Assembly: GCF_029255285.1 (NCBI RefSeq)
Contig: NZ_JAPUVI010000089.1
Location: 62,001 to 126,000, forward strand
Length of the DNA: 64,000 bases
Reading direction: 5' to 3'
Origin: Accumulibacter sp.
GTDB taxonomy: Bacteria > Pseudomonadota > Gammaproteobacteria > Burkholderiales > Rhodocyclaceae
Under the pieces are notes generated by a model. The model was not told the DNA's origin. It did no database searches and worked only from the letters and a program-made list of their open reading frames with translations. Shown here piece by piece: positions 1 through 64,000 of this stretch. The position numbers were made by a program, and so were the translations under genes. Numbering within the stretch: position 1 is the first letter of the stretch; every line of letters starts with the position of its first letter.

Positions 1-1
1 C

Positions 2-577
2 GTGTCCTACGACGAACTGCGGCGCTTTGTCGAGGCCGTTCCGCCGGATGTCGTGATCGTCCTCGACGAGGCCTACAATGAGTATCTGCCGCCGGGCGAG
101 CGGGTCGACACGACGGCCTGGCTGGCCGAGAGGCCGAATCTGGTGATCACCCGCACATTCTCGAAGATCTACGGCCTGGCCGGTCTGCGCGTCGGTTATG
201 CGCTGACCTCGACCGAGATCGCCGACCTCATGAACCGCGTTCGTCAGCCTTTCAACTGCAACAATCTGGCGCTCGCCGCGGCGGCGGCGGCGCTCGACGA
301 CCACGAGTTCGTCGCCCGCAGCTATGCGCTCAATCGCGCCGGTATGGAGCAGATCGTCGGCGGGCTGAAGCGACTGGGCTGCACGCACATTCCGTCGCAC
401 GGCAACTTCGTGACTTTTCGCGCCGCCGCCGCGGCGGCGGTCAATCGGCGGCTGCTCGAACGCGGCGTCATCGTGCGCCCGCTGGCCGGCTACGCCATGC
501 CCGACTGGCTGCGCGTGACGATCGGCACGGCGAGCGAGAACGCCCGCTTCCTGACCGCGCTCGAGGGATCCCTGTGA
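2..577 (+). CDS. hisC: Histidinol-phosphate aminotransferase, C-terminal part
   Basis: This is the 3' part of a fold-type I PLP aminotransferase, cut by the window edge; about half of a normal HisC (about 350 residues) is present. The reading frame runs from base 2 and the real start lies outside. The VLDEAYNEY segment and the PLP-lysine motif TRTFSKIYGLAGLRVGY (Lys about residue 55 of the fragment) are typical of HisC, and RVTIGTASENARFL near the end carries the conserved C-terminal Arg region. It transfers an amino group between glutamate and imidazole-acetol phosphate in histidine synthesis, and in many bacteria HisC-type enzymes also act on aromatic keto acids. It sits 19 bp upstream of tyrA, which fits the usual hisC-tyrA-aroA order. 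HisC is the likely call, but a general aromatic aminotransferase cannot be excluded from the fragment. Confidence 0.88.
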   Translation: MSYDELRRFVEAVPPDVVIVLDEAYNEYLPPGERVDTTAWLAERPNLVITRTFSKIYGLAGLRVGYALTSTEIADLMNRVRQPFNCNNLALAAAAAALDDHEFVARSYALNRAGMEQIVGGLKRLGCTHIPSHGNFVTFRAAAAAAVNRRLLERGVIVRPLAGYAMPDWLRVTIGTASENARFLTALEGSL

Positions 578-596
578 GCCGGCCGGCGATCGGCGG

Positions 597-1502
597 GTGC
601 CGGGAACGGCGGTTGTGAGCACGCCGCCGCGCTTCGCCAAACTGGTCGTCTTCGGCGTCGGTCTGATCGGCGGTTCCTTCGCGCTGGCGCTCCGGGCGGC
701 CGGCGAGGTCGGCGAGGTGGTCGGCTTCGGGCGCCGCCTCGGTTCGCTGACGCAGGCGCTGGAACTCGGCATTCTCGACCGCGCCGGTTTCAACGTCGGC
801 CAGGAGGTGAGCAACGCCGATCTCGTTCTGATCGCCACGCCGGTCGGTACGACACCCGAGGTGATGGCGCGCATCGTTCCTTGCCTCGGTCCGCAGACGG
901 TGGTCACCGACGCCGGCAGCACGAAGGAGGATGTCGTCGCCGCGGCGCGCGCGCACTTCGGCCAGCGGCTCGGGCAGTTCGTTCCGGCGCATCCGATCGC
1001 CGGCGCCGAGAACAGCGGCGCGCTGGCGGCGCGCGCCGATCTCTACCGCCACAAGCAGGTGGTGCTGACGCCGCTCGCCGAGAGCGATGCGGCGAGCGTC
1101 GCCCGCGTGCGCGCCGCCTGGGAGTGCTGCGGCGCGCAGGTGCGCGAGTTGTCGCCGGCCGAGCACGATCGCGTTTTCGCCGCGGTCAGCCATCTGCCGC
1201 ACCTGCTGTCCTTCGCGCTGGTGCATGAGCTGGCACGGCGCGACAACCGCGACCTGCTGTTCGCTTTCGCGGCGAGCGGTTTTCGCGACTTCACGCGCAT
1301 CGCCGCCAGCCATCCGGAAATGTGGCGCGACATCTGCTTGGCCAACCGCGGGGCACTGCTCGACGAGCTGGCGCGCTACCAGACGCAGCTCGACGAACTG
1401 CGCGATGCCCTGCAGTGCGCCGACGGTGCCCGCCTGGAGACGACTTTCGCCGTCGCCCGTGCGGCACGGCGGGCGTGGGCCGAAGGGAGGACGGACGCGT
1501 GA
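597..1502 (+). CDS. tyrA: Prephenate dehydrogenase
   Basis: Cytosolic NAD(P)-dependent enzyme that converts prephenate to 4-hydroxyphenylpyruvate for tyrosine synthesis. The N-terminal Rossmann motif [14 protein letters not shown] is at about residues 19-32, and the segments DAGSTKEDV and [10 protein letters not shown] are characteristic of the family. It has 301 codons, a normal length for a monofunctional TyrA without a chorismate mutase or ACT domain. The start is a GTG at 597; a second in-frame GTG at 615 would give a protein beginning STPPRFAK and is almost as good. The stop overlaps the GTG start of the next gene (GTGA), so the two are translationally coupled. Confidence 0.93.
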
Positions 1503-3466
1503 GCACCGAACATATCGATTTGCCGCAGCTCGTCGCGGCGTGCGGCACGCTGAGTCTGCCGGGCTCGAAGAGCCTGTCCAACCGGCTGCTGCTGCTCGCC
1601 GCGCTGGCCGAAGGCGAAACCGAGCTGCACGACCTGCTGCTGTCCGACGACACGCAGCGCATGCTCGACGCGCTGGCGACGCTCGGCGTCGGCGTCGAGC
1701 GGCTGGCCGGGCGGACTTTTCGCGTGCGCGGGGTGGGCGGTGTTTTCCCGGTGCGCGAGGCCGATCTCTTCCTCGGCAACGCCGGTACCGCTTTCCGGCC
1801 GCTCACCGCGGTGCTCGCACTGGCCGGCGGGAACTACCGGCTGGCCGGTGTGGCGCGCATGCACGAACGGCCGATCGGCGACCTGGTCGATGCCTTGCGG
1901 CAGATCGGAGCCGATATGGACTACCTCGCCGAGGCCGGTTTTCCGCCGCTGGCGATCCGTCCGCCGGCGCCGGAGCGGAATGTCTCGGCCAGCGTGGTGC
2001 GCTTGCGCGGCGACGTGTCGAGCCAGTTTCTGAGCGGCCTGTTGATGGCCCTGCCCTTGCGCGCCGGCGCCACCACGGTCGAGGTGGTCGGCGAGCTGAT
2101 TTCGCAGCCTTACGTCGATCTCACGCTGGCGACGATGGCGAGTTTCGGCGTGCCGGTCGAACGCGACGGCTGGCGGCGCTTCACGGTGCCGGCCGGCAGT
2201 CGTTATCGTTCGCCGGGCCGGTTGCAGGTCGAGGGCGATGCGTCGTCGGCCTCGTATTTTCTCGCTCTCGGCGCCCTCGGCGGCGGGCCGCTGCGCGTCA
2301 CGGGGGTGGGCCGCGATTCGCTGCAGGGCGACGTGCGCTTCGCCGACGCGCTGGCGCGGATGGGCGCACGGGTGGCGGTCGGCGACCGCTGGATCGAGGC
2401 TTCGGCGCCGGCCGGCGGCGGCCGGCTGCGCGGCATGGAACTCGATTGCAATCCCATTCCGGATGCAGCGATGACGCTGGCCACGCTGGCGCTGTTCGCC
2501 GACGGCCCGACGACCTTGCGCCGTATCGCCAGTTGGCGGGTCAAGGAGACCGACCGCATCGCGGCGATGGCGTGCGAACTGCGCAAGCTCGGGGCGACGG
2601 TCGACGAAGGCGACGACTGGCTCCGCGTCTCGCCACCGCCGGCGGGGGATCTGCGGCCAGCAACGATCGATACCTACGACGACCACCGCATGGCGATGTG
2701 TTTTTCGCTTGCCGCTTTCGGCACGCCGCTGCGCATCAACGACCCGGCCACCGTCGGCAAGACCTTTCCCGACTATTTCGCGCGCTTCGTCGAGCTGACG
2801 CAGCCGGTACCGGTGGTCGCCATCGACGGCACCTCGGCCTCCGGCAAGGGGACGATCGCCGCCCGTGTGGCGGCGGCACTCGGCTGGCACTACCTCGATT
2901 CGGGCGCCCTCTACCGGCTGACCGCGCTGGCCGCCAGGCGGGCCGGCGTAGCCTGCGACGACGAAGCGGCAGTCGCGGCGATCGCCGGCCGCCTCGACGT
3001 CGAGTTTGCCGGCGACGCGATCCGGCTCGCCGGCGAGGAGGTCGGCGACGCCATCCGGCACGAGGAAATTTCCGTTGCCGCGTCGCGCGTCGCGGCGCTG
3101 CCGGCCGTGCGCGCGGCGCTGCTCTTCCGGCAGCGCGCCTTCCGTCGGCCACCGGGACTGGTCGCCGATGGACGCGACATGGGATCGGTGGTCTTCCCGG
3201 ATTCGCCGACCAAGGTCTTCCTTACCGCCAGTCTCGAAATACGCGCGATGAGGCGGCATAAGCAGTTGATCGACAAAGGAATCGCTGCTAATATTGCGGA
3301 CCTCGTGCTGGATCTGCGCGAACGCGACGAACGGGATAGCCAACGCAGCGTCGCGCCGATGCAGCAGAGTAAGGATGCCCACTTGCTCGATACGAGCGAT
3401 CTGACCATTGTCAGCGCCGTGGCACAGGTGCTCGACTGGGTCAGGGGGTGTCCGCAAAAAGGGTGA
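1499..3466 (+). CDS. aroA-cmk: Fused EPSP synthase and cytidylate kinase
   Basis: A single open frame of 655 codons joins two enzymes. Residues 1-430 are 3-phosphoshikimate 1-carboxyvinyltransferase (shikimate pathway): PGSKSLSNR at 21-29, [10 protein letters not shown] at 93-102, and TYDDHRMAM near 392-400. Residues 437-655 are CMP kinase: P-loop [10 protein letters not shown] at 443-452, then DSGALYR and [13 protein letters not shown]. The linker is only about five residues (VELTQP) and no stop separates the parts. The sum equals the two separate E. coli proteins (427 + 227), so neither domain is truncated. The GTG start overlaps the tyrA stop by 4 bp. Fused AroA/Cmk proteins are known in betaproteobacteria. 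A frameshift artefact cannot be ruled out from one sequence, but both domains are complete and in frame. Confidence 0.92.
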
Positions 3467-3614
3467 ACGGCAGCCGCCGTTGACCGGAGGTGTCACCAGT
3501 TCGACGCGTCGTCGGCCCGGCAGCCGTTCCGCCCGGGATCAGCCGGCGCAAAGTCCTTGCTTCGCTGCGAAGTATCCGGAACGTCCGGATCTGGTGATCG
3601 TTTATCAACTCACC

Positions 3615-3628
3615 CCGCAAGCTTGCGG
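3615..3628. promoter_or_regulatory. Perfect 14-bp palindrome before rpsA
   Basis: CCGCAAGCTTGCGG is a perfect palindrome ending 18 bases before the first rpsA ATG. It sits in a 180-bp spacer between cmk and rpsA with no convincing sigma70 promoter. In RNA it could fold into a small hairpin close to the ribosome-binding region. S1 synthesis is autoregulated in E. coli through leader structure, so a translational role is possible, but this is inference. Confidence 0.3.
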
Positions 3629-3646
3629 TCAGGTAACTCACTACAT

Positions 3647-5347
3647 ATGTCAGCCAATCCCACCATGTCAGAAAGCTTCGCCGAACTTTTCGAGGAAAGC
3701 CTCGGACGCCAGGAAATGCGTCCCGGAGAGGTCATCACTGCGGAAATCGTTCGTATCGACCAGAACTTCGTCGTCGTCAACGCCGGCCTCAAGTCGGAGA
3801 GTTATATCGAGCTCGAGGAATTTCGCAACGACCAGGGCGAACTCGAGGTCAAGGTCGGCGATTTCGTCCAGGTCGCCATCGAGCAGCTCGAAAACGGTTT
3901 CGGTGAAACACGCCTGTCGCGCGACCGTGCCAAGCGCGTCGCGGCGTGGAATGCGCTCGAACAGGCGCTCAACGACGGCAGCCTCGTCGTCGGCACGATC
4001 ACCGGCAAGGTCAAGGGCGGGCTGACGGTGATGACCAACAGCGTGCGCGCCTTCCTGCCCGGCTCGCTGGTCGACATGCGCCCGGTCAAAGACACCACGC
4101 CGTACGAAGGCAAGACTTACGAATTCAAGGTCATCAAACTCGATCGCAAGCGCAACAACGTGGTGGTTTCGCGGCGCGCCGTCCTCGAAGCGAGCGTCGG
4201 CGAAGAGCGCGACGCCTTGCTGGCGGCTCTCAAGGAAGGCAGCATCGTCAAGGGCGTCGTCAAGAACATCACCGACTACGGCGCTTTCGTCGATCTGGGC
4301 GGCATCGACGGTCTGCTGCACATCACCGATCTGGCGTGGCGCCGGGTTCGTCATCCGTCCGAAGTGCTCGCGGTGGGCGACGAAGTGCAGGCCAAGATCC
4401 TCAAGTTCGACCAGGAAAAGAACCGCGTTTCGCTCGGCCTCAAGCAGCTCGGCGAGGATCCGTGGGTTGGCATCTCGCGTCGTTATCCGCCGACCACCCG
4501 CCTCTTCGGCAAGGTCACCAACCTCACCGACTACGGCGCGTTCGTCGAGATCGAGCAGGGCATCGAGGGTCTGGTGCATGTTTCCGAGATGGACTGGACG
4601 AACAAGAACGTCCATCCGTCCAAGGTCGTCCAACTGGGCGACGAGGTCGAAGTGATGATCCTCGAGATCGACGAAGACCGGCGGCGGATTTCTCTGGGCA
4701 TGAAGCAGTGCGCCGCCAATCCTTGGGACGACTTCTCGATGAACTACAAGAAGGGCGACCGGGTGCGCGGTGCGATCAAGTCGATCACCGACTTCGGCGT
4801 CTTCATCGGCCTGCCCGGCGGCATCGACGGCCTGGTGCATCTGTCCGACCTGTCGTGGTCGCTGCCCGGCGAGGAAGCCATCCGCAACTTCCGCAAAGGC
4901 GACGAGGTCGACGCGGTCGTGCTCGCCATCGATACCGACAAGGAGCGGATTTCGCTCGGCATCAAGCAACTCGACGGCGACCCCTACACCAGCTACATCG
5001 CGACGCACGACAAGAACAGCATCGTGCGCGGCGTCGTCAAGTCGGTCGACGCGCGCGGTGCGGTGGTCATGCTCGACGGCGACATCGAAGCGTATTTGCG
5101 CGCTTCCGAAGTCTCGCGCGAGCGGATCGACGATCTGACGCGGGTGTACAAGGAAGGCGACGCGATCGAGGCGATGATCATCAACATCGACCGCAAGACA
5201 CGTTCGATCAGCCTGTCGATCAAGGCCAGGGAGCAGGCCGAGCAGCACGAGGCGATGCAGAAGCTGTCGGCCGACAGTAGCGGCGCCAGCTCGGGTACCA
5301 CGAATCTCGGTGCCCTGCTGAAAGCCAAGCTGAACAATCCGCAGTAA
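3647..5347 (+). CDS. rpsA: 30S ribosomal protein S1
   Basis: S1 binds mRNA on the 30S subunit and helps initiation on structured or weak Shine-Dalgarno leaders. From the ATG at 3647 the protein has 566 residues (E. coli 557) with six S1 RNA-binding repeats. Repeats 3-6 show the usual pattern [45 protein letters not shown] and so on. The N-terminal [13 protein letters not shown] block starts at a second in-frame ATG (3665), which matches the E. coli start, so six extra residues may or may not be made. It lies downstream of cmk, as in E. coli, and 9 bp before ihfB, with which it is probably co-transcribed. Confidence 0.97.
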
Positions 5348-5356
5348 GGCCGAGCG

Positions 5357-5650
5357 ATGACCAAGTCGGATCTCATCGCCCAATTGGCCGAGCGCTTCCC
5401 GCAACTGGTCGCCAAGGACGCGGACCTGTCGGTCAAGATGATTCTCGAGGCGATGGCGGACGCCCTGTCGAGGGGCGACCGCATCGAGATCCGCGGATTC
5501 GGCAGCTTTGGCTTGAACTACCGGCCGCCGCGCGTCGGGCGTAACCCGAAGTCGGGGGAAAGGGTCGATGTCCCCGAAAAATGGGTACCGCATTTCAAGG
5601 CCGGCAAGGAATTGCGGGAGCGCGTCGATGGCTCCGTGGAATCTCACTGA
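5357..5650 (+). CDS. ihfB: Integration host factor beta subunit
   Basis: This is a 97-residue HU/IHF-family protein that pairs with IhfA to bend [15 protein letters not shown] at the start, [18 protein letters not shown] (beta arm with the minor-groove loop) and [15 protein letters not shown] are diagnostic. The position directly behind rpsA (spacer 9 bp) is the classical rpsA-ihfB order and separates it from HU. A strong intrinsic terminator follows, so rpsA-ihfB probably ends a transcript. Confidence 0.97.
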
Positions 5651-5674
5651 GTGATCGGCCGGTAAGGGTCGAGG

Positions 5675-5700
5675 ACGGGCGGCACGATGCCGCCCGTTTT
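5675..5700 (+). terminator. Rho-independent terminator after ihfB
   Basis: A perfect 9-bp GC-rich stem, ACGGGCGGC pairing with GCCGCCCGT, with a 5-base loop (ACGAT) ends in a short T run (TTTT). It lies 24 bp behind the ihfB stop and isolates rpsA-ihfB from lapB. Confidence 0.85.
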
Positions 5701-5833
5701 CCTGTCGGGGAATCGATTGGTGCGTGCAGCGCCGTGGGCTTCGAGGCTTCTCCGGGTCGTTTTCGCCAGCGAGAACGCCGGTCCGCCGTCCCCGCGCGCC
5801 TGTCTCGGCATCGCGTTCCGGAAAGCGTGACCA

Positions 5834-7003
5834 ATGGTTGACTTCGAGTACTGGCAGCTACTGCTGTTCCCGCTCTTCTTCGGACTCGGCTGGGCGGCGG
5901 CGCGCGTCGATATCCGGCATCTGGTCAAGGAGTCGCGAGCACTGCCGCGTTCGTATTTCCAGGGGCTCAATTTTTTGCTCAACGAGCAGCCGGATCGTGC
6001 GATCGAAGCCTTCGTCGAGGCGGTCAGGGTGGACCCGGAGACGATCGAGCTGCATTTCGCCCTGGGCAGCCTCTTTCGCCGGCGCGGCGAAACCGAGCGC
6101 GCCATCCGCATGCACCAGAATCTGCTCGAACGCGAGGATCTGAAACAGGATCTCAAACTGCAGGCGCTGGCCGAACTCGGCCAGGACTATCTGAAGGCCG
6201 GACTGCTCGACCGGGCCGAGGAGATTTTCGACAAGCTGCGCCACTCGGATCTGGCGGAAGAAGCCAAGCGCAAGCTGCTGGAGATCTATCAACTGGAAAA
6301 GGATTGGGAAAAGGCGATCGCCATCGCTTCGGAGTTGCCGGACTTCGCTTCGCACAAGGAGATCGCCGAGTACCATTGCGAACTGGCCGCCGCCGAGATC
6401 ATCCGTTCGCGCCGCGACCTGGCGGCCAATCATCTACAGACCGCCCTCGAGCGTAACCGTAAGTGTGTGCGGGCGAGCCTGCTGCAAGGCGACATCGATT
6501 TTCAACAGGAGCGTTTCGCGGCGGCGATCGAATCCTGGCAGCGCATCGAACAGCAGGAACCGACCTATCTGGCACTCGTCGCGCAACGCCTGCTCGAAGC
6601 CTTTCGCAAGCTGGACCGGCGCGAGGAGGGGCTGCAACTCCTGCGTGGCTATCTCGAGCGTTATCCGTCGCTCGACCTGCTCGACGTGGTGTTCCAACTG
6701 GTGCTCGAAGCCGACGGGCCCGAGGCGGCGTACCGGCTGGTGCGCGACGAATTGAAGCGCAATCCGACACTTCTCGGCTTCGACAAGTTGCTGGAAGCCA
6801 GGATGTTGTTCGCCTCGACCGAGCATCGTCCCGATCTCGACCTGGCGAAGGGCATCGTGCAGGGCTATACGCGGCGCCTGGCGCGCTATCGGTGCGATAA
6901 TTGCGGCTTCAAGGCGCGCCAGTTCTACTGGCGCTGCCCGGCTTGCGGCGGCTGGGAGACCTATTCGCCCAAACGCACCGAAGAGTTCGACCTGACACCT
7001 TAG
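5834..7003 (+). CDS. lapB: Lipopolysaccharide assembly protein LapB
   Basis: LapB (YciM) is an inner-membrane-anchored cytoplasmic TPR protein that helps FtsH degrade LpxC and so limits lipid A synthesis. The 389-residue length equals that of the E. coli protein. One N-terminal membrane helix (about 6-22) is followed by TPR repeats, and the C-terminal rubredoxin-like zinc knuckle is intact: Cys354, Cys357, Cys368 and Cys371 in CDNCGF and CPACGG. The start ATG is the first in frame. Its usual partner lapA is not found upstream: only 183 bp, containing a terminator, separate it from ihfB. Confidence 0.94.
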   Translation: MVDFEYWQLLLFPLFFGLGWAAARVDIRHLVKESRALPRSYFQGLNFLLNEQPDRAIEAFVEAVRVDPETIELHFALGSLFRRRGETERAIRMHQNLLEREDLKQDLKLQALAELGQDYLKAGLLDRAEEIFDKLRHSDLAEEAKRKLLEIYQLEKDWEKAIAIASELPDFASHKEIAEYHCELAAAEIIRSRRDLAANHLQTALERNRKCVRASLLQGDIDFQQERFAAAIESWQRIEQQEPTYLALVAQRLLEAFRKLDRREEGLQLLRGYLERYPSLDLLDVVFQLVLEADGPEAAYRLVRDELKRNPTLLGFDKLLEARMLFASTEHRPDLDLAKGIVQGYTRRLARYRCDNCGFKARQFYWRCPACGGWETYSPKRTEEFDLTP

Positions 7004-7086
7004 GAATCCCATGTTCGCCGTTCATCCGTTTGGCCGCCGCGGTGCCGGTCGCCCGCCCGGTGCGCCGGGTTTCGGGAGCGCCACCG

Positions 7087-8019
7087 ATGCCGCTGCCTGA
7101 CTTGTCGGCCAGCAGACTGCTGGTGGTCGGCGACGTGATGCTCGATCGCTACTGGTTCGGCGATGTGGCACGCATCTCGCCCGAGGCCCCGGTGGCGGTG
7201 GTCAAGGTCCAGCGTTGCGAGGAGCGCCCGGGGGGGGCCGCCAATGTGGCGCGCAACATCGCCTCCCTTGGCGCGCGCGTTGGCCTGCTCTCGGTTGTCG
7301 GCGACGACGAAGCGGGACGCAGCCTGCTGGCGCTGCTCGCCGCGAGCGGAATCGATGTCAGCCTGCACGTCGACGCGGCGATCAGCACGACCGTCAAATT
7401 GCGCGTCATCGGGCGCCAGCAGCAACTGTTGCGCATCGATTTCGAAACCTCGCCGTCGCACGAGGTTCTACGCGCCAAATTGCATGAATTCAAGACGCGC
7501 CTCGCCGATTGCGACGCCGTAATCCTGTCCGACTACGGTAAAGGCGGCCTGACGCATATCGGCGAGATGATCCGTCTGGCACGCGACGCTGGCAAGAAGG
7601 TGCTGGTCGACCCCAAGGGCGACGACTTCTCGAAGTATGCCGGCGCCACCGTGGTGACGCCGAACCGTGCCGAGTTGCGGGCCGTCGTCGGTCGCTGGCA
7701 CGATGAGGCCGAACTGGCGCGCAAGGCCGAGGCGTTGCGCGGCGACTTGGGGCTCGAGGCCCTGCTGGTGACGCGCTCGGAGGAAGGGATGTCGCTCTTT
7801 CATGCCGGCGGCGCCTGGCACGAAACCGCCGTGGCGCGCGAGGTGTTCGACGTTTCGGGGGCTGGCGACACGGTCATCGCCTCGCTCGCCGTGATGCTGG
7901 CCGGTGGGGCTTCCTGGGGAGAAGCGGTGCATGCGGCGAATGTCGCCGCCGGTGTGGTGGTTGGCAAGCTCGGAACCGCGGTGGTCAGTCGCGACGAGCT
8001 TGCCGCGGCCTTGATGTGA
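7087..8019 (+). CDS. rfaE1: D-glycero-beta-D-manno-heptose-7-phosphate kinase
   Basis: PfkB/ribokinase-family enzyme of ADP-heptose synthesis; it phosphorylates heptose 7-phosphate at C1 for the LPS inner core. The frame from the ATG at 7087 has 310 codons and only the kinase domain. [16 protein letters not shown] (about 48-63) binds sugar, and [14 protein letters not shown] near the end carries the catalytic Asp. The cytidylyltransferase half seen in E. coli HldE is absent, so a separate rfaE2/hldC is expected elsewhere. rfaD follows with 7 bp between, so the two heptose genes form an operon. Confidence 0.93.
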
Positions 8020-8026
8020 GGTGAGC

Positions 8027-9031
8027 ATGTACATGATCGTTACTGGCGCGGCCGGTTTCATCGGCTCGAATCTGGTGCGCGCGCTCAACGAACGCGGTGT
8101 GCGCAAGATCATCGCGGTCGACAATCTGACGCGAGCCGACAAGTTCAGGAACCTGGTCGACTGCGAAATCGCCGACTATGTCGACAAGGCGGAATTCCTC
8201 GACCGACTGATGGCCGGTGACTTCGACGGCGATGTCGAGGCCGTTTTTCATCAGGGCGCGTGTTCGGATACGCTGGAGAGCGACGGCCGCTACATGATGG
8301 ACAACAACTACCGCTACTCGCTGGCCATCCTCGACTGGTGCCTCGACCAGGAAGTCCCCTTGCTCTACGCGTCGAGTGCGGCGACCTACGGCGGTGGCGG
8401 CGTTTTCCGCGAAGAACGGCAGTGCGAGTCGCCGCTCAACGTCTACGGGTATTCCAAGTTTCTCTTCGACCAGATCGTTCGCCGGCGTCTGGCGGAAATC
8501 GGTTCCTTCAATTCGCAGGTCGTCGGTTTTCGCTACTTCAACGTCTATGGACCGCGCGAGTCGCACAAGGCGCGCATGGCGTCGGTCGCCTTCCATCACT
8601 ACCATCAGTTTCGAACGCGTGGGAAAGTAAGCTTGTTCGAAGGCTGCGACGGCTACGCGGCCGGCGAACAGCGGCGTGATTTCGTTTTCGTCGGCGATGT
8701 GGCGCGGGTCAACCTCCACTTCCTCGATCACCCCGAGAAATCGGGGATTTTCAACGTCGGCACCGGTCGGGCGCAGAGCTTCAACGAACTGGCAGCGGCC
8801 AACGTCAACGCCTGCCGCGCACTGAACGATCAGCCGCCGCTGCCGCTCGGCGAACTCGTGCGGCAGGGGCTGATCGAATACATTCCGTTTCCGGCCGAAC
8901 TCAGGGGCAAGTACCAGAGTTTCACCGAGGCCGACCTGTCGAAGCTGCGCAAGGCTGGCTACGAGGCGTCCTTCACCGGCGTCGAGGAGGGCGTGGCGCA
9001 GTACGTCCATTGGTTGAAAGAGCATGGATAA
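8027..9031 (+). CDS. rfaD: ADP-L-glycero-D-manno-heptose 6-epimerase
   Basis: SDR-family epimerase for the last step of ADP-L-glycero-heptose synthesis in the cytosol. NADP-binding motif [10 protein letters not shown] is at residues 5-14, YGYSKFLFD contains the Tyr-x3-Lys pair, and [10 protein letters not shown] follows. The length of 334 residues is normal (E. coli 310). The ATG at 8027 is preferred over the GTG at 8021 because an AGGTGAG Shine-Dalgarno directly precedes it. The 3' end overlaps the cysM start by 8 bp. Confidence 0.95.
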
Positions 9032-9923
9032 GACGCTCGAAGACTATGTCGGCGCGACGCCGCTGGTGCGGCTGCAGCGTCTCCCGGGAGCGCTCGGCGA
9101 AGCGCGCGGCAACCGCCTCCTGGTCAAGCTCGAGGGCAACAACCCGGCCGGTTCGGTGAAGGACAGACCGGCGCTGTCGATGATCGTGCGCGCCGAGCGA
9201 CGTGGCGACATCAAGCCCGGCGACACGCTGATCGAGGCCACTTCAGGCAATACCGGGATCGCGCTGGCGATGGCGGCGGCCGTGCGCGGTTACCGGATGA
9301 TTCTCGTCATGCCGGAGAACCAGAGCGCCGAACGGCGGCAGACGATGCAGGCTTTTGGCGCCGAACTGGTCTTGACGCCACGCGAGGGAAGCATGGAACT
9401 GGCGCGCGACGTCGCCGAGGCGATGCGCAACGAGGGGCGCGGCATCATCCTCGATCAATTTGCCAACCCGGACAATCCGCTGGCGCACTACGAGGGTACG
9501 GGCCCCGAACTGTGGCATCAGACGGCGGGACGACTGACGCATTTCGTCAGCAGCATGGGGACGACCGGAACGATCATGGGGGTTTCGCGCTACCTCAAGG
9601 AACGTCAGCCGGCGATCTGCATCGTCGGTTGCCAGCCGGCGGACGGCTCGCAGATTCCCGGTATCCGGAAGTGGCCGGAAGCCTACCTGCCGAAAATCTT
9701 TGACCGCCGGCTGGTCGATCGCATCGAATCGGTAGCCCAGGACGAGGCCGAGGAGATGACTCGTCGCCTGGCCCGCGAGGAAGGTATTTTCGCCGGCATC
9801 TCCTCCGGCGGCGCGCTGGTCGTCGCCCTGCGCCTGGCGGCCGAAGTCGATAACGCGACCATCGTCAGCATCGTCTGCGATCGCGGCGACCGCTATCTCT
9901 CGACCGGGGTCTTTCCGGCTTGA
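9024..9923 (+). CDS. cysM: Cysteine synthase B
   Basis: PLP-dependent O-acetylserine sulfhydrylase; the CysM type can also use thiosulfate. The PLP lysine is Lys46 in [21 protein letters not shown] binds the substrate carboxylate, and [13 protein letters not shown] binds the PLP phosphate. With 299 residues it is short, as CysM is compared with CysK, and the start [17 protein letters not shown] is CysM-like. The gene overlaps rfaD by 8 bp, an association common in betaproteobacteria. Confidence 0.93.
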
Positions 9924-9930
9924 ATTGGCG

Positions 9931-10716
9931 ATGAAGCCGGTGCTCGTTTTCGACATCGAGACGATTCCCGACGTCGGGGGGCTGCGTCGCCTGCATGATC
10001 TCGACCCGGCCTTGTCCGACGACGAAGTCGCCGAAATGGCTTTCCAGCAGCGGCGCGCGGCGACCGGCAACGACTTCCTGCCGCACCATCTGCAGCGCGT
10101 GGCGGTGATTTCGTGCCTGCTCAGGGTCGGCAGGGATCTGCGCGTCTGGTCGCTGGCCGAGCCGGAACAAGGCGAGGCCGAAATCATCCAGCGCTTCTAC
10201 GATGGCGTAGAAAAGTTCACGCCGCAGATCGTTTCCTGGAACGGCGGTGGCTTCGACCTGCCGGTGCTGCACTATCGCGGCTTGGTACACGGTGTCGTCG
10301 CGCCCCGCTACTGGGATCTTGGCGACGGCGACTACCCCGACAGTCGCGATTTCAAGTGGAACAACTACATCGGGCGCTACCACACGCGCCACCTCGATCT
10401 GATGGATCTGCTGGCGATGTACCAGCCGCGGGCCAGCGTGCCGCTCGACCAGTTGGCCAAACTGATCGGTTTTCCCGGCAAGCTCGGCATGGACGGCGGC
10501 AAGGTCTGGCAGGCTTGGCAGGCGGGCAGGGTCGGCGAAATACGCGACTACTGCGAGACGGACGTTCTCAATACCTATCTGGTGGCTCTGCGCTTTCGCC
10601 TGATGCGCGGCGAACTCACGCGCGCCGAGTATGTGGGCGAGATTGCTTTCGTGCGCGGCGAACTGGCCAAGATCGGCAAGCCGCACTGGCAGGAGTTTCT
10701 GGCTGCCTGGCGTTAG
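9931..10716 (+). CDS. Predicted PolB-like 3'-5' exonuclease
   Basis: A DnaQ-fold exonuclease of 261 residues resembling the proofreading domain of family B DNA polymerases. ExoI motif FDIETIPD has Asp8 and Glu10; ExoII is in SWNGGGFDLPVL; ExoIII is in YCETDVLNTYLV. The three sites give the DEDDy set of acidic residues needed for two-metal catalysis. It stands alone without a polymerase domain. The ATG at 9931 is 7 bp after the cysM stop, suggesting co-transcription. The cellular role is unknown; DNA repair or RNA processing are guesses. Confidence 0.8.
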   Translation: MKPVLVFDIETIPDVGGLRRLHDLDPALSDDEVAEMAFQQRRAATGNDFLPHHLQRVAVISCLLRVGRDLRVWSLAEPEQGEAEIIQRFYDGVEKFTPQIVSWNGGGFDLPVLHYRGLVHGVVAPRYWDLGDGDYPDSRDFKWNNYIGRYHTRHLDLMDLLAMYQPRASVPLDQLAKLIGFPGKLGMDGGKVWQAWQAGRVGEIRDYCETDVLNTYLVALRFRLMRGELTRAEYVGEIAFVRGELAKIGKPHWQEFLAAWR

Positions 10717-10845
10717 CTTGGCCCTTGGCGCGCCGGGGGCCGACTCTTGGCGCCATTCGTTCGGGGGCGCCTGGCGCCCAGGCGATTTCAATAATTGCCG
10801 TCCGCGTGTCAGAATCGTCGGCGGCCTGATTAGGGGAGGAATTCG

Positions 10846-11700
10846 ATGAGCTTGGATCGCTGGCTTCTTTGTGTTGCCACCGCCCTGTGCCTGTCCCCGT
10901 TGGCGCAGGCGGCCGGGACGCTGGACAAGATTCGGGCGTCGAAGACCATCTTGCTGGGCTATCGTGAGGCATCGATTCCGTTTTCTTACTCCGGCGAAGA
11001 CAACCAGCCCTGGGGCTATTCGGTGGAATTGTGTACCAAGGTCGCGGCAGCGATCGTCAGGCACTTGGCGCTCGATGAACTGCAGTTGCAGTGGGTGCCG
11101 GTGACACCGGAGACGCGCATTGCCAAGCTGAAGTCGGGTGCCATCGACCTCGAGTGCGGGTCGACGACGAGTTCGCTGTCGCGCATGAAGGAAGTCGATT
11201 TCAGTCTGCCGACCTTCGTCGATGGCGGTGCCTACCTGACCCGCCGGTCTGCCGGGATCAGACGCCTGGCCGATCTGGCCGGCAGGAAGATCGCGGTTGC
11301 CGCGGGAACGACCAGCGAGCGGGCGATCGCCGGGGCGCTGAAGCAGGACAAGGTGAGTGGGGAGTTGATCAAGGTGAGCGATCACCAGCAGGGGCTGGTC
11401 GCGCTGGCGCAGGGTGTGGTGGACGCCTACGTCTCCGATCGCTCCTTGCTGATCGGCCTCGCCCTCGACTCGGGTAAGCAAACGGACTGGATCCTGGGCC
11501 CGGAGACTTTTTCCTATGAGCCGTACGCGCTGATGATGCGTCGCAACGATGCGGACTTTCGCCTGGTGGTGAATGGTGAACTCGCTCGCCTGAGCCGCAG
11601 TGGCGAGATTTTCACCATTTACGACCGCTGGTTCGGTTTTCTCGCCCAGCCGGGAGAACGCTTGGAGAATGTCTATTTCCTGAACGGCCTGCCCGAGTAG
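10846..11700 (+). CDS. Periplasmic amino-acid-type solute-binding protein
   Basis: This is a family 3 extracellular solute-binding protein of 284 residues. It has a signal peptide (about 1-22, cleaved after AQA), then the SBP_bac_3 core starting LDKIRASKTILLGYREASIPFSY and the ligand-region motif LKSGAIDLECGSTTSS. The similar glutamate/aspartate binding proteins work with an ABC permease and ATPase, but neither is nearby, so this is an orphan or serves a transporter encoded elsewhere. An AGGGGAGGAATTCG ribosome-binding site precedes the ATG. It converges on the next gene with 3 bp between stops. Confidence 0.85.
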   Translation: MSLDRWLLCVATALCLSPLAQAAGTLDKIRASKTILLGYREASIPFSYSGEDNQPWGYSVELCTKVAAAIVRHLALDELQLQWVPVTPETRIAKLKSGAIDLECGSTTSSLSRMKEVDFSLPTFVDGGAYLTRRSAGIRRLADLAGRKIAVAAGTTSERAIAGALKQDKVSGELIKVSDHQQGLVALAQGVVDAYVSDRSLLIGLALDSGKQTDWILGPETFSYEPYALMMRRNDADFRLVVNGELARLSRSGEIFTIYDRWFGFLAQPGERLENVYFLNGLPE

Positions 11701-11703
11701 CGC

Positions 11704-12528
11704 TCAGCTTCCGTTTGCCAAGGCGCTCTTGCGCGCTTCTGCTTCTTTGTCGGTCTCGACGAGGTCGCGGTAGGCGTGCCAGGTGGCATGCCCGACCAAA
11801 GGCATGGTGATCGTCAAACCGACGAAGACGGTGGCGAAGCCGATGCCGACCAGCAGCACGATACAGGCGGCCCAGAGCAGCATCGGGCCGGGATTGCGGA
11901 CGCAGGCGAGCAGGCTGGCGATCGCCGCGGTGATCGCATCGGTCTTGCGATCGAGCATCAGGGGTACGGCGACGACACTGATCGCGAAGACGAAAACGGC
12001 GAAGAAACCGCCAACTGCAAAATAGACGATGGCAAAATCGGCCTGCTCGAAGGTCAGAACGGTGCGCACGACATCCGCGAAACTCGGTAGTCCGCCGGCG
12101 AAGAAAAGGGCAAAAACGACGATCGATGCGCGCGCCCAGACCAACAGGACGACAGCCAGCAAAGCGGCAAACAGGCCGACATTGGCCAGATTGGGGCGCC
12201 ACGCGGCGAGGCTGGGGGTCAGCCTGGGCGGCTCCCCGAGTTCGCGGCGCCGGCTCAGGTCGTAGAGGCCGAGAGCCAGGAAGGGGCCGAGGAGCAGAAA
12301 GCCGGTGGTCAGTCCGGCAAAAAGCGCATACGCTTTGGCGAAGACAGCTTGCATCAGCCAGCCCGCGGCAGCGAAACACACACCGTAGAAGAGGCTGGCC
12401 ACGCCGCCTTGACGAAAGTCCTGCCAGCCGGCGTGCAACCAGAGTGGGATGGCGCTGGATCCGATTCGCCGGATGACCGGGAAACGGCTGGCCGAGGTGT
12501 CGCTCGCGGGTTTGTCGTCGTCTGTCAT
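11704..12528 (-). CDS. DUF2189 membrane protein
   Basis: A 274-residue inner-membrane protein with a short charged N-terminus and about six hydrophobic helices, including FYGVCFAAAGWLMQAVFAKA and LLWAACIVLLVGIGFATVF. The pattern WLHAGWQDF followed later by a cytoplasmic GHATWHAYRDLV tail is what I associate with the DUF2189 family. No function is established. It is transcribed alone, diverging from the small membrane gene at 12735. Confidence 0.7.
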   Translation of the reverse strand: MTDDDKPASDTSASRFPVIRRIGSSAIPLWLHAGWQDFRQGGVASLFYGVCFAAAGWLMQAVFAKAYALFAGLTTGFLLLGPFLALGLYDLSRRRELGEPPRLTPSLAAWRPNLANVGLFAALLAVVLLVWARASIVVFALFFAGGLPSFADVVRTVLTFEQADFAIVYFAVGGFFAVFVFAISVVAVPLMLDRKTDAITAAIASLLACVRNPGPMLLWAACIVLLVGIGFATVFVGLTITMPLVGHATWHAYRDLVETDKEAEARKSALANGS

Positions 12529-12642
12529 GGATCGGCTCCCTCGTGACTATGGCGGACAAATCGTAACATGTTAGCCGTCCGCGGTTGTGCGGCCTGCCTG
12601 CGCCGCTGTCCGGTCGGCCGACCCTCGGCTTGCGACGGGCGC

Positions 12643-12670
12643 TTGACTGTCGTCTGCTGTCGCTTACAAT
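12643..12670 (+). promoter_or_regulatory. Strong sigma70-type promoter
   Basis: TTGACT (12643-12648), a 16-bp spacer and TACAAT (12665-12670) match the -35/-10 consensus at 5 of 6 positions each. Transcription would begin near 12677, about 58 nt before the ATG of the small membrane protein at 12735. Confidence 0.7.
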
Positions 12671-12734
12671 CCGGCGCAGAGGGCTCGCTGGTGCGCGGGT
12701 TGACGCATTCGTTTTTCATACATAAGGGCAAGAA

Positions 12735-12950
12735 ATGCAGACTCTTTTTCTGTGGTTGGGACGTCTCGCCGGCATCGGTGGGCTGGCGCTCTGCGCCTTC
12801 GCGGCAATCACTCGGCTGCTCGGGCAGTTCTACGTCGGGACGCTGCAGGTGGGGACGCTTTTGCAAGCCGGCGTCGCGGCGATCGTCATCGCCTGTTTCT
12901 TTCTGTTGCTGGTGCTGGTCGCACAGAACAAGGCCGCCCGCTTGCCCTGA
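12735..12950 (+). CDS. Small two-helix membrane protein
   Basis: A 71-residue protein with two hydrophobic helices (about 7-27 and 40-62) joined by LLGQFYVGTLQVGTLLQ, and a short basic tail. I do not recognise a family. The ORF has a good start (ATG after AAGGGCAAGAA) and a near-consensus promoter, which support it being real and well expressed. It precedes rimO by 138 bp and may share its transcript. Confidence 0.65.
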   Translation: MQTLFLWLGRLAGIGGLALCAFAAITRLLGQFYVGTLQVGTLLQAGVAAIVIACFFLLLVLVAQNKAARLP

Positions 12951-13088
12951 GCGTGCCGCTGGCCAAGCGGCAACATCCACCGGTGCCAGGCCGGGCAGTT
13001 GCCGCGCCGGCGCTTGCCTGGCGACCGCCGCGGCGTCGGACCGGCCGTACGCAGTATACTGGCGGGCCTGTCACGAGAGCGCTACCTC

Positions 13089-14411
13089 ATGCTTCCACCG
13101 AAGAACGTCGGCTTCGTTTCGCTCGGGTGCCCGAAGGCAACCGTCGATTCGGAACAAATCCTCACTCGGCTGCGTGCCGAAGGCTATCTGATCTCGCCCT
13201 CGTACGAAGGTGCCGACCTGGTGGTCATCAATACCTGTGGTTTCATCGATGCCGCCGTCGAGGAGTCGCTCGACGCCATCGGCGAAGCTTTGGCCGAGAA
13301 CGGCAGGGTGATCGTTACCGGTTGTCTGGGCGCCAGGCAGGATCTGATTCGCAAGGCGCATCCGCAGGTGCTGGCGGTGACCGGTCCGCATGCCACCGAC
13401 GAGGTACTGCAGCACGTGCATGCGCATCTGCCACAGCCGCACGATCCATTCACCAGCCTGGTTCCAGCGCAGGGGATCAAGCTGACACCGCAACATTTCG
13501 CCTACCTCAAGATTTCCGAGGGTTGCAACCACAGTTGCACTTTCTGCATCATTCCTTCGCTGCGCGGCCCGCTGGTCAGCCGGCCGATTGGTGATGTGCT
13601 GCAGGAGGCGCGGACGCTGGCCGAGGCCGGCGTGCGCGAATTGCTCGTCATTTCGCAGGACACCAGCGCCTACGGTGTCGACCTCAGGTACCGGACTGGC
13701 TTTTTCGGCGGGCGTCCGCTGCGTACCCGGTTGCGCGAACTGTGCGAGGCGCTGGGTGAACTGGGAATCTGGGTTCGTCTGCACTACGTCTATCCGTATC
13801 CCAGCGTCGACGCGCTGCTGCCCCTGATGGCCGACGGCCGGCTGTTGCCCTACCTCGACGTACCTTTCCAGCATGCCAGCCCGCGCGTTTTGGCGGCAAT
13901 GAAACGTCCGGCGAGTGCCGAGAACAATCTCGAGCGGATCAGGGCGTGGCGCGCCGCGTGCCCCCAGATCACGATTCGCAGTACCTTCATCACCGGTTTT
14001 CCGGGAGAGACCGAGGCCGAGTTCGAGGAACTCCTGGCGTTTCTCGCGGCAGCGCGGCTCGACCGCGTCGGCTGCTTTGCCTATTCCCCGGTCGACGGTG
14101 CGGCCGCCAATGCGCTGCCGGGCGCGCTTCCGGAGGAAGTTCGCGAGGCGCGGCGACAACGGCTGATGGCTTTGCAGGAAGACATTTCCGCGGAGTTGCT
14201 GGCAGCCAAGATCGGAACGGAAATCGACGTCCTGGTCGATGAAGTCGACGACGAGGGAACGATCGCCCGCTCGGCAGCCGACGCACCGGAAATCGACGGA
14301 CTGGTATTCATTAACGATCACTTCGACGCGCAAGCCGGCGACTTTCTGCGCGTTCGGGTGGTCGATGCGGACGAGCACGATCTGTACGCCGAACTTGCCG
14401 TCGGTGCCTGA
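13089..14411 (+). CDS. rimO: Ribosomal protein S12 methylthiotransferase RimO
   Basis: Radical-SAM enzyme that methylthiolates the conserved aspartate of ribosomal protein S12. The N-terminal UPF0004 domain carries three Fe-S cysteines (Cys14, Cys50, Cys79); the radical SAM cluster is Cys146, Cys150 and Cys153 in [14 protein letters not shown]; a TRAM domain ends the 440-residue protein. [22 protein letters not shown] at the start separates it from MiaB. A TATACT box lies 29 bp upstream at 13055-13060 without a clear -35. The gene converges on dnaE2. Confidence 0.95.
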
Positions 14412-14432
14412 GTTCCCGCGGCGACCGGGAAC
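14412..14432. terminator. Hairpin between convergent rimO and dnaE2
   Basis: GTTCCCG pairs perfectly with CGGGAAC around a 7-base loop, directly after the rimO stop and 10 bp from the dnaE2 stop. There is no T run, so it may only act as a weak, possibly bidirectional, terminator or 3'-end stabiliser. Confidence 0.35.
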
Positions 14433-14441
14433 GGCGGCGGC

Positions 14442-17400
14442 TCAATGAAAATCCCGGCTCGCCGTCGGCAAGCGGCCGAGTAGCGGCGAAAGGTCCACGA
14501 GGCGCTTGGCGACCAGATGGACGACTTCGCCCTCGCGCTGTACCTGGCCGAGGACGCCGAGCAGGCGAGCGCCGAGCAGTTCGCGGCGCTGTCTCTCGAC
14601 AAGCCGCGAGTGCACGACGATGTTGGCCAGCCCGGTTTCGTCTTCGAGCGTGACGAAGACGATGCCGCTGGCCGTTCCCGGCCGCTGGCGGCAACTGACG
14701 ATTCCGGCGGCGCGCAGAAGCTGGCGGTCGGGAGCCGTCTGCAGTTGACTGGCGGAAACGAAGCGTTGTGCGGCGAGGCGCTGGCGCAGCAGGGTCAGCG
14801 GATGGCGGCCGAGGGTCAGGCCGGTGCTGGCGTAGTCGGCGATCAGGTTTTCCCCCTCGGATGGCGCGGCGAGTTCGAGCGGGCTTTCCGGTGACGGCGC
14901 GCTGCTCAGCAAATCGAGCTGTACGGCGATTCCGGAGGCGGCCCAGGCCGCTTGCCGACGATGGCCGGCGAGACTGGACAGCGCGTCGGCAGCGGCGAGC
15001 AGGTCGAGATCGCGCTGCGTCAGACGGCTTCGTGTCGCGAGGTCGGCAAGGCTGGCGAAAGGCCGTTGCCGGCGGGCTTCGAGCAGTCGAACGGCGGCCG
15101 TTCGCGACAGGCCGGCGATGCTCGCCAGTCCCAGGCGAACGGCCGGCTGGCCGGCGGCGGCGTCCGGCGCGCTGTTTTCGAGCTTCGCCTCCCAGTCGCT
15201 GGCGCTCGCCGTCACCGGCCGAACGTCGACACCGTGCCGGCGCGCGTCTTGAACCAATTGCGACGGCGAGTAGAAGCCCAGCGGCTGGCTGTTGAGCAGC
15301 GCACAGAGAAAAGCCGCCGCATGGTGGCGCTTGAGCCAGGCCGAGACGTAGACCAGCAAGGCAAATGATGCGGCGTGCGATTCGGGGAAACCGTACTCGC
15401 CGAAGCCCCGAATCTGCGCGAAGATGCGCTGCGCGAAGGCTTCGTCGTGGCCACGCTGGCGCATGCCGGTGATCAGCTTCTGTTCGAAGGGTTCGAGCCC
15501 GCCCTTGCGTCGCCAGGCGGCCATCGCCCGGCGCAACTGGTCGGCTTCGCCGGGGGTGAAACCGGCGGCGACGACGGCCAGTTGCATCACTTGTTCCTGG
15601 AAAATCGGCACGCCGCAGGTGCGGCCGAGGACGGCCTCTATTTCGGGACGCATCGCTTCGCTACGCTCCTTGCCATGGCGGCGGCGCAGGTAGGGGTGCA
15701 CCATGTCGCCCTGAATCGGGCCCGGCCTGACGAGTGCCACTTCGATCACCAGATCGTAGAAGTTGCGCGGCCTGAGGCGCGGTAGCATGGCCATCTGCGC
15801 GCGCGATTCGATCTGGAAGACGCCGACCGTATCGGCGGCGCAGATCATGTCGTAGACCGCCGGGTCTTCTGGCGGAATGTCGGCCAGACGGCAACCGACG
15901 AGATCGAGTGCGCGATGGATCGCCGAGAGCATGCCGAGCGCCAGTACGTCGATCTTCAGCAGGCCGAGGGTATCGAGATCGTCCTTGTCCCATTGGATCA
16001 CGCTACGTTCCGGCATGGCGGCGTTTTCTATCGGTACCAGCCGGCACAGTGGGCCGCGTGCGATGACGAAGCCGCCGACATGCTGCGACAGATGGCGAGG
16101 AAAACCGCGCAGCGCGTCGGTCAGGGCGAGCCATTTGGCGACCCGCGGCGCGGCCGGGTCGAGACCGACGGCGCGCAGGCGGTCGGGGAGTTGGTCGCGC
16201 TTGTCCCACCAGGCCAGCGAGGCGCTCAGTGCGTCGATCTGGGTGCGGCCGAAACCGAGCGCGCGGCCGACGTCGCGCAGTGCTCCGCGTGTCCGGTAGG
16301 TGATGACCGTTGCCGTCAGCGCGGCGCGCTCGCGTCCATATTTGGCGTAAAGATACTGGATCACCTCCTCGCGCCGTTCGTGCTCGAAATCGACGTCGAT
16401 ATCGGGTGGTTCGCCACGTTCCCGGGAGATGAAGCGCTCGAACAGCAGGTTCGAACGTGCCGGATCGACTTCGCTGATGCCGAGGCAGTAACACACGGCG
16501 GAGTTGGCCGCTGAGCCGCGTCCCTGGCACAGAATGTTGCGGCGGCGGGCAAAATTGACGATGTCGTAGACCGTCAGAAAGTAGGGCTCGTAGGCGAGTT
16601 CCTCGATCAGCGAGAGTTCGTGCTCGACGCGTTCGTGCACAGCGGGCGGGACGCCGCCGGGGTAGCGCCGGCGCAGCCCCTGTTCCACTTCGCTGCGCAG
16701 GAAGTCCGACGGCCTCTGGCCGTCCGGAACCACTTCGTCGGGGTACTCGTAGCGTAGTTCGTCGAGCGAGAAATGGCAGCGTGCCGCGACGAGAAGCGTC
16801 TCGGCGAGCAGTTCGAGCGGATAAATCCGCGCCAGCCGCAGGCGCGCGCGCAGGTGGCGCTCGCCGTTGGCGAAGAGTGCGCGTCCGGCAGCGAACAGAG
16901 TGCTGTGCAGGCGGATTGCCGTCAGCGTGTCCTGCAAGGGGCGGCGGGCGCGCAAGTGCATATGCACATCGCCGGCGGCGACGGCCGGCAGGCCGCTCGC
17001 CTGCGCCAGTTCGAGCAGTCTTGCCAGCCGTTGCGCATCGTCGGCTCCCGAGTGAAGTTCGACGGCCAGCCACGAACGATTCGGAAAACGGCTTGCCAGC
17101 CAGCGGCCGTCTGCCGCGCTGGCGCCGACGTCGGCTATCCAGAGTGCCAGGCAGTCCGGCACCGCACCCTGGCCGAAAGCGAAGTGACCGGGCTTTTCGA
17201 AGTCGTTGCGGTACAAGCGGTACTCGCCTTTGGTCGCGCGCCGCCGCGCCAGCGTGATCAGCGCGGACAGGTTGCCGTAACCGGCCCGGTTCTGCGCCAG
17301 AAGCACCAGCCGGAGGCCACCGTCCGGCTCGCCGGCGAGCCGGAACTGGGCGCCGATGAGCAGCTTCAGGCCAAAATCCTTCGCCGCTTTGTGCGCCCGC

Positions 17401-17558
17401 ACGACACCGGCCAGCGAAGCCTCGTCGGTCAGCGCCAGCGCGCTGTAACCCAGCGTCTGCGCCCGTTCGACCAGTTCCTCCGGATGCGACGCGCCACGCA
17501 GGAAGGAGAAGTTGGAGCAGCAGTGCAGTTCGGCGTAAAAGGGGAGGGCGTCGTCCAC
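14442..17558 (-). CDS. dnaE2: Error-prone DNA polymerase DnaE2
   Basis: Alternative C-family polymerase used for SOS-induced translesion synthesis. The 1038-residue length and ELHCCSNFSFLRGASHPEEL start (PHP domain) are typical of DnaE2. GRGSAANSAVCYCLG (about 347-360) and PDIDVDFEHERR (Asp386, Asp388) belong to the polymerase palm, ESHAASFALLVYVSAWLKRH follows, and an OB-fold domain ends the protein. The start is a GTG at 17558; a TATAAT box on this strand lies only 4 bp upstream, so a leaderless transcript or a second promoter is possible. The imuA/imuB genes that often accompany dnaE2 are not adjacent. A LexA-like box overlaps the promoter. Confidence 0.94.
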   Translation of the reverse strand: MDDALPFYAELHCCSNFSFLRGASHPEELVERAQTLGYSALALTDEASLAGVVRAHKAAKDFGLKLLIGAQFRLAGEPDGGLRLVLLAQNRAGYGNLSALITLARRRATKGEYRLYRNDFEKPGHFAFGQGAVPDCLALWIADVGASAADGRWLASRFPNRSWLAVELHSGADDAQRLARLLELAQASGLPAVAAGDVHMHLRARRPLQDTLTAIRLHSTLFAAGRALFANGERHLRARLRLARIYPLELLAETLLVAARCHFSLDELRYEYPDEVVPDGQRPSDFLRSEVEQGLRRRYPGGVPPAVHERVEHELSLIEELAYEPYFLTVYDIVNFARRRNILCQGRGSAANSAVCYCLGISEVDPARSNLLFERFISRERGEPPDIDVDFEHERREEVIQYLYAKYGRERAALTATVITYRTRGALRDVGRALGFGRTQIDALSASLAWWDKRDQLPDRLRAVGLDPAAPRVAKWLALTDALRGFPRHLSQHVGGFVIARGPLCRLVPIENAAMPERSVIQWDKDDLDTLGLLKIDVLALGMLSAIHRALDLVGCRLADIPPEDPAVYDMICAADTVGVFQIESRAQMAMLPRLRPRNFYDLVIEVALVRPGPIQGDMVHPYLRRRHGKERSEAMRPEIEAVLGRTCGVPIFQEQVMQLAVVAAGFTPGEADQLRRAMAAWRRKGGLEPFEQKLITGMRQRGHDEAFAQRIFAQIRGFGEYGFPESHAASFALLVYVSAWLKRHHAAAFLCALLNSQPLGFYSPSQLVQDARRHGVDVRPVTASASDWEAKLENSAPDAAAGQPAVRLGLASIAGLSRTAAVRLLEARRQRPFASLADLATRSRLTQRDLDLLAAADALSSLAGHRRQAAWAASGIAVQLDLLSSAPSPESPLELAAPSEGENLIADYASTGLTLGRHPLTLLRQRLAAQRFVSASQLQTAPDRQLLRAAGIVSCRQRPGTASGIVFVTLEDETGLANIVVHSRLVERQRRELLGARLLGVLGQVQREGEVVHLVAKRLVDLSPLLGRLPTASRDFH

Positions 17559-17561
17559 GGC

Positions 17562-17583
17562 ATTATAGTGTAAATAAATACAG
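17562..17583 (-). promoter_or_regulatory. LexA-like SOS box and -10 of dnaE2
   Basis: On the plus strand GTGT-N8-ACAG spans 17568-17583, one mismatch from the CTGT-N8-ACAG LexA consensus, with an A/T-only centre. On the minus strand a perfect TATAAT (17567-17562) is directly adjacent, so LexA bound here would block transcription. A second minus-strand -10-like TATACT lies at 17587-17582. Confidence 0.7.
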
Positions 17584-17740
17584 TATAATATTTCGCGGCA
17601 GATTTTCCCAGGCCAGCGCGCCGCGTCGGGAGGTGCCGCGCGCAGGGCGGCGCACGGTCAGCGATCGAGACGTTTGCCAGTTCGGCGCCGTTCGTGCGTA
17701 GGCGCCGCCGGTCCAGTGTGGCGCCGCTTTCCTCTCGACG

Positions 17741-18886
17741 CTATTGCTGTTTCAGGTCGAGTTGCGCGAGGTCGATGCGCTTTCGGTAACCGCGCCAGCG
17801 CAGCCATGCCTTGTGTGACAAGTGCTTGATCAACAGACCCGGCGGCATGCGCAGCCAGTGCGCACGCAGGTACAAAAGCCAGCGGGCGAGGGTCGCCGAA
17901 GGCGACGGGTGGTCCGGATGTCCGGGCAGCAGTGCGAGCGGAATCAGCCGCTTCATGATTTGCCGGACCGGCCAGGCCGGCGCTGCCGCAGCCAGTTCCT
18001 GCAGCACGCCCGGCGGCACCGGGGTGGCGAGCAGTTCTTGCGCCTGCTGCAACCCGTAGAGCAGCGGACGCGTGAAACCCAGTTCGCGCGCGCGCGGCAC
18101 CAAACCCTCCCAGAAGCCCGGCTGCTGGCCGAAATAACCGAGCAGATCATGCACATCGACCAGATCCCGCAGGCGCAGTCCTTCATCGGGATCGCCCTCG
18201 AGAAACAGATGGACCAGCGAGTGGAGCACCATGTCAGCCGGGGCGAGAATGCGCAGGCGCGGGTCGCTGAGCGGCTGGGCGGCGGCAAAGAGCGGCGCGG
18301 GAGCGGACTTGAGGTGACTGGTTTTCGGCAGGAGTCGGTGGTGGATGTCGATTTCCGTGCCTCGTTCCAGGTGCCTGAGGGGCGGAATCTCGTGCATCCA
18401 GACGCGGTAGTAGCGGTCGTCGTAGGGGTCGATCTGGGTTTTGAACCAGCCGCGTGCGCTGAGTCTTTCCTCGATCTCGCCTATCCTGTCCTCGGGCACC
18501 AACAGATCGACGTCGGCGAAGATGCGTCCGCGTGCCGGCGGCAAGTCCGCCAGGAGATAGCCCGTTCCCTTCAGCAAGATCAAGGGTACTTCCATCCCCT
18601 CGAGCGCCCAGAGAATGCGGTTTACCTCCCAGGAAACCAGCGTCCTGCGATGCTCGATGACGTTATGGGCGGCCCTCAGGTGGTCAGCGGCGCGCGGCGG
18701 AACTTTCTCCAGCAGTCCCGCTCGCGACAGTTCGGACTCCAGCCTGCCCAACAGCCTGACGCGCCGGGCGACGCGTAGCAACAACTCCCAATCGGCTGGC
18801 GGCAGGGCGGACAGCTTGTCCGGTGTCCTGAGGGCGTCGAGGAGAAGGCTACGCGCCCGGTAGGTTTCTCTGTTCACTCTAGTCAT
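17741..18886 (-). CDS. Nucleotidyltransferase of the HprK-rel-A cluster
   Basis: A 381-residue protein of the uncharacterised nucleotidyltransferase family (PF14907 type). The motif LLKGTGYLLADL (104-115) followed by ADVDLLV (Asp125, Asp127) supplies the metal-binding aspartates, and GTEIDIHHRL (about 176-185) gives a third. Helical segments fill the C-terminal half. Its start overlaps the kinase stop by 8 bp, so it is the last gene of a tight pqqD-kinase-nucleotidyltransferase operon. Members of this family often sit beside HprK-related kinases and PqqD-like proteins. Substrate and reaction are unknown; transfer of a nucleotide to a protein or small molecule is only inferred from the fold. 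Confidence 0.75.
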   Translation of the reverse strand: MTRVNRETYRARSLLLDALRTPDKLSALPPADWELLLRVARRVRLLGRLESELSRAGLLEKVPPRAADHLRAAHNVIEHRRTLVSWEVNRILWALEGMEVPLILLKGTGYLLADLPPARGRIFADVDLLVPEDRIGEIEERLSARGWFKTQIDPYDDRYYRVWMHEIPPLRHLERGTEIDIHHRLLPKTSHLKSAPAPLFAAAQPLSDPRLRILAPADMVLHSLVHLFLEGDPDEGLRLRDLVDVHDLLGYFGQQPGFWEGLVPRARELGFTRPLLYGLQQAQELLATPVPPGVLQELAAAAPAWPVRQIMKRLIPLALLPGHPDHPSPSATLARWLLYLRAHWLRMPPGLLIKHLSHKAWLRWRGYRKRIDLAQLDLKQQ

Positions 18887-19796
18887 CGACGTCGTTAGAT
18901 AGATCGTCGAGCGCGCTGATCGCCTGGTCGAGATCGGAGTAGACCAGCGAGTAGGAATCGCAACGGCGAACGAGGTCGGCGACGAGTCGAAAAGCGGTTT
19001 CGTCGAGCACCTCGTAGTTGAAAGCGTTGGTCGCGATCATCAGGAAGGCTTGGCTCTTCGGCAACGGTTCGAGCGAGAGCGGCGCGTTGGCGATCCAGCG
19101 TGGGAAAACAAACCAGCGTGGCCGGGCGGTCTCCTGCATTCGCGCGATGCTGTCCGCCGGCGGCCGCACATGCGCCACGGTTCCCTTACGGGTAGCGAGG
19201 AAAGATGGGCCGACGATGGCCTCGGGACGAAAGCGCCTGATCACCTCGATCGACTCGTTCTTGAGTGGAATCAGGCGAGGCAGCGGCAGCAGCATGCCGT
19301 CCTCAGGCCGTAGCAGTCCGAATTCGTCGGACATCAGGCGCCATCCCGAATGGATCAGCGCGGTGCATAGGGTCGATTTGCCGTCACCCGGTGAAGCAGG
19401 AAAGAGCATCGCCCGGCCATGGCGCTCGACTCCTGCCGAATGAAGCATGAGCAGATGATGCGCGCGCGTGGCGACACACCAGTTGATGCCCCATTCCAGG
19501 GCCGGGAAAGCGTGTTCGGCGGCGTAGGGAGCGAAAGGCGATTGTCCGTCTACGGTAAAACATGCTTGGCGTCGCAGCCAGCGGCGCAGTCCGCGCGGGC
19601 GGCTGATGCCAACGTGAAAGTCGGTTATTTCGCCCGTCTCGGGCAACGGATAGGGTTGGTAAAGCCGATGGACGAGTGAGGAAAGCGATGCCAGATCGGA
19701 GCGAATCCTGAGATGGAAGGGGCCGAAGCGGACGACGAGACCGGTGCCGGCCAATCGCCGTTCGATTTCCCGGCGACTCAGGTCACCGACGATCAT
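18879..19796 (-). CDS. HprK-related kinase A
   Basis: A 305-residue protein related to the C-terminal kinase domain of HPr kinase/phosphorylase. The Walker A loop is SPGDGKST (Lys140), preceded by LHSAGVERHG with a His at 119 placed like the conserved His of HprK, and followed by LMSDEFGLL with Asp157 and Glu158. A normal HPr/PTS partner is not encoded nearby, so HPr itself is an unlikely substrate. I recall this family as HprK-related kinase A of the 'HPr-rel-A system'. Its ATG overlaps the pqqD-like stop (ATGA) and its stop overlaps the nucleotidyltransferase start. The phosphorylation target is unknown. Confidence 0.82.
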   Translation of the reverse strand: MIVGDLSRREIERRLAGTGLVVRFGPFHLRIRSDLASLSSLVHRLYQPYPLPETGEITDFHVGISRPRGLRRWLRRQACFTVDGQSPFAPYAAEHAFPALEWGINWCVATRAHHLLMLHSAGVERHGRAMLFPASPGDGKSTLCTALIHSGWRLMSDEFGLLRPEDGMLLPLPRLIPLKNESIEVIRRFRPEAIVGPSFLATRKGTVAHVRPPADSIARMQETARPRWFVFPRWIANAPLSLEPLPKSQAFLMIATNAFNYEVLDETAFRLVADLVRRCDSYSLVYSDLDQAISALDDLSNDVDD

Positions 19797-20086
19797 TGAC
19801 CGGCAACGACGTCATCCAGGCGCTCGATGAGGCCGAGTTCCTCGATCCGCGCCATGGCGAAGGCGAGATCATCCGCGTCGAGATCCTCAGTGGCGATGCC
19901 AAGCTCGCTCGCCGTGAACTCCCTCAGTTCATCGAGCGACTTCGCGCTCTGCTCGAGTCCTCTCAGGATCAATGCCGTAGTCTCGTTGAAGACGTGCGTT
20001 TCCGCAGAGGAGGGCTGGTAGACGATGAACACGTCATCCCATTTCTGCCAGCTCAGCTCGTGACCGGCTCGCGTCAGGGCAATCAC
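19793..20086 (-). CDS. PqqD-family peptide-binding protein
   Basis: A 97-residue protein with the PqqD-like winged-helix pattern: SWQKWDDVFIVYQPSSAETH (13-31) then VFNETTALILRGLEQS and an acidic C-terminal helix. PqqD-type domains bind leader peptides and present them to modifying enzymes in RiPP pathways. It is first in the operon and overlaps the kinase by 4 bp. The start is a GTG at 20086 with no obvious Shine-Dalgarno; no ATG is available upstream in frame. The linked kinase and nucleotidyltransferase suggest the 'HPr-rel-A system PqqD' group. Confidence 0.8.
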   Translation of the reverse strand: MIALTRAGHELSWQKWDDVFIVYQPSSAETHVFNETTALILRGLEQSAKSLDELREFTASELGIATEDLDADDLAFAMARIEELGLIERLDDVVAGQ

Positions 20087-20328
20087 GATGTGGCCAGGGA
20101 AGGGGAAGGATTGGCCGACGGGAACACAGCACGCGATGCTCTATTGGCTTGCCAAGGGTTTTGAGCGAGCAGGCCGGACATTCCTCGCGCGCACATGGCG
20201 CAGGCTCTGCCGGACCAGCCAGGCCGGCCTGAGAGCCGCTGCACAGCGAACCGCCGGTCCGAGTCTGTCTGTTCCCCCATTACCGCATGCGCCGAAATCG
20301 CGAATCTATCACAGTTTCGCTCGCCGGA

Positions 20329-20350
20329 TCGAACAGTGTCGGCTGTTCGA
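20329..20350. promoter_or_regulatory. Inverted repeat upstream of the PqqD operon
   Basis: TCGAACAG-N6-CTGTTCGA is a perfect 8-bp dyad inside the otherwise gene-free stretch 20087-20485, between the small secreted-protein gene and the PqqD operon. On the minus strand a weak -35/-10-like pair (TTCGAT, 17 bp, GATAGA) overlaps its outer half. It could be an operator or a transcript hairpin; there is no T run behind it. Nothing else was recognised in the 399-bp gap. Confidence 0.4.
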
Positions 20351-20485
20351 GTCAGGGACCCGACGGCATCGAGACGCGTTCAAGCGCCGCTTGCGCCGAC
20401 GCTCTTGCGAACGGCGGGTAGCCGCTTGGCGTCCGTTGGCGCGGGGGGAAGGAAAGATAAAGGCGGCGCTGCTCGGTGGCGAGAC

Positions 20486-21025
20486 CTAGCCGGCGTTGAT
20501 CAGTGACGTTGCGCTGGCCGAACTCAGGATCGCAATGTTCTGATTACGGAAGTCGGCCGGCCCACGGAGCGGGTCGCCCGACGGGGTACCACAATAATAA
20601 TTGGTTCCACCACCCGAGCCGGTGCGATAGACATGTATGCTTTGGTCATTCATGTCCTGGGTGCTGATCTTGTCGACCATCGAGGTATCCGGGCAACTGT
20701 CTATGTTCTTGAAGCAGTAATCCGGAGTGCTTGGATTGTCGTTCGAACCGATCAAGCCGCTTCGGATACGGTCGCCACCAACCGTCTCGATTCTCCCGCG
20801 GTCGTCGGTCGTGGCGGCACGGATCTTCGTGCCGGTACACGAGGCTGCCGCCAGCGCACCGCTGCGCAAAGTCAACACCAAGGGCGCGAAAGCCGCTGCG
20901 CCACGAACCAGCCGCCGCCGGCGTTGGTCCAGTGTCGAACCCCCGTCTGCGCTGGCGGGGTCACCACCAGCGAGCGCCAAATCGGTCGCTTGCCCCGCCT
21001 CGTCGATTGCTTCCGTTCGTCTCAT
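20486..21025 (-). CDS. Small Cys-containing protein with Arg-rich leader
   Basis: I do not recognise a named family. From the ATG at 21025, which follows a GGAGAG ribosome-binding site 8 nt away, the protein has 179 residues. The first 34 are polar. Then RRRRLVRG (35-42) leads into a hydrophobic stretch AAAFAPLVLTL and SGALAAASC, resembling a twin-arginine-like export signal with a cleavage or lipidation point near Cys63. The remainder is Ser/Thr/Asn/Gly-rich with Cys63, Cys104, Cys111 and Cys145. The frame is open further upstream (to 21175), but the longer form lacks a ribosome-binding site. It lies on the same strand as, and 399 bp upstream of, the PqqD/kinase/nucleotidyltransferase operon, so it is a candidate substrate of that system. 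Confidence 0.6.
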   Translation of the reverse strand: MRRTEAIDEAGQATDLALAGGDPASADGGSTLDQRRRRLVRGAAAFAPLVLTLRSGALAAASCTGTKIRAATTDDRGRIETVGGDRIRSGLIGSNDNPSTPDYCFKNIDSCPDTSMVDKISTQDMNDQSIHVYRTGSGGGTNYYCGTPSGDPLRGPADFRNQNIAILSSASATSLINAG

Positions 21026-21537
21026 CTTTGCCGCTCTCCAAAAATTCCGACCCGGGTCTCGGTGTTTCCAAGCCAGTTCCTGCGTCTGTTCGCGCTCCCT
21101 GCGCACTCCGTCTGTCGACCTGCAAGACGGTTTTCGCGGACTCGTCGTTCTGGTGACCGATGACTGATTCACCATCGTGGATGTTAGCCTTTACAACGCA
21201 GAGGGCCTGCGAAGTAAGTCACGGTGCGGACCAGAAATCACAAGTCGTTCGAGTGCTCCTACGGTAGCGCGATTGGCACCGCCGAATCACAGTCCAACAA
21301 TGATTAGCAAATTCTATACCAGTCCCATGGAACAAACAAAGTGCTCGCTAAAGCAATGGTTTGCAATTTTCTACCCGATCCTTGGCGGGGTTGTCCACAC
21401 GGTAGTGTAAAAAAAACCGACATCCTCGTAGTGGCCGTTCCGGCTGGTCCCAGCACCCGTGCCGGGATCGATTCGGGAGTCGCGCGGCACTTTTCCGGCA
21501 ATTCGACAAATCGACCGCCCGACCGCGGGAAGTTCCC
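21026..21537. other. Gene-free stretch between glnD and the secreted-protein gene
   Basis: The 512 bp hold no convincing gene and are less GC-rich than their surroundings. On the minus strand an extended -10 (TGG TATAGA, plus coordinates 21313-21321) could start a transcript with a leader of about 280 nt into the gene at 21025. An A8 run at 21409-21416 (T8 on the minus strand) and a small hairpin GCTGG-TC-CCAGC at 21443-21454 lie behind glnD, but they are 26 bp apart and do not form a standard terminator. Confidence 0.4.
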
Positions 21538-24120
21538 TTAGAGTTTCAGGCGCTCCAGCAGCTCGGTTTCGAGCTTGATTCGGCTTGCTGCTTCTCCGAG
21601 GTCTCCGCCGCTGAGCAGGAAGGTGTCCTCGACGCGCTCGCCGAGCGTCGAAATCTTCGCTGTATGCAGGTTAGCACCGTGCGCCGCCAAAGTCATGGCG
21701 ATTGTGTAAAGAAGCCCCGGGCGATCGGCGGCGTTAACCGAGAGCACGTAGTGCGAGCCTTTTTCGTCGGGCTCGATGGTCACCACCGGCTGCATCGGGA
21801 AGTGTTTGACTTGCCGCGAAAGGCGGCCGCTGCTTGGCGCTTCCGGAGGATTCTGGCGGCTGAGGCGCTCGGTGAGTTCGTGCTCGATATAGCTGATCAT
21901 CGCCCGGTCGCTGTCGCGATCGCTCAGGTCGAGCAGCATGAAGCTGTCCAGTGCGTAGCCGTGACGGGTCGTGTGGATCTTGGCGTCGACGATGGTGTAG
22001 CCGGCGCGACCGAAAAAGCCGACGACACGGGCGAAGAGGTCGCGCTGATCGCGCGTGTAGATCATCACCTCCAGCCCTTCGCCCTGCGGATTGACGCGCG
22101 CTTTGACCACCGGTTTTTCGACACCGGTTCGATAGTGCAGAGCCTGCGTGTGCCAGGCGATTTCTTCGGCCGAATGGCGCAGGAAATAGACCGTGTCGAG
22201 CTGCTTCCACAGACGCTGGTGCACGGCCTCGGAAAGCGCAAAGTAGCGCAGCAGGCGCAAGGCTTCCTGCTGGCGCTCCTCGATCAGTCCCTGCCGGACC
22301 GGTGCCTGGCCGCCGGCCAGCAGGGTGCGGCAGGTACTGCGGAAAAGCTGTTCGAGGAGCTGTCCTTTCCAAGTATTCCAGACTTTCGGGCTGGTGCCCC
22401 GGATGTCGGCGACAGTGAACAGATACAGCGCCGTCAGGTGGCGCTCGTCCTTGACCTGCGCGGCAAAGGCACCCAGGACGTCCGGGTCGGCGAAGTCCTG
22501 CTTCTGCGCCACCATGGACATCAGCAGATGCTGGCGGACCAGCCAGACGATCAGTTCGCTGTCGTCTTCGTCGAGGCCGTGCTGAGCGCAGAAAGCGGTG
22601 GCGTCCTGGGCGCCGAGTTCGGAATGGTCGCCGCCCCGTCCCTTGGCGATGTCGTGAAAGAGAGCGGCGACGTAGAGCACCCAGGGGCGAGGAAAGCCGC
22701 TGATCAGCTCGCTGCACAGCGGATACTCGTGCGTGAACTCGTCGGCCAGGAAGCGCCGCAGATTGCGCAGAACCTGCAGAATGTGCTGGTCGACGGTGTA
22801 GACGTGGAACAGGTCATGCTGCATCTGGCCGACGATCCTGCCGAAGTTGGGCAGATAGCGGCCGAGAACGCCGAACTGGTTCATCCGTCGCAGTTCATGC
22901 AGCACACCCCGCGGTTGCTGCAAGATATCGAGAAAGCGGGCGCGATTGGCGGGATCGCCGCGGAACGTATCGTCGATCAGCGTGCGCGCATGCCACAACG
23001 CGCGCAAGGTGCGCGCCGTCATCCCCTGCAGCTCCGGATGTACCTGCATGAGCCGAAAAGCTTCCAGAATGACGCCTGGCTCTCTTCTGAAGATTTCCTC
23101 GTCTACCACGTCGAGCAGGTCGTGCACGTTCTGGAAGCGTTCATTGATCGCTTGCGGCGGCTGGTTGGGCGGCGGCGAAATCGCCGCACCGATGTTGAGC
23201 AGCAGTATCGTGTTGATCTGCGTAACTTCCTTCGCTGTGCGATAGTACTGCTGCATCAACAGCTCGCTCGCCCGGCGGGTCGGCGTCGCCTGAAAGCCCC
23301 ACTGTTCAGCCAAGGCGTTCTGGTAGTCGAAGAGCAGCCGGTCCTCTCGCCGACCGGCGTGCAGGTGCAAACGCGTCCGCAGGCGCTGCAGGAACGCGAC
23401 GCAGCGCCGCAGTTGCGCTTCCTCTTCGCGAGTGATGAAGCCGTGTTGGGCCAGATCGTCCCAGGTGTCGCCATAGCCGGCCGCGCGGGCGATCCAGAGG
23501 ATCGTCTGCAAGTCGCGCAAACCGCCTGGCGCTTCCTTGCAGTTCGGTTCGAGGCTGTAGGGCGACCCGTAGTGGCGCAAGTGCCGCTCGTCCTGTTCCT
23601 TTCTTTTCGCGTCGAAGAAGGTGTGCGGATCGAGGACGCGGGCGAGTTCGGAAGTGAGTTCCGTGAACAGTTCTTCGCTACCGGTCAGCAGGCGAGCCTC
23701 GAGCAGTGCCGTCTGAATCGTCAGATCCTCGGCGGACGCCTGCGAACATTCTTCGACCGTTCGCACACTGGGTGCAATCTCGAGGCCGATGTCGTAGAGA
23801 ATGGTCACCGCCTGCTCGAGCTGCGCGGTCAGGCCTTCGTCCGGCGAACCCGGCAATAGCAGCAGGACATCGACGTCCGAGGCGGGATAGAGTTCGCCTC
23901 GGCCATAGCCGCCAACAGCAAGCAGCGCCAGAGACGGCGGCGCATCCAGTTCCCGCCAGAGGTCGCCGAGAACGCCGTCGATCAGTTCGCAGCGCTCGCG
24001 CAAAAGGCGTGACGCGTCGCCCGTCGCCAGGTAGCGCGCGCAGATCGCCGCCTGCTCGCCGCGCAGAAGGGAGCGGTAGCGGGTGACCAGGGGCTGTCGA
24101 TCGACGTCGACGCTTGCCAT
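21538..24120 (-). CDS. glnD: Bifunctional uridylyltransferase/uridylyl-removing enzyme GlnD
   Basis: Senses glutamine and adds UMP to, or removes it from, PII proteins, controlling glutamine synthetase and Ntr genes. The nucleotidyltransferase motif [19 protein letters not shown] is at residues 70-88 (Asp82, Asp84). The HD hydrolase domain has [19 protein letters not shown] with His489-Asp490. Two ACT domains occupy about 690-860 and bind glutamine. With 860 residues the protein is full length. The ATG at 24120 is chosen; a TTG at 24126 would add two residues. The gene starts directly after map on the same strand, so they are probably co-transcribed. Confidence 0.96.
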
Positions 24121-24126
24121 CGGCAA

Positions 24127-24927
24127 TCAGCCGATCCAGTCGGGTCGAGCGCTCGTACCCGCCGACATAGTAAGGACTTCGTAGCCCGTCGTGGTGACCA
24201 GGATGGTGTGCTCCCATTGTGCCGACAAGCTGTGATCCTTGGTGACGATCGTCCAGCCGTCGGCCATGGTCCGGATCGCCGCCTTGCCGGCATTGATCAT
24301 CGGCTCGATGGTGAAAACCATTCCAGGTTCCAGCCGAATGCCGGTGTGCGGCCGGCCGTAGTGAAGGACTTGCGGTTCCTCGTGGAAGCTGGCACCGATG
24401 CCGTGACCGCAGAACTCGCGGACGACCGAGAAGCCGGATTTCTCCGCATGTTGCTGAATGGCATGGCCAATGTCGCCCAGGTGCGCACCGGATCTGACCT
24501 GTACGATACCCAGCCAGAGGCATTCGAAAGTCACTTCGCAGAGTCGCCTGGCCTGCAGCGAGGTCTCGCCGACCTGAAACATGCGACTGCTGTCCCCGTG
24601 GTAGCCATCGCTGATCACCGTCACATCGAGGTTGACGATGTCTCCGTTCTTGAGCTGCCGGTCACCCGGGACGCCATGGCAGACCTGGTGGTTGACCGAG
24701 GCGCAAATCGACTTCGGGTACGGTCTGTAGCCGGGTGGCGCGTAATTCAGGGGGGCTGGGATGCCGCCCTGGACGCCGACGATGTAGTCGTGACAAAGCC
24801 GATCCAGCTCGCCGGTGGTGACTCCTGACTTCACGTAGGGCGCGATGTAGTCGAGTACTTCCGCCGTCAGGCGGCCCGCGACGCGCATTTTCTCGATTTC
24901 TTCGGGGGTCTTGATGAAAATACTCAT
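24127..24927 (-). CDS. map: Methionine aminopeptidase type I
   Basis: Removes the N-terminal Met from nascent proteins; a two-metal enzyme. All five metal ligands are visible: Asp101, Asp112, His175, Glu208 and Glu239, and His84 in VCHGVPGD is the conserved catalytic His. Length 266 residues (E. coli 264). It is divergent from rpsB, the common proteobacterial arrangement, and abuts glnD with no gap. Confidence 0.97.
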   Translation of the reverse strand: MSIFIKTPEEIEKMRVAGRLTAEVLDYIAPYVKSGVTTGELDRLCHDYIVGVQGGIPAPLNYAPPGYRPYPKSICASVNHQVCHGVPGDRQLKNGDIVNLDVTVISDGYHGDSSRMFQVGETSLQARRLCEVTFECLWLGIVQVRSGAHLGDIGHAIQQHAEKSGFSVVREFCGHGIGASFHEEPQVLHYGRPHTGIRLEPGMVFTIEPMINAGKAAIRTMADGWTIVTKDHSLSAQWEHTILVTTTGYEVLTMSAGTSARPDWIG

Positions 24928-25054
24928 GGCTTGACGTCGGCGCCGGGGTGAGGACGAGCAAGGATAAAGTAAGCGAACAGCTTAGGCAATTTGACCGGCT
25001 CAAGGCGGATAAAGCTTCGCAGCGCAGGATTCGGCCCTCGAGCTGGCACGCGCA

Positions 25055-25084
25055 TTGAATTTCCACGCCTCTTGGTGGTACTAT
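25055..25084 (+). promoter_or_regulatory. rpsB promoter
   Basis: TTGAAT (25055-25060), an 18-bp spacer and TACTAT (25079-25084), with TGG directly before the -10 (extended -10). Transcription would start near 25091, just before two strong leader hairpins and about 175 nt before the rpsB ATG. Confidence 0.6.
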
Positions 25085-25095
25085 CGCCGACTTTT

Positions 25096-25170
25096 GCTGG
25101 CTTGTAAGCCAGCGACAAAGAAAGGCGTGGCCCGGTCGGCGCGCCGGGCGTGCCGACCGGGCCACGCCTT
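25096..25170 (+). promoter_or_regulatory. Double-hairpin leader of rpsB
   Basis: Hairpin one is GCTGGCTT-GT-AAGCCAGC (25096-25113). Hairpin two is a perfect 19-bp stem, 25122-25140 pairing with 25152-25170, around an 11-base GC loop. Both lie in the predicted untranslated leader. No T run follows, so this is not an ordinary terminator. S2 represses its own mRNA through a leader structure in gammaproteobacteria; a similar role here is inference. The rest of the 337-bp map-rpsB spacer shows no gene. Confidence 0.6.
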
Positions 25171-25264
25171 ATCACGCACATTCGCCTGTTCAAGGGTGTC
25201 GGCCGGGATGGCCGGCTGTAGGTGGGCGGATGGTGGTCCAACCCTGATAGTGAAGGTAATCCAA

Positions 25265-26008
25265 ATGTCTACAACGATGCGTCAGATGCTTGAGGCCGGT
25301 GTTCACTTCGGCCATCAGACACGCTTCTGGAACCCCAAGATGGCACCGTACATTTTTGGTGCCCGCAACAAGATCCACATTGTCAACCTCGAGCAGACGC
25401 TTGCCAGATACAACGAAGCGATGAGCTTCGTGCGCAGGCTGTCGGCCAACAAGGGCACTATCCTGTTCGTCTCGACCAAGCGCCAGGCGCGCGAGATCAT
25501 GGCCGAGGAGGCGACGCGCTGTGCGTCGCCCTATGTCGAACAACGTTGGCTGGGCGGCATGTTGACCAACTTCAAGACGATCAAGCAGTCGATCAAGCGC
25601 CTCAAGGACATGGAAACGATGTCCGAAGACGGGTCGCTGGCGCGTCTCGGCAAGAAGGAGGCGTTGATGATGACGCGCGAACTCGAGAAGATGCACAAGT
25701 CGATCGGCGGCATCAAGGATATGGTGTCGCTGCCTGACGCCTTGTTCGTGATCGACGTCGGGTATCACAAGATCGCCATCACCGAAGCCAACAAGTTGGG
25801 GATTCCGGTCGTTGCGGTGGTCGATACCAACCACTCGCCGAGCGGCGTCGACTACGTCATTCCCGGCAACGACGACTCGTCGCGCGCCATTCGACTGTAC
25901 GCCCGCGGGGTGGCCGACGCCGTGCTGGAAGGGCGCAGCCAGTTCGTCGAGGAGATTCTCGAGGCGGTTTCTGGCGACGAGTTCATCGAGGAAGCCGACG
26001 ACGACTGA
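25265..26008 (+). CDS. rpsB: 30S ribosomal protein S2
   Basis: Structural protein of the small subunit. [26 protein letters not shown] is replaced by no other family; [11 protein letters not shown]-type N-terminus, [18 protein letters not shown] and the final acidic FIEEADDD tail identify S2. The ATG at 25265 is preceded by GAAGG and gives 247 residues (E. coli 241). It starts the rpsB-tsf-pyrH-frr translation block. Confidence 0.97.
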
Positions 26009-26027
26009 TGAGCGCGGCAGCCCTGGC

Positions 26028-26090
26028 GACAGGGGCGGCGGCCGCGCGAGTAGAATCGAATGTATTGAAACCGGCACGGCCGCTCCTGTC
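26028..26090 (+). other. Long-range stem in the rpsB-tsf spacer
   Basis: Bases 26028-26039 (GACAGGGGCGGC) can pair with 26079-26090 (GCCGCTCCTGTC) over 12 positions with one G-U pair, enclosing 39 nt. It has no T run, so it may dampen read-through or protect the rpsB 3' end rather than terminate. E. coli has an attenuator in the same spacer. Confidence 0.35.
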
Positions 26091-26116
26091 GGCTGTGTTC
26101 GCAAGTGGAGAATGAA

Positions 26117-27013
26117 ATGGCGGAAATTACCGCAAGCATGGTGAAAGAACTGCGCGAGAGGACCGACGCGCCGATGATGGAGTGCAAGAGAGCGCTGACC
26201 GAGGCGGCTGGCGACATCGACAAGGCGGAGGAAATTCTGCGCGTCAAGCTGGGCTCGAAAGCCAGCAAGGCGGCCAGCCGGATCACCGCCGAGGGAGTCG
26301 TAGCGGTGCACATGACCGATGACGGCAAGCTCGGCGCGATCGTCGAAATCAACTGCGAGACCGACTTTGTTGCCAAGAACGAAGAGTTCCTGAAGTTGGC
26401 TGCCGACTGCGCGGCGCTCGTCGTCACGCATGACCCGGCTGACGTCGCGGCGCTGGCCGCTTTGCCTATGGCCGGCGGAACCGTCGAATCGACGCGCACG
26501 GCACTGGTTGGAAAAATCGGCGAAAACCTTTCGCTTCGTCGCTTTGTCCGCATGACCGCGACTGGACGACTCGCCGCTTATGTGCACGGCGGGGCCAAGA
26601 TCGGCGTTCTGCTCGATTGCCTCGGCGGTGACGCGCAACTGGGCCGGGATCTGGCGATGCACATTGCGGCGGCCAAGCCGAAATCGCTCGACTCGTCGGG
26701 CGTCGCCGCCGATCTCGTCGAGAGCGAGCGCCGCATCGCTACCGAAAAGGCCAGGGAAGCCGGCAAGCCGGAAGCGATGATCGAGAAGATCGTCGAGGGG
26801 TCGGTACAGAAGTTCCTGAACGAAGTGACCTTGCTCGGTCAGGTTTTCGTGAAGGCCGAAGACGGCAAGCAGACCATCGCGCAGTTGCTGAAGGCCCGAG
26901 GAGCGTCGGTTGCCGGTTTCACCCTGTTCGTTGTCGGCGAGGGGCTTGCCAAGCGGTCGAACGATTTCGCGGCCGAGGTCGCCGCACAAGCCGCTGCTGC
27001 CATGCAGAAATAG
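26117..27013 (+). CDS. tsf: Elongation factor Ts
   Basis: Guanine nucleotide exchange factor for EF-Tu. [20 protein letters not shown] and [19 protein letters not shown] form the N-terminal UBA-like domain, and [14 protein letters not shown] is the TDFV motif that contacts EF-Tu. Length 298 residues, as expected for betaproteobacteria. The ATG at 26117 follows GTGGAG; an in-frame GTG at 26105 is less likely. Confidence 0.97.
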
Positions 27014-27190
27014 GCCGCCACGGGCTGTCGTCGCGACCAGCAAGCGAAGCCAGCCCGACGACCATGACGCTTCCGGAAAAGCGCCGGCAGCATGAACTTT
27101 TTTCCGCCCAGCCCCTGATCCGCAAACGGGTCGGGGGAGGTTCGCGAGTCGCCGACGCGACTTCACCCTAGCTCAAGGAGCCCAACGCCA

Positions 27191-27913
27191 ATGTCAGCGA
27201 ACTCGCCGCGCTACAAACGTATTCTGCTCAAGCTCTCCGGTGAAGCACTGATGGGAGCCGACGCGTACGGCATCAACCGGCAGACGATCTCCGGCATCGT
27301 TGCCGAGATCAAGGTGATCGTCGATATGGGGGTACAGGTCGGCGTGGTGATCGGTGGCGGCAATATCTTTCGCGGTGTCGCGCCCGCCGCGACGGGGATG
27401 GACCGCGCGCAGGCGGACTACATGGGAATGCTGGCGACGGTGATGAACGGTCTGGCGCTGCACGATGCCATGCGCGCCGCGGGAATGGTTTCCCGTGTGC
27501 AGTCCGCCTTGAACATCGAACAGGTCGTCGAGCCGTACATTCGCGGCAAGGCGATCCGTTACCTGGAGCAGGGGCGGACGGTCATTTTTGCTGCCGGTAC
27601 CGGCAATCCATTCTTCACGACCGATACCGCCGCGGCCTTGCGTGGCGCGGAAATCGGTGCTGAAATCGTTCTCAAGGCAACCAAGGTCGATGGCATCTAT
27701 TCGGCCGACCCCAAGCACGATCCGCTGGCGATCCGTTACGACCGGATCAGCTTCGACGAGGTCATCGCGCAGAACCTGGCGGTCATGGATGCCACGGCGT
27801 TCGCCTTGTGCCGCGACCAGAAACTGCCGATCAACGTGTTCTCGATTTTCAAGCCGGGTGCTCTCAAGCGGGTTACGATGGGTGAGAATGAAGGCACTCT
27901 GGTGTCTTGCTGA
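27191..27913 (+). CDS. pyrH: UMP kinase
   Basis: Amino-acid-kinase-fold enzyme making UDP from [17 protein letters not shown] at the N-terminus, [11 protein letters not shown] for phosphate binding and [18 protein letters not shown] for UMP binding are conserved. With 240 residues it is full length. AAGGAG lies 9 bp before the ATG. The 177-bp gap from tsf shows no gene. Confidence 0.97.
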
Positions 27914-27924
27914 CGGAGATGGAG

Positions 27925-28485
27925 ATGAGCCTAGCTGACGTTAAGAGAGTCACTGAGAGAAAGATGGAGAAGTCGATCGAGGCGCTCAAGGCCGACCTGG
28001 CCAAGGTGCGCACCGGTCGTGCTCATACCGGTTTGCTCGATCATGTCCAGGTCGAGTACTACGGGTCGCTGGTGCCGATCAACACGGTCGCCAACGTCAC
28101 CCTGATCGACGCCCGCACTCTCGGCGTGCAGCCGTGGGAAAAGGGTATGGCGGCGAAGGTCGAGAAAGCGATCCGCGACTGCGATCTGGGGCTCAACCCG
28201 GCTTCGCAGGGCGACTTGATACGCGTGCCGATGCCGCCGTTGACCGAAGCCAGGCGTCGCGAACTGATCAAGGTCGTGAAAGCCGAAGCCGAGGGCGCCA
28301 AGGTGGCGGTGCGCAACCTGCGACGTGACGCCATCGCGACGCTCAGGGAGATGCTGAAGAACAAGGAATGCTCCGAAGATGAGGAACATCGGGCCCAGGA
28401 CGAGATCCAGAAACTCACCGACCGCTATGTCGTGGAGATCGACAAGCTGCTCGGCCACAAGGAAACCGAGTTGATGGCCATCTAG
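27925..28485 (+). CDS. frr: Ribosome recycling factor
   Basis: Releases ribosomes from mRNA after termination together with [44 protein letters not shown] and VRNLRRDA are family landmarks. The ATG at 27925 gives 186 residues (E. coli 185) and has a GGAG six nt upstream; an ATG at 27919 is the alternative. Eleven bp follow pyrH. Confidence 0.97.
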
Positions 28486-28508
28486 CGGCGACTGGACGAA
28501 ACATCCAT

Positions 28509-29306
28509 ATGGCGCGTTTCGCCAGTTCGACCCGCGATATACCGGCTACCTCGGCGGTGCCGCGACACGTCGCGATCATCATGGACGGCAACGGACGTTG
28601 GGCGAGGAAACGTATGTTGCCGCGTTTCGCCGGGCACCGCCGGGGTGTGGAAACGGTTCGTGCCACGGTCCGGAGCTGTCTCGAGCGAGGCATCGAGTAC
28701 CTGACGCTGTTTGCTTTCAGTTCCGAGAACTGGCGCCGTCCGCCGGAGGAAGTGTCGCTGCTCATGCAACTCTTCGTTCGCGCGCTCAGAGAGGAAGTGG
28801 TCAAACTGGATCGCAACGGCGTTCGTTTGCGGGTGATCGGCGATCTGTCACGCTTCGAACCCGAGTTGCGGACACTGATCGAGGCGTCGGAGCAGCGGAC
28901 GGCCGCCAATACGCGCCTGGTTTTGACCATTGCGGCCAATTACGGCGGGCGCTGGGACATCCTGCAGGCGGTCAACCGCTTGCTGGTCAGCGGCGGAGCG
29001 GGACGATGCGGGGAATTGACCGAAGGCGATCTGGCGTCTTGCCTGGCCATGAGCTATGCGCCGGAACCCGACCTGTTCATCCGTACCGGCGGGGAGCAGC
29101 GGATCAGCAACTTCCTGCTCTGGCAACTCGCGTATTCCGAGATTTACTTCACAGACGTACTGTGGCCCGAGTTTGACGCCACCGCATTCGATGCGGCGCT
29201 GCTGTCCTACCAGCAGCGCGAGCGTCGCTTCGGGCGGACGAGCGAGCAGCTGACGGGTGATTCTCCGGCCGTCGTGGCGCCGACCGGTACGCGGCGAGAT
29301 GCTTAG
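28509..29306 (+). CDS. uppS: Undecaprenyl diphosphate synthase
   Basis: cis-Prenyltransferase making the C55 lipid carrier precursor for peptidoglycan and polysaccharides. [13 protein letters not shown] carries the catalytic Asp, followed by [22 protein letters not shown] and [19 protein letters not shown]. Length 265 residues. The stop overlaps the cdsA start by 8 bp, typical of this operon. Confidence 0.96.
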
Positions 29307-30138
29307 GACGCGGGTGATTACGGCGGTGATTCTGTTTGCCGCTTTTTTCCTGGCGCTCTTCTACCTGCCTTCGCTGGGTTGGCTGGTATTCGTCACCGCA
29401 GTGGCCGCTACCGCCGCCTGGGAGTGGGGCGGCCTGATGCAACTGGGTGGACCGGCACGCTGCCTGCTCGCCGCCGGCTTGGTCGGACTGTGCGCCCTGC
29501 TCGGTTTCTTCCAGCCGGCCGCCCTGGGTCTTGGGGAAGGTTTTCCAGCCGCTGCGTGGCGCCTGGGCGCTTGGTTTTATCTTCCGGCCGCGGTTTTTTG
29601 GCTGGTCGCGGTACCGCTCTGGCTTTATCGACGGTGGCCGCTGGCCAATCATCCCCTTGTCGGCCTGGCGACCGGCGTCGTCTTGATCCTGCCGGCTTGG
29701 CTGGCTCTGGTGCAACTCAGGCAAGCCGGACCGCTGGCCTTGCTGGCCATCATGACCGTCGTCTGGCTGGCCGATATCGGTGCGTATTTCGCTGGACGAA
29801 GCTTCGGCCAGCACAAGCTGGCACCGGCCATCAGCCCCGGCAAGACCTGGGAAGGCGCGATCGGCGGTGGTGTCGTCGTTCTGGTCTACGGTTTCCTGCT
29901 CTCATCGAAGCTGCCGGCAGCACTGGCCGGAAGCTCTGCGCTGCTCCTGTTGATACTGCTTCTGCTCACCGCGATCAGCATCGTCGGCGATCTGTTCGAG
30001 TCGTTGCTCAAGCGCCAGGCGGGCATCAAGGACAGCAGCAACGTCCTGCCAGGGCACGGCGGCGTGCTCGATCGCATCGACAGCCTGACGTCTACGCTGC
30101 CCTTGGTGGCCCTGGTCTGGCTGGCGACGCGACCTTGA
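29299..30138 (+). CDS. cdsA: Phosphatidate cytidylyltransferase
   Basis: Integral membrane enzyme forming CDP-diacylglycerol from phosphatidate and CTP. About eight hydrophobic helices; the C-terminal family signature includes [19 protein letters not shown] with its acidic metal-binding residues. The ATG at 29299 overlaps uppS and gives 279 residues. A second CdsA-like gene (ynbB, 41081-42025) is in the same window. Confidence 0.95.
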
Positions 30139-30149
30139 GGTCTTGCCCA

Positions 30150-31343
30150 ATGGCCGTGCAGAACCTGACGATCCTCGGGTCCACCGGGTCGATCGGTGTC
30201 AATACGCTCGACGTCGTCCGCCGCCATCGCCGGCGCTACCGCGTCGTCGCTCTTTGCGCACATCGCCAGGTCGATCGTCTTTTCGAGCAGTGCCTCGAGT
30301 TTCGGCCACGCTACGCCGTCGTCGGCGACGCCACGGCGGCCGCCGATCTGGCGGCCCGGCTGGCGGCTGCCGATTGCTCGACGGAGGTGGCGCATGGCCC
30401 GGCGGCGCTGGTGCGGATGGCGGAGTTGCCGGAAGTCGATTCCGTTATGGCAGCGATCGTCGGCGCAGCCGGCTTGCCGCCAACCCTCGCCGCCGCCCTG
30501 GCCGGCAAGAAAATCCTGCTGGCGAACAAGGAAGCCTTGGTCATGGCCGGCTCGGTCTTCATGCGTGCGGTGCGCGAGAACGCGGCCACGCTGTTGCCGA
30601 TCGACAGCGAGCACAATGCGATTTTTCAGTCTTTGCCGAGCGACTATGCCGGCGATCTGGAGGATAGCGGTGTGCTTGGCCTTTTTCTCACCGCCTCCGG
30701 TGGTCCGTTTCGGCGGTTGCCAATCGACGACTTCGAGGCGGTGACCCCCGAGCAGGCTTGTGCTCATCCGAACTGGGTAATGGGGCGCAAGATATCAGTC
30801 GATTGTTCGACGATGATGAACAAGGGGCTCGAGGTCATCGAAGCGCACTGGCTGTTCAACGTCCCGGCCGACCGCATTCAGGTGGTGATTCACCCGGAAA
30901 GTGTCATCCACTCGCTGGTCCAGTACGCCGATGGTTCGGTGATCGCCGAGTTGGGAAATCCGGACATGCGCACGCCCATCGCGCACGCCCTGGCCTATCC
31001 TCGGCGGATCGCCGCCGGAGTTGCGCCGCTCGACCTGTTCGAGGTGGCGTCGCTGCATTTCGAACGACCGGATCTCGAACGTTTTCCCTGCCTGGCGCTG
31101 GCCTATCGCGCGCTCTGCGATGGTGGAAGCGCGCCGACGACGCTGAACGCGGCCAACGAAGTGGCGGTTCAGGCGTTCCTCGACGGCAGGATCGGTTTTA
31201 TCGCGATTAGCCGGGTCATCGCCCGTGCCCTGGACCAGTTGCCGGCCAGCGGTGCACTTGGTTCACTGGAGGATGTCCTGCTGGCGGACCGGCGGGCGCG
31301 TCAGGTGGCCGAGCAGTTGGTCGCCGAAATGGCGACCAGATGA
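30150..31343 (+). CDS. dxr: 1-deoxy-D-xylulose 5-phosphate reductoisomerase
   Basis: Second enzyme of the MEP isoprenoid pathway; NADPH-dependent. NADPH-binding [17 protein letters not shown] at the N-terminus, [23 protein letters not shown] with the metal ligands, and [18 protein letters not shown] follow. Length 397 residues. Its ATG lies 11 bp after cdsA and its end overlaps rseP by 4 bp (ATGA). Confidence 0.96.
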
Positions 31344-32707
31344 ACAATTTTCTCTACTACGTCGCTGCTTTCGCCCTCGTCCTGGGGATTCTGGTCGTTG
31401 TCCACGAGTTCGGGCACTATCTCGCGGCGCGCTGGGCAGGCGTCAGAGTCCTGCGTTTCTCGGTGGGCTTCGGCCGGCCACTGTGGGCCAGGCGGTTTGG
31501 CGAGGACGGCACCGAGTGGGCGATCGGTGCCTTTCCGCTCGGCGGTTACGTCAAGATGCTCGACGAGCGTGAAGGGGAGGTGGCGGTCGAGGACTTGCCT
31601 CGCAGTTTCAACCGGCAACCGGTGTGGCACAGGATGATGATCGTCGCGGCCGGACCGTTGGCCAATTTTCTGCTCGCCATCTTCATCTATTGGGGGCTAT
31701 TCTGGCAAGGCACCGAGGAGTTCCGACCCATTCTTGGAACACCCGTCGCGGCGAGCCCTGCCGCCGCCGCCGGGCTGGAAAACGGCGAACGAGTGCTCCG
31801 GGTGGCTGGGCAAGCAGTCCAGACCTGGCAGGAAATGCGTTGGCTCTTGCTGCAATCGGCGGTAGACCAGGATGAGGTAGAACTCGAGGTCATCAACTCG
31901 CGTCAGGAAATCGCGCTGCGCCGCCTGGCCATGTCGGCGGTTCGGCAGGCGGGTTGGGAGGGCGATGCGCTCGACAGGCTCGGCCTGAGTCTCTTCCGTC
32001 CCCGGCTGCGCCCCGTGCTGGGCCGGGTCAGCCCGCATAGCGCCGCCGCCGCCGCCGACCTGCGGCCGGGAGACGAGATTCTGTCGATCGACGAGCAAGC
32101 GATCGACAGTTGGGCAGAGGTCGTGGACCGTGTCCGCCGGTCGCCCGGCAAGCCGCTTGCACTGGACCTGCGGCGCGGTGGCGAGACGATGCGGGCGACG
32201 GTTATCCCGGCGGCGGTCGAGGAGCGCGGCCGGGAAGTCGGCCGCATCGGTGCGGCGGTCGACGACCACGGCGTGGCGCGCGCCGAACTGATGGTTACCG
32301 TCAGCTACGGCCCGTTTTCGGCGCTCGGCAAGGCGGTTGCCGAAACCTGGGACAAGTCGGCCTTCACCCTGCTGATGATGGGCAAGATGATCACCGGCGA
32401 AGTGTCGTGGCGGAACATCAGCGGGCCTGTGACCATCGCCGATTACGCCGGCCAGTCGGCCCGGCTGGGAATCGATTACTACCTCAAGTTCTTGGCCCTC
32501 GTTAGCATCAGCTTGGGGGTTCTGAACCTGCTGCCGATCCCGATTCTGGATGGGGGGCATTTGCTGTATTATCTCGTCGAAATCATCAAGCGTGGGCCGG
32601 TTTCCGAAAGAACGATGGAAATCGGCCAGCAGATCGGCCTGGCGCTGCTGTTCATGCTTATGGCGTTCGCCTTCTACAACGACATCAATCGATTGCTTTC
32701 CGGCTGA
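31340..32707 (+). CDS. rseP: Site-2 zinc protease RseP
   Basis: Inner-membrane intramembrane metalloprotease that cleaves anti-sigma factors such as RseA and clears signal peptides. Zinc motif HEFGH is at residues 22-26 in the first helix, the third ligand region [15 protein letters not shown] is near the C-terminus, and two PDZ domains lie between (about 115-310). Length 455 residues. Coupled to dxr by an ATGA overlap and 4 bp from bamA. Confidence 0.95.
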
Positions 32708-32711
32708 GGAT

Positions 32712-35012
32712 ATGAAGAGACACCTGCTGGCAGGTCTGCTGGCTACCCTTTTTGCTTCTGGCGCCATGGCCATCGAGCCCTTCGTGGTCAAGGATATCCG
32801 GGTCGAAGGGATACAACGGGTCGAGGCCGGAACGGTGTTCAGCTACCTGCCGGTCAAGGTCGGCGAGACGATGAACGACGAGAAGGCGGCGCAGGCGATC
32901 CGGGCACTGTTCGCGACCGGTTTCTTCAAGGACGTCCGGATCGAAATCGACGGGGACGTACTGATCGTCGTCATCGAGGAGCGTCCGGCGATTGCGCAGA
33001 TCGATTTCGTCGGGCTGAAGGAGTTCGACAAGGACCAGTTGCTCAAGGGGCTCAAGGAGGTGGGGATCGCGGCTTCGCGCACCTTTGACCGCGCGACACT
33101 TGAAAAAGCTGAGCAGGAATTGAAGCGTCAATATCTGTCGCGCGGCCGGTACGCGGTGACGATTACGACGACGGTCACACCGCTCGATCGGAACCGCGTG
33201 GCGATCAATTTCACCATCGACGAGGGTGAAGCGGCCAGGATCAAACAGATCAACATCGTCGGTGCGCAGGCGTTCAAGGAGAAGGAACTGATCGGCGTGC
33301 TGCAGCTCAAGACGCCAAACTGGATAAGCTGGTACACGAAGAGCGATCAGTATTCGAAACAGAAGCTCTCGGCCGACCTGGAGACGCTGCGTTCCTACTA
33401 CCTTGATCGTGGTTATCTGGAGTTCAGTGTCGAGTCGACGCAGGTATCGATCAGTCCCGACAAGAAAGACATCTACATCACCATCAGCATCAACGAGGGT
33501 GAGCGCTACATGGTTTCGTCGGTGAAGCTGGCGGGTGAGCTGATTCTCACCGAGGATGAGTTCAGGAAAGCGGTCAAGATCAAGGCCGGCGACGTTTTCT
33601 CGCGCGAGAAGCTGAACGAGAGCACCAAGGCCATCGCCGACAAACTCGGCGCGCAGGGCTATGCATTCGCCAACGTGAACGCGGCGCCGGATATCGACAA
33701 GGAAAAGCGTCAGGTCGCGTTCACGATTTTCGTCGACCCCGGCAAACGGGCTTACGTGCGGCGGATCAACATTACCGGCAACACGAAGACGCGCGACGAA
33801 GTCATCCGCCAGGAAATGCGCCAGATGGAGGGGGCCTGGTACGACGCCGATCGCGTCAATGCGTCGCGAGAGCGCATCGACCGAACCGGCTACTTCGCCG
33901 AAGTGAACGTGGAGACGCCGCCGGTTCCTGGGACCATCGATCTGGTCGATGTCAACGTCAACGTGGCCGAAAAATCGACTGGCAACATTTCGCTTGGTGC
34001 GGGTTATTCGAGCGCGGAAAAAGTCATCCTCTCGGGCTCGATCTCGCAGTCGAACATTTTCGGCAGTGGCAAGTTTCTGTCCCTGCAAGTGAACACCGGC
34101 AAGCTCAACCGCACTTTCGGGATCAACTACACCAATCCGTATTTCACGGTCGACGGGATCAGTCAGGGTTTCGACCTCTACGACAGAAAACTCAATCCGA
34201 CCTCGCTGGGCTACGAGTTCAAGTCACATTCCACCGGTGGCGGAATCCGCTTCGGCTTCCCGATCGACGAGAAGGACACGATCAGTGTCGGCTTGGCGGT
34301 CGACCAGACGACGATCGACATCACCCCGATTACTCCGGGCATCACGCCGATCCAGTACATCAAGTTCCAGGCCGAGCACGGTGACTCGAACGTTACGGTG
34401 CCGGCGACCGTCGGCTGGGTCAGGGATACCCGGAACAGTTCCATCTACACGACCACGGGCGGCATCCAGCGCGCCGGACTGGAATGGGCGATTCCCGGTG
34501 CAGACCTGTCGTTTTATCGGCTCACCTACCAGAATCAACAGTACTTCTCTCTTGCCAAGGACGTCGTCCTGATGCTCAATGTCGAACTCGGGTACGCGGA
34601 TGGCTTGCAGGGGCAGACCTTGCCGTTCTACAAGAACTTCTTCGCCGGCGGCGTCAACTCAGTGCGTGGTTACGATACCGCCAGCCTTGGCCCGGTGGAA
34701 GTCACCAATCCCGACACGCGGTTGGGCGGTACGCGCAAGGCGGTGTTCAATGCCGAGCTTCTGGTACCGATTCCCGGGCTCGACAAATCCTTCCGTATTG
34801 GCCCGTTTTTCGATGCCGGCAACGTCTTTACGGACGATAAGGCCGTACCGTCCTACACCTTCGCAAAAGAGGGGTTGCGCTATTCGACCGGCGTGACGGC
34901 AGCCTGGATTTCACCGCTCGGGCCGCTGAAATTCAGCTACGGTCAGCCGATCAACGAGAAAAGTAATGATAAAATCCAGAAGTTTCAGTTCCAGTTGGGG
35001 ACGACCTTTTGA
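32712..35012 (+). CDS. bamA: Outer-membrane protein assembly factor BamA
   Basis: Central Omp85 component of the BAM complex that inserts beta-barrel proteins. Signal peptide about 1-20 (GAMA cleavage), five POTRA domains to about residue 420, then a 16-strand barrel with the SVRGYDTASLGP loop (VRGY motif) and a C-terminal beta-signal ending in Phe (FQLGTTF). Length 766 residues. The ATG is 4 bp after rseP. It precedes skp and lpxD, the standard order. Confidence 0.97.
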   Translation: MKRHLLAGLLATLFASGAMAIEPFVVKDIRVEGIQRVEAGTVFSYLPVKVGETMNDEKAAQAIRALFATGFFKDVRIEIDGDVLIVVIEERPAIAQIDFVGLKEFDKDQLLKGLKEVGIAASRTFDRATLEKAEQELKRQYLSRGRYAVTITTTVTPLDRNRVAINFTIDEGEAARIKQINIVGAQAFKEKELIGVLQLKTPNWISWYTKSDQYSKQKLSADLETLRSYYLDRGYLEFSVESTQVSISPDKKDIYITISINEGERYMVSSVKLAGELILTEDEFRKAVKIKAGDVFSREKLNESTKAIADKLGAQGYAFANVNAAPDIDKEKRQVAFTIFVDPGKRAYVRRINITGNTKTRDEVIRQEMRQMEGAWYDADRVNASRERIDRTGYFAEVNVETPPVPGTIDLVDVNVNVAEKSTGNISLGAGYSSAEKVILSGSISQSNIFGSGKFLSLQVNTGKLNRTFGINYTNPYFTVDGISQGFDLYDRKLNPTSLGYEFKSHSTGGGIRFGFPIDEKDTISVGLAVDQTTIDITPITPGITPIQYIKFQAEHGDSNVTVPATVGWVRDTRNSSIYTTTGGIQRAGLEWAIPGADLSFYRLTYQNQQYFSLAKDVVLMLNVELGYADGLQGQTLPFYKNFFAGGVNSVRGYDTASLGPVEVTNPDTRLGGTRKAVFNAELLVPIPGLDKSFRIGPFFDAGNVFTDDKAVPSYTFAKEGLRYSTGVTAAWISPLGPLKFSYGQPINEKSNDKIQKFQFQLGTTF

Positions 35013-35027
35013 GCCAGGAGAATTAGC

Positions 35028-35546
35028 TTGAATAAGACGATTGCCACGCTGCTGGTGGCCTTGCTGGGATCGCTGCCGCTGTCTTGTGCGTTGGCGGTGG
35101 AGCCGCTGAAGATAGGGTACGTCAATACCCAGCGTCTGTTTCGTGATGCCCCGGCGGCGGTGCGAGCGGCCAAGAAGATCGAGCAGGAATTCTCCAAGCG
35201 CGACCAGGATTTGCAGCGCCTGGCCAAGCAGGTCCAGGGACTGCAGGAGACGCTCGAGAAGGGCGGGCTGACGATGGCCGAAGCGGACCGTCGGGCGAAG
35301 GAGAAAGATCTTGCCGAGTTGTCACGGGAGTTTCAGCGAAAACAGCGTGAGTTCCGCGAGGATCTGAACCTGCGCCAGAATGAGGAGAATGCGGCGATCA
35401 TCGAAAAGGCCAACAAAGCGATCAAACAGCTCGCCGACAGCGAGAAGTATGATCTGATCGTACAGGATGTCGTCTGGGTCAGCCCCCGACTGGACATTAC
35501 CGACAAGGTCGTCAAGGCGCTGTCCGATTCCAAGGACGCCAAGTAA
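35028..35546 (+). CDS. skp: Periplasmic chaperone Skp/OmpH
   Basis: Trimeric periplasmic holdase delivering unfolded outer-membrane proteins to BAM. Signal peptide about 1-23 (SCALA), then KIGYVNTQRLFRDAPAA and a long charged coiled-coil region (40-125) typical of the tentacles. Length 172 residues. The start is a TTG placed 7 nt after GGAG; no ATG fits. It lies 15 bp after bamA. Confidence 0.92.
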   Translation: MNKTIATLLVALLGSLPLSCALAVEPLKIGYVNTQRLFRDAPAAVRAAKKIEQEFSKRDQDLQRLAKQVQGLQETLEKGGLTMAEADRRAKEKDLAELSREFQRKQREFREDLNLRQNEENAAIIEKANKAIKQLADSEKYDLIVQDVVWVSPRLDITDKVVKALSDSKDAK

Positions 35547-35572
35547 GCTGTCGCCAGAGCGCGGGAGGTCAT

Positions 35573-36604
35573 GTGCCGTTAGGTCTGCGGCTGGACGAGA
35601 TCGTTGCGCGTCTCGGTGGGGTGCTGCATGGCGACGGATCGGTCGTCGTGTCGCAGGTGGCCACGCTGCTCTCGGCCGGTGACGGACAAATCGCGTTTCT
35701 TGCCAATCCGAAGTACCGGGCGCAACTGTACGAGACGCGCGCCTCGGCGGTGATCGTTACGCCACCGTTTGCCGACGAGACCGCGCGACCCCGCATCGTC
35801 CATCCGAACTCCTACGCTTACTACGCACGCGTCGTTTCCTTGCTCAATCCTCCGGCGCTACGGCCGGCCGGTGTCCATCCCGGAGCCGTGGTGCGTTCCC
35901 CCTTGCCGCCGTCGGCGAGCATCGGCGAGAACGTGGTCGTCGGCGAGCGCGTCAGATTCGGGGAAAACGTCACGCTGTATCCCGGTTGCGTGATCGGCGA
36001 CGGTGTCTCGATCGGCGACGACTCGCTGCTCTACCCGAATGTGGTCGTTTACCACGACTGCGTGATCGGCCGGCGGGCGGTCCTTCACTCCGGCGCCGTC
36101 ATCGGCGCCGACGGCTTCGGTTTTGCCAAGGAAGGCGAGCGCTGGGTCAAGATTCCCCAGATCGGTCGCGTCGTCATTGGCGACGATGTCGAGGTCGGCG
36201 CGAACACCTCGATCGACCGTGGCGCCCTGGATGACACTCTGATCGCCGATGGCGTCAAACTTGACAACCAGATCCAGGTGGGTCACAACTGCCGTATCGG
36301 CGAGCACGCGGCCTTGGCCGGCTGCGTGGGAATCGCCGGCAGCGCCCGAATAGGCCGTCGATGCACGATCGGTGGCGCCGGAATGATCTCCGGCCACATC
36401 GAACTGGGTGACGACGTGCACATCTCGGCCGGGACCCTGGTGACCAAGTCTCTGACCCGGCCCGGGCAGTACACCAGCATCTTTCCGCTCGCGGCGCATA
36501 GCGAGTGGTTGCACAACGCACCACAGATCAGGCGGCTGGCGAAACTCGCGGAACGCGTCGCCGAACTCGAAAAGAAACTCGAAATCAGGGAGAGAACGTC
36601 TTGA
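35573..36604 (+). CDS. lpxD: UDP-3-O-acylglucosamine N-acyltransferase
   Basis: Third step of lipid A synthesis; adds the N-linked hydroxyacyl chain from acyl-ACP. N-terminal uridine-binding domain, then a left-handed beta-helix of hexapeptide repeats from about residue 105, with the catalytic His in [16 protein letters not shown] and the [13 protein letters not shown] segment. C-terminal helix about 320-343. Length 343 residues. A GTG start after GCGGGAGGTC. The stop overlaps the TTG start of fabZ. Confidence 0.96.
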
Positions 36605-37047
36605 CTGCAATGGACATCCACCAAATCCTGGAGCATCTGCCTCACCGCTACCCTTTCCTGCTGGTGGACCGGGTGATCGATTGCGAGCCCGGGAAGGCCA
36701 TCCATGCCTACAAGAATGTGACTGTCAATGAGCCCTTTTTCAGCGGCCATTTCCCGCATTACCCGGTGATGCCGGGAGTGCTGATTCTGGAAGCTCTGGC
36801 CCAAGCAGCCGGCATCCTGTCGTTCAGGACGCTCGGCGAAAAGCCCGACCTGACGTCGCTGTTCTACTTCGTCGGAATCGACAAGGCACGTTTCAAGAAG
36901 ACCGTGAGCGCCGGAGATCAATTGCACCTGAAGGTTCGCATCCAGCGTCAGTTCAGGAATATCTGGCGCTTCGAAGCGGTCGCCTCGGTCGACGGTGAGA
37001 CCGTTGCCGAGGCCGAACTGATGTGCGCCAAGAGCAACCTGGTTTGA
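36601..37047 (+). CDS. fabZ: 3-hydroxyacyl-ACP dehydratase FabZ
   Basis: Hot-dog-fold dehydratase of fatty acid elongation. [16 protein letters not shown] and the active-site helix with [20 protein letters not shown] (His and Glu) identify FabZ. The TTG at 36601 is preferred because GGGAGAG is correctly spaced and the result ([10 protein letters not shown]) has the usual 148 residues; an ATG at 36610 is the alternative. It overlaps lpxD by 4 bp and competes with lpxA/lpxD for 3-hydroxyacyl-ACP. Confidence 0.95.
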
Positions 37048-37066
37048 AACCGGAGGTGGCGCGGCC

Positions 37067-37837
37067 ATGATCCATCAGAGTGCAATTGTCCATCCGGGCG
37101 CGCAACTTGGCGTCGACGTCGAAGTCGGCGCCTATTCGATCATTGGCGAGCACGTCGAGATTGGCGATCATACGACGGTCGGTCCGCACGTGGTGATCAG
37201 CGGGCGAACGCGTATCGGTCGTGACAACCGCATTTTTCAGTTTTGTTCGCTGGGTGAGGCGCCGCAGGACAAAAAATACGGCGGCGAGCCGACGCGCCTG
37301 GAGATCGGCGATCGCAACACCATCCGCGAGTTCTGCACCTTCAACCTCGGCACTGTGCAGGATGCGGGAACGACGCGCGTTGGCGACGACAACTGGATCA
37401 TGGCCTATGTTCACATCGCTCACGATTGCCAGGTGGGCAACCGCACGGTGTTTGCCAACAACGCTCAACTGGCGGGCCACGTACACATCGACGACTGGGC
37501 GATACTCGGAGGCTTCACCGGGGTTCACCAGTTTTGCCGCGTCGGGGCGCATGCCATGACTGCCGCCGGGGCGGTCGTCGTGCAGGACGTCCCGCCCTAC
37601 GTGATGGCCGCCGGCAATACCGCCGGACCCTATGGCATCAATGCCGAAGGACTCAAGCGTCGTGGTTTTTCGGCGGCCGCCCTGCTGGCTTTGAAGCGCG
37701 CGTACCGGACACTCTACAAGTCTGGCCTGATGCTGGAAGACGCGCGCGCCAAACTGGAGCAGGACGTTCTCGAGCACCCGGAGATCCAGCCGTTGATCGA
37801 CTTCCTGGCGATGTCGAAACGCGGCATCATTCGATGA
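37067..37837 (+). CDS. lpxA: UDP-N-acetylglucosamine acyltransferase
   Basis: First enzyme of lipid A synthesis. The protein is a left-handed beta-helix of hexapeptide repeats starting IHQSAIVHPGAQLGVDVEVG, with the catalytic His in AYVHIAHDCQVGN and the ACP-binding helical C-terminus. Length 256 residues (E. coli 262). GGAGG precedes the ATG. The stop overlaps the lpxB start by 4 bp. Confidence 0.97.
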   Translation: MIHQSAIVHPGAQLGVDVEVGAYSIIGEHVEIGDHTTVGPHVVISGRTRIGRDNRIFQFCSLGEAPQDKKYGGEPTRLEIGDRNTIREFCTFNLGTVQDAGTTRVGDDNWIMAYVHIAHDCQVGNRTVFANNAQLAGHVHIDDWAILGGFTGVHQFCRVGAHAMTAAGAVVVQDVPPYVMAAGNTAGPYGINAEGLKRRGFSAAALLALKRAYRTLYKSGLMLEDARAKLEQDVLEHPEIQPLIDFLAMSKRGIIR

Positions 37838-39018
37838 CCGTCGCCGGGGTGCGAATTGCACTGGTCGCCGGCGAGGCGTCCGGCGACCTGCTGGCCAGCC
37901 AGTTGATACAGGCGCTTCGGGCGAAGCTGCCGGACGCGGTTTTCTTCGGTGTGGGTGGTCCGAGAATGCTTGGTCAGGGTTTCGATGCTTGGTTCCCGCT
38001 CGAAACGCTGGCCGTCCGCGGTTACGCAGAGGTCATCGGGCGCTTTCGCGAGATTGCCGCCATCCGTCGTGGCCTCAAGCGTCGCTTGCTGGCCGACCCA
38101 CCCGACGTGTTCATCGGTGTCGACGCGCCGGACTTCAATCTCGGCCTGGAAAAGTCGCTCAAGAAACGGGGTATTCCTACCGTCCATTACGTCAGCCCTT
38201 CGATCTGGGCTTGGCGGGGAGGGCGCATCCACAAGATCGGTGCCGCCGTTTCGCGTGTCCTCGCCCTCTTTCCGTTCGAACCCGCGCTCTATGAGAGGCA
38301 GGGCATTCCCGTGAGCTATGTCGGCCATCCGCTGGCCGACATGCTGCCGCTCGCCGACGGGCGCGACGCGGCGCGGACGCTGCTCGGGCTGTCGCCGCAC
38401 GAACCGGTCTTCGCGCTTCTGCCGGGTAGTCGCCAGGGCGAACTGACGTACATGGCCGATACTTTTATCGAGACGGCGCGCCGGATTCATCGGGAGATAC
38501 CGGATGCGGTCTTTCTTACTCCGCTGGCGACCCGCGAAACGCGCACCCTGTTCGAAACAGCTCTGCACCGCTGTACGGCGCAACAGTTGCCGATTCGCCT
38601 GCTGTTCGGCCACGCCCATCAGGCGATGATGGTCGCCGATATCGTACTCGTCGCGAGTGGCACCGCGACGCTCGAGGCGGCCCTGCTAAAACGGCCGATG
38701 GTCATGGTCTACAAAATGTCGCCCTATTCGTACTGGCTGATGAAACGTATCGGCGGCTATCTTCCCTACTATAGTCTGCCGAACATTCTGGCTGGCAGGT
38801 TCGTCGTTCCCGAATTCATCCAGGAGGATGCGACGCCCGAGAACATTGCGCAGGCGATGCTCAACCTGTATGACGACAAGGTGGTGTGTGCGCGAATCAA
38901 GGCCCTCTTCCGCGACATGCATCTCGAGTTGCGGCAGAACGCGGCCGAGAAGGCCGCCGCGGCGATTCTCGGTCAGTTGCCGTCGGCGCTTGCCAAGCGT
39001 GTCGCTACAGCCGCCTGA
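37834..39018 (+). CDS. lpxB: Lipid A disaccharide synthase
   Basis: GT19 glycosyltransferase that joins UDP-diacylglucosamine and lipid X at the inner membrane. [17 protein letters not shown] at the N-terminus, [24 protein letters not shown] and [10 protein letters not shown] are highly conserved. Length 394 residues. ATGA overlap with lpxA; its 3' end overlaps rnhB by 20 bp. Confidence 0.97.
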
Positions 39019-39583
39019 AATTCTCGTCTGCGGTGTCGACGAAGCGGGTCGTGGCCCGCTGGCCGGTCCGGTTGTGGCGGCCGCGGTGATCCTTGATCCG
39101 GGCCGACCGATTGTCGGCCTGAACGACTCGAAGAAGCTCTCGGCCCGGCGGCGCGTGGTGCTGGCCAAAACGATACGCGCCAGCGCCGTGGCCTGGGCGG
39201 TGGCCGAGGCGAGCGTCGAAGAAATCGATCGGCTCAACATCCTGCAGGCCAGCTTGCTGGCCATGCAGCGCGCCGTAGCGGCACTCGCCGTTCGTCCGCG
39301 GCATGCGCTGGTAGACGGCACGCATTGCCCGCCTCTGCCGTGTACCGTCGAGGCCGTCGTCGGCGGTGATGGACGGATCGCGAGCATCGCCGCGGCGTCG
39401 ATCCTCGCCAAGACGACGCGCGACGCCGGCATGCTGGTGTGGCACGCCAGCTACCCGCAGTACGGCTTCGACCGGCACATGGGCTACCCGACGGCGCTTC
39501 ATCTGCAGGCCCTGCGCGAACACGGAGTGACGCCGCAGCATCGCCGCAGTTTCGCGCCAGTGGCCCGCCTGTTGCGCTCATGA
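38999..39583 (+). CDS. rnhB: Ribonuclease HII
   Basis: Removes RNA from RNA-DNA hybrids, including single ribonucleotides. [20 protein letters not shown] carries the first Asp and Glu, [12 protein letters not shown] follows, and [11 protein letters not shown] and the conserved late region are present. The start is a GTG at 38999, inside the end of lpxB (20 bp overlap), giving 194 residues. Coupling with lpxB is common in proteobacteria. Confidence 0.95.
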
Positions 39584-40392
39584 AAAGAATTGCGGCGCGC
39601 GACAACCCACATTACAAGATGCTCGCGAGGCTGTTGCGGAGCAGCAGGGAACGGCGCCGGAGCAATTTGGTGGTGCTCGACGGAATGCACCTGATCGCGG
39701 CCTACGCCAGACACTGCGGGGCTCCCGAAGAGCTGGTCGTGAGCGACAGCGGCGCCAGCCGGCCGGAAATCGAGGACTATCTGGCGGACGGCGAGGCGAG
39801 CGCGACGATCACTGTCCTGTCGGACTCCCTGTTCGCTGCGCTGGCCGTAGTCGACACACCGAGCGGCATCATGGCCATCGCGCCGCGTCCGAGGGCGCAG
39901 TGCCCGCTGGCCGCTACTGTCGACACGGTGCTTCTCGACGGCGTGCAGGATCCGGGAAATGTCGGTTCGATTCTGCGTAGCGCCGCGGCGTCCGGGTTTC
40001 GTCAGATCCTGCTGTCGACCGACTGTGCGCAAGCCTGGTCGCCGAAGACCTTGCGCGCCGCGATGGGCGCCCATTTCCAGCTCGACATTCACGAAGGCCG
40101 CGACTTGCCGAGCTTTCTCGCGGCTTTTAGTGGCCAGGCGGTGGCGACCGTCGTCGATGCGCCGACCAGCCTCGACGACGCCGATCTCGGTGCGCCGCTG
40201 GCCTGGATCTTCGGTAGCGAAGGGCAGGGTGTGCGGCCGCCGGTGGCCGCCGCTGCCGCTCTGCGAGTGCGCATCCCGATGCCCGGAGCGACCGAGTCGC
40301 TGAATGTCGCCGCGGCTGCCGCGGTCTGCCTGTTCGAGACGCTCAGGCGCCGCCGCGTGGCCGCCCGATCGGACCCGGCGCGAAGCGGCTAG
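39580..40392 (+). CDS. TrmH/SpoU-family rRNA 2'-O-methyltransferase
   Basis: SPOUT methyltransferase of 270 residues. Motif 1 [19 protein letters not shown], motif 2 IFGSEGQGV and motif 3 [18 protein letters not shown] form the knotted SAM site. An N-terminal substrate-binding domain occupies about 1-105. It is likely to methylate 23S rRNA, but the exact nucleotide cannot be told from sequence. ATGA overlap with rnhB; it ends the lipid A block. Confidence 0.9.
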
Positions 40393-40467
40393 AATTTCGC
40401 AGGGAGGTGTTCATCGACCGCGCAGCAGGCTATCATCGGCCTTTTTCCTACGCACTCGGGAGATTCC

Positions 40468-41070
40468 ATGCCTTCGATGCCGAGAATTCTGCTGCGGGTT
40501 TTTCTCGTTCTTCTTCTCGCGTCGAGCCATGCGGCGGCGTCCGACGTCGATCCCTTCGCGGCCGATCGCCAGGCGCTGATCAAGCTGTTCCGGGAAATGG
40601 AAGCGAGCATCAACGCCCAGGATGTCGACCGGATGGTGGCCCAGATGCACCCGCAGGCGACGGTTACCTGGCTCAACGGCGAGGTCTCGCGCGGCCACGA
40701 CGAGATCAGGGCGTACTACCAGCGGATGGTCAAGGGTGAGCAACGCTATCTCGACCGCTACCTGACGACGGCCAAGCTTGGTGCACACGCGCAGTTTTTC
40801 GGCCATGGCGAGGTGGCGGTGGCCGACGGCACGATGGAGGACGAGTTCTTTCCGGTGGCCAGGGGGCCGTTCCGACTGAGTTCCAACTGGACCTCGACGT
40901 CGGCCAAAATCGACGGACAGTGGAAAGTCGTGTCCATGCATCTGTCGTCGAACGTGTTCACCAATCCGCTGATCGACGAAGCGAAAGCGGCCATCTGGTA
41001 CGCCGGAGCGGCGGCCGCGGCGCTTGGCCTGCTGCTCGGCTGGCTGCTCGGCCGGTGGCGGCGGCGCTAG
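40468..41070 (+). CDS. Exported NTF2-like protein with C-terminal anchor
   Basis: A 200-residue protein with a signal peptide (about 1-24), an NTF2/SnoaL-like domain starting REMEASINAQDVDRMVAQMHPQ with a WLNGEVSRGHDEIRAYYQRM segment, and a C-terminal membrane helix (about 177-196) ending in a basic GRWRRR tail. The domain should face the periplasm. Ligand or enzymatic role is unknown. A GCGGCTAGAAT box lies 73 bp upstream. It converges on ynbB with 10 bp between stops. Confidence 0.7.
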   Translation: MPSMPRILLRVFLVLLLASSHAAASDVDPFAADRQALIKLFREMEASINAQDVDRMVAQMHPQATVTWLNGEVSRGHDEIRAYYQRMVKGEQRYLDRYLTTAKLGAHAQFFGHGEVAVADGTMEDEFFPVARGPFRLSSNWTSTSAKIDGQWKVVSMHLSSNVFTNPLIDEAKAAIWYAGAAAAALGLLLGWLLGRWRRR

Positions 41071-41080
41071 CACGGCCGCC

Positions 41081-42025
41081 TCAGGCCACCCAGCCGCTAC
41101 GCAGCAGGTAGTAGAAGGCCGGTGCCGACAGAACGAGCGAGTCGACCCGGTCGAGCATTCCTCCGTGGCCGGGAATCAGCCGACTCCAATCCTTGATTCC
41201 GCGGCGACGCTTGGCGGCCGACATCGCCAGGCCGCCGGCGAAGCCGAGCAAGGTCAGCAGCAGCGAAATCAGACCGGCCTTGAGCGGGGAGAACTTCGTC
41301 AGCCAAGATAGCCAGGTGCCGAGGGCGATTGCGCTGGCGATGCCACCGAGCGTCCCCTCGATGGTTTTCGACGGTGACAAGCGTGGCGCGATGGGGTGGC
41401 GTCCGGCGAGTTTCCCCCACACGTATTGCAGTACGTCGCTGACCTGCACGACGAGCAGGAGAAAGATCATCCGCCGGGCCGCCGCCGCCGGGTCGTCGCC
41501 GGCCGGCAGGGTGAGCAGCGCCGGGATGTGCGAGAGACCGAAAACGCAGGTCAGCAGCCCGCCGCCCAGCGTCCGCGTAGCGCCGAGGAACGCGCCGCAG
41601 TCGCCCGACAGCAGGCCCAGCAACGGTCGTCCGACGAACACCAGCAGAGGGATGAGAGCGCTGTAGAGCCAAGGCTGGTCGGTCCATACCAGCAAGTACT
41701 GCAGCGGCACGATGAGCACGAAGCTGCCGACGACGAGTGTACGTGGGCAGTCGGCGACGAGTGCTTCACCGGCGAGAAATTCGTGCAGCGCGACCAGCGA
41801 CACCAGAGCAAAGAGCAGCGTCACGGCGCCTCTTCCGGCCAGCAAAGCGAGGCCGACGAGGGCGACGATTCCCCACCAGGAAGCGATGCGGCGGTTGAGA
41901 TTATCGATCAGCGCATGAGGCGTGTTTCCGGCGACGAAGGTCTTCAACAACTGCCCTGCCAGCGAGGCGATCGCCAGCACCGAGGCGACGCCGGCGGCCA
42001 GTCGCCAGTCATCAGCGCCCAGCAT
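41081..42025 (-). CDS. ynbB: YnbB-like CDP-diglyceride synthase
   Basis: A second CdsA-family integral membrane enzyme (314 residues, about eight helices). The family signature is intact near the C-terminus: KDWSRLIPGHGGMLDRVDS, and LSPSKTIEGTLGG precedes it. It should make CDP-diacylglycerol or a related CDP-lipid for the CDP-alcohol transferase of the same operon. The start ATG at 42025 overlaps the ynbD end by 14 bp. In E. coli ynbB follows ynbA; here it is last. Confidence 0.82.
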   Translation of the reverse strand: MLGADDWRLAAGVASVLAIASLAGQLLKTFVAGNTPHALIDNLNRRIASWWGIVALVGLALLAGRGAVTLLFALVSLVALHEFLAGEALVADCPRTLVVGSFVLIVPLQYLLVWTDQPWLYSALIPLLVFVGRPLLGLLSGDCGAFLGATRTLGGGLLTCVFGLSHIPALLTLPAGDDPAAAARRMIFLLLVVQVSDVLQYVWGKLAGRHPIAPRLSPSKTIEGTLGGIASAIALGTWLSWLTKFSPLKAGLISLLLTLLGFAGGLAMSAAKRRRGIKDWSRLIPGHGGMLDRVDSLVLSAPAFYYLLRSGWVA

Positions 42026-43382
42026 CGGCCGCTTCCGGTCGTCGCTGCCGCTTCTGCCATTGAAGGAGAATATCGATGTTGCCGGTGCCGAGGCGAACGG
42101 CCGGACGCGCCCGTCGGAGGTTCGCCGCCGCCGCTGCCGGTGAGGCGGCCGCCGCAGTGTGCAGCAGCCAGGCAGCGACCGCCAATGCGCTGCGCTCGAC
42201 GCCGAGCGCGCAGCAGACGAGGACCGGGCCTGTCCGGCGTGCCTGATCGATTGCCGACACGGCACGTTCGAGTTGGGCCAAGGTCGGCGTCACGAGGTCG
42301 AGTAGCGGTATCACGACATGGGGAATGCCGGGCGTGCGGCATGGCAGCTCAGCGCACAGGTCCACGACCGCGGCGACGCGCAGACGCCGCAGTTCGCTCA
42401 CCGTTGGCAGCCGGCCGAGCAGGATGTCGCTCGCCACCGGATCGGCGACCGTCAATCGGCGTGTCCACCAGCGCGAGTTCAACCAGGCGGCAAGCAGATA
42501 GGGTCCGAAGAGGCAGCGTACGGCGCCCGGCATCGACCCGTCGGCCCGTTTGCCGAAGGCCGCGGCGTCGAGCAGCAGATAGATCAGCCCGACCAGGAGC
42601 AGCGAAGCGGCCGGCCAGAGCAGCCACAGCCAGGCTCCGGCGGCGTTCGTGGCGAGCAGAGCGAGCGCCAGGGCGCCACCGCCGTAGGCTGCCGCGAGGA
42701 GCAGGCGCCGCCGGTCGCGCGTCAGCGTCGCGTGGCGCAGTGGCGAGGGGGCATCGGATGGTAGCAGCCAGATGACGAAACAGCCCAGCCACAGGCCGGT
42801 CGGGACGTCGAAGAAATGGTGTTGCCAGGTCGTCAGCACCGAGACGCCGATCAGCCCGGCGCTCACGTAGACCAGAACCCGGCCGGCGCGCGGTATAGCG
42901 CGCAGGTACGGTTCCAGCAGAACGACGAGCAGGGCCATGTGCAGCGATGGCGCTTGGTTGAACGGCTGGTCGAAGCTCATCAGGAGGTCGAACAGCCAGC
43001 CGAAAGGACCTGTCACTGCGCCTCGTTCGAAAGTGCAGCGCAGCGGGAAGAGCAGAAAGCATGTCACGGCCAGCAGTTGTGTCAGCAGCAGCCGCCACGC
43101 GTGCGTGTCGAGCTCGCGGCGCGTCGCGCATAGCAGCAGCGAGGCCCCGTAGAGCAGGTCGACCAGCCAGTAGGGAAGGATGGTCCAGGGCAGCAGCGGA
43201 ATGTGCCGCTCCCAGGCGAACAGGATGAAACCGACATCGGAACGTTGTGCCGTCACCCAGGTCGCGAAACCGTAGCTGGCGAAGAAGAAAGGCCCGAGGA
43301 AGAGCAGCCAGAGCAATGCCCGCTGCCAGGGACGGGGCTCGGCGCTAGCGTTGTCGGGCCGCTCCTCGTCGCGCCAATTCAC
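42012..43382 (-). CDS. ynbD: YnbD-like PAP2 / dual-specificity phosphatase
   Basis: A 456-residue membrane protein. The N-terminal half is a PAP2-type lipid phosphatase region with helices and the motifs PSLHMA (Ser146, His148) and WQHHFFDVPTG (His188/189, Asp192). The C-terminal 130 residues form a tyrosine/dual-specificity phosphatase domain whose P-loop reads VCCALGVERSAL (Cys391, Arg397). The usual His before the catalytic Cys is replaced by Cys. The GTG start overlaps the ynbC stop (GTGA). Domain pair and neighbours match E. coli YnbD, whose substrate is not known. Confidence 0.82.
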   Translation of the reverse strand: MNWRDEERPDNASAEPRPWQRALLWLLFLGPFFFASYGFATWVTAQRSDVGFILFAWERHIPLLPWTILPYWLVDLLYGASLLLCATRRELDTHAWRLLLTQLLAVTCFLLFPLRCTFERGAVTGPFGWLFDLLMSFDQPFNQAPSLHMALLVVLLEPYLRAIPRAGRVLVYVSAGLIGVSVLTTWQHHFFDVPTGLWLGCFVIWLLPSDAPSPLRHATLTRDRRRLLLAAAYGGGALALALLATNAAGAWLWLLWPAASLLLVGLIYLLLDAAAFGKRADGSMPGAVRCLFGPYLLAAWLNSRWWTRRLTVADPVASDILLGRLPTVSELRRLRVAAVVDLCAELPCRTPGIPHVVIPLLDLVTPTLAQLERAVSAIDQARRTGPVLVCCALGVERSALAVAAWLLHTAAAASPAAAAANLRRARPAVRLGTGNIDILLQWQKRQRRPEAADAGR

Positions 43383-45127
43383 CTCCGCCGCGCCAGCGAA
43401 ACGGTGAACATCCCCCAGTCGTCTATCCACTGTTCGATCTTCGAGAAGCCGGCCGCGGTCACCAGTTCGTCGAGTTCCGCCTGCGTACGGCGGCGCATCA
43501 CCCACGCCTGATGCCCGCGGTGACTGGTCAAGGTGCGCGCGATGAACTCGATCTGCGGGTGCCAGGGCTGGCCCGTATAGATCAGGTAGGCGCCCGTGCT
43601 CAGTGCCTGGGCCAAGCCGCGCAGCGAGCGCTCGACCAGATCATTGTCGGAAAACAGTTCGTACAGTCCCGAAACGATCGCCAACGTGGGTCTTGGCCTT
43701 GTCGTCGCCAGCGTGCCTTCGTCGAAGGCGTCGCCAGCTTCGAAGCGGGAGATGTCGCCGAGTTGCCTTTCGGCGATCAGCGCCTGGCCGTGTCGCACGT
43801 TGAGTTCGCTGTAGTCGCGCAGGACGACCGATTGCGGGCGTTCGGGCAAGCGCTCGATGGCGTCGAGCAGATAACGCCCATAGCCGGCCGCGATGTCGAG
43901 CATGTGCAGTGGCTGGCCGCTCGTACGCAACTCCTGCGCCGCCTGGGCGACTGCCAGCATCAGGTGTTGCCGGCGGACGCGAATCCCGCGCCAGCCGATG
44001 GCATCGAGATAGCCACGGTCGATCAGCTTGCCGATCAGCAGCTTGCCACGTGCTTCGTTGCGGTACACATGATCCAGGCTGCTGCCGGAATCGAATCCCG
44101 TGGTCAGGCCGATGTGAATTCCTGTCGACAGTCGACCGACGCTGCGCATGCTCAGGCGAGTCAGTGCGAACGGGATACGGCGTGGCGAAAGCGCCGGCAA
44201 CGCTTGGCTGAGACGGATTTCCTCATCGCGCGTGTAGCCGTGGCGATGCGCCTGGCGTAGCGAGTCGGTCGCTGGCGGCTGGCGGAACATCCGTTCGATG
44301 AACTCGCGCACCTTGTCGAGCGCAAGCTTCCGATCACGCTCGCCGAGGGTGTCGTGCAGGAAGCCGTCGAGCACGTGGCTTTCCTTGATCGGCGAGCCCA
44401 GTCGCTCGAAGAAGACGTCCTGTGGCCGGCGGTCGACTACCCAGTCCTTCTCGGAGATCAGCAGTTGCAGCGGCAGGCGGATCGCTTGCGCGTCAGCGAC
44501 GACGCGATCGGCAGCGTCCTGCAGACCGAGCAGGACGCGCGCCGAGATGGCTCGGGTGACCAGCGGATCCTGGTCGTAAGAACGGATTCGCTCGGCATCG
44601 TGGGTCAGGAACTTGGCCTTGACATACGAACGGATGAAAAAGTTGCCGAACAATCGCCGGATCATCGCCAATCCCGGCCGGGCCAGTGGAACGTAGAGCT
44701 TTACCTTGAAGGCGGGTGCGGTCAGCACCAGACAGCGCACCCGCGGCGCGAAATCGTGCGCCCAAGTGGCGGCCAGCACCGCGCCGACGCTCTGGCCGAT
44801 GAGCGCGATGTTGGTGCTCTCGATGCCGTGCATGCGTTCGATGTGGCGAACGAAAAAGTCGACGTCCTTGACCAGGGCGGCAAAACTCGGGCTGTCCCCG
44901 CGTGGCCCGGGCGAACGGCCGTGGCCGCGCGCGTCCCAGGCGAAGAGTGCGAAGTCGTCGAGCCCGAGTTCGTCGACGACATGTTGCAGCCGACCCGAGT
45001 GCTCGTGGCCGCGGTGCAACAGAACGATGGCGCGTTCGGCGCTTGCCGAAGCCAGCGCCGGCCAGTGCCGGTAGAACAGCGTGCTGCCGTCGTGCGTGCT
45101 GAATTGCCGTTCCTGCGCGATACGCAT
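43379..45127 (-). CDS. ynbC: YnbC-like alpha/beta-hydrolase / methyltransferase
   Basis: A 582-residue two-domain protein (E. coli YnbC 585). Residues 1-290: alpha/beta hydrolase with HRGHEHSGR, DARGHGRSPGPRG and nucleophile elbow GQSVGA (Ser113). Residues 300-582: class I SAM-dependent methyltransferase with MLDIAAGYGRYLLDA as motif I. The hydrolase half resembles monoacylglycerol lipases. It follows ynbA by 28 bp and is coupled to ynbD. A role in processing an unusual phospholipid is inferred from the operon. Confidence 0.84.
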   Translation of the reverse strand: MRIAQERQFSTHDGSTLFYRHWPALASASAERAIVLLHRGHEHSGRLQHVVDELGLDDFALFAWDARGHGRSPGPRGDSPSFAALVKDVDFFVRHIERMHGIESTNIALIGQSVGAVLAATWAHDFAPRVRCLVLTAPAFKVKLYVPLARPGLAMIRRLFGNFFIRSYVKAKFLTHDAERIRSYDQDPLVTRAISARVLLGLQDAADRVVADAQAIRLPLQLLISEKDWVVDRRPQDVFFERLGSPIKESHVLDGFLHDTLGERDRKLALDKVREFIERMFRQPPATDSLRQAHRHGYTRDEEIRLSQALPALSPRRIPFALTRLSMRSVGRLSTGIHIGLTTGFDSGSSLDHVYRNEARGKLLIGKLIDRGYLDAIGWRGIRVRRQHLMLAVAQAAQELRTSGQPLHMLDIAAGYGRYLLDAIERLPERPQSVVLRDYSELNVRHGQALIAERQLGDISRFEAGDAFDEGTLATTRPRPTLAIVSGLYELFSDNDLVERSLRGLAQALSTGAYLIYTGQPWHPQIEFIARTLTSHRGHQAWVMRRRTQAELDELVTAAGFSKIEQWIDDWGMFTVSLARRR

Positions 45128-45155
45128 TCGTTCTTTCTCTCTTTAAGGGATCGGG

Positions 45156-45776
45156 CTATGGTCGCCGCCGCTTGCTGGCTGCGATGCCGTAGCGGATCCG
45201 GTTGGCGATCGTCACCAGCAGCAACAGCGCGACGATCGACAGCAGCCCGGTCAGCCACCAGCCGGGAGCGCTGCCGGTGCCGACGAGAAGCCCGAGCAGA
45301 CCGAAAACCAGCGCCCGGTCGCTCTTGCCCATTGGCCCGTCGTTACGCCTTTCTCCGGTCGCCGGAATCCCCAGGACGCCGGCCATCTCGGAGAGATTCG
45401 CCAGGAAGATGACGAGCAGGGTCAGCGCAGCGCCGCTTTCGTCCAGCCAGGCGAAAGGCAGGTAGAGAGCGGCATCCGACAGCAAGTCGGACAGTTCGTT
45501 GAGGTAAGCGCCGAGCGTCGACGACTGCCCGAATTCGCGGGCAAGCATTCCATCGATGGCGTTCAGCGCCATGCGCAGGAAAAACCAGACCGGCAACAGC
45601 AGAAAGAAATGCGCTTGGCCGGTCCATGCGGCGGCCGCAAGCAGCGCGCCAAGCACGACCGACCCGGCGGCAGCCGCCACCGTCACCTGGTTGGCAGTCA
45701 CACCGCGCCGCTGCAGAGCGCCCGCCGCAGGGCGCAGCAAGGCTTGGAAACGCGGTTTCAGGGTGTAGAGGCTCAT
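45156..45776 (-). CDS. ynbA: YnbA-like CDP-alcohol phosphatidyltransferase
   Basis: A 206-residue membrane protein of the CDP-alcohol phosphatidyltransferase family. The signature is NALDGMLAR-like: NAIDGMLAREFGQSSTLG followed by AYLNELSDLLSD. Compared with the canonical four-Asp signature, the first and third Asp are Asn; the same changes are present in E. coli YnbA as I recall it, so they are a family trait. SLYTLKPRFQALLRP at the N-terminus also matches YnbA. It should transfer a phosphatidyl group to an unknown alcohol. Confidence 0.84.
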   Translation of the reverse strand: MSLYTLKPRFQALLRPAAGALQRRGVTANQVTVAAAAGSVVLGALLAAAAWTGQAHFFLLLPVWFFLRMALNAIDGMLAREFGQSSTLGAYLNELSDLLSDAALYLPFAWLDESGAALTLLVIFLANLSEMAGVLGIPATGERRNDGPMGKSDRALVFGLLGLLVGTGSAPGWWLTGLLSIVALLLLVTIANRIRYGIAASKRRRP

Positions 45777-45783
45777 CGACGCC

Positions 45784-46614
45784 TCACTTGTCCGGCTCCT
45801 TGGGTGGCGGCAGCATCTTCTCCAGCACCGCTTGGTAGGGTTCGGACGACACGCTGATTCCCCCCTGGAAGGGGTGGTCGCTGACCGCGATGAAATACAG
45901 GACGAGAGCGATCGGTGCCGCGACGAGCAGGGTGATCGTGGCGTGCAGCGCAAAGCTGTCGACCCGCAGCAGGAAACACGAGGAGATGGCGATCGCGCCA
46001 AGCAGAATCACCACGACCCAAAGCTCGGCCGGCAGGGCGGTGTACTTGACCGCCTGCACGCGCAGCCAATGCGCCTGCAGGAGTTGGTTATACGCCTGCA
46101 ATACCTGCGCCTGGATGATCTTCTCGCCATCATTGGTCGGCTGAAAAGTGAGAATGGCATGTTGCGTCTCCTCGATCATCCGCATCGTGTCCTTCGGCAC
46201 TTCGCCCTTCTGGTGCAACGGCCATTCGAAGTTGATGACGTACCGGGTGTAGGCGATCAGCGCTCGTTTGGCCTTGTTCTGCAGCGGCTGAGGATAGCCA
46301 TTGAGGTCGTGGTAGAGAACAGCAATGGCTGCTGCTTCCCGGCTCACGTCGCTCGCGGCGTCGTCCATGTTCTGCCACACGGCTACCGCGGTCAGGCCGG
46401 CAGCTACGGCATAGACGCCAATCAGCGCGGAGAGCAGGCCGGCGATCGTACCGTTGTCGAAATGTCGGTGCAAGGTCGATGAGCGCGCGCGCGGCGCGAC
46501 CAGAGCCAGGCCACTGAGCGAGACGAGCAGGATGACGCCGACGACGACGGTGGCGAGTTCGAGCGAAGGAAGTTCATGGAACCAGTTCACGAGTCGGGAT
46601 ACCAAAAAAGGCAC
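45784..46614 (-). CDS. DUF4239 membrane protein
   Basis: A 276-residue membrane protein with paired helices at the N-terminus (about 14-35 and 50-75) and at the C-terminus (about 205-255), separated by a soluble helical region containing WPLHQKGEVPKDT. This layout matches the bestrophin-like DUF4239 family. A GTG start at 46614 is proposed; no clear ribosome-binding site is seen and the true start could be internal. It lies 7 bp upstream of ynbA on the same strand and may head that operon. A TAGAAT box is just upstream at 46628-46623. Confidence 0.68.
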   Translation of the reverse strand: MPFLVSRLVNWFHELPSLELATVVVGVILLVSLSGLALVAPRARSSTLHRHFDNGTIAGLLSALIGVYAVAAGLTAVAVWQNMDDAASDVSREAAAIAVLYHDLNGYPQPLQNKAKRALIAYTRYVINFEWPLHQKGEVPKDTMRMIEETQHAILTFQPTNDGEKIIQAQVLQAYNQLLQAHWLRVQAVKYTALPAELWVVVILLGAIAISSCFLLRVDSFALHATITLLVAAPIALVLYFIAVSDHPFQGGISVSSEPYQAVLEKMLPPPKEPDK

Positions 46615-46748
46615 AGGCCGGCATTCTAGCCGCTTCAGCCCGTGTCGATGTTCTCTCGTCGATGGGCGGCCTAGGAAAGCGGTCGTTTTCCCGGTATTCT
46701 CGCCGCAGCGGTGCGCCAGGCGCCGCCGCATGCCAGGGGGAGCCTGCC

Positions 46749-48065
46749 GTGACTGAACGACCAGCCGTAGTCTACGAAGACCAGGGTGAGATCAGCCCTT
46801 TCTGGCAGCGCATGCCGTGGTTCTTCCGCTTTCCCTTGCAGGCCGACGTGCTGTTCGGTCTGCTGTTCCTGTCGCTGGCGACGCTCGTTGCTTACGTGCT
46901 TCCCCTGCCGACGCCGCTGGCTATCGCGCTGGTCGTCGGCCTGGTCTGGCTGGCCGCACTGCGCCAGGCTTTCGCGGTCATGGAGGCGGTATCGCAGGGA
47001 CGGCTGGCAGCCAGCGAGCGAACGACCTTCCGGCCCGATCGCGAGAGACGAAATCTCCCCTGGAAGCTCCTTGCCATCTTCCTGATCTGGGGCCTCCTGA
47101 TCAGCTTCGTTGGCCGCATCAGTATCACTCTGCTTTGGCTGGTCTTCGCCTTTTTCAGCCTCGGATTGCCGGCCAGCGTCATGGCGCTGTCGGTCACCAA
47201 CAGCCTGCGGCAGGCCGTAAACCCGGCCAAGTGGCTCTTCATCATGCAGCAGGTGGGCAAACCGTATCTGGTGCTGCTGTGCTTCTTGTTCCTGCTCTCG
47301 AATGGCGCGCCGCACGCCACGCGGCTGCTCGCCCCGCTGCTCGGCGGCTGGCTGATCCTGCCGGCGCTGACCTTCATCGTGCTGTACTTCAACCTGATCA
47401 TGTTCGCCATGATGGGCTACGTCCTTTATCAGTTCCACCAGGCCCTCGGGCTTTCGGTGCGCATCAGCTTCGCTCGCTCGTCGAGCAATCCGGCGGCTCG
47501 AGCCGGCACCGACGCACTGGCCGATGCGGTGGCGGCGCGGGTCGCCGACGGTGAGATAGACGCCGCCATCGATCTGGCCTATGAACAGCAGCGGCAGTTT
47601 CCGGAGGATCTGGCGATCCAGGATCGCTATCACAGGCTGCTGCTCGCGGCGGACAGGAAAGACCGCGCGTTGACGCATGGCCAGCGCTATCTGGAACTGC
47701 TGCTGCGCCGTGGGCGCAGCGAAGCCGGGCTTGATCTCCTGTTTCGCTTGCGTGCCCTGCAGGCGGATTTTCGACCCGAACGGCCGGAGGCGATCCTGCC
47801 TCTCGCCGAGGCGGCATTCCGCCGCCGCGACGCGCCGACCGCCGTCGAGCTGCTGCGTGGCTTCGACAAGCGGCATCCGCGCCATCCGGACATTCCGGCC
47901 ATCTACTATCTCTCGGCCCGCCTGATGAGCGAGTTGCTGCGGCAGGACGACACGGCACTGAGAATTCTGCGTGGCTTGCGCCTGAAGTATCCCGGGCATG
48001 CGGTGACGATCGCGGCCGAACCGTACCTGATGGCGCTGGAAAAGCTGCAACCGGACGTTGCCTAG
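46749..48065 (+). CDS. Membrane protein with TPR-like C-terminus
   Basis: A 438-residue protein with about six membrane helices in residues 25-245 and a soluble helical half (about 265-438) that looks like TPR repeats, e.g. AIDLAYEQQRQFPEDLAIQDRYH and the final LRILRGLRLKYPGHAV. I do not recognise a named family. The GTG at 46749 follows GGGGGAG at good spacing. The gene converges on the rhomboid gene; the two stops share the tetramer CTAG. Confidence 0.65.
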   Translation: MTERPAVVYEDQGEISPFWQRMPWFFRFPLQADVLFGLLFLSLATLVAYVLPLPTPLAIALVVGLVWLAALRQAFAVMEAVSQGRLAASERTTFRPDRERRNLPWKLLAIFLIWGLLISFVGRISITLLWLVFAFFSLGLPASVMALSVTNSLRQAVNPAKWLFIMQQVGKPYLVLLCFLFLLSNGAPHATRLLAPLLGGWLILPALTFIVLYFNLIMFAMMGYVLYQFHQALGLSVRISFARSSSNPAARAGTDALADAVAARVADGEIDAAIDLAYEQQRQFPEDLAIQDRYHRLLLAADRKDRALTHGQRYLELLLRRGRSEAGLDLLFRLRALQADFRPERPEAILPLAEAAFRRRDAPTAVELLRGFDKRHPRHPDIPAIYYLSARLMSELLRQDDTALRILRGLRLKYPGHAVTIAAEPYLMALEKLQPDVA

Positions 48066-49540
48066 CGTAGCAGGCCGGCGGCTACGCGCGCCTCGCTGGA
48101 GCCCGGAAAGCCGGCGCTCAAGCGGTCGGCGTATTCGCTTGCCCGCTGCCGGCCGTGCCGTCGCAGTTCGCCGTGAACGACCGCCAGCCACAGTCCTGGC
48201 AGGGCGTCGTGGGCCGGTGCCGCTGCCTGCAGGAGGTCGGCGAGGCGCGCGGTGTCGTCGATCCGGTTCATGCGGGCGAAACGCTGACCGAGGCGGGCGA
48301 GGAGGTCAGGGCTCAGGCGCGGCCGCGGTATGGCGGTATTCCAGTAGGTGGCGAACGAGGCCTGGACCAGATCGTCGGTTCCCGGATCGCTGTCACCGAG
48401 CGCGAAGATCCGTTCTGCGGCGAGCTGGAAATCGGCGTCGGCAGGAACCAGCTTGGCGAGGTTGAAGAATTTCGTCAACGCTTCGCGGTCGTTCGGACGC
48501 AGAGCGACCAGGCGGCGATAGGCGGCGCGCGCCGCATCCACCTGCATCCGGCGCAGCAAGTCCTCGGCCCTTGCCTTCTCGGCGGCGAAGCCGTCGTCCG
48601 CCGGGGCGGCCGGCAGTTTCAGCGTGGCCGCCGGATGACGCCATTTGTACCAGGCGATCAGAAGCGCGCCGCTCACCAGGCCGCCGGCGTGCGCCATGTA
48701 CGCCACGCCACCCTCACCGTCGAATTTTTGCTGCACCACCTCGTAGACAATCCAGAGCGGCAGGAGGATGATCGCCGGCGCCTTTACGTAGTCGAAATAG
48801 AACAGGAACTGGTAGAAAAAGCGGATGCGCTGGCGACCGTAGAGGGTGACGTACATGGCCATCAGTCCGGCGATTGCGCCCGAGGCGCCAAGGCCGATGC
48901 TCGGTGAACCCCAGCGCGCGGCCAGGTCGACCAGCTGGGCGCCGACTCCCGCCAGCAGATAGTAGGCCAGGTAGCGCCAGCGGCCAAGAGTCACTTCGAC
49001 GGTGTAGCCGAAGAGGAAGAGGAACACCATGTTGCCGATCAGATGGGCTGCGGATGCGTGCAGGAAGGCGGCCGTAAGTGTCGTCAGCGGCTGCCAGTCG
49101 GCCGGATTGGACGACCAGCGAGCGGTGAAACCGTTTCCCTTCAGGCGTTCGAAAGTGCTCCGCTGGCTAAGCCACAGGGCGTATTCAGGCTCCTCCGGGC
49201 GGACGATCCTGCCGCTGTGCAGGGCCGTCTGGAAGGCCCGGTCACGCTCCATCAGGCGCAGCAGCGACTGGCCGTCACGTACCTTGGGCTGGTGTGCGAT
49301 CTTGTCGGCGATCTCGCGTTGTTGCCGGTTGCCGTTTTCGCGCAGCCAGGCGGCGTAACGCGGCAACTCCACTGCGGGCAGCGAGGACTGCGCGTAGAAC
49401 TCGGCGGCGCGCCGCCAAGCCTGCTCGTCGGCACGCTGCGGGCCGAAGTAGACGACGACATTGACCAGGATGAGCAATATGGTGAACCATGGTGGGTCGC
49501 GCCAGTCCGGCTGGCCGTTGAGAGGGAAGACGATGAACAT
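48062..49540 (-). CDS. Rhomboid protease with TPR tail
   Basis: Intramembrane serine protease of 492 residues. Catalytic Ser220 is in GLGASGAIAG and His284 in YMAHAGG; HLIGN (166-170) supplies the oxyanion His and Asn. The first helix (18-33) is separated from the core by an unusually long loop of about 110 residues, and a soluble helical, TPR-like tail covers about 310-492. The ATG at 49540 overlaps the possible thpR start on the other strand. Substrates are unknown. Confidence 0.85.
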   Translation of the reverse strand: MFIVFPLNGQPDWRDPPWFTILLILVNVVVYFGPQRADEQAWRRAAEFYAQSSLPAVELPRYAAWLRENGNRQQREIADKIAHQPKVRDGQSLLRLMERDRAFQTALHSGRIVRPEEPEYALWLSQRSTFERLKGNGFTARWSSNPADWQPLTTLTAAFLHASAAHLIGNMVFLFLFGYTVEVTLGRWRYLAYYLLAGVGAQLVDLAARWGSPSIGLGASGAIAGLMAMYVTLYGRQRIRFFYQFLFYFDYVKAPAIILLPLWIVYEVVQQKFDGEGGVAYMAHAGGLVSGALLIAWYKWRHPAATLKLPAAPADDGFAAEKARAEDLLRRMQVDAARAAYRRLVALRPNDREALTKFFNLAKLVPADADFQLAAERIFALGDSDPGTDDLVQASFATYWNTAIPRPRLSPDLLARLGQRFARMNRIDDTARLADLLQAAAPAHDALPGLWLAVVHGELRRHGRQRASEYADRLSAGFPGSSEARVAAGLLR

Positions 49541-50225
49541 GCGGCGATTATGCCATGCGCGCGCGCCGCTCGCCGCCCAGGCCGAAGCGGCGTCGAGTGG
49601 CGACAAGCCGCGCGCTAGTTCGGGCGGCGACCGGGTGGCCTCGCCCCTCGATGCCGTCACCGCCCCGGCCGCCGCCGCGAGTCGGGCGGCGCGCGCGGGC
49701 TCGTCTTCGCCCGACCTGCCGGCACAGGCGCGCCTGTTTCTCGCGCTTTGGCCGGCACCCGACGAGACTGCCGAACTCGTTCGCCACCTCGCGCAATGGC
49801 GATGGCCCGCCGGAGCGTCGCTGGTCAGGCACGAGCGCCTGCATCTGACGCTGCACTTCATCGGTGCGCTGGAGCGTCGGCGGCTGGCCGAAGTGAGCGC
49901 CGGGCTGCGGGTGCCGAGCGAGGACTTTGCCCTGCCTCTGAGCCTGGCCACGATCTGGCCGCGCGGAATCGCCGTGCTGCAGACGACCTCGCTTCCCGAA
50001 CCACTGATGCGACTGCATGGGCGTCTGGCGGAAGCGCTGCGCGTCCTCGGCCTGCCGGTCGAGGCGCGCGACTTCCGGCCGCATGTGACCCTGGCACGGC
50101 GTGCTTCCGGGGCCGTCGCGCCACTCGCCGCGCCGCCCTTGTATTGGCAGGTCGGCGGCTACGTGCTGGTCGAGTCCCTGCGCGGCGCCGGCGGTGGCTA
50201 CGTGATCCGCGAGCGCTACAGTTGA
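49533..50225 (+). CDS. thpR: RNA 2',3'-cyclic phosphodiesterase
   Basis: 2H-phosphoesterase (LigT/ThpR). Both HxT motifs are present: HLTL at 104-107 and HVTL at 184-187, with RLFLALWP opening the domain. The ATG at 49533 gives 230 residues, but the first 60 are low-complexity and the family is usually about 180 long, so a later start such as the GTG at 49636 (196 residues) is quite possible. With the early start the gene overlaps the divergent rhomboid start. Confidence 0.8.
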   Translation: MNMRRLCHARAPLAAQAEAASSGDKPRASSGGDRVASPLDAVTAPAAAASRAARAGSSSPDLPAQARLFLALWPAPDETAELVRHLAQWRWPAGASLVRHERLHLTLHFIGALERRRLAEVSAGLRVPSEDFALPLSLATIWPRGIAVLQTTSLPEPLMRLHGRLAEALRVLGLPVEARDFRPHVTLARRASGAVAPLAAPPLYWQVGGYVLVESLRGAGGGYVIRERYS

Positions 50226-50327
50226 CGTGCTTCGCCGGGCGGTCGACAGGCGCGGTGTGGCGGACGAAATGAGGCACAATGGCGCCCTTTTCAATCGCTG
50301 TGGCCATCTGATGGCAGAAAGCCGCCC

Positions 50328-51242
50328 ATGTCGCACCGCCTTGCCGTCGCCCTGATGGTGCTGGTCACGCTGCTCTGGAGCATCGCGGGCGTCGTCGCGC
50401 GCCATCTCGATAGCGCGGCGGGTTTCGAAGTCACTTTCTGGCGCAGTCTGTTCAATGGACTGGCGCTGGGTGTCGCGCTGAGCGTCATGCGTGGACCGGA
50501 ACTCTGGCGCAGCCTGTCGCACGCTCCCTGGACCGTCTGGCTTTCGGGTATTTGCTGGTCGGTCATGTTCACCGCTTTCATGCTCGCCATCACGCTGACC
50601 TCGGTCGCCAACGTGCTGGTCACGATGGCCATCGGCCCCCTGATCACCGCGCTGTTCGCCCGCCTCTTCCTGCAACACCGCTTGCCGGCGAGAAGCTGGC
50701 TGGCGATCGCGGTCGGCGGGCTGGGAATCGGCTGGATGTTCTGGCAGGAAGCGCGCAGCAGCCTGTCGTTCACCGGTACCGTCGTCGCCCTGGCCGTGCC
50801 GTTTGCCGCCGCGCTGAACTTCACGACACTGCAGCACGTCGGCCACACCGCTTCCGATACTCCTGCCGGGACTCGCCAGGACATGTTGCCGGCGGTCCTC
50901 ATCGGTGCCGCGTTGTCGTCGTTGTTTACCTTGCCGATGGCTTATCCTTTCCATGCCTCGGCGCACGATGTCGGCTTGCTGGCGCTGCTCGGCGTCGTTC
51001 AGCTGGCGATTCCCTGCCTGCTGCTGGTACGCCTGTCGCGCGTCCTTTCGGCGCCGGAGATCGCCCTGCTCGGCCTGCTCGAAGTCGTTTTCGGCGTCAC
51101 CTGGGCATGGTTGGGCGCCGGCGAGCAGCCCGGCACCGGCACGCTGGCCGGCGGTCTACTGGTGCTCGGCGCCTTGGTCGGCAACGAGGCGCTGGCCCTG
51201 CGCTGCCGCGACAAGGGCGCAGCAAGGGCGGGATCGTCCTGA
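50328..51242 (+). CDS. EamA/DMT-family transporter
   Basis: A 304-residue permease with ten hydrophobic helices in two EamA repeats. SHRLAVALMVLVTLLWSIAGVVARH and ALSVMRGP are in repeat 1, and the second repeat begins after a GTRQDML loop. Such proteins export amino acids, nucleotides or other metabolites; the substrate cannot be assigned. It stands alone, converging on the isomerase gene. Confidence 0.85.
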   Translation: MSHRLAVALMVLVTLLWSIAGVVARHLDSAAGFEVTFWRSLFNGLALGVALSVMRGPELWRSLSHAPWTVWLSGICWSVMFTAFMLAITLTSVANVLVTMAIGPLITALFARLFLQHRLPARSWLAIAVGGLGIGWMFWQEARSSLSFTGTVVALAVPFAAALNFTTLQHVGHTASDTPAGTRQDMLPAVLIGAALSSLFTLPMAYPFHASAHDVGLLALLGVVQLAIPCLLLVRLSRVLSAPEIALLGLLEVVFGVTWAWLGAGEQPGTGTLAGGLLVLGALVGNEALALRCRDKGAARAGSS

Positions 51243-51258
51243 GATCGCCGCGCGCCGT

Positions 51259-51912
51259 TTATTGCGACGGACGGCGGCGCGGGTCGGCAGCCGGGCGGGC
51301 GGCGCCGACCGGCAAGTCGGCCACGCGCCGCATTTCGGCGGTCGACACGATTCGCGGGTCGGCCAGGTAGGCCTTGGCGAAGTCGGTCGCGTCGGCGCCC
51401 CAGAACAACTCGCCATCGATCGCCAGCGTCGGTACTCCGAAGACGCCGGCGGCGATCGCCTGTTGCGTCGCACCGCGTAGCGCTTCCTTGACTTCCGGGT
51501 GCGATGGTCGCTTCGGGTCGACCGCGAGCGCCTGCGCCAGATCGGCCAACACTCGGCCGTCCGCGGGGTCGGCGGCAGTCGTCCATAAGGCGTCGAAAAT
51601 CAGGCGCACGGCCGGCTCGCTGTTGCCGGCGGCAATCGCCAGCCGCAGATAGGGCAGCGAATTGAAGGGATGCGTCGCCGGAAAGCGAAACGGCACCCCA
51701 CGTTGGCTCGCCATCCATGTGCAGCTACGATAAGTCCACAGGCGCTTCGGTGCGATCTCGGCCGGCCCCTTTTGCTGCCAGTAATCGAGCAGGCCGGCGA
51801 AGAGCACCGGCCGGTAACGAATGGCGACATCGGGCGGCAGTTCGCCGAGGCGGGCCAGGCCAAGGTAAGCGTAGGGTGAGATGAAGTCGAAATACCAGTC
51901 TGCCTGCCGCAT
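51259..51912 (-). CDS. 2-hydroxychromene-2-carboxylate isomerase-like protein
   Basis: DsbA/kappa-GST-fold protein of 217 residues. WYFDFISPYAYLGLARL has the Ser (in SPYAYLG) that replaces the redox Cys and activates glutathione, and GVFGVPTLAIDGELFWGAD is the cis-Pro region. Enzymes of this family isomerise chromene carboxylates in naphthalene breakdown, but many homologues have no known aromatic substrate and none of the other pathway genes are here. The ATG follows GAGAGGAATGGC. Confidence 0.82.
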   Translation of the reverse strand: MRQADWYFDFISPYAYLGLARLGELPPDVAIRYRPVLFAGLLDYWQQKGPAEIAPKRLWTYRSCTWMASQRGVPFRFPATHPFNSLPYLRLAIAAGNSEPAVRLIFDALWTTAADPADGRVLADLAQALAVDPKRPSHPEVKEALRGATQQAIAAGVFGVPTLAIDGELFWGADATDFAKAYLADPRIVSTAEMRRVADLPVGAARPAADPRRRPSQ

Positions 51913-52148
51913 GCCATTCCTCTCGTCAGTGAGCGTCGGTCGGCCGCCGCGCCGCCGCGCCGCAGGCGCGGACGGTCGACCATGGCCAGACATTAGCACA
52001 GGAAGCAAGGCGTGGAATGAGGGACAATGCTTAACCTGCATCAAGGCTGTACAGTGCAGGCGACGCGACAATGCCTGACCCCCGGGACGTCGCACCCGGG
52101 GCGGTCGTTGCCGCCGAACACCGACCGTTGGCAACTAGGCGAAAGACC

Positions 52149-52730
52149 ATGAAACCGCTCACGACGCTGATTCTTCTCGTCAGCCTGCTGCTTGCCGGCT
52201 GTACCAAGCCGCCTGCTTTCACATCGACCGACATTACTGGTTCCGAGTGGGGCAAGGATTTCGCCCTCAGCGACGCGCAGGGCCAGCTACGTCGCCTGGC
52301 CGATTTCAAGGGCAAGGCGGTCGTCGTCTTCTTCGGCTACACGCAGTGTCCCGATGTTTGTCCGACGACGCTGTCTTCGATGCGCGAAGTCCTGACGCTG
52401 CTCGGCGAGGACGCCAAGCGTGTGCAAGTGATTTTTGTCACGCTCGACCCGGCACGCGATACGCCGCAGGTTCTGGCCGCCTACGTTACCGCCTTCAACC
52501 CCGGCTTCATTGGCCTGCACGCCGACGACGCGACGACGGCGGCGCTGGCCAGGGAGTTCAAGGTCTTCTACGCCAAGCAGGCCGGCAGCACGGCGGACAG
52601 CTACAGCATAGACCACTCGACCAGCAGCTACGTCTTCGATCCCCAAGGTCGGCTGCGGCTTCTGGTGCGCCACGGCGAAAGCCCCGACCGCGTTGCCGCC
52701 GACCTCAAGCTGTTGCTGGCCGGCAAATGA
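52149..52730 (+). CDS. SCO1/SenC-family copper lipoprotein
   Basis: Thioredoxin-fold protein of 193 residues that helps assemble the copper centre of cytochrome oxidase. Lipobox LLAGC (Cys18) anchors it to a membrane. The copper ligands are Cys67 and Cys71 (CPDVC) and His156 (SIDHSTSS). The ATG at 52149 is chosen because it starts the signal peptide. It heads a probable copper-related set with the PCu(A)C gene 550 bp downstream. Confidence 0.9.
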   Translation: MKPLTTLILLVSLLLAGCTKPPAFTSTDITGSEWGKDFALSDAQGQLRRLADFKGKAVVVFFGYTQCPDVCPTTLSSMREVLTLLGEDAKRVQVIFVTLDPARDTPQVLAAYVTAFNPGFIGLHADDATTAALAREFKVFYAKQAGSTADSYSIDHSTSSYVFDPQGRLRLLVRHGESPDRVAADLKLLLAGK

Positions 52731-52751
52731 TCCTTGGTAAGCTGAGACACG

Positions 52752-53174
52752 ATGAAACTCCCCTTCCTGCTCTTCCTCCTGCTTTCGCTGCCGCTTGCTG
52801 CCGCGCCGACCAGCGATCAGATCAATCTCGATATCGGCACGCCGCCGGTGGTGATCGTCAAACACAGCCTGGCGCAGCGGGCGTCGCGACTGGTCCGCTT
52901 CTACGAAGCGGGCGTCATCGGTCTCGGCTACGACGGCATGGTCAAACTGCGCGACGGTAGCCGGCTGACGTTGGCGCAGCGCCAGATCGCCGAAAAACTC
53001 ATCGACAACGAAAACCCGGACCGCAATTCGCTGATCTATGCGCTTGCCGAAGCACAGGGTGGCCAGGCGGCCGAACCCGCCGCGCGTGCGGCGCAGGTCA
53101 GGCGCTGGAAGGAGCAGTTCCGTTCCGGATGGTGGGTAGAGGACGCCGGCGGTCGCTGGAGCCAGAAGCCCTGA
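52752..53174 (+). CDS. Small periplasmic YdbL/DUF1318-like protein
   Basis: A 140-residue exported protein with a clean signal peptide (about 1-18). The body contains LTLAQRQIAEKLIDNENPDR, LIYALAEAQGG and a C-terminal WVEDAGGRWSQKP. The spacing of the N-x2-R, Y-A-L-A and GRW-x-K elements resembles E. coli YdbL (DUF1318), but the match is weak. It lies 21 bp after the SCO gene. Confidence 0.5.
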   Translation: MKLPFLLFLLLSLPLAAAPTSDQINLDIGTPPVVIVKHSLAQRASRLVRFYEAGVIGLGYDGMVKLRDGSRLTLAQRQIAEKLIDNENPDRNSLIYALAEAQGGQAAEPAARAAQVRRWKEQFRSGWWVEDAGGRWSQKP

Positions 53175-53240
53175 GACTGTTCGGCGTACGCCGCCCCCGC
53201 TGCGGCATCTTGTCGCAGAAGGGCTGGCCGGATGGCCGTT

Positions 53241-53246
53241 TATAAT
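53241..53246 (+). promoter_or_regulatory. -10 element of the PCu(A)C gene
   Basis: A perfect TATAAT box 30 bp before the GTG start at 53277. No acceptable -35 is found at 16-18 bp, so this is only half a promoter by eye; an activator may be needed. Confidence 0.4.
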
Positions 53247-53276
53247 CAACTTCCCTAAACGAACGAGGAGTAGGAT

Positions 53277-53750
53277 GTGAAAGGACTACGCACCTGGCTG
53301 GCCATGGCCATCCTGCTATGCGGGTCGGCGACGGCGGTTTTCGCCGCCGATGTCGAGGTCAAGAATGCCTGGGTACGCGGCACGGTTCCCGGCCAGCAGG
53401 CGACCGGTGCCTTCATGGAAATCGTCAGCCAGTCCGGCGCGACCCTGGTCGGCGCGGCCAGTCCGGCGGCCGCGATCACCGAAATTCACGAAATGAAGAT
53501 GGAAGGGGGCGTGATGAAGATGCGCTCCATCCCACGCCTTCCCCTGCCGGCTGGCAAGCCGGTGCAACTCGGGCCGGGCGGCTACCACGTGATGCTGATC
53601 AAGCTGAAACAGCCCTTGCAGAAAGGGGATTCGGTGGCGTTGACGCTGCAGGTCGAGGGTCAGGACAAGAAAACGGAGGCCGTCGAGGTCAGGGCCGAGG
53701 TTCGCGATCTCGCGGCGGTCGCCGCGCCGTCGGGCGAACACAAGTACTGA
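53277..53750 (+). CDS. Periplasmic copper chaperone PCu(A)C
   Basis: A 157-residue exported copper-binding protein that delivers Cu(I) to cytochrome oxidase together with SCO proteins. Signal peptide about 1-23 (VFAA). The family copper motif H-x10-M-x21-H-x-M is exact: His71, Met82, His104, Met106. The start is a GTG after GAGGAG; an overlapping ATG one base earlier is out of frame. Confidence 0.9.
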   Translation: MKGLRTWLAMAILLCGSATAVFAADVEVKNAWVRGTVPGQQATGAFMEIVSQSGATLVGAASPAAAITEIHEMKMEGGVMKMRSIPRLPLPAGKPVQLGPGGYHVMLIKLKQPLQKGDSVALTLQVEGQDKKTEAVEVRAEVRDLAAVAAPSGEHKY

Positions 53751-53894
53751 GTGGCAACCATGCCGCGCTGGCGAATGGAAGGCTAGCCCTGCTCTTTTCC
53801 GGCCAGTCGTGTTGTCTTGCGCAGTCCAATCTCTGAGCAAGATCCCTTGACACAGCGTTTGCCGCACCGAATAGCCGTGCCACATGATTTAACC

Positions 53895-53904
53895 TGATTA
53901 GCAA
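53895..53904. repeat. Left inverted repeat of the IS1595 relic
   Basis: TGATTAGCAA, the exact reverse complement of the right copy at 54567-54576. Real IS1595 ends are longer, so only the core may survive. Confidence 0.5.
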
Positions 53905-53986
53905 CAATCCTTAGCCACACGCACCCATGGGGGCCCGAACGCGCTATTTTGTACATATTTACAGTTTTAGGCGAAAGGATCCCCTC

Positions 53987-54573
53987 ATGGCAATGAACCG
54001 ACTGCAGTTTCAACCTGGTCTGTCGATGCCCGACGTAGGACCGGTCCAAGTCGACGACGCCTACCTTGAAGGCGAGCACAGCGGTGGCAAGGCCGGTCGT
54101 GGCTCCGAGAACAAGTTCCTTTTTGTCGCCGCGCTCTCGCTCATCGACGACGGGCATTCCTTGCGCGTTACGCTCTCGCCGTGCCCGGCTTCACCCTCAA
54201 GGCCATCGCGGCTTGGGCCAAGACGCATCTGGTCCCGGGCAGCACCGTGTCTTCCGATGGTCTGGCCTGCTTCAGCGCGGTCACCGAAGCCGGGGGCATC
54301 CATCAGCCAAACGTCGTCGCCGGACGAAAGCCGAAAGACTTGCCAGAGTTCCAGTGGATCAAAACCGTCCTGGGCAATCTCAAGACCAGCTTGACCGGTA
54401 GCTATCAGGCTTTGTACTTCCGAAAGTACTCCGCTCGATACCTGGCGGCATTTACCTACCGCTTCAACCGTCGATTCGACCTCAGTACTTTGCATCAGCG
54501 GCTCCTCGTCGCCGCTGCTCGCTGTGGCGCCCACCCTGAGCAGACGATTCGCTTGGCTGAGATTCATTGCTAA
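53987..54573 (+). pseudogene. IS1595-family transposase, deleted and frameshifted
   Basis: The start MAMNRLQFQPGLSMP is the normal N-terminus of this family, but it runs directly into VQVDDAYLEGEHSGGKAGRG at the first catalytic Asp. The zinc-ribbon region between is deleted in frame. After SLIDDGHSLRVTLSP a one-base loss near 54178 shifts the frame; the rest (VPGFTLKAIAAWAKTHL, DGLACFSAVTEAG, GRKPKDLPEFQWI, YLAAFTYRFNRRF) continues in another frame to a TAA at 54573 inside the right repeat. It cannot make an active transposase. Confidence 0.85.
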
Positions 54574-54576
54574 TCA
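54567..54576. repeat. Right inverted repeat of the IS1595 relic
   Basis: TTGCTAATCA; it contains the transposase stop codon. The 200 bp from here to 54776 hold only a 60-codon frame without support. Confidence 0.5.
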
Positions 54577-54776
54577 AGATCGCCTTTGAGCGCTATTGGG
54601 CGAAATGCGGTGCTGAATGGTAAGGAAGTGAGCTTTTCGTCTTCCTGCGCTGGGCTTGATCAGTGCTTTGTGCTGGAAGGATTTCAAATGAGTCTTTCTG
54701 GGGCGAAAGCTGAGAAAATGGCGCTAGATAAGTCTTTCCCGCATCAGTTGCCGTTTCATAAAGCCTGAGCGATTAC

Positions 54777-55814
54777 TTGCCATCTGCTGTGACTTCACTC
54801 GCGATCCTGCTTTCCGGCTTCTCGATATTCAGTGCGATGATCATTGTTCTGACCCACTTTCGGGGTGAGAACTATCAGAATCAGGGGATGTCGAGGGCCA
54901 TGGGGCTGATCCTCCTACTCGCGCTGAGCGCCTTGCAGCTTGCGCATTTTGCCTGGCTCTATCTCGATCAGGCATGGGTTGTTACGCTTCCTTACCGGAT
55001 GACCTTGTTTGCCGTGGCACCGGCCTTCTTCCTGTTCAGTCAGCCGCTACTGCGTCCCCAGGCGCTGTCGCCGATCAGGACGGGGCTGGTCGGACATGCA
55101 TTGCCGGTCCTGATCTCTCCCTGGTTGCCGGACGGACTGGCCTTGCCATTGGCCTTTATTGTTGGCGCCGGGTACTTGCTGTGGCTGACCTACTGTCTCT
55201 ATTGCCTGCGCCGGGAGCGAAGCGGCTTTCACCGTGAAATGCTGTTGCTGGGCGGTGTTTTTGTCATCGCGATAGGCGTCTCTGTCCTCGGGCTGGGTCA
55301 GGGGGCCGTGCCGGGAAAGCCGTTTTACAGTCTTTATGCGATATCGATAGGGGCGGCGTTTTTTCTGGTGCAGACGACTCTCGGCCTCCGGCCAAAGTTG
55401 TCGGTCGAGGTGCGGGAGAGCGTTCAAGCGGCCTATGCCAGTTCGACGCTGACCAAAGTCGATTGTCATTCCATGCTGTCCGCGCTGGATGTCCTGATGC
55501 AGACTGATCGAATTTACGTCGATGCCGATTTGAGCCTGCCAAGTTTGGCTGAGCGCCTCGGTCTGACTACCCACCAGTTGTCCGAGTTGATCAACGTTCG
55601 ATTGGGCAAAGGTTTTTCTCGTTACCTGCGTGAACAGCGGATCGCCGCTGCCAAGGCAATGCTCCGCGATGAACCCTCGGCCTCGGTCCTTTCCGTCGGG
55701 CTCAGTGTTGGCTTCACTTCGCAATCGAATTTCTACGAGGCGTTCCGCGAGGTCGAGGGGATGACGCCCGGTTGCTACCGCAAGCTCCATAGCAAAGGCG
55801 AACTATCTAAATAG
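54777..55814 (+). CDS. Membrane-anchored AraC-family regulator
   Basis: A 345-residue protein with seven hydrophobic helices in residues 5-205 and a C-terminal AraC-type double helix-turn-helix (about 240-340): LPSLAERLGLTTHQLSELIN and SVGLSVGFTSQSNFYEAFRE. The helices resemble the sensor part of other seven-TM AraC regulators. The start is uncertain: TTG at 54777 or GTG at 54789; neither has a strong ribosome-binding site. It probably controls the genes downstream, from which it is separated by a promoter with an inverted repeat. Confidence 0.8.
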   Translation: MPSAVTSLAILLSGFSIFSAMIIVLTHFRGENYQNQGMSRAMGLILLLALSALQLAHFAWLYLDQAWVVTLPYRMTLFAVAPAFFLFSQPLLRPQALSPIRTGLVGHALPVLISPWLPDGLALPLAFIVGAGYLLWLTYCLYCLRRERSGFHREMLLLGGVFVIAIGVSVLGLGQGAVPGKPFYSLYAISIGAAFFLVQTTLGLRPKLSVEVRESVQAAYASSTLTKVDCHSMLSALDVLMQTDRIYVDADLSLPSLAERLGLTTHQLSELINVRLGKGFSRYLREQRIAAAKAMLRDEPSASVLSVGLSVGFTSQSNFYEAFREVEGMTPGCYRKLHSKGELSK

Positions 55815-55818
55815 CCGT

Positions 55819-55857
55819 TTGACGAGGCTTACTGCTCCGAAATGATCTTTTCGGAGC
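55819..55857 (+). promoter_or_regulatory. Promoter with operator-like inverted repeat
   Basis: TTGACG (55819-55824), a 16-bp spacer and AATGAT (55841-55846) form a moderate sigma70 promoter. The perfect 9-bp dyad GCTCCGAAA-N6-TTTCGGAGC (55834-55857) overlaps its -10. Two more CCGAAA/TTTCG copies follow at about 55857-55880. The layout fits a regulator-binding region in front of the gene at 55948. Confidence 0.5.
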
Positions 55858-55947
55858 CGAAAAACGTTCCGTTTCGATAGGAGCGGAAGAATTTCCGGTG
55901 CCAAATCACCAGACTGAGGGCTCCTGTTATCGATTGGGAGTTCTTTC

Positions 55948-56277
55948 ATGAATGCCTATGTTCTGTTGGTCACCGAATCCCTTATCAGCATCGCCGTGAG
56001 CCTCGCGGTTCTTTACGTTCTTTCCGGCCCATTGGTAAGTCTCCTCCGGCAGATTTGCCCAGGCGAACACGCCGCTCTCTTCTGGCTGCAGTACACAAAG
56101 ATGATACTGATGATCGCGCCACTGCTCCTTGTTCTGACGGTGGATATGTTCACGCACTTCGGCGATCCGAAAGACAGCTTGCGCCTGGCCTTGATCGCGA
56201 CGCTGGGCGGATTGCTTATCGGCCTGCACGTGATCGGCCAGCGCGTCGGTCGGTTCGTCACCTTGCCGAAGCAATAG
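55948..56277 (+). CDS. Small membrane protein of the DUF4166 cassette
   Basis: A 109-residue protein with three hydrophobic helices (about 8-28, 50-70 and 80-98), no recognised family. ATG after GGGAG. It is first of four tightly spaced genes (11 bp to the SDR gene). Confidence 0.6.
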   Translation: MNAYVLLVTESLISIAVSLAVLYVLSGPLVSLLRQICPGEHAALFWLQYTKMILMIAPLLLVLTVDMFTHFGDPKDSLRLALIATLGGLLIGLHVIGQRVGRFVTLPKQ

Positions 56278-56288
56278 GAGGAGGCATC

Positions 56289-57155
56289 GTGAACATTCTG
56301 CTGACGGGTGCGAGCGGGTTCATTGGTCAAAATATCGCCCGTGCACTGGCTGCCGCGGGCCATCAGGTCAAGCCGGCGTCCCGCAACAACGGCGTCGATT
56401 TTTGCCGCATGTTGTCCCCGGCCGACTGGTTGCCTTGCCTGGAAGGCATCGATGCCGTGGTGAATAGCGTCGGCATCATCGGCGAAAGCGCTGGGCAGCG
56501 GTTTGAGCCCATCCATAGCCGTGCGCCCGCGGCGCTCTTTCACGCCTGCCTTCAAGCTGGGGTTCGCCGGGTCGTCCAAATCTCCGCCCTGGGAACCGAC
56601 GACTCGGCATTCTCTGCCTATCACCTGAGCAAGCGCAAAGCCGACGATTGCTTGCGCAGTCTCGATCTCGACTGGTTTGTCTTGCGCCCCTCACTGATCT
56701 ATGGTCGCGGCGGCAAGAGTGCCGAACTGTTGATGCGCCTGGCTAGATTGCCGCTGATCCCGGTGATTGGTGACGGACGGCAGGCGCTGCAACCGGTCCA
56801 TATCAGCGATGTGGTGGCGACCGTGATAGCTAGCCTGATCTCGCCGGAGACAAAGCAGACGCTGGACATCGTCGGTCGCGAAACCGTGACCTTTGCCGCC
56901 TGGTTGCGGAAGATGCGCCAGGCGCAAGGTTTGCCGGACACCGGAAAGCTAGGCATTCCATATCCTCTGGGCATGGCGTTTGCCTGTCTGGGCCGCCATT
57001 TCAACCCGCTGCTGCAACCCGAAGTCCTGCGCATGCTGCAAACCGGCTATTGGGCGGACTTCGAGCCTCTGGCGCGCTTCCTCGGGCGCTTGCCGTGGCC
57101 GTTCGAGCCTGCCTTGTTCCTCTCCAATGTTGCGCCTACCGGGAAGCCATCATGA
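56289..57155 (+). CDS. NAD(P)-binding SDR/epimerase-like protein
   Basis: Atypical short-chain dehydrogenase of 288 residues. NILLTGASGFIGQNIARAL is the Rossmann motif at the N-terminus, SAYHLSKRKAD contains the Tyr-x3-Lys pair, and LRPSLIYGRGG follows as in NDUFA9/YtfG-like proteins. Substrate unknown. The GTG start follows GGAGG; the stop overlaps the next start (ATGA). Confidence 0.82.
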   Translation: MNILLTGASGFIGQNIARALAAAGHQVKPASRNNGVDFCRMLSPADWLPCLEGIDAVVNSVGIIGESAGQRFEPIHSRAPAALFHACLQAGVRRVVQISALGTDDSAFSAYHLSKRKADDCLRSLDLDWFVLRPSLIYGRGGKSAELLMRLARLPLIPVIGDGRQALQPVHISDVVATVIASLISPETKQTLDIVGRETVTFAAWLRKMRQAQGLPDTGKLGIPYPLGMAFACLGRHFNPLLQPEVLRMLQTGYWADFEPLARFLGRLPWPFEPALFLSNVAPTGKPS

Positions 57156-57631
57156 CCTACGCCGTAGTCAAGACATTGCACATTCTCAGCATGGTGCTGC
57201 TCTTCGGCACCGGCCTGGGCAGCGCGTTCTACAAATGGATGGCGGATCGCAGCGGAAACGTCGACCACATCGCCGTCACCAATCGCCATGTTGTTATCGC
57301 TGACTGGCTGTTTACGACACCGACGGTTATTTTTCAGCCGATTAGCGGGTTGTGGATGGTGTACCTGCTAGGCATACCGCTCACCACTTCGTGGATTGCC
57401 GCCAGCCTGTTCTTGTTTGTCCTGGCTGGCGCTTGCTGGCTGCCCGTGGTTTGGCTACAGATTCGCATGCAGAGGATCGCCGTCCAGGCCGTGGCGGAGG
57501 CTTCGCCCTTGCCGCCGGTTTACTGGCGAATGGCGCGCTGGTGGTTCTGGCTGGGTATCCCCGCCTTTGCCTCGATGGTGCTTCTCGTCGCACTGATGGT
57601 CTTTAAGCACATGCCAGGAGCTGGAACATGA
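57152..57631 (+). CDS. DUF2269 membrane protein
   Basis: A 159-residue protein with four hydrophobic helices. The N-terminal VVKTLHILSMVLLFGTGLGSA and FQPISGLWMV segments are typical of DUF2269. Function unknown; His residues in the first helices might hold a cofactor, but that is speculation. Overlaps both neighbours by 4 bp. Confidence 0.75.
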   Translation: MTYAVVKTLHILSMVLLFGTGLGSAFYKWMADRSGNVDHIAVTNRHVVIADWLFTTPTVIFQPISGLWMVYLLGIPLTTSWIAASLFLFVLAGACWLPVVWLQIRMQRIAVQAVAEASPLPPVYWRMARWWFWLGIPAFASMVLLVALMVFKHMPGAGT

Positions 57632-58212
57632 AAAGTCTGATGCAACAGGCGCTTGGCGCCGACTGGGAGCGCTTGCCGCCGGCCTTGCGGGCTCACTACC
57701 GATGTGGCACGACGATCGACACCGGGCATCTGGATATTGAGTATCCACGGTTCATGCAGCCGCTGATGAGCGTGCTGTACGCAGTCGGCGCGCTGGTCAA
57801 TCGACGGGGGCGCAATGTCCCCACGGTCGTCGAAAAACGTGTCGTCGGAAAGCGGCAGTATTGGCGGCGGAAGATTACCTACCCTAGCGGAAAAGTGATC
57901 CATTTCAACAGTTTTTGGATCTGCTCCGGCCAAGGACAGGTGATCGAATTCGTGAATCCGGTGCTCGGTTTGCAGATGGAACCTTCCGTGATGGGCAAAC
58001 GACTCCATTATCGCGGCGTCCGGTTCGTTGCGAAGCTAGGGCCACTGCTTCTGCCTATCCCGGAATGGCTGGTGTTGGGACATACGACGATTGTCGAGGA
58101 GGCTATCGATGAAACTCGTTTCGCAATGGATTTCCGCCTCACCCACCCATTCCTGGGCGAAGTGTTTCGTTACTCAGGCAAGTTTGAGGCAGATTCAGGA
58201 GAGCCTGCGTAG
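57628..58212 (+). CDS. DUF4166 protein
   Basis: A 194-residue soluble protein. WERLPPALRAHYR at the N-terminus, then a beta-rich body with VVEKRVVGKRQYWRRKI and a closing LTHPFLGEVFRYSGKFE match the DUF4166 family, often found with SDR and DUF2269 genes. Function unknown; a lipid- or cofactor-related role is only a guess. Last gene of the cassette, coupled by ATGA overlap. Confidence 0.75.
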   Translation: MKSLMQQALGADWERLPPALRAHYRCGTTIDTGHLDIEYPRFMQPLMSVLYAVGALVNRRGRNVPTVVEKRVVGKRQYWRRKITYPSGKVIHFNSFWICSGQGQVIEFVNPVLGLQMEPSVMGKRLHYRGVRFVAKLGPLLLPIPEWLVLGHTTIVEEAIDETRFAMDFRLTHPFLGEVFRYSGKFEADSGEPA

Positions 58213-58259
58213 AATTCCCACGATGCGGCCCTCGTTATAGTCGAATGGCGGGAGATGTC

Positions 58260-58509
58260 CTATTTGCAGTACGCTAACTGACCCATCGGCGTCGCTGCGC
58301 TCTCCGTCTCCCAGCGCACCTGAACCTTGCCCGCCATCGTCTGCAGGAGCAGGGCAGGCGCGTCGTCGCGAGGCGGGGTGAAGGCAGCCCAATCCAAAGG
58401 GGCGGGGCGATGAACAACAAGCGGATAGGAGGCGTGATGTATTCGGGACGAGCCGGCACGTGACCGCGAAGTCCTCGATCTGTGCTTGGAGTGCATTTTG
58501 TAAGTCCAT
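58260..58509 (-). pseudogene. Frameshifted transposase N-terminal fragment
   Basis: Three frames on the minus strand must be joined to read it: MDLQNALQAQIEDFAVTC from 58509, then RPEYITPPIR, then LVVHRPAPLDWAAFTPPRDD through VRWETESAATPMGQLAY. I recall a similar N-terminus in transposases common in betaproteobacteria; the family name is uncertain. Only about 80 residues remain. It marks the right side of the accessory cassette. Confidence 0.55.
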
Positions 58510-58871
58510 CGTCTATGCAGCGAAGGCAACGTGTCTTACCCCGGGAGGTCTCTCCGGTACCCTCGCGGCTTTCGCGGATAGTCGGCGCGGCGCACAACGC
58601 TGCCGCACGAACACTCCGCCCCGCTCGCCTCGCCCGCCAGTTCCACGGCAACGCGCAACAACTATCGAAAAAACTGAGGATTCTGCACTAGGGTATGGCA
58701 CACCGGCATGGTCTCTTGGCGTGGAAACCAGAGATTCCCCCAAGGGGTGCGATTGTTCAAGCTCCCTGAGGGGGCCACCTCCTGCAACATCACCTTGCTT
58801 GATCATTCAGGCAGGAAATTCCATCACGAACCTTGACCGTGCTCAGTGGCCGAAACCGCCGGCCAAGGCAG
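58510..58871. other. Degraded non-coding stretch
   Basis: No supported gene in 362 bp. A run reading CAGTTTTTTCGATAG on the minus strand near 58660-58680 lies upstream of the transposase fragment and might be an old IS end; no partner repeat was found. Confidence 0.35.
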
Positions 58872-59444
58872 TCATCGCCGTGACTGTCTTACTTCTTCGT
58901 GACGCGGGCAGGTCGTCAGATGGTCGTTGACCAGGCCGGCCGACTGCATCATAGCGTAGCAAATCGTCGAGCCGACGAACTTGAAGCCGACTCGACCCAA
59001 GGCCTTGCTCATGGCATCCGACCGTGCCGTCCTGGCCGGCACCTCGGCCATCGAAGTCCATTGATTCTGTAGCGGAGCGCCATCGACGAAGCGCCATAGG
59101 AAATCGCTGAACGACTGCCCATCGGCTGTCACAGCGAGGTAGGCTTTGGCGTTATTGATGGCGGCGGCGATCTTGGCGCGATTCCGCACGATCCCCGGGT
59201 CTGCCAACAGCGCCGCAACTTTTCCATCGTCATAGCGGGCAATGAGCGCCGGATCGAAACCGTCGAAGGCTTGGCGGTAGTTTTCTCGTTTCCGCAGGAT
59301 GGTCGCCCAGGACAAACCCGCTTGCGCACCTTCCAGGATCAGCAACTCGAACAGGGATCGATCGTCGTAGAGCGGTACGCCCCATTCCAAGTCGTGATAC
59401 TGACGGTAGAGCGCAAAGCCCTCGCACCAGGGACAACGTTCCAT
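58872..59444 (-). CDS. tag: DNA-3-methyladenine glycosylase I
   Basis: Base-excision repair enzyme removing 3-methyladenine. Length 190 residues. The structural zinc ligands Cys4, His17, His175 and Cys179 are all present, and Glu38 in LILEGAQAGLSW is the catalytic acid of the family. Single gene. Confidence 0.95.
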   Translation of the reverse strand: MERCPWCEGFALYRQYHDLEWGVPLYDDRSLFELLILEGAQAGLSWATILRKRENYRQAFDGFDPALIARYDDGKVAALLADPGIVRNRAKIAAAINNAKAYLAVTADGQSFSDFLWRFVDGAPLQNQWTSMAEVPARTARSDAMSKALGRVGFKFVGSTICYAMMQSAGLVNDHLTTCPRHEEVRQSRR

Positions 59445-59757
59445 CGCTATTCACCCAGCGAACAAAGAGTCAGTTTACTCCCCGAAACTCAGGCAGTGGC
59501 GGTCAGCCTACTGGTCGACGAGGCCATCGGATAGCTGCCGCATTACTGTCTCACCCGGGCTAGCGCGGTGCTCCCTTCCCGTCAGCAGACGGTTTCGTTG
59601 CCACGGGATGAGTTTCCCCGCCCAGGAAGCTCGGGAACGCCCGGCCGAGTGCCTGGTCGGCGTCGCCTGAATGTCGCGCTTCAACGATGGTACGATGGTC
59701 GGCCGCGCCAGATCGCGGCGACCTTCCGTTTCGTCGCCAGCCAGCTAAAACCTCGGG
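59445..59757. other. Gene-free spacer between tag and the polysaccharide enzyme
   Basis: 313 bp between divergent genes. I see no gene. A TACGAT at about 59690 could be a weak -10 for the downstream gene, without a matching -35. Confidence 0.3.
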
Positions 59758-62700
59758 ATGCCATCACCGCCCAAATCCGAACCGAGTTCCCTGAACTCCT
59801 TGCCAAAATCCGCGGCACTCGCGAACCAGGGTATGCCGGTGTTTTTCGATCCGGAGCACAAGCGTTGGCCGCGCTTGCGGCTGGGGATGACGCTGATCGG
59901 CTTTACGCTGTCCCTGTTGCTGGGTGCACTCGTACTCAGCGTACTCGTTGCTCCCGCGTTGCCGGCGCTGCGTTTGCCCAACGTGGGGTTCCTGCCGCAA
60001 GGCGCACACGCCGTGCCGGAACTTCCTCGACTTGCTCCCGAGCGTACATTGACGCTTCGCCAGCGCGCCGTGCGCAACGACCAGGTCAGGCTCGTGCGCG
60101 AGCGCGAGCGCGGCCTGCGCCACCTGCTGCGGCCGCCGCGCGGGAAAGGGCAGGGCTTTGGTCGCCAGCCACTGGCCATAGGCTTCTTCGTCAACTGGGA
60201 CGACGCCAGCATGAGTTCGTTGAAGGAGAACCTGGACAGCCTGGACTCGGTGATCGGCGAGTGGCTGCATCTGTCCCTCGACGACGGCAGCCTGCGCGAA
60301 GACGATCCTCTGCGCACCGCGCACGTGACCGAATACATCCGGGCGCGGCGGCCCGACATCGCGCTGGTGCCGCTGGTCAACAACTGGAACGGTCATCGAT
60401 GGGAGGGCGCCAAGCTGGCCCGCATGCTGGCCAATCCGGCGGCGCGCCAGCGCACGATTGGCCAGCTATTGGCTTTCGTCGAAAGGCATCGCTACGCCGG
60501 CGTCAGCATCGACTTCGAGAATGTGCCCGCCAAGGCGCAGCCTGACTTCCAGCAGTTCATGGCCGAACTCTACGCCGTGTTTCATCGCAGGAAGCTGCTG
60601 GTTTCGGTCAATGTGCCGGCCGCCGACGCGGCCTTTGACTATCGCCGCCTGGTCCACAACGCCGACTATCTGATCGTGATGGCCTACGATGAACACTGGG
60701 CCGACGGTACTCCCGGTCCGATCGCCGGTATGGCGTGGTTTGCCAAAATCCTGAAGGCGAGACAGCGTGACATTCCGGCCGAAAAGATGGTCGTTGCCAT
60801 CGGCAATTACGCCTACGACTGGGGATCACGCGGCCAGCCGGCCGAGGAGCGAACCTTCGAGGAGGCCGTGCTCATCGCCAAGGAATCGGAAGGCAAGTTG
60901 CGGCTCGATCCGCAGTCGCTCAACCCGACCTTCGCCTATGCCGACGACCACGACCGTATCCATCACGTCTGGCTGCTGGACGCCGTCACCGCCTTCAACC
61001 AGTTGGTCGCCATTCGTCCCTTGCAGCCGCGTGGCGTCGCCTTGTGGCGGCTGGGCAGCGAAGACCCGGCGCTGTGGAAGATTTTCGGCAAGGAGGGCCC
61101 GCTCGATGCGGCGCGCGCCGCTGAACTCGCCGAAATTCGCTACGCTTACGGCGTCGATTACGAAGGCAAGGGCGAAGTTCTAAAGATTACCGCCCAACCG
61201 CAGGTGGGCAGTCGCCTCGTGGAATTCGACGACAAGGGCGGACTGATCGTGGCGGAGCGGTTCACGGCCTTCCCGTCGCCTTATGTCATCAGTCGCCACG
61301 GCGGCGCCGAACGCAAGATCGTCCTCACCTTCGACGACGGCCCCGATCCGAGCTACACGCCATTGATCCTTGACGCCCTGCGCGATGCCAAACTGCCGGC
61401 GACCTTCTTCGTCATCGGCGCCAACGGCCAGATGTACCCTGAGCTTCTGCGCCGCATGGTCGATGAAGGGCACGAAATCGGCAACCACACCTTCACGCAT
61501 CCCAACATCTCGACCATCTCGGCGACGCAGTTCGAACTCGAACTCTCGGCCACGCAGCATCTGCTGGCCAGCGAAGTCGGCCGCCACTCGCTGCTCTTCC
61601 GGTCACCCTACGCCGTAGATGCCGAACCCGAAACCATCGACCAGGTGCGTCCGATGGAAGTCGCCGCCGAGCAAGGCTACGTCGTCGTCGGCATGCAGAT
61701 CGATCCGGACGACTGGAAACTCCCCGGCACCGAAGAAATCGTCAAGCGCGTCGTCGATCAAGCAGAGCGTGGCGAGGGCAACATCGTCCTGCTGCACGAC
61801 TCGGGCGGCGACCGTACGCAGACCGTGGCCGCCATCCCGCGCATCGCCGCCGAACTGCGCCAGCGTGGTTACGAGTTCGTCACCGTCGCGCAACTGCTCG
61901 GCCGTAGCCGCGACGACATCATGCCGCCGCTTCCCCCGGAGAATCAGTGGCGCAGCTGGCTCGACGGCGTCGGCTTTGGCCTCATCAACTGGGCCGGCAC
62001 GGTCCTCCACTGGCTGTTTCTGCTGGGCATCGTCCTCGGTATCGGCCGCCTGCTGTTTGTCGGCCTGCTCGCCATCTATCAGCGCTGGCGACAGCGACAT
62101 CGCGTTTTCGACGCCGCTTACTCGCCGTCCGTCGCGGTCGTCATTCCCGCTTTCAACGAGGAAAAGGTGATCGTCCAAACCATCGCCTCGCTTCTCGCCT
62201 GCGACCCGCCGCGCGACTTCCAGATCGTCGTGGTGGACGACGGCTCGAGTGATGCGACGTATCGCGTCGCCTGCGAGGCTTTCGGCAACGACCCGCGCGT
62301 GCGCGTATTCACCAAGGAGAATAGCGGCAAGCCGGCGGCGCTCAATTTTGGCCTGGCGCAGACACGAGCTGATGTCGTCGTCGCCCTCGATGCCGACACC
62401 GTATTCGCCAAGGACACGATCCGAAAACTGGTGCGACACTTCGACGATCCCCGGGTGGGTGCCGTGGCCGGAAACGCCAAGGTCGGCAATCGCGTCAATC
62501 TGCTCACCCGTTGGCAGGCGCTCGAATACATCACCAGCCAGAATCTCGACCGTCGCGCCTTCGACGTCCTCGATTGCATCACGGTCGTTCCCGGCGCCGT
62601 CGGTGCCTGGCGTCGCCAGCTCGTCGAACGCGCCGGCGGTTTCGATCACCAAACCCTCGCCGAGGACGCCGACCTCACGCTCGCCATCCGCAAGCTCGGT

Positions 62701-63243
62701 TACACCGTCGTTTACGAAGACGAAGCCGTTGCCCTGACCGAAGCGCCAGACAGCGTGCGCGGTTTCATCGGTCAGCGCTACCGCTGGATGTACGGCACCA
62801 TGCAGGTCGCCTGGAAACACCGCGACGTGCTCTGCCGCCCGCGATACGGCGCGCTTGGCTTCGTCGCCCTGCCGAATGTGGTCGTTTTTCAGATCCTCTT
62901 CCCGCTCGTCTCGCCGATCATGGACCTGCTGCTGATCGCTTCACTGGGATCGGCCGCCATCAATCACTGGCAGCATCCGGAAGGGTTCTCGCCGGACGGG
63001 CTGTGGCGCGTGCTCTATTACTACGCGCTGTTCGTCACCGTCGACTATCTCGCCGCCATTCTCGCCTTCGCGCTCGAACGCAAGGAGCACTGGTGGCTAC
63101 TGATTTGGTTGTTTTGGCAGCGCTTTTTCTATCGCCAGCTGATGTACTACGTGGCCATGAAGAGCACGGTCACGTCGCTGAAAGGCGTCGTCGTCGGTTG
63201 GGGCAAGTTGCAGCGCAAAGCCTCCGTACCGTCGCCGGGCTGA
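59758..63243 (+). CDS. GH18 / NodB deacetylase / GT2 fusion protein
   Basis: A 1161-residue inner-membrane protein with three enzyme domains. After one helix (about 42-66) comes a glycoside-hydrolase-18-like domain (about 135-460) with YAGVSIDFEN (Asp252, Glu254). Next is a polysaccharide deacetylase (about 515-715) with LTFDDGPDP (Asp526, Asp527) and zinc ligands His577 and His581 in GNHTFTH. Then helices (about 745-775) and a family 2 glycosyltransferase (about 790-1030) with VVIPAFNEEKV, VVVDDGSSD, EDADLT and QRYRW, followed by more helices. The GT2 part looks like beta-1,4-GlcNAc synthases. An ATG at 59833 (MPVFFDPEHKRW) is an equally likely start and gives 1136 residues. It may make, trim and deacetylate one amino-sugar polymer. 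Confidence 0.85.
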   Translation: MPSPPKSEPSSLNSLPKSAALANQGMPVFFDPEHKRWPRLRLGMTLIGFTLSLLLGALVLSVLVAPALPALRLPNVGFLPQGAHAVPELPRLAPERTLTLRQRAVRNDQVRLVRERERGLRHLLRPPRGKGQGFGRQPLAIGFFVNWDDASMSSLKENLDSLDSVIGEWLHLSLDDGSLREDDPLRTAHVTEYIRARRPDIALVPLVNNWNGHRWEGAKLARMLANPAARQRTIGQLLAFVERHRYAGVSIDFENVPAKAQPDFQQFMAELYAVFHRRKLLVSVNVPAADAAFDYRRLVHNADYLIVMAYDEHWADGTPGPIAGMAWFAKILKARQRDIPAEKMVVAIGNYAYDWGSRGQPAEERTFEEAVLIAKESEGKLRLDPQSLNPTFAYADDHDRIHHVWLLDAVTAFNQLVAIRPLQPRGVALWRLGSEDPALWKIFGKEGPLDAARAAELAEIRYAYGVDYEGKGEVLKITAQPQVGSRLVEFDDKGGLIVAERFTAFPSPYVISRHGGAERKIVLTFDDGPDPSYTPLILDALRDAKLPATFFVIGANGQMYPELLRRMVDEGHEIGNHTFTHPNISTISATQFELELSATQHLLASEVGRHSLLFRSPYAVDAEPETIDQVRPMEVAAEQGYVVVGMQIDPDDWKLPGTEEIVKRVVDQAERGEGNIVLLHDSGGDRTQTVAAIPRIAAELRQRGYEFVTVAQLLGRSRDDIMPPLPPENQWRSWLDGVGFGLINWAGTVLHWLFLLGIVLGIGRLLFVGLLAIYQRWRQRHRVFDAAYSPSVAVVIPAFNEEKVIVQTIASLLACDPPRDFQIVVVDDGSSDATYRVACEAFGNDPRVRVFTKENSGKPAALNFGLAQTRADVVVALDADTVFAKDTIRKLVRHFDDPRVGAVAGNAKVGNRVNLLTRWQALEYITSQNLDRRAFDVLDCITVVPGAVGAWRRQLVERAGGFDHQTLAEDADLTLAIRKLGYTVVYEDEAVALTEAPDSVRGFIGQRYRWMYGTMQVAWKHRDVLCRPRYGALGFVALPNVVVFQILFPLVSPIMDLLLIASLGSAAINHWQHPEGFSPDGLWRVLYYYALFVTVDYLAAILAFALERKEHWWLLIWLFWQRFFYRQLMYYVAMKSTVTSLKGVVVGWGKLQRKASVPSPG

Positions 63244-63327
63244 CCTCTGCGCAGGCAAACGGCGGGGATGGCGGGTTTTGCTTGGCGTGCTGCTGGCGTC
63301 GGGCGGAGGCGCCTTCTCGGCCAAGAA

Positions 63328-63350
63328 GTCCCGCCTGTGGGAGACGGGAC
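63328..63350. terminator. Hairpin in the spacer before dps
   Basis: GTCCCG pairs with CGGGAC, extended by CT/AG after a mismatch, between the convergent polysaccharide gene and dps. No T run; termination is uncertain. Nothing else was recognised in 63244-63498. Confidence 0.25.
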
Positions 63351-63498
63351 CGACGCTCAGTTCGGTGAATTGCGGTCGACGACGCCGGCGCGTCACCAAA
63401 GTGGGCGGCCGAAGCGTCGGGGAGGCGTTACGGCGGGCCCGTGTCGGCACGCCTCAGCCGCGTCGCTGGGCGTCGGCATTTCGCTTTTCGCCTCCGGT

Positions 63499-63993
63499 TC
63501 AGTCCTCGAGCAGGCTGCGCAACATCCACGCGGTTTTTTCGTGCACTTCCAGACGCTGGGTCAGCAGGTCGGCGGTCGGCTGGTCGTTGGCGGCATTCAC
63601 CACCGGAAACAGGTCGCGTGCCGTGCGCGCCGTCGCTTCCTGCGCGGCGACCAGGTGACGGATCATGTCGGTGGCCTTCGGTACGCCGTCCACTTCCTTG
63701 ATCGAGGCGATCTTGACGAACTCTTTGTAGGTGCCGGGCGCCGGGTGGCCAAGGGCGCGAATGCGCTCGGCAATGACGTCGAGCGCGGTCCACTGTTCGG
63801 TGTATTGCCCCATGAACATCAGGTGGAGCGTGTTGAACATCGGTCCCGTGACATTCCAGTGGAAGTTGTGCGTCATGAGATAGAGCGTATAGCTGTCGGC
63901 CAGCAGGGCCGACAGCCCGTGCGCGATTTTCGCGCGTTCGTCGGCGCTGAGGCCGATATCGATTGCCGGGGTGTACTTCTTCTTGGCGTTCAT
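63499..63993 (-). CDS. Dps-family ferritin-like protein
   Basis: A 164-residue four-helix protein of the Dps/miniferritin family, which oxidises Fe(II) and protects DNA under starvation or peroxide stress. The inter-subunit ferroxidase site is visible: His in THNFHWNVTGPMF and the Asp/Glu in QYTEQWTALDVIAERIRALG. The Lys-rich N-terminus (MNAKKKYTP) may bind DNA. Close to the window end; upstream regulation is not visible. Confidence 0.92.
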   Translation of the reverse strand: MNAKKKYTPAIDIGLSADERAKIAHGLSALLADSYTLYLMTHNFHWNVTGPMFNTLHLMFMGQYTEQWTALDVIAERIRALGHPAPGTYKEFVKIASIKEVDGVPKATDMIRHLVAAQEATARTARDLFPVVNAANDQPTADLLTQRLEVHEKTAWMLRSLLED

Positions 63994-64000
63994 GGCGATT

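Follow-up and report, generated by a model that had tools for sequence, protein, structure and literature searches.

The window, a stretch of 64,000 nucleotides from an Accumulibacter genome, probably carries a four-gene cassette for the tailoring and export of a peptide or protein, in which an unannotated gene lying directly upstream of a three-gene core would encode the substrate, as judged from its sequence features. The core lies on the minus strand and encodes a PqqD-like protein of the RiPP recognition element type (TIGR04353; 19793-20086, 97 aa, GTG start), an HprK-related kinase A (TIGR04352; 18879-19796, 305 aa) and a PF14907 nucleotidyltransferase (17741-18886, 381 aa). As described in an earlier note on this DNA, these three reading frames overlap by 4 bp (PqqD-like/kinase) and 8 bp (kinase/nucleotidyltransferase). 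The note took them for a three-gene operon and overlooked the fourth gene (20486-21025, minus strand, 179 aa), the likely substrate, whose product is a putative precursor or cargo with a hydrophilic n-region, a Tat-like signal and a variable body.

Profile searches placed all three core proteins in the families first proposed for them, with scores of 408.2 bits for the kinase against TIGR04352 (cut-off 200), 59.3 bits for the PqqD-like protein against TIGR04353 (cut-off 35) and 192.5 bits for the nucleotidyltransferase against PF14907 (cut-off 31.2); the Pfam PqqD model stayed under its cut-off on the PqqD-like protein (14.7 versus 23.4). The kinase and the linked PqqD-like protein, both above their cut-offs, make the window a member of the HPr-rel-A system, as the note had proposed. 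The database names cover these two proteins and leave the fourth gene outside; the system, named in databases without a known product, would thus gain a concrete candidate substrate. The active-site motifs are intact, as read previously from the window. Lys140 was invariant in the 54 aligned kinases (that of L058 is truncated and was excluded), together with His119, the rest of the Gly139-Lys140-Ser141-Thr142 motif, Asp157-Glu158, Lys179 and Lys204. The 52 nucleotidyltransferases all retained Asp125 and Asp127 (Asp125-x-Asp127), along with Lys106-Gly107, Asp180 and His182-His183.

Around the P-loop, the kinase profile matched HprK structures (E 6e-4). A true HPr kinase was rejected: the kinase matched no Pfam family at E<=0.1, HPr kinase models included, and the genome's sole Pfam HPr-kinase match and sole HPr match lie on contigs C104 and C2, the window being on C89. 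The kinase also carries Asp-Glu, compared with Asp-Asp in the genome's own HprK. These results agree with the note, which saw no HPr gene nearby, and speak against the grouping with HPr-linked true HPr kinases that would have contradicted it.

Linkage of the core genes extends to other genomes. The nucleotidyltransferase lies close to the kinase at 52 of 55 loci, the remaining three being limited by contig ends, so the triad is not a chance association. A PqqD-like reading frame ending at the kinase start was detected at 53 of these loci (52 with E<=1e-3, and L047 with E 0.006) using a profile built from 23 of the same 55 loci; at L053 this frame was identified by eye, and a run of N occupies the spot at L054. 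The co-occurrence of the three families, presupposed in the first reading, is thus established. Of 274 genomes, 23 encode PF14907 but no kinase that passes the TIGR04352 cut-off. The PqqD-like family profile also matches the lasso B1 leader-binding proteins TfuB1 (E 0.0013) and TbiB1 (E 0.023). This match and the existence of a fourth gene strengthen the proposal that a peptide or protein becomes phosphorylated or nucleotidylated, the modification itself being presumed, and the earlier interpretation as a whole is partly supported.

The inspection of neighbourhoods for a conserved fourth gene, suggested in the note, revealed one at the same place, in cis, at 53 of the 55 loci. A signal profile detected it at 50 of them (E<1e-5) and visual inspection at three; 35 of the 50 had served to build the profile and 15, the window included, had not. 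One of the two exceptional loci has a homologue on a different contig and the other stops at a contig edge. The runner-up match among 11,272 ORFs reached only E 0.015. In whole genomes, the profile matched at E<1e-9 in 27 of 274, always beside a kinase (25 above and 2 below the TIGR04352 cut-off), a count that includes many loci used in profile building. An initial regular expression for the signal had missed 20 of the 55 loci, window included, and was replaced by the profile. The gene is also present, labelled 'hypothetical protein', in the Vibrio alfacsensis and Sphingomonas parapaucimobilis plasmid systems, both outside the locus set. In the window its longest frame spans 20486-21175 (229 aa); the ATG at 21025 was favoured on account of where close relatives start and of a sequence matching AGGAGG at 4 of 6 positions. 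A 399-bp spacer, in which no repeats were found, separates it from the PqqD-like gene. The window protein matched no Pfam or NCBIfam family at E<=0.1, and the 51 fourth-gene proteins scanned matched none apart from single Tat-signal or stray weak matches. Cargo type tracks the kinase tree, which omits L058 (truncated) and L102 and in which L045, L057 and several divergent kinases carry no type label.

The signal of the fourth protein is conserved and its body is variable. Comparison of ten close relatives gave identities of 89-96% for the signal as against 32-45% for the body, and in the six relatives with signals of the same length most differences fall on third codon positions. By analogy, this combination of a conserved signal and a fast-changing body resembles the leader and core of RiPPs. 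The Tat-like signal RRRRLVRGAAAFAPLVLTLRSGALAAA (residues 35-61; 20843-20923, minus strand) includes Arg36-Arg37, invariant across the 23 proteins of alignment A2, followed by a hydrophobic stretch and A-x-A; its unusual core, 'P.[VIL][LM]T', surrounds Pro48 and is the proposed docking site. An RR pair was present in 51 of 51 precursors and suggests Tat export of the fourth protein. Some precursors (L082, L084) carry exactly SRRxFLK, the Tat consensus quoted in PMC3712460. The tatC gene was found in this genome and TatC in 32 of 32 genomes, which lends weak support to this route. In a variant of the same cassette, overlapping with our preferred explanation, the signal would use Sec or stay uncleaved and the arginines would serve docking, not Tat targeting. 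The four consecutive arginines of the window signal, the match of only 11 of 51 precursors to [ST]RR.[FL].K and the rarity of matches to library models could be taken in this sense: TIGR01409 matched 2 of 51 precursors at E<=0.1, TIGR02811 1 of 23, PF10518 1 of 23 in alignment A2 and 0 of 28 in A1, and no Tat-signal model of NCBIfam or Pfam matched the window protein at E<=0.1. We consider this variant unlikely, given the RR pair in every precursor and the exact consensus matches (PMC3712460), and retain Tat as the probable route for the product of the cassette.

Precursors are 145-265 aa long in 46 of 51 cases, and some cargos are very short, with 74 aa in L075 and about 18 residues past the signal in L043. 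A helical domain is predicted for the type II body with fair to high confidence, and a fold search of the PDB returned nothing for this body under E 0.001. Separately, a sequence-profile match of this body to steryl-sulfatase was observed (E 0.006). Precursors of this usual length and the predicted helical domain would also suit a classical Tat-exported protein, not RiPP-like, with its own periplasmic function, to which the cassette adds a prosthetic group of nucleotide type; the kinase and nucleotidyltransferase would make the cofactor and the PqqD-like protein would act as loading chaperone. The model of the nucleotidyltransferase (mean pLDDT 91.7), whose closest solved fold is ANT(2'')-Ia and which resembles FKRP more weakly, is compatible with such a function. 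The very short cargos, the fast evolution of the bodies while the signal and the enzymes are kept, and the docking-like motif in short peptides nevertheless make this explanation improbable.

This motif was observed in short (type III) versions of the fourth gene, carried by 5 of 15 divergent-kinase loci examined; no such peptide was found nearby at the other 10, some of which lie on short stretches. All 11 collected type III peptides, eight of them outside profile A8, contain [YF]xxPx[VIL], which corresponds to a published docking motif, and a Ser located 16-17 residues past the Pro. The docking motif of the leader-binding proteins of lasso peptides and of linear polyphosphorylated peptide (LPP) clusters of Bacillota is [Y/W]xxPx[L/V/I/F/A] (PMC13381572). 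Its aromatic residue is absent from type I and type II signals (0/52): the window sequence, AAFAPLV, keeps the Pro and the Val with no aromatic at Pro-3, and does not match the LPP motif. The aligned Pro is itself missing in 8 of 30 type II-group rows and 1 of 22 type I rows (L056, L048, L050, L051, L059, L061, L062, L063 and L069), for which the alignment anchor was misplaced and counting was done by eye, the type II group here being every protein off the type I list, L045 included. In the window, Ser62 (Pro48+14; 20840-20842, minus strand), conserved at 90% or more in alignment A2, is a putative phospho-acceptor located where the mature protein would begin. Every one of the 22 type I rows has a Ser at P+13 to P+17, compared with only 12 of 30 type II-group rows. 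Ser174, in the C-terminal A-T-S-L motif (20504-20506, minus strand), is an alternative putative acceptor; C-terminal [ATSN]S[LIMF] occurs in 19 of 52 proteins, compared with a mean of 2.9 and a maximum of 10 in 500 shuffles.

Like LPP clusters, the cassette combines a discrete leader-binding protein, an HprK-like kinase and an NTP transferase, with precursors whose N-terminal part is conserved and C-terminal part variable (PMC13381572). As described in that source, LppK phosphorylates core Ser3 and the leader motif is YxxPxVLxHQxIxFETxxS; a Bacillota LPP precursor has its phosphorylated Ser at +15, and LppN had no visible effect in the published heterologous system (PMC13381572). A docking motif followed shortly by a phosphorylated Ser would be a further likeness, although here the motif is confined to type III and phosphorylation is presumed. 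The systems differ in that LPP clusters encode a SipW-like peptidase dedicated to leader cleavage together with an MsbA-like transporter (PMC13381572), whereas the leader here is a Tat-like signal; neither a SipW-like peptidase nor an MsbA-like exporter appeared among the 25 commonest Pfam families shown for either of two sets of neighbours (159 proteins between them) or in five flanking window genes. In addition, LPP precursors measure 35-200 aa (PMC13381572) and belong to Bacillota, whereas cargos here reach 265 aa and come from other phyla. PadeK, PsmK and PsmN, which tailor the lasso peptides paeninodin and pseudomycoidin, offer precedents for a Ser-phosphorylating HprK-like kinase and a nucleotidyltransferase homologue in systems with a B1 leader-binding protein (PMC9266682). 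There, the acceptor is a C-terminal Ser, and PsmN puts a hexose on the phospho-Ser (PMC9266682). Analogous chemistry may operate in the window. A lasso peptide cluster was rejected, as PF13471, which we take to be the lasso B2 leader peptidase family, had no match in the whole genome at E<=0.001. No macrolactam synthetase (C protein) was present among the five flanking genes scanned, and an asparagine-synthase family matched 1 of 71 relatives' neighbours.

In the mechanism and biological role that we infer, the fourth gene would yield a precursor whose N-terminal Tat-like signal also serves as leader. The PqqD-like protein would bind the Pro-containing hydrophobic core of this signal, hand the precursor to the kinase and hold back its export, in a manner comparable to that of redox-enzyme maturation chaperones acting on other Tat signals. 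The target of the kinase would be a conserved cargo Ser, most likely that at the mature protein start or, in type I, possibly one close to the C-terminus; the nucleotidyltransferase would then cap this phosphoserine with a nucleotidyl or sugar(-phosphate) group, and export via Tat with cleavage by signal peptidase would follow. To our knowledge, the chaperones NapD, DmsD and TorD do not belong to the PqqD family. They are described as cytoplasmic proteins that bind twin-arginine signals and are thought to delay export until maturation (PMC3712460, PMC3316669); the PqqD-like protein would share this signal binding, whereas their clients are redox enzymes (PMC3712460, PMC3316669).

Somewhat less surely than the cassette itself, these loci could represent a broad RiPP-like class of Pseudomonadota and Planctomycetota, in which the Tat signal is the leader, the leader-binding protein acts both as RiPP recognition element and as export proofreader, and phosphoserine-capped products, from peptides of about 15 residues to folded 200-residue domains, are exported finished. 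If so, RiPP leader recognition would be tied to Tat export control, tailoring by HprK-type kinases would reach whole exported proteins in other phyla, beyond small lasso and LPP peptides, and a set of fast-evolving 'hypothetical proteins' would be accounted for.

Further members of the cassette were sought among 159 proteins picked by hand from the 232 neighbouring ORFs of 29 loci, mostly by excluding very long frames and frames overlapping the four genes, and compared with Pfam. An additional conserved neighbour gene was rejected, none of the 25 commonest families listed per set exceeding 5/88 and 3/71. Epimerases or glycosyltransferases do lie near some loci and, with the HprK-like P-loop region of the kinase, would fit a scheme in which the kinase and nucleotidyltransferase act on another cell component, such as a regulator resembling HPr or a component of an exopolysaccharide, the fourth gene encoding a co-regulated exported protein. 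The low family counts, the adjacency of the fourth gene at 53 of 55 loci, its agreement with the kinase tree and the location of the HPr and HprK matches elsewhere in the genome render this scheme very unlikely. Near the operon, Rfam gave no match at gathering cut-offs, and the one promoter-like and one terminator-like site detected did not rise above shuffles. The commonest neighbour family was trypsin-like; the DegP-like proteases of L041 and L044 are probably counted in it.

The three genes of the earlier note lie on the minus strand at the positions it gave, with the claimed overlaps of 4 and 8 bp: a PqqD-like protein (19793-20086), an HprK-related kinase (18879-19796) and a nucleotidyltransferase (17741-18886). 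The HMM search it proposed returned TIGR04353 at 59.3 bits (cut-off 35), TIGR04352 at 408.2 (200) and PF14907 at 192.5 (31.2), respectively. All 54 kinase sequences compared share His119, Lys140, Ser141, Thr142, Asp157 and Glu158, and all 52 nucleotidyltransferases share Asp125 and Asp127, which bears out the description of Lys140 and the Asp pair as intact. The kinases closest to that of the window come from Candidatus Accumulibacter and its kin. Both flanks, as far as their genes were scanned, are ordinary, with RimO and an error-prone DNA polymerase on one side and GlnD, methionine aminopeptidase and RpsB on the other; the polymerase gene (14442-17558) immediately follows the cassette and shares its strand.

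Comparison was extended to 55 loci (the window, 28 from named genome records and 26 from other genomes of the same class). A PqqD-like ORF ending at the kinase start was detected in 53 of them by a profile that 23 of these loci had built; at locus L053 one was recognised visually, and at L054 a run of N occupies the place. The nucleotidyltransferase is present in 52 loci, the other three being L058 and L081, which end at the kinase, and L043, with only 600 bases upstream. Among 274 genomes of the class, 27 encode a kinase above the TIGR04352 cut-off, and PF14907 adjoins it in 26, the remaining one being cut by a contig end; the three families thus co-occur. PF14907 is not restricted to this system: it was found at E<=1e-8 in 49 of the 274 genomes, and 23 of those lack a kinase that passes the cut-off. 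One 418-aa protein (L121:1562-2821) apparently carries a PqqD-like domain fused N-terminal to an HprK-related kinase.

The search for a conserved fourth gene revealed one just upstream of the triad (20486-21025, minus strand, 179 aa). The protein matched no Pfam or NCBIfam family at E<=0.1, and a library scan of 51 fourth-gene proteins gave only single-member matches, three to Tat-signal models and the others weak strays. A signal-region profile, built from 35 loci with the window excluded, was run over every six-frame ORF of the 55 loci (11,272 in all). It detected one ORF per locus at E<1e-5 in 50 loci, always just 5' of the PqqD-kinase pair, while the best match outside that position reached E 0.015; the fourth genes of L059, L063 and L069 were clear by eye. 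Of the two loci without one in cis, L080 lies on a contig that starts 586 bases before the kinase match, and for Sphingopyxis L057 a different contig encodes a homologue, which shares 54% identity with the Sphingomonas parapaucimobilis fourth protein across 127 columns. With the gene in cis at 53 of 55 loci, the triad itself stands, but the system is better described as four genes, the fourth being probably its substrate. The window's own genome holds a single convincing copy. Its 399-bp spacer (20087-20485) before the PqqD-like gene, in which repeats were sought and none found, accompanies the longest distance from fourth gene to kinase among 51 loci measured (690 nt; next 555).

The putative precursor begins with about 20-40 hydrophilic residues, followed by a twin-arginine motif and a short hydrophobic segment whose core reads 'P.[VIL][LM]T'. 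Next come an A-x-A-like site and a highly variable body. All 51 precursors contain RR, only 11 the stricter [ST]RR.[FL].K. Among ten close relatives, identity is 89-96% in the signal and 32-45% in the body, against 70-84% in the kinase and 72-81% in the nucleotidyltransferase. In the six relatives sharing the window's signal length, 11-17 of the 13-22 differences in the signal coding sequence fall at third codon positions. RiPP precursors combine a conserved leader with a variable core, and the fourth-gene protein resembles them in its conserved signal and variable body.

The cargos were sorted into types. Type I includes the window, Accumulibacter, Competibacter and others. The C-terminal [ATSN]-S-[LIMF] frequent in this type occurs in 19 of 52 proteins (500 shuffles: mean 2.9, at most 10); 11 of the 19 are the window and its ten close relatives and one is type II. 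Type II proteins carry 'C..S...S' after the signal (28 proteins), an SGN-type motif (15 of 52, shuffle mean 0.2) and, in a helical body, the patterns 'PG[YF]W' and 'AALLNA'. One type II protein was modelled: block-mean pLDDT is 79-95 over residues 71-90 and 101-210, with 91-100 low, and the body matched no solved fold. Minimal versions retain only these motif-bearing portions: in L075 just 12 residues, ending in ..CNASLI, follow the signal, and L043, whose gene start is beyond the contig edge, keeps about 18 residues including SGNMS. Cargo types cluster on the kinase tree: three groups need 2 changes, compared with 21.1 on average after shuffling, and near copies contribute to this. The type II body domain was also seen alone, without a signal and away from a kinase, in open frames of 207-1352 aa, some much larger (G015:C37, G099:C48, G215:C152, G080:C1, G084:C6 and G249:C1:3747094). 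In Competibacter-type genomes (L041, L042, L044), a DegP-like protease gene is near the cassette.

Across the 274 genomes, signal profile A8 matched at E<1e-9 in 27. The match always adjoined a kinase, which scored above the TIGR04352 cut-off in 25 genomes and below it in two (G101 and G184); many of these loci built the profile, so the result shows specificity rather than discovery. It missed the fourth gene of genome G107. Ten of the 39 weaker matches, hand-picked for short frames or a nearby kinase, comprised nine short peptides and one unconvincing case (G133). In L107, L108 and L109 the peptide adjoins a divergent kinase together with PqqD-like and PF14907 genes; the other six have no kinase within the stretch taken. 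The peptides of L106, L110, L111, L112 and L113, Tat-like with a [YF]xxP motif, are of this kind; for L106, L110 and L111 a kinase locus elsewhere in the same genome suggests substrates in trans. These nine, two from L099 and one from L100, minus that of L113 (a copy of one in L112), form type III (n=11). L099 lacks both a PqqD-like gene and a nucleotidyltransferase over 13 kb, and L100 lacks the latter over 8.4 kb. Overall, 5 of 15 divergent-kinase loci examined have a short peptide (L099, L100, L107, L108, L109); L101 is doubtful, and none was found at L028, L102, L103, L116, L119, L121, L122, L123 and L134.

The linear polyphosphorylated peptide (LPP) clusters of Bacillota described in a 2026 paper combine a leader-binding protein with an HprK-like kinase and an NTP transferase. 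Their leaders carry the motif YxxPxVLxHQxIxFETxxS, LppK phosphorylates core Ser3, and loss of LppN caused no visible change in that system (PMC13381572). By our count, Ser3 is the final S of the motif, at P+15. All 11 type III peptides, eight of them outside A8, carry [YF]xxPx[VIL] in their hydrophobic part, as against 4 of 44 A8 rows matching a wider docking pattern anywhere; since A8 rewards Pro, only the aromatic counts as an independent feature among the motif residues. Ser occurs at P+16 or P+17 in 11/11 type III peptides, and at P+13 to P+17 in 22/22 type I and 12/30 of the type II group. The docking aromatic is found in 0 of 52 type I and II proteins, whose recognition mode would therefore have to differ from that of LPP.

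Regarding tailoring, a review names a C-terminal Ser as the residue phosphorylated by PadeK and credits PsmN with adding a hexose to phospho-Ser, a host glycosyltransferase not being excluded (PMC9266682). The PqqD-like profile matched the lasso leader-binding proteins TfuB1 (E 0.0013) and TbiB1 (E 0.023). Among solved structures, the nucleotidyltransferase model (mean pLDDT 91.7) comes closest to ANT(2'')-Ia (E 1.7e-3), with a resemblance also to FKRP, a ribitol-phosphate transferase; nucleotidyl, sugar or sugar-phosphate transfer would all be compatible with this predicted fold. Twin-arginine signals are bound by the cytoplasmic chaperones NapD, DmsD and TorD, which are believed to keep export in check (PMC3712460, PMC3316669). 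Together, LPP and lasso tailoring, the TfuB1 and TbiB1 matches and these chaperones fit a leader that would double as the export signal of the fourth protein. From these parallels we infer leader binding, the phosphorylation site, the nucleotidyltransferase step and Tat export. TatC was present in 32/32 genomes checked, weak evidence because Tat is common. The system would work in the manner of the LPP/paeninodin tailoring triad, from which it is set apart by its leader, its probable export route, the size of its cargo and the phyla that carry it. The main text of PMC13381572 does not contain the words twin-arginine, Tat, Proteobacteria or Pseudomonadota. In the open-access papers searched, we found nothing on HPr-rel-A, HprK-related kinase or PF14907, nor on HprK with PqqD and nucleotidyltransferase, or twin-arginine with RiPP recognition element, kinase and precursor peptide. 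The link to a Tat-type substrate may already have been noted in subscription journals or in the TIGR04352/TIGR04353 curators' comments.

A plasmid search returned five records with a kinase-like match, of which four were examined. The Methylosinus plasmid, with a divergent kinase, showed no signal peptide, PqqD-like gene or nucleotidyltransferase in 12.5 kb. The other three (two Vibrio alfacsensis, one S. parapaucimobilis) have a 'hypothetical protein' at the position of the fourth gene; A8 detected the Vibrio protein (E 1.2e-11) and missed that of Sphingomonas, which was recognised by eye. On one V. alfacsensis plasmid, an ORF absent from the listed annotation and not detected by the PqqD-like profile A7 (L132:5733-6018) looks PqqD-like by position and by eye; the hypothetical protein lies on one side of it and the HprK-related kinase on the other.
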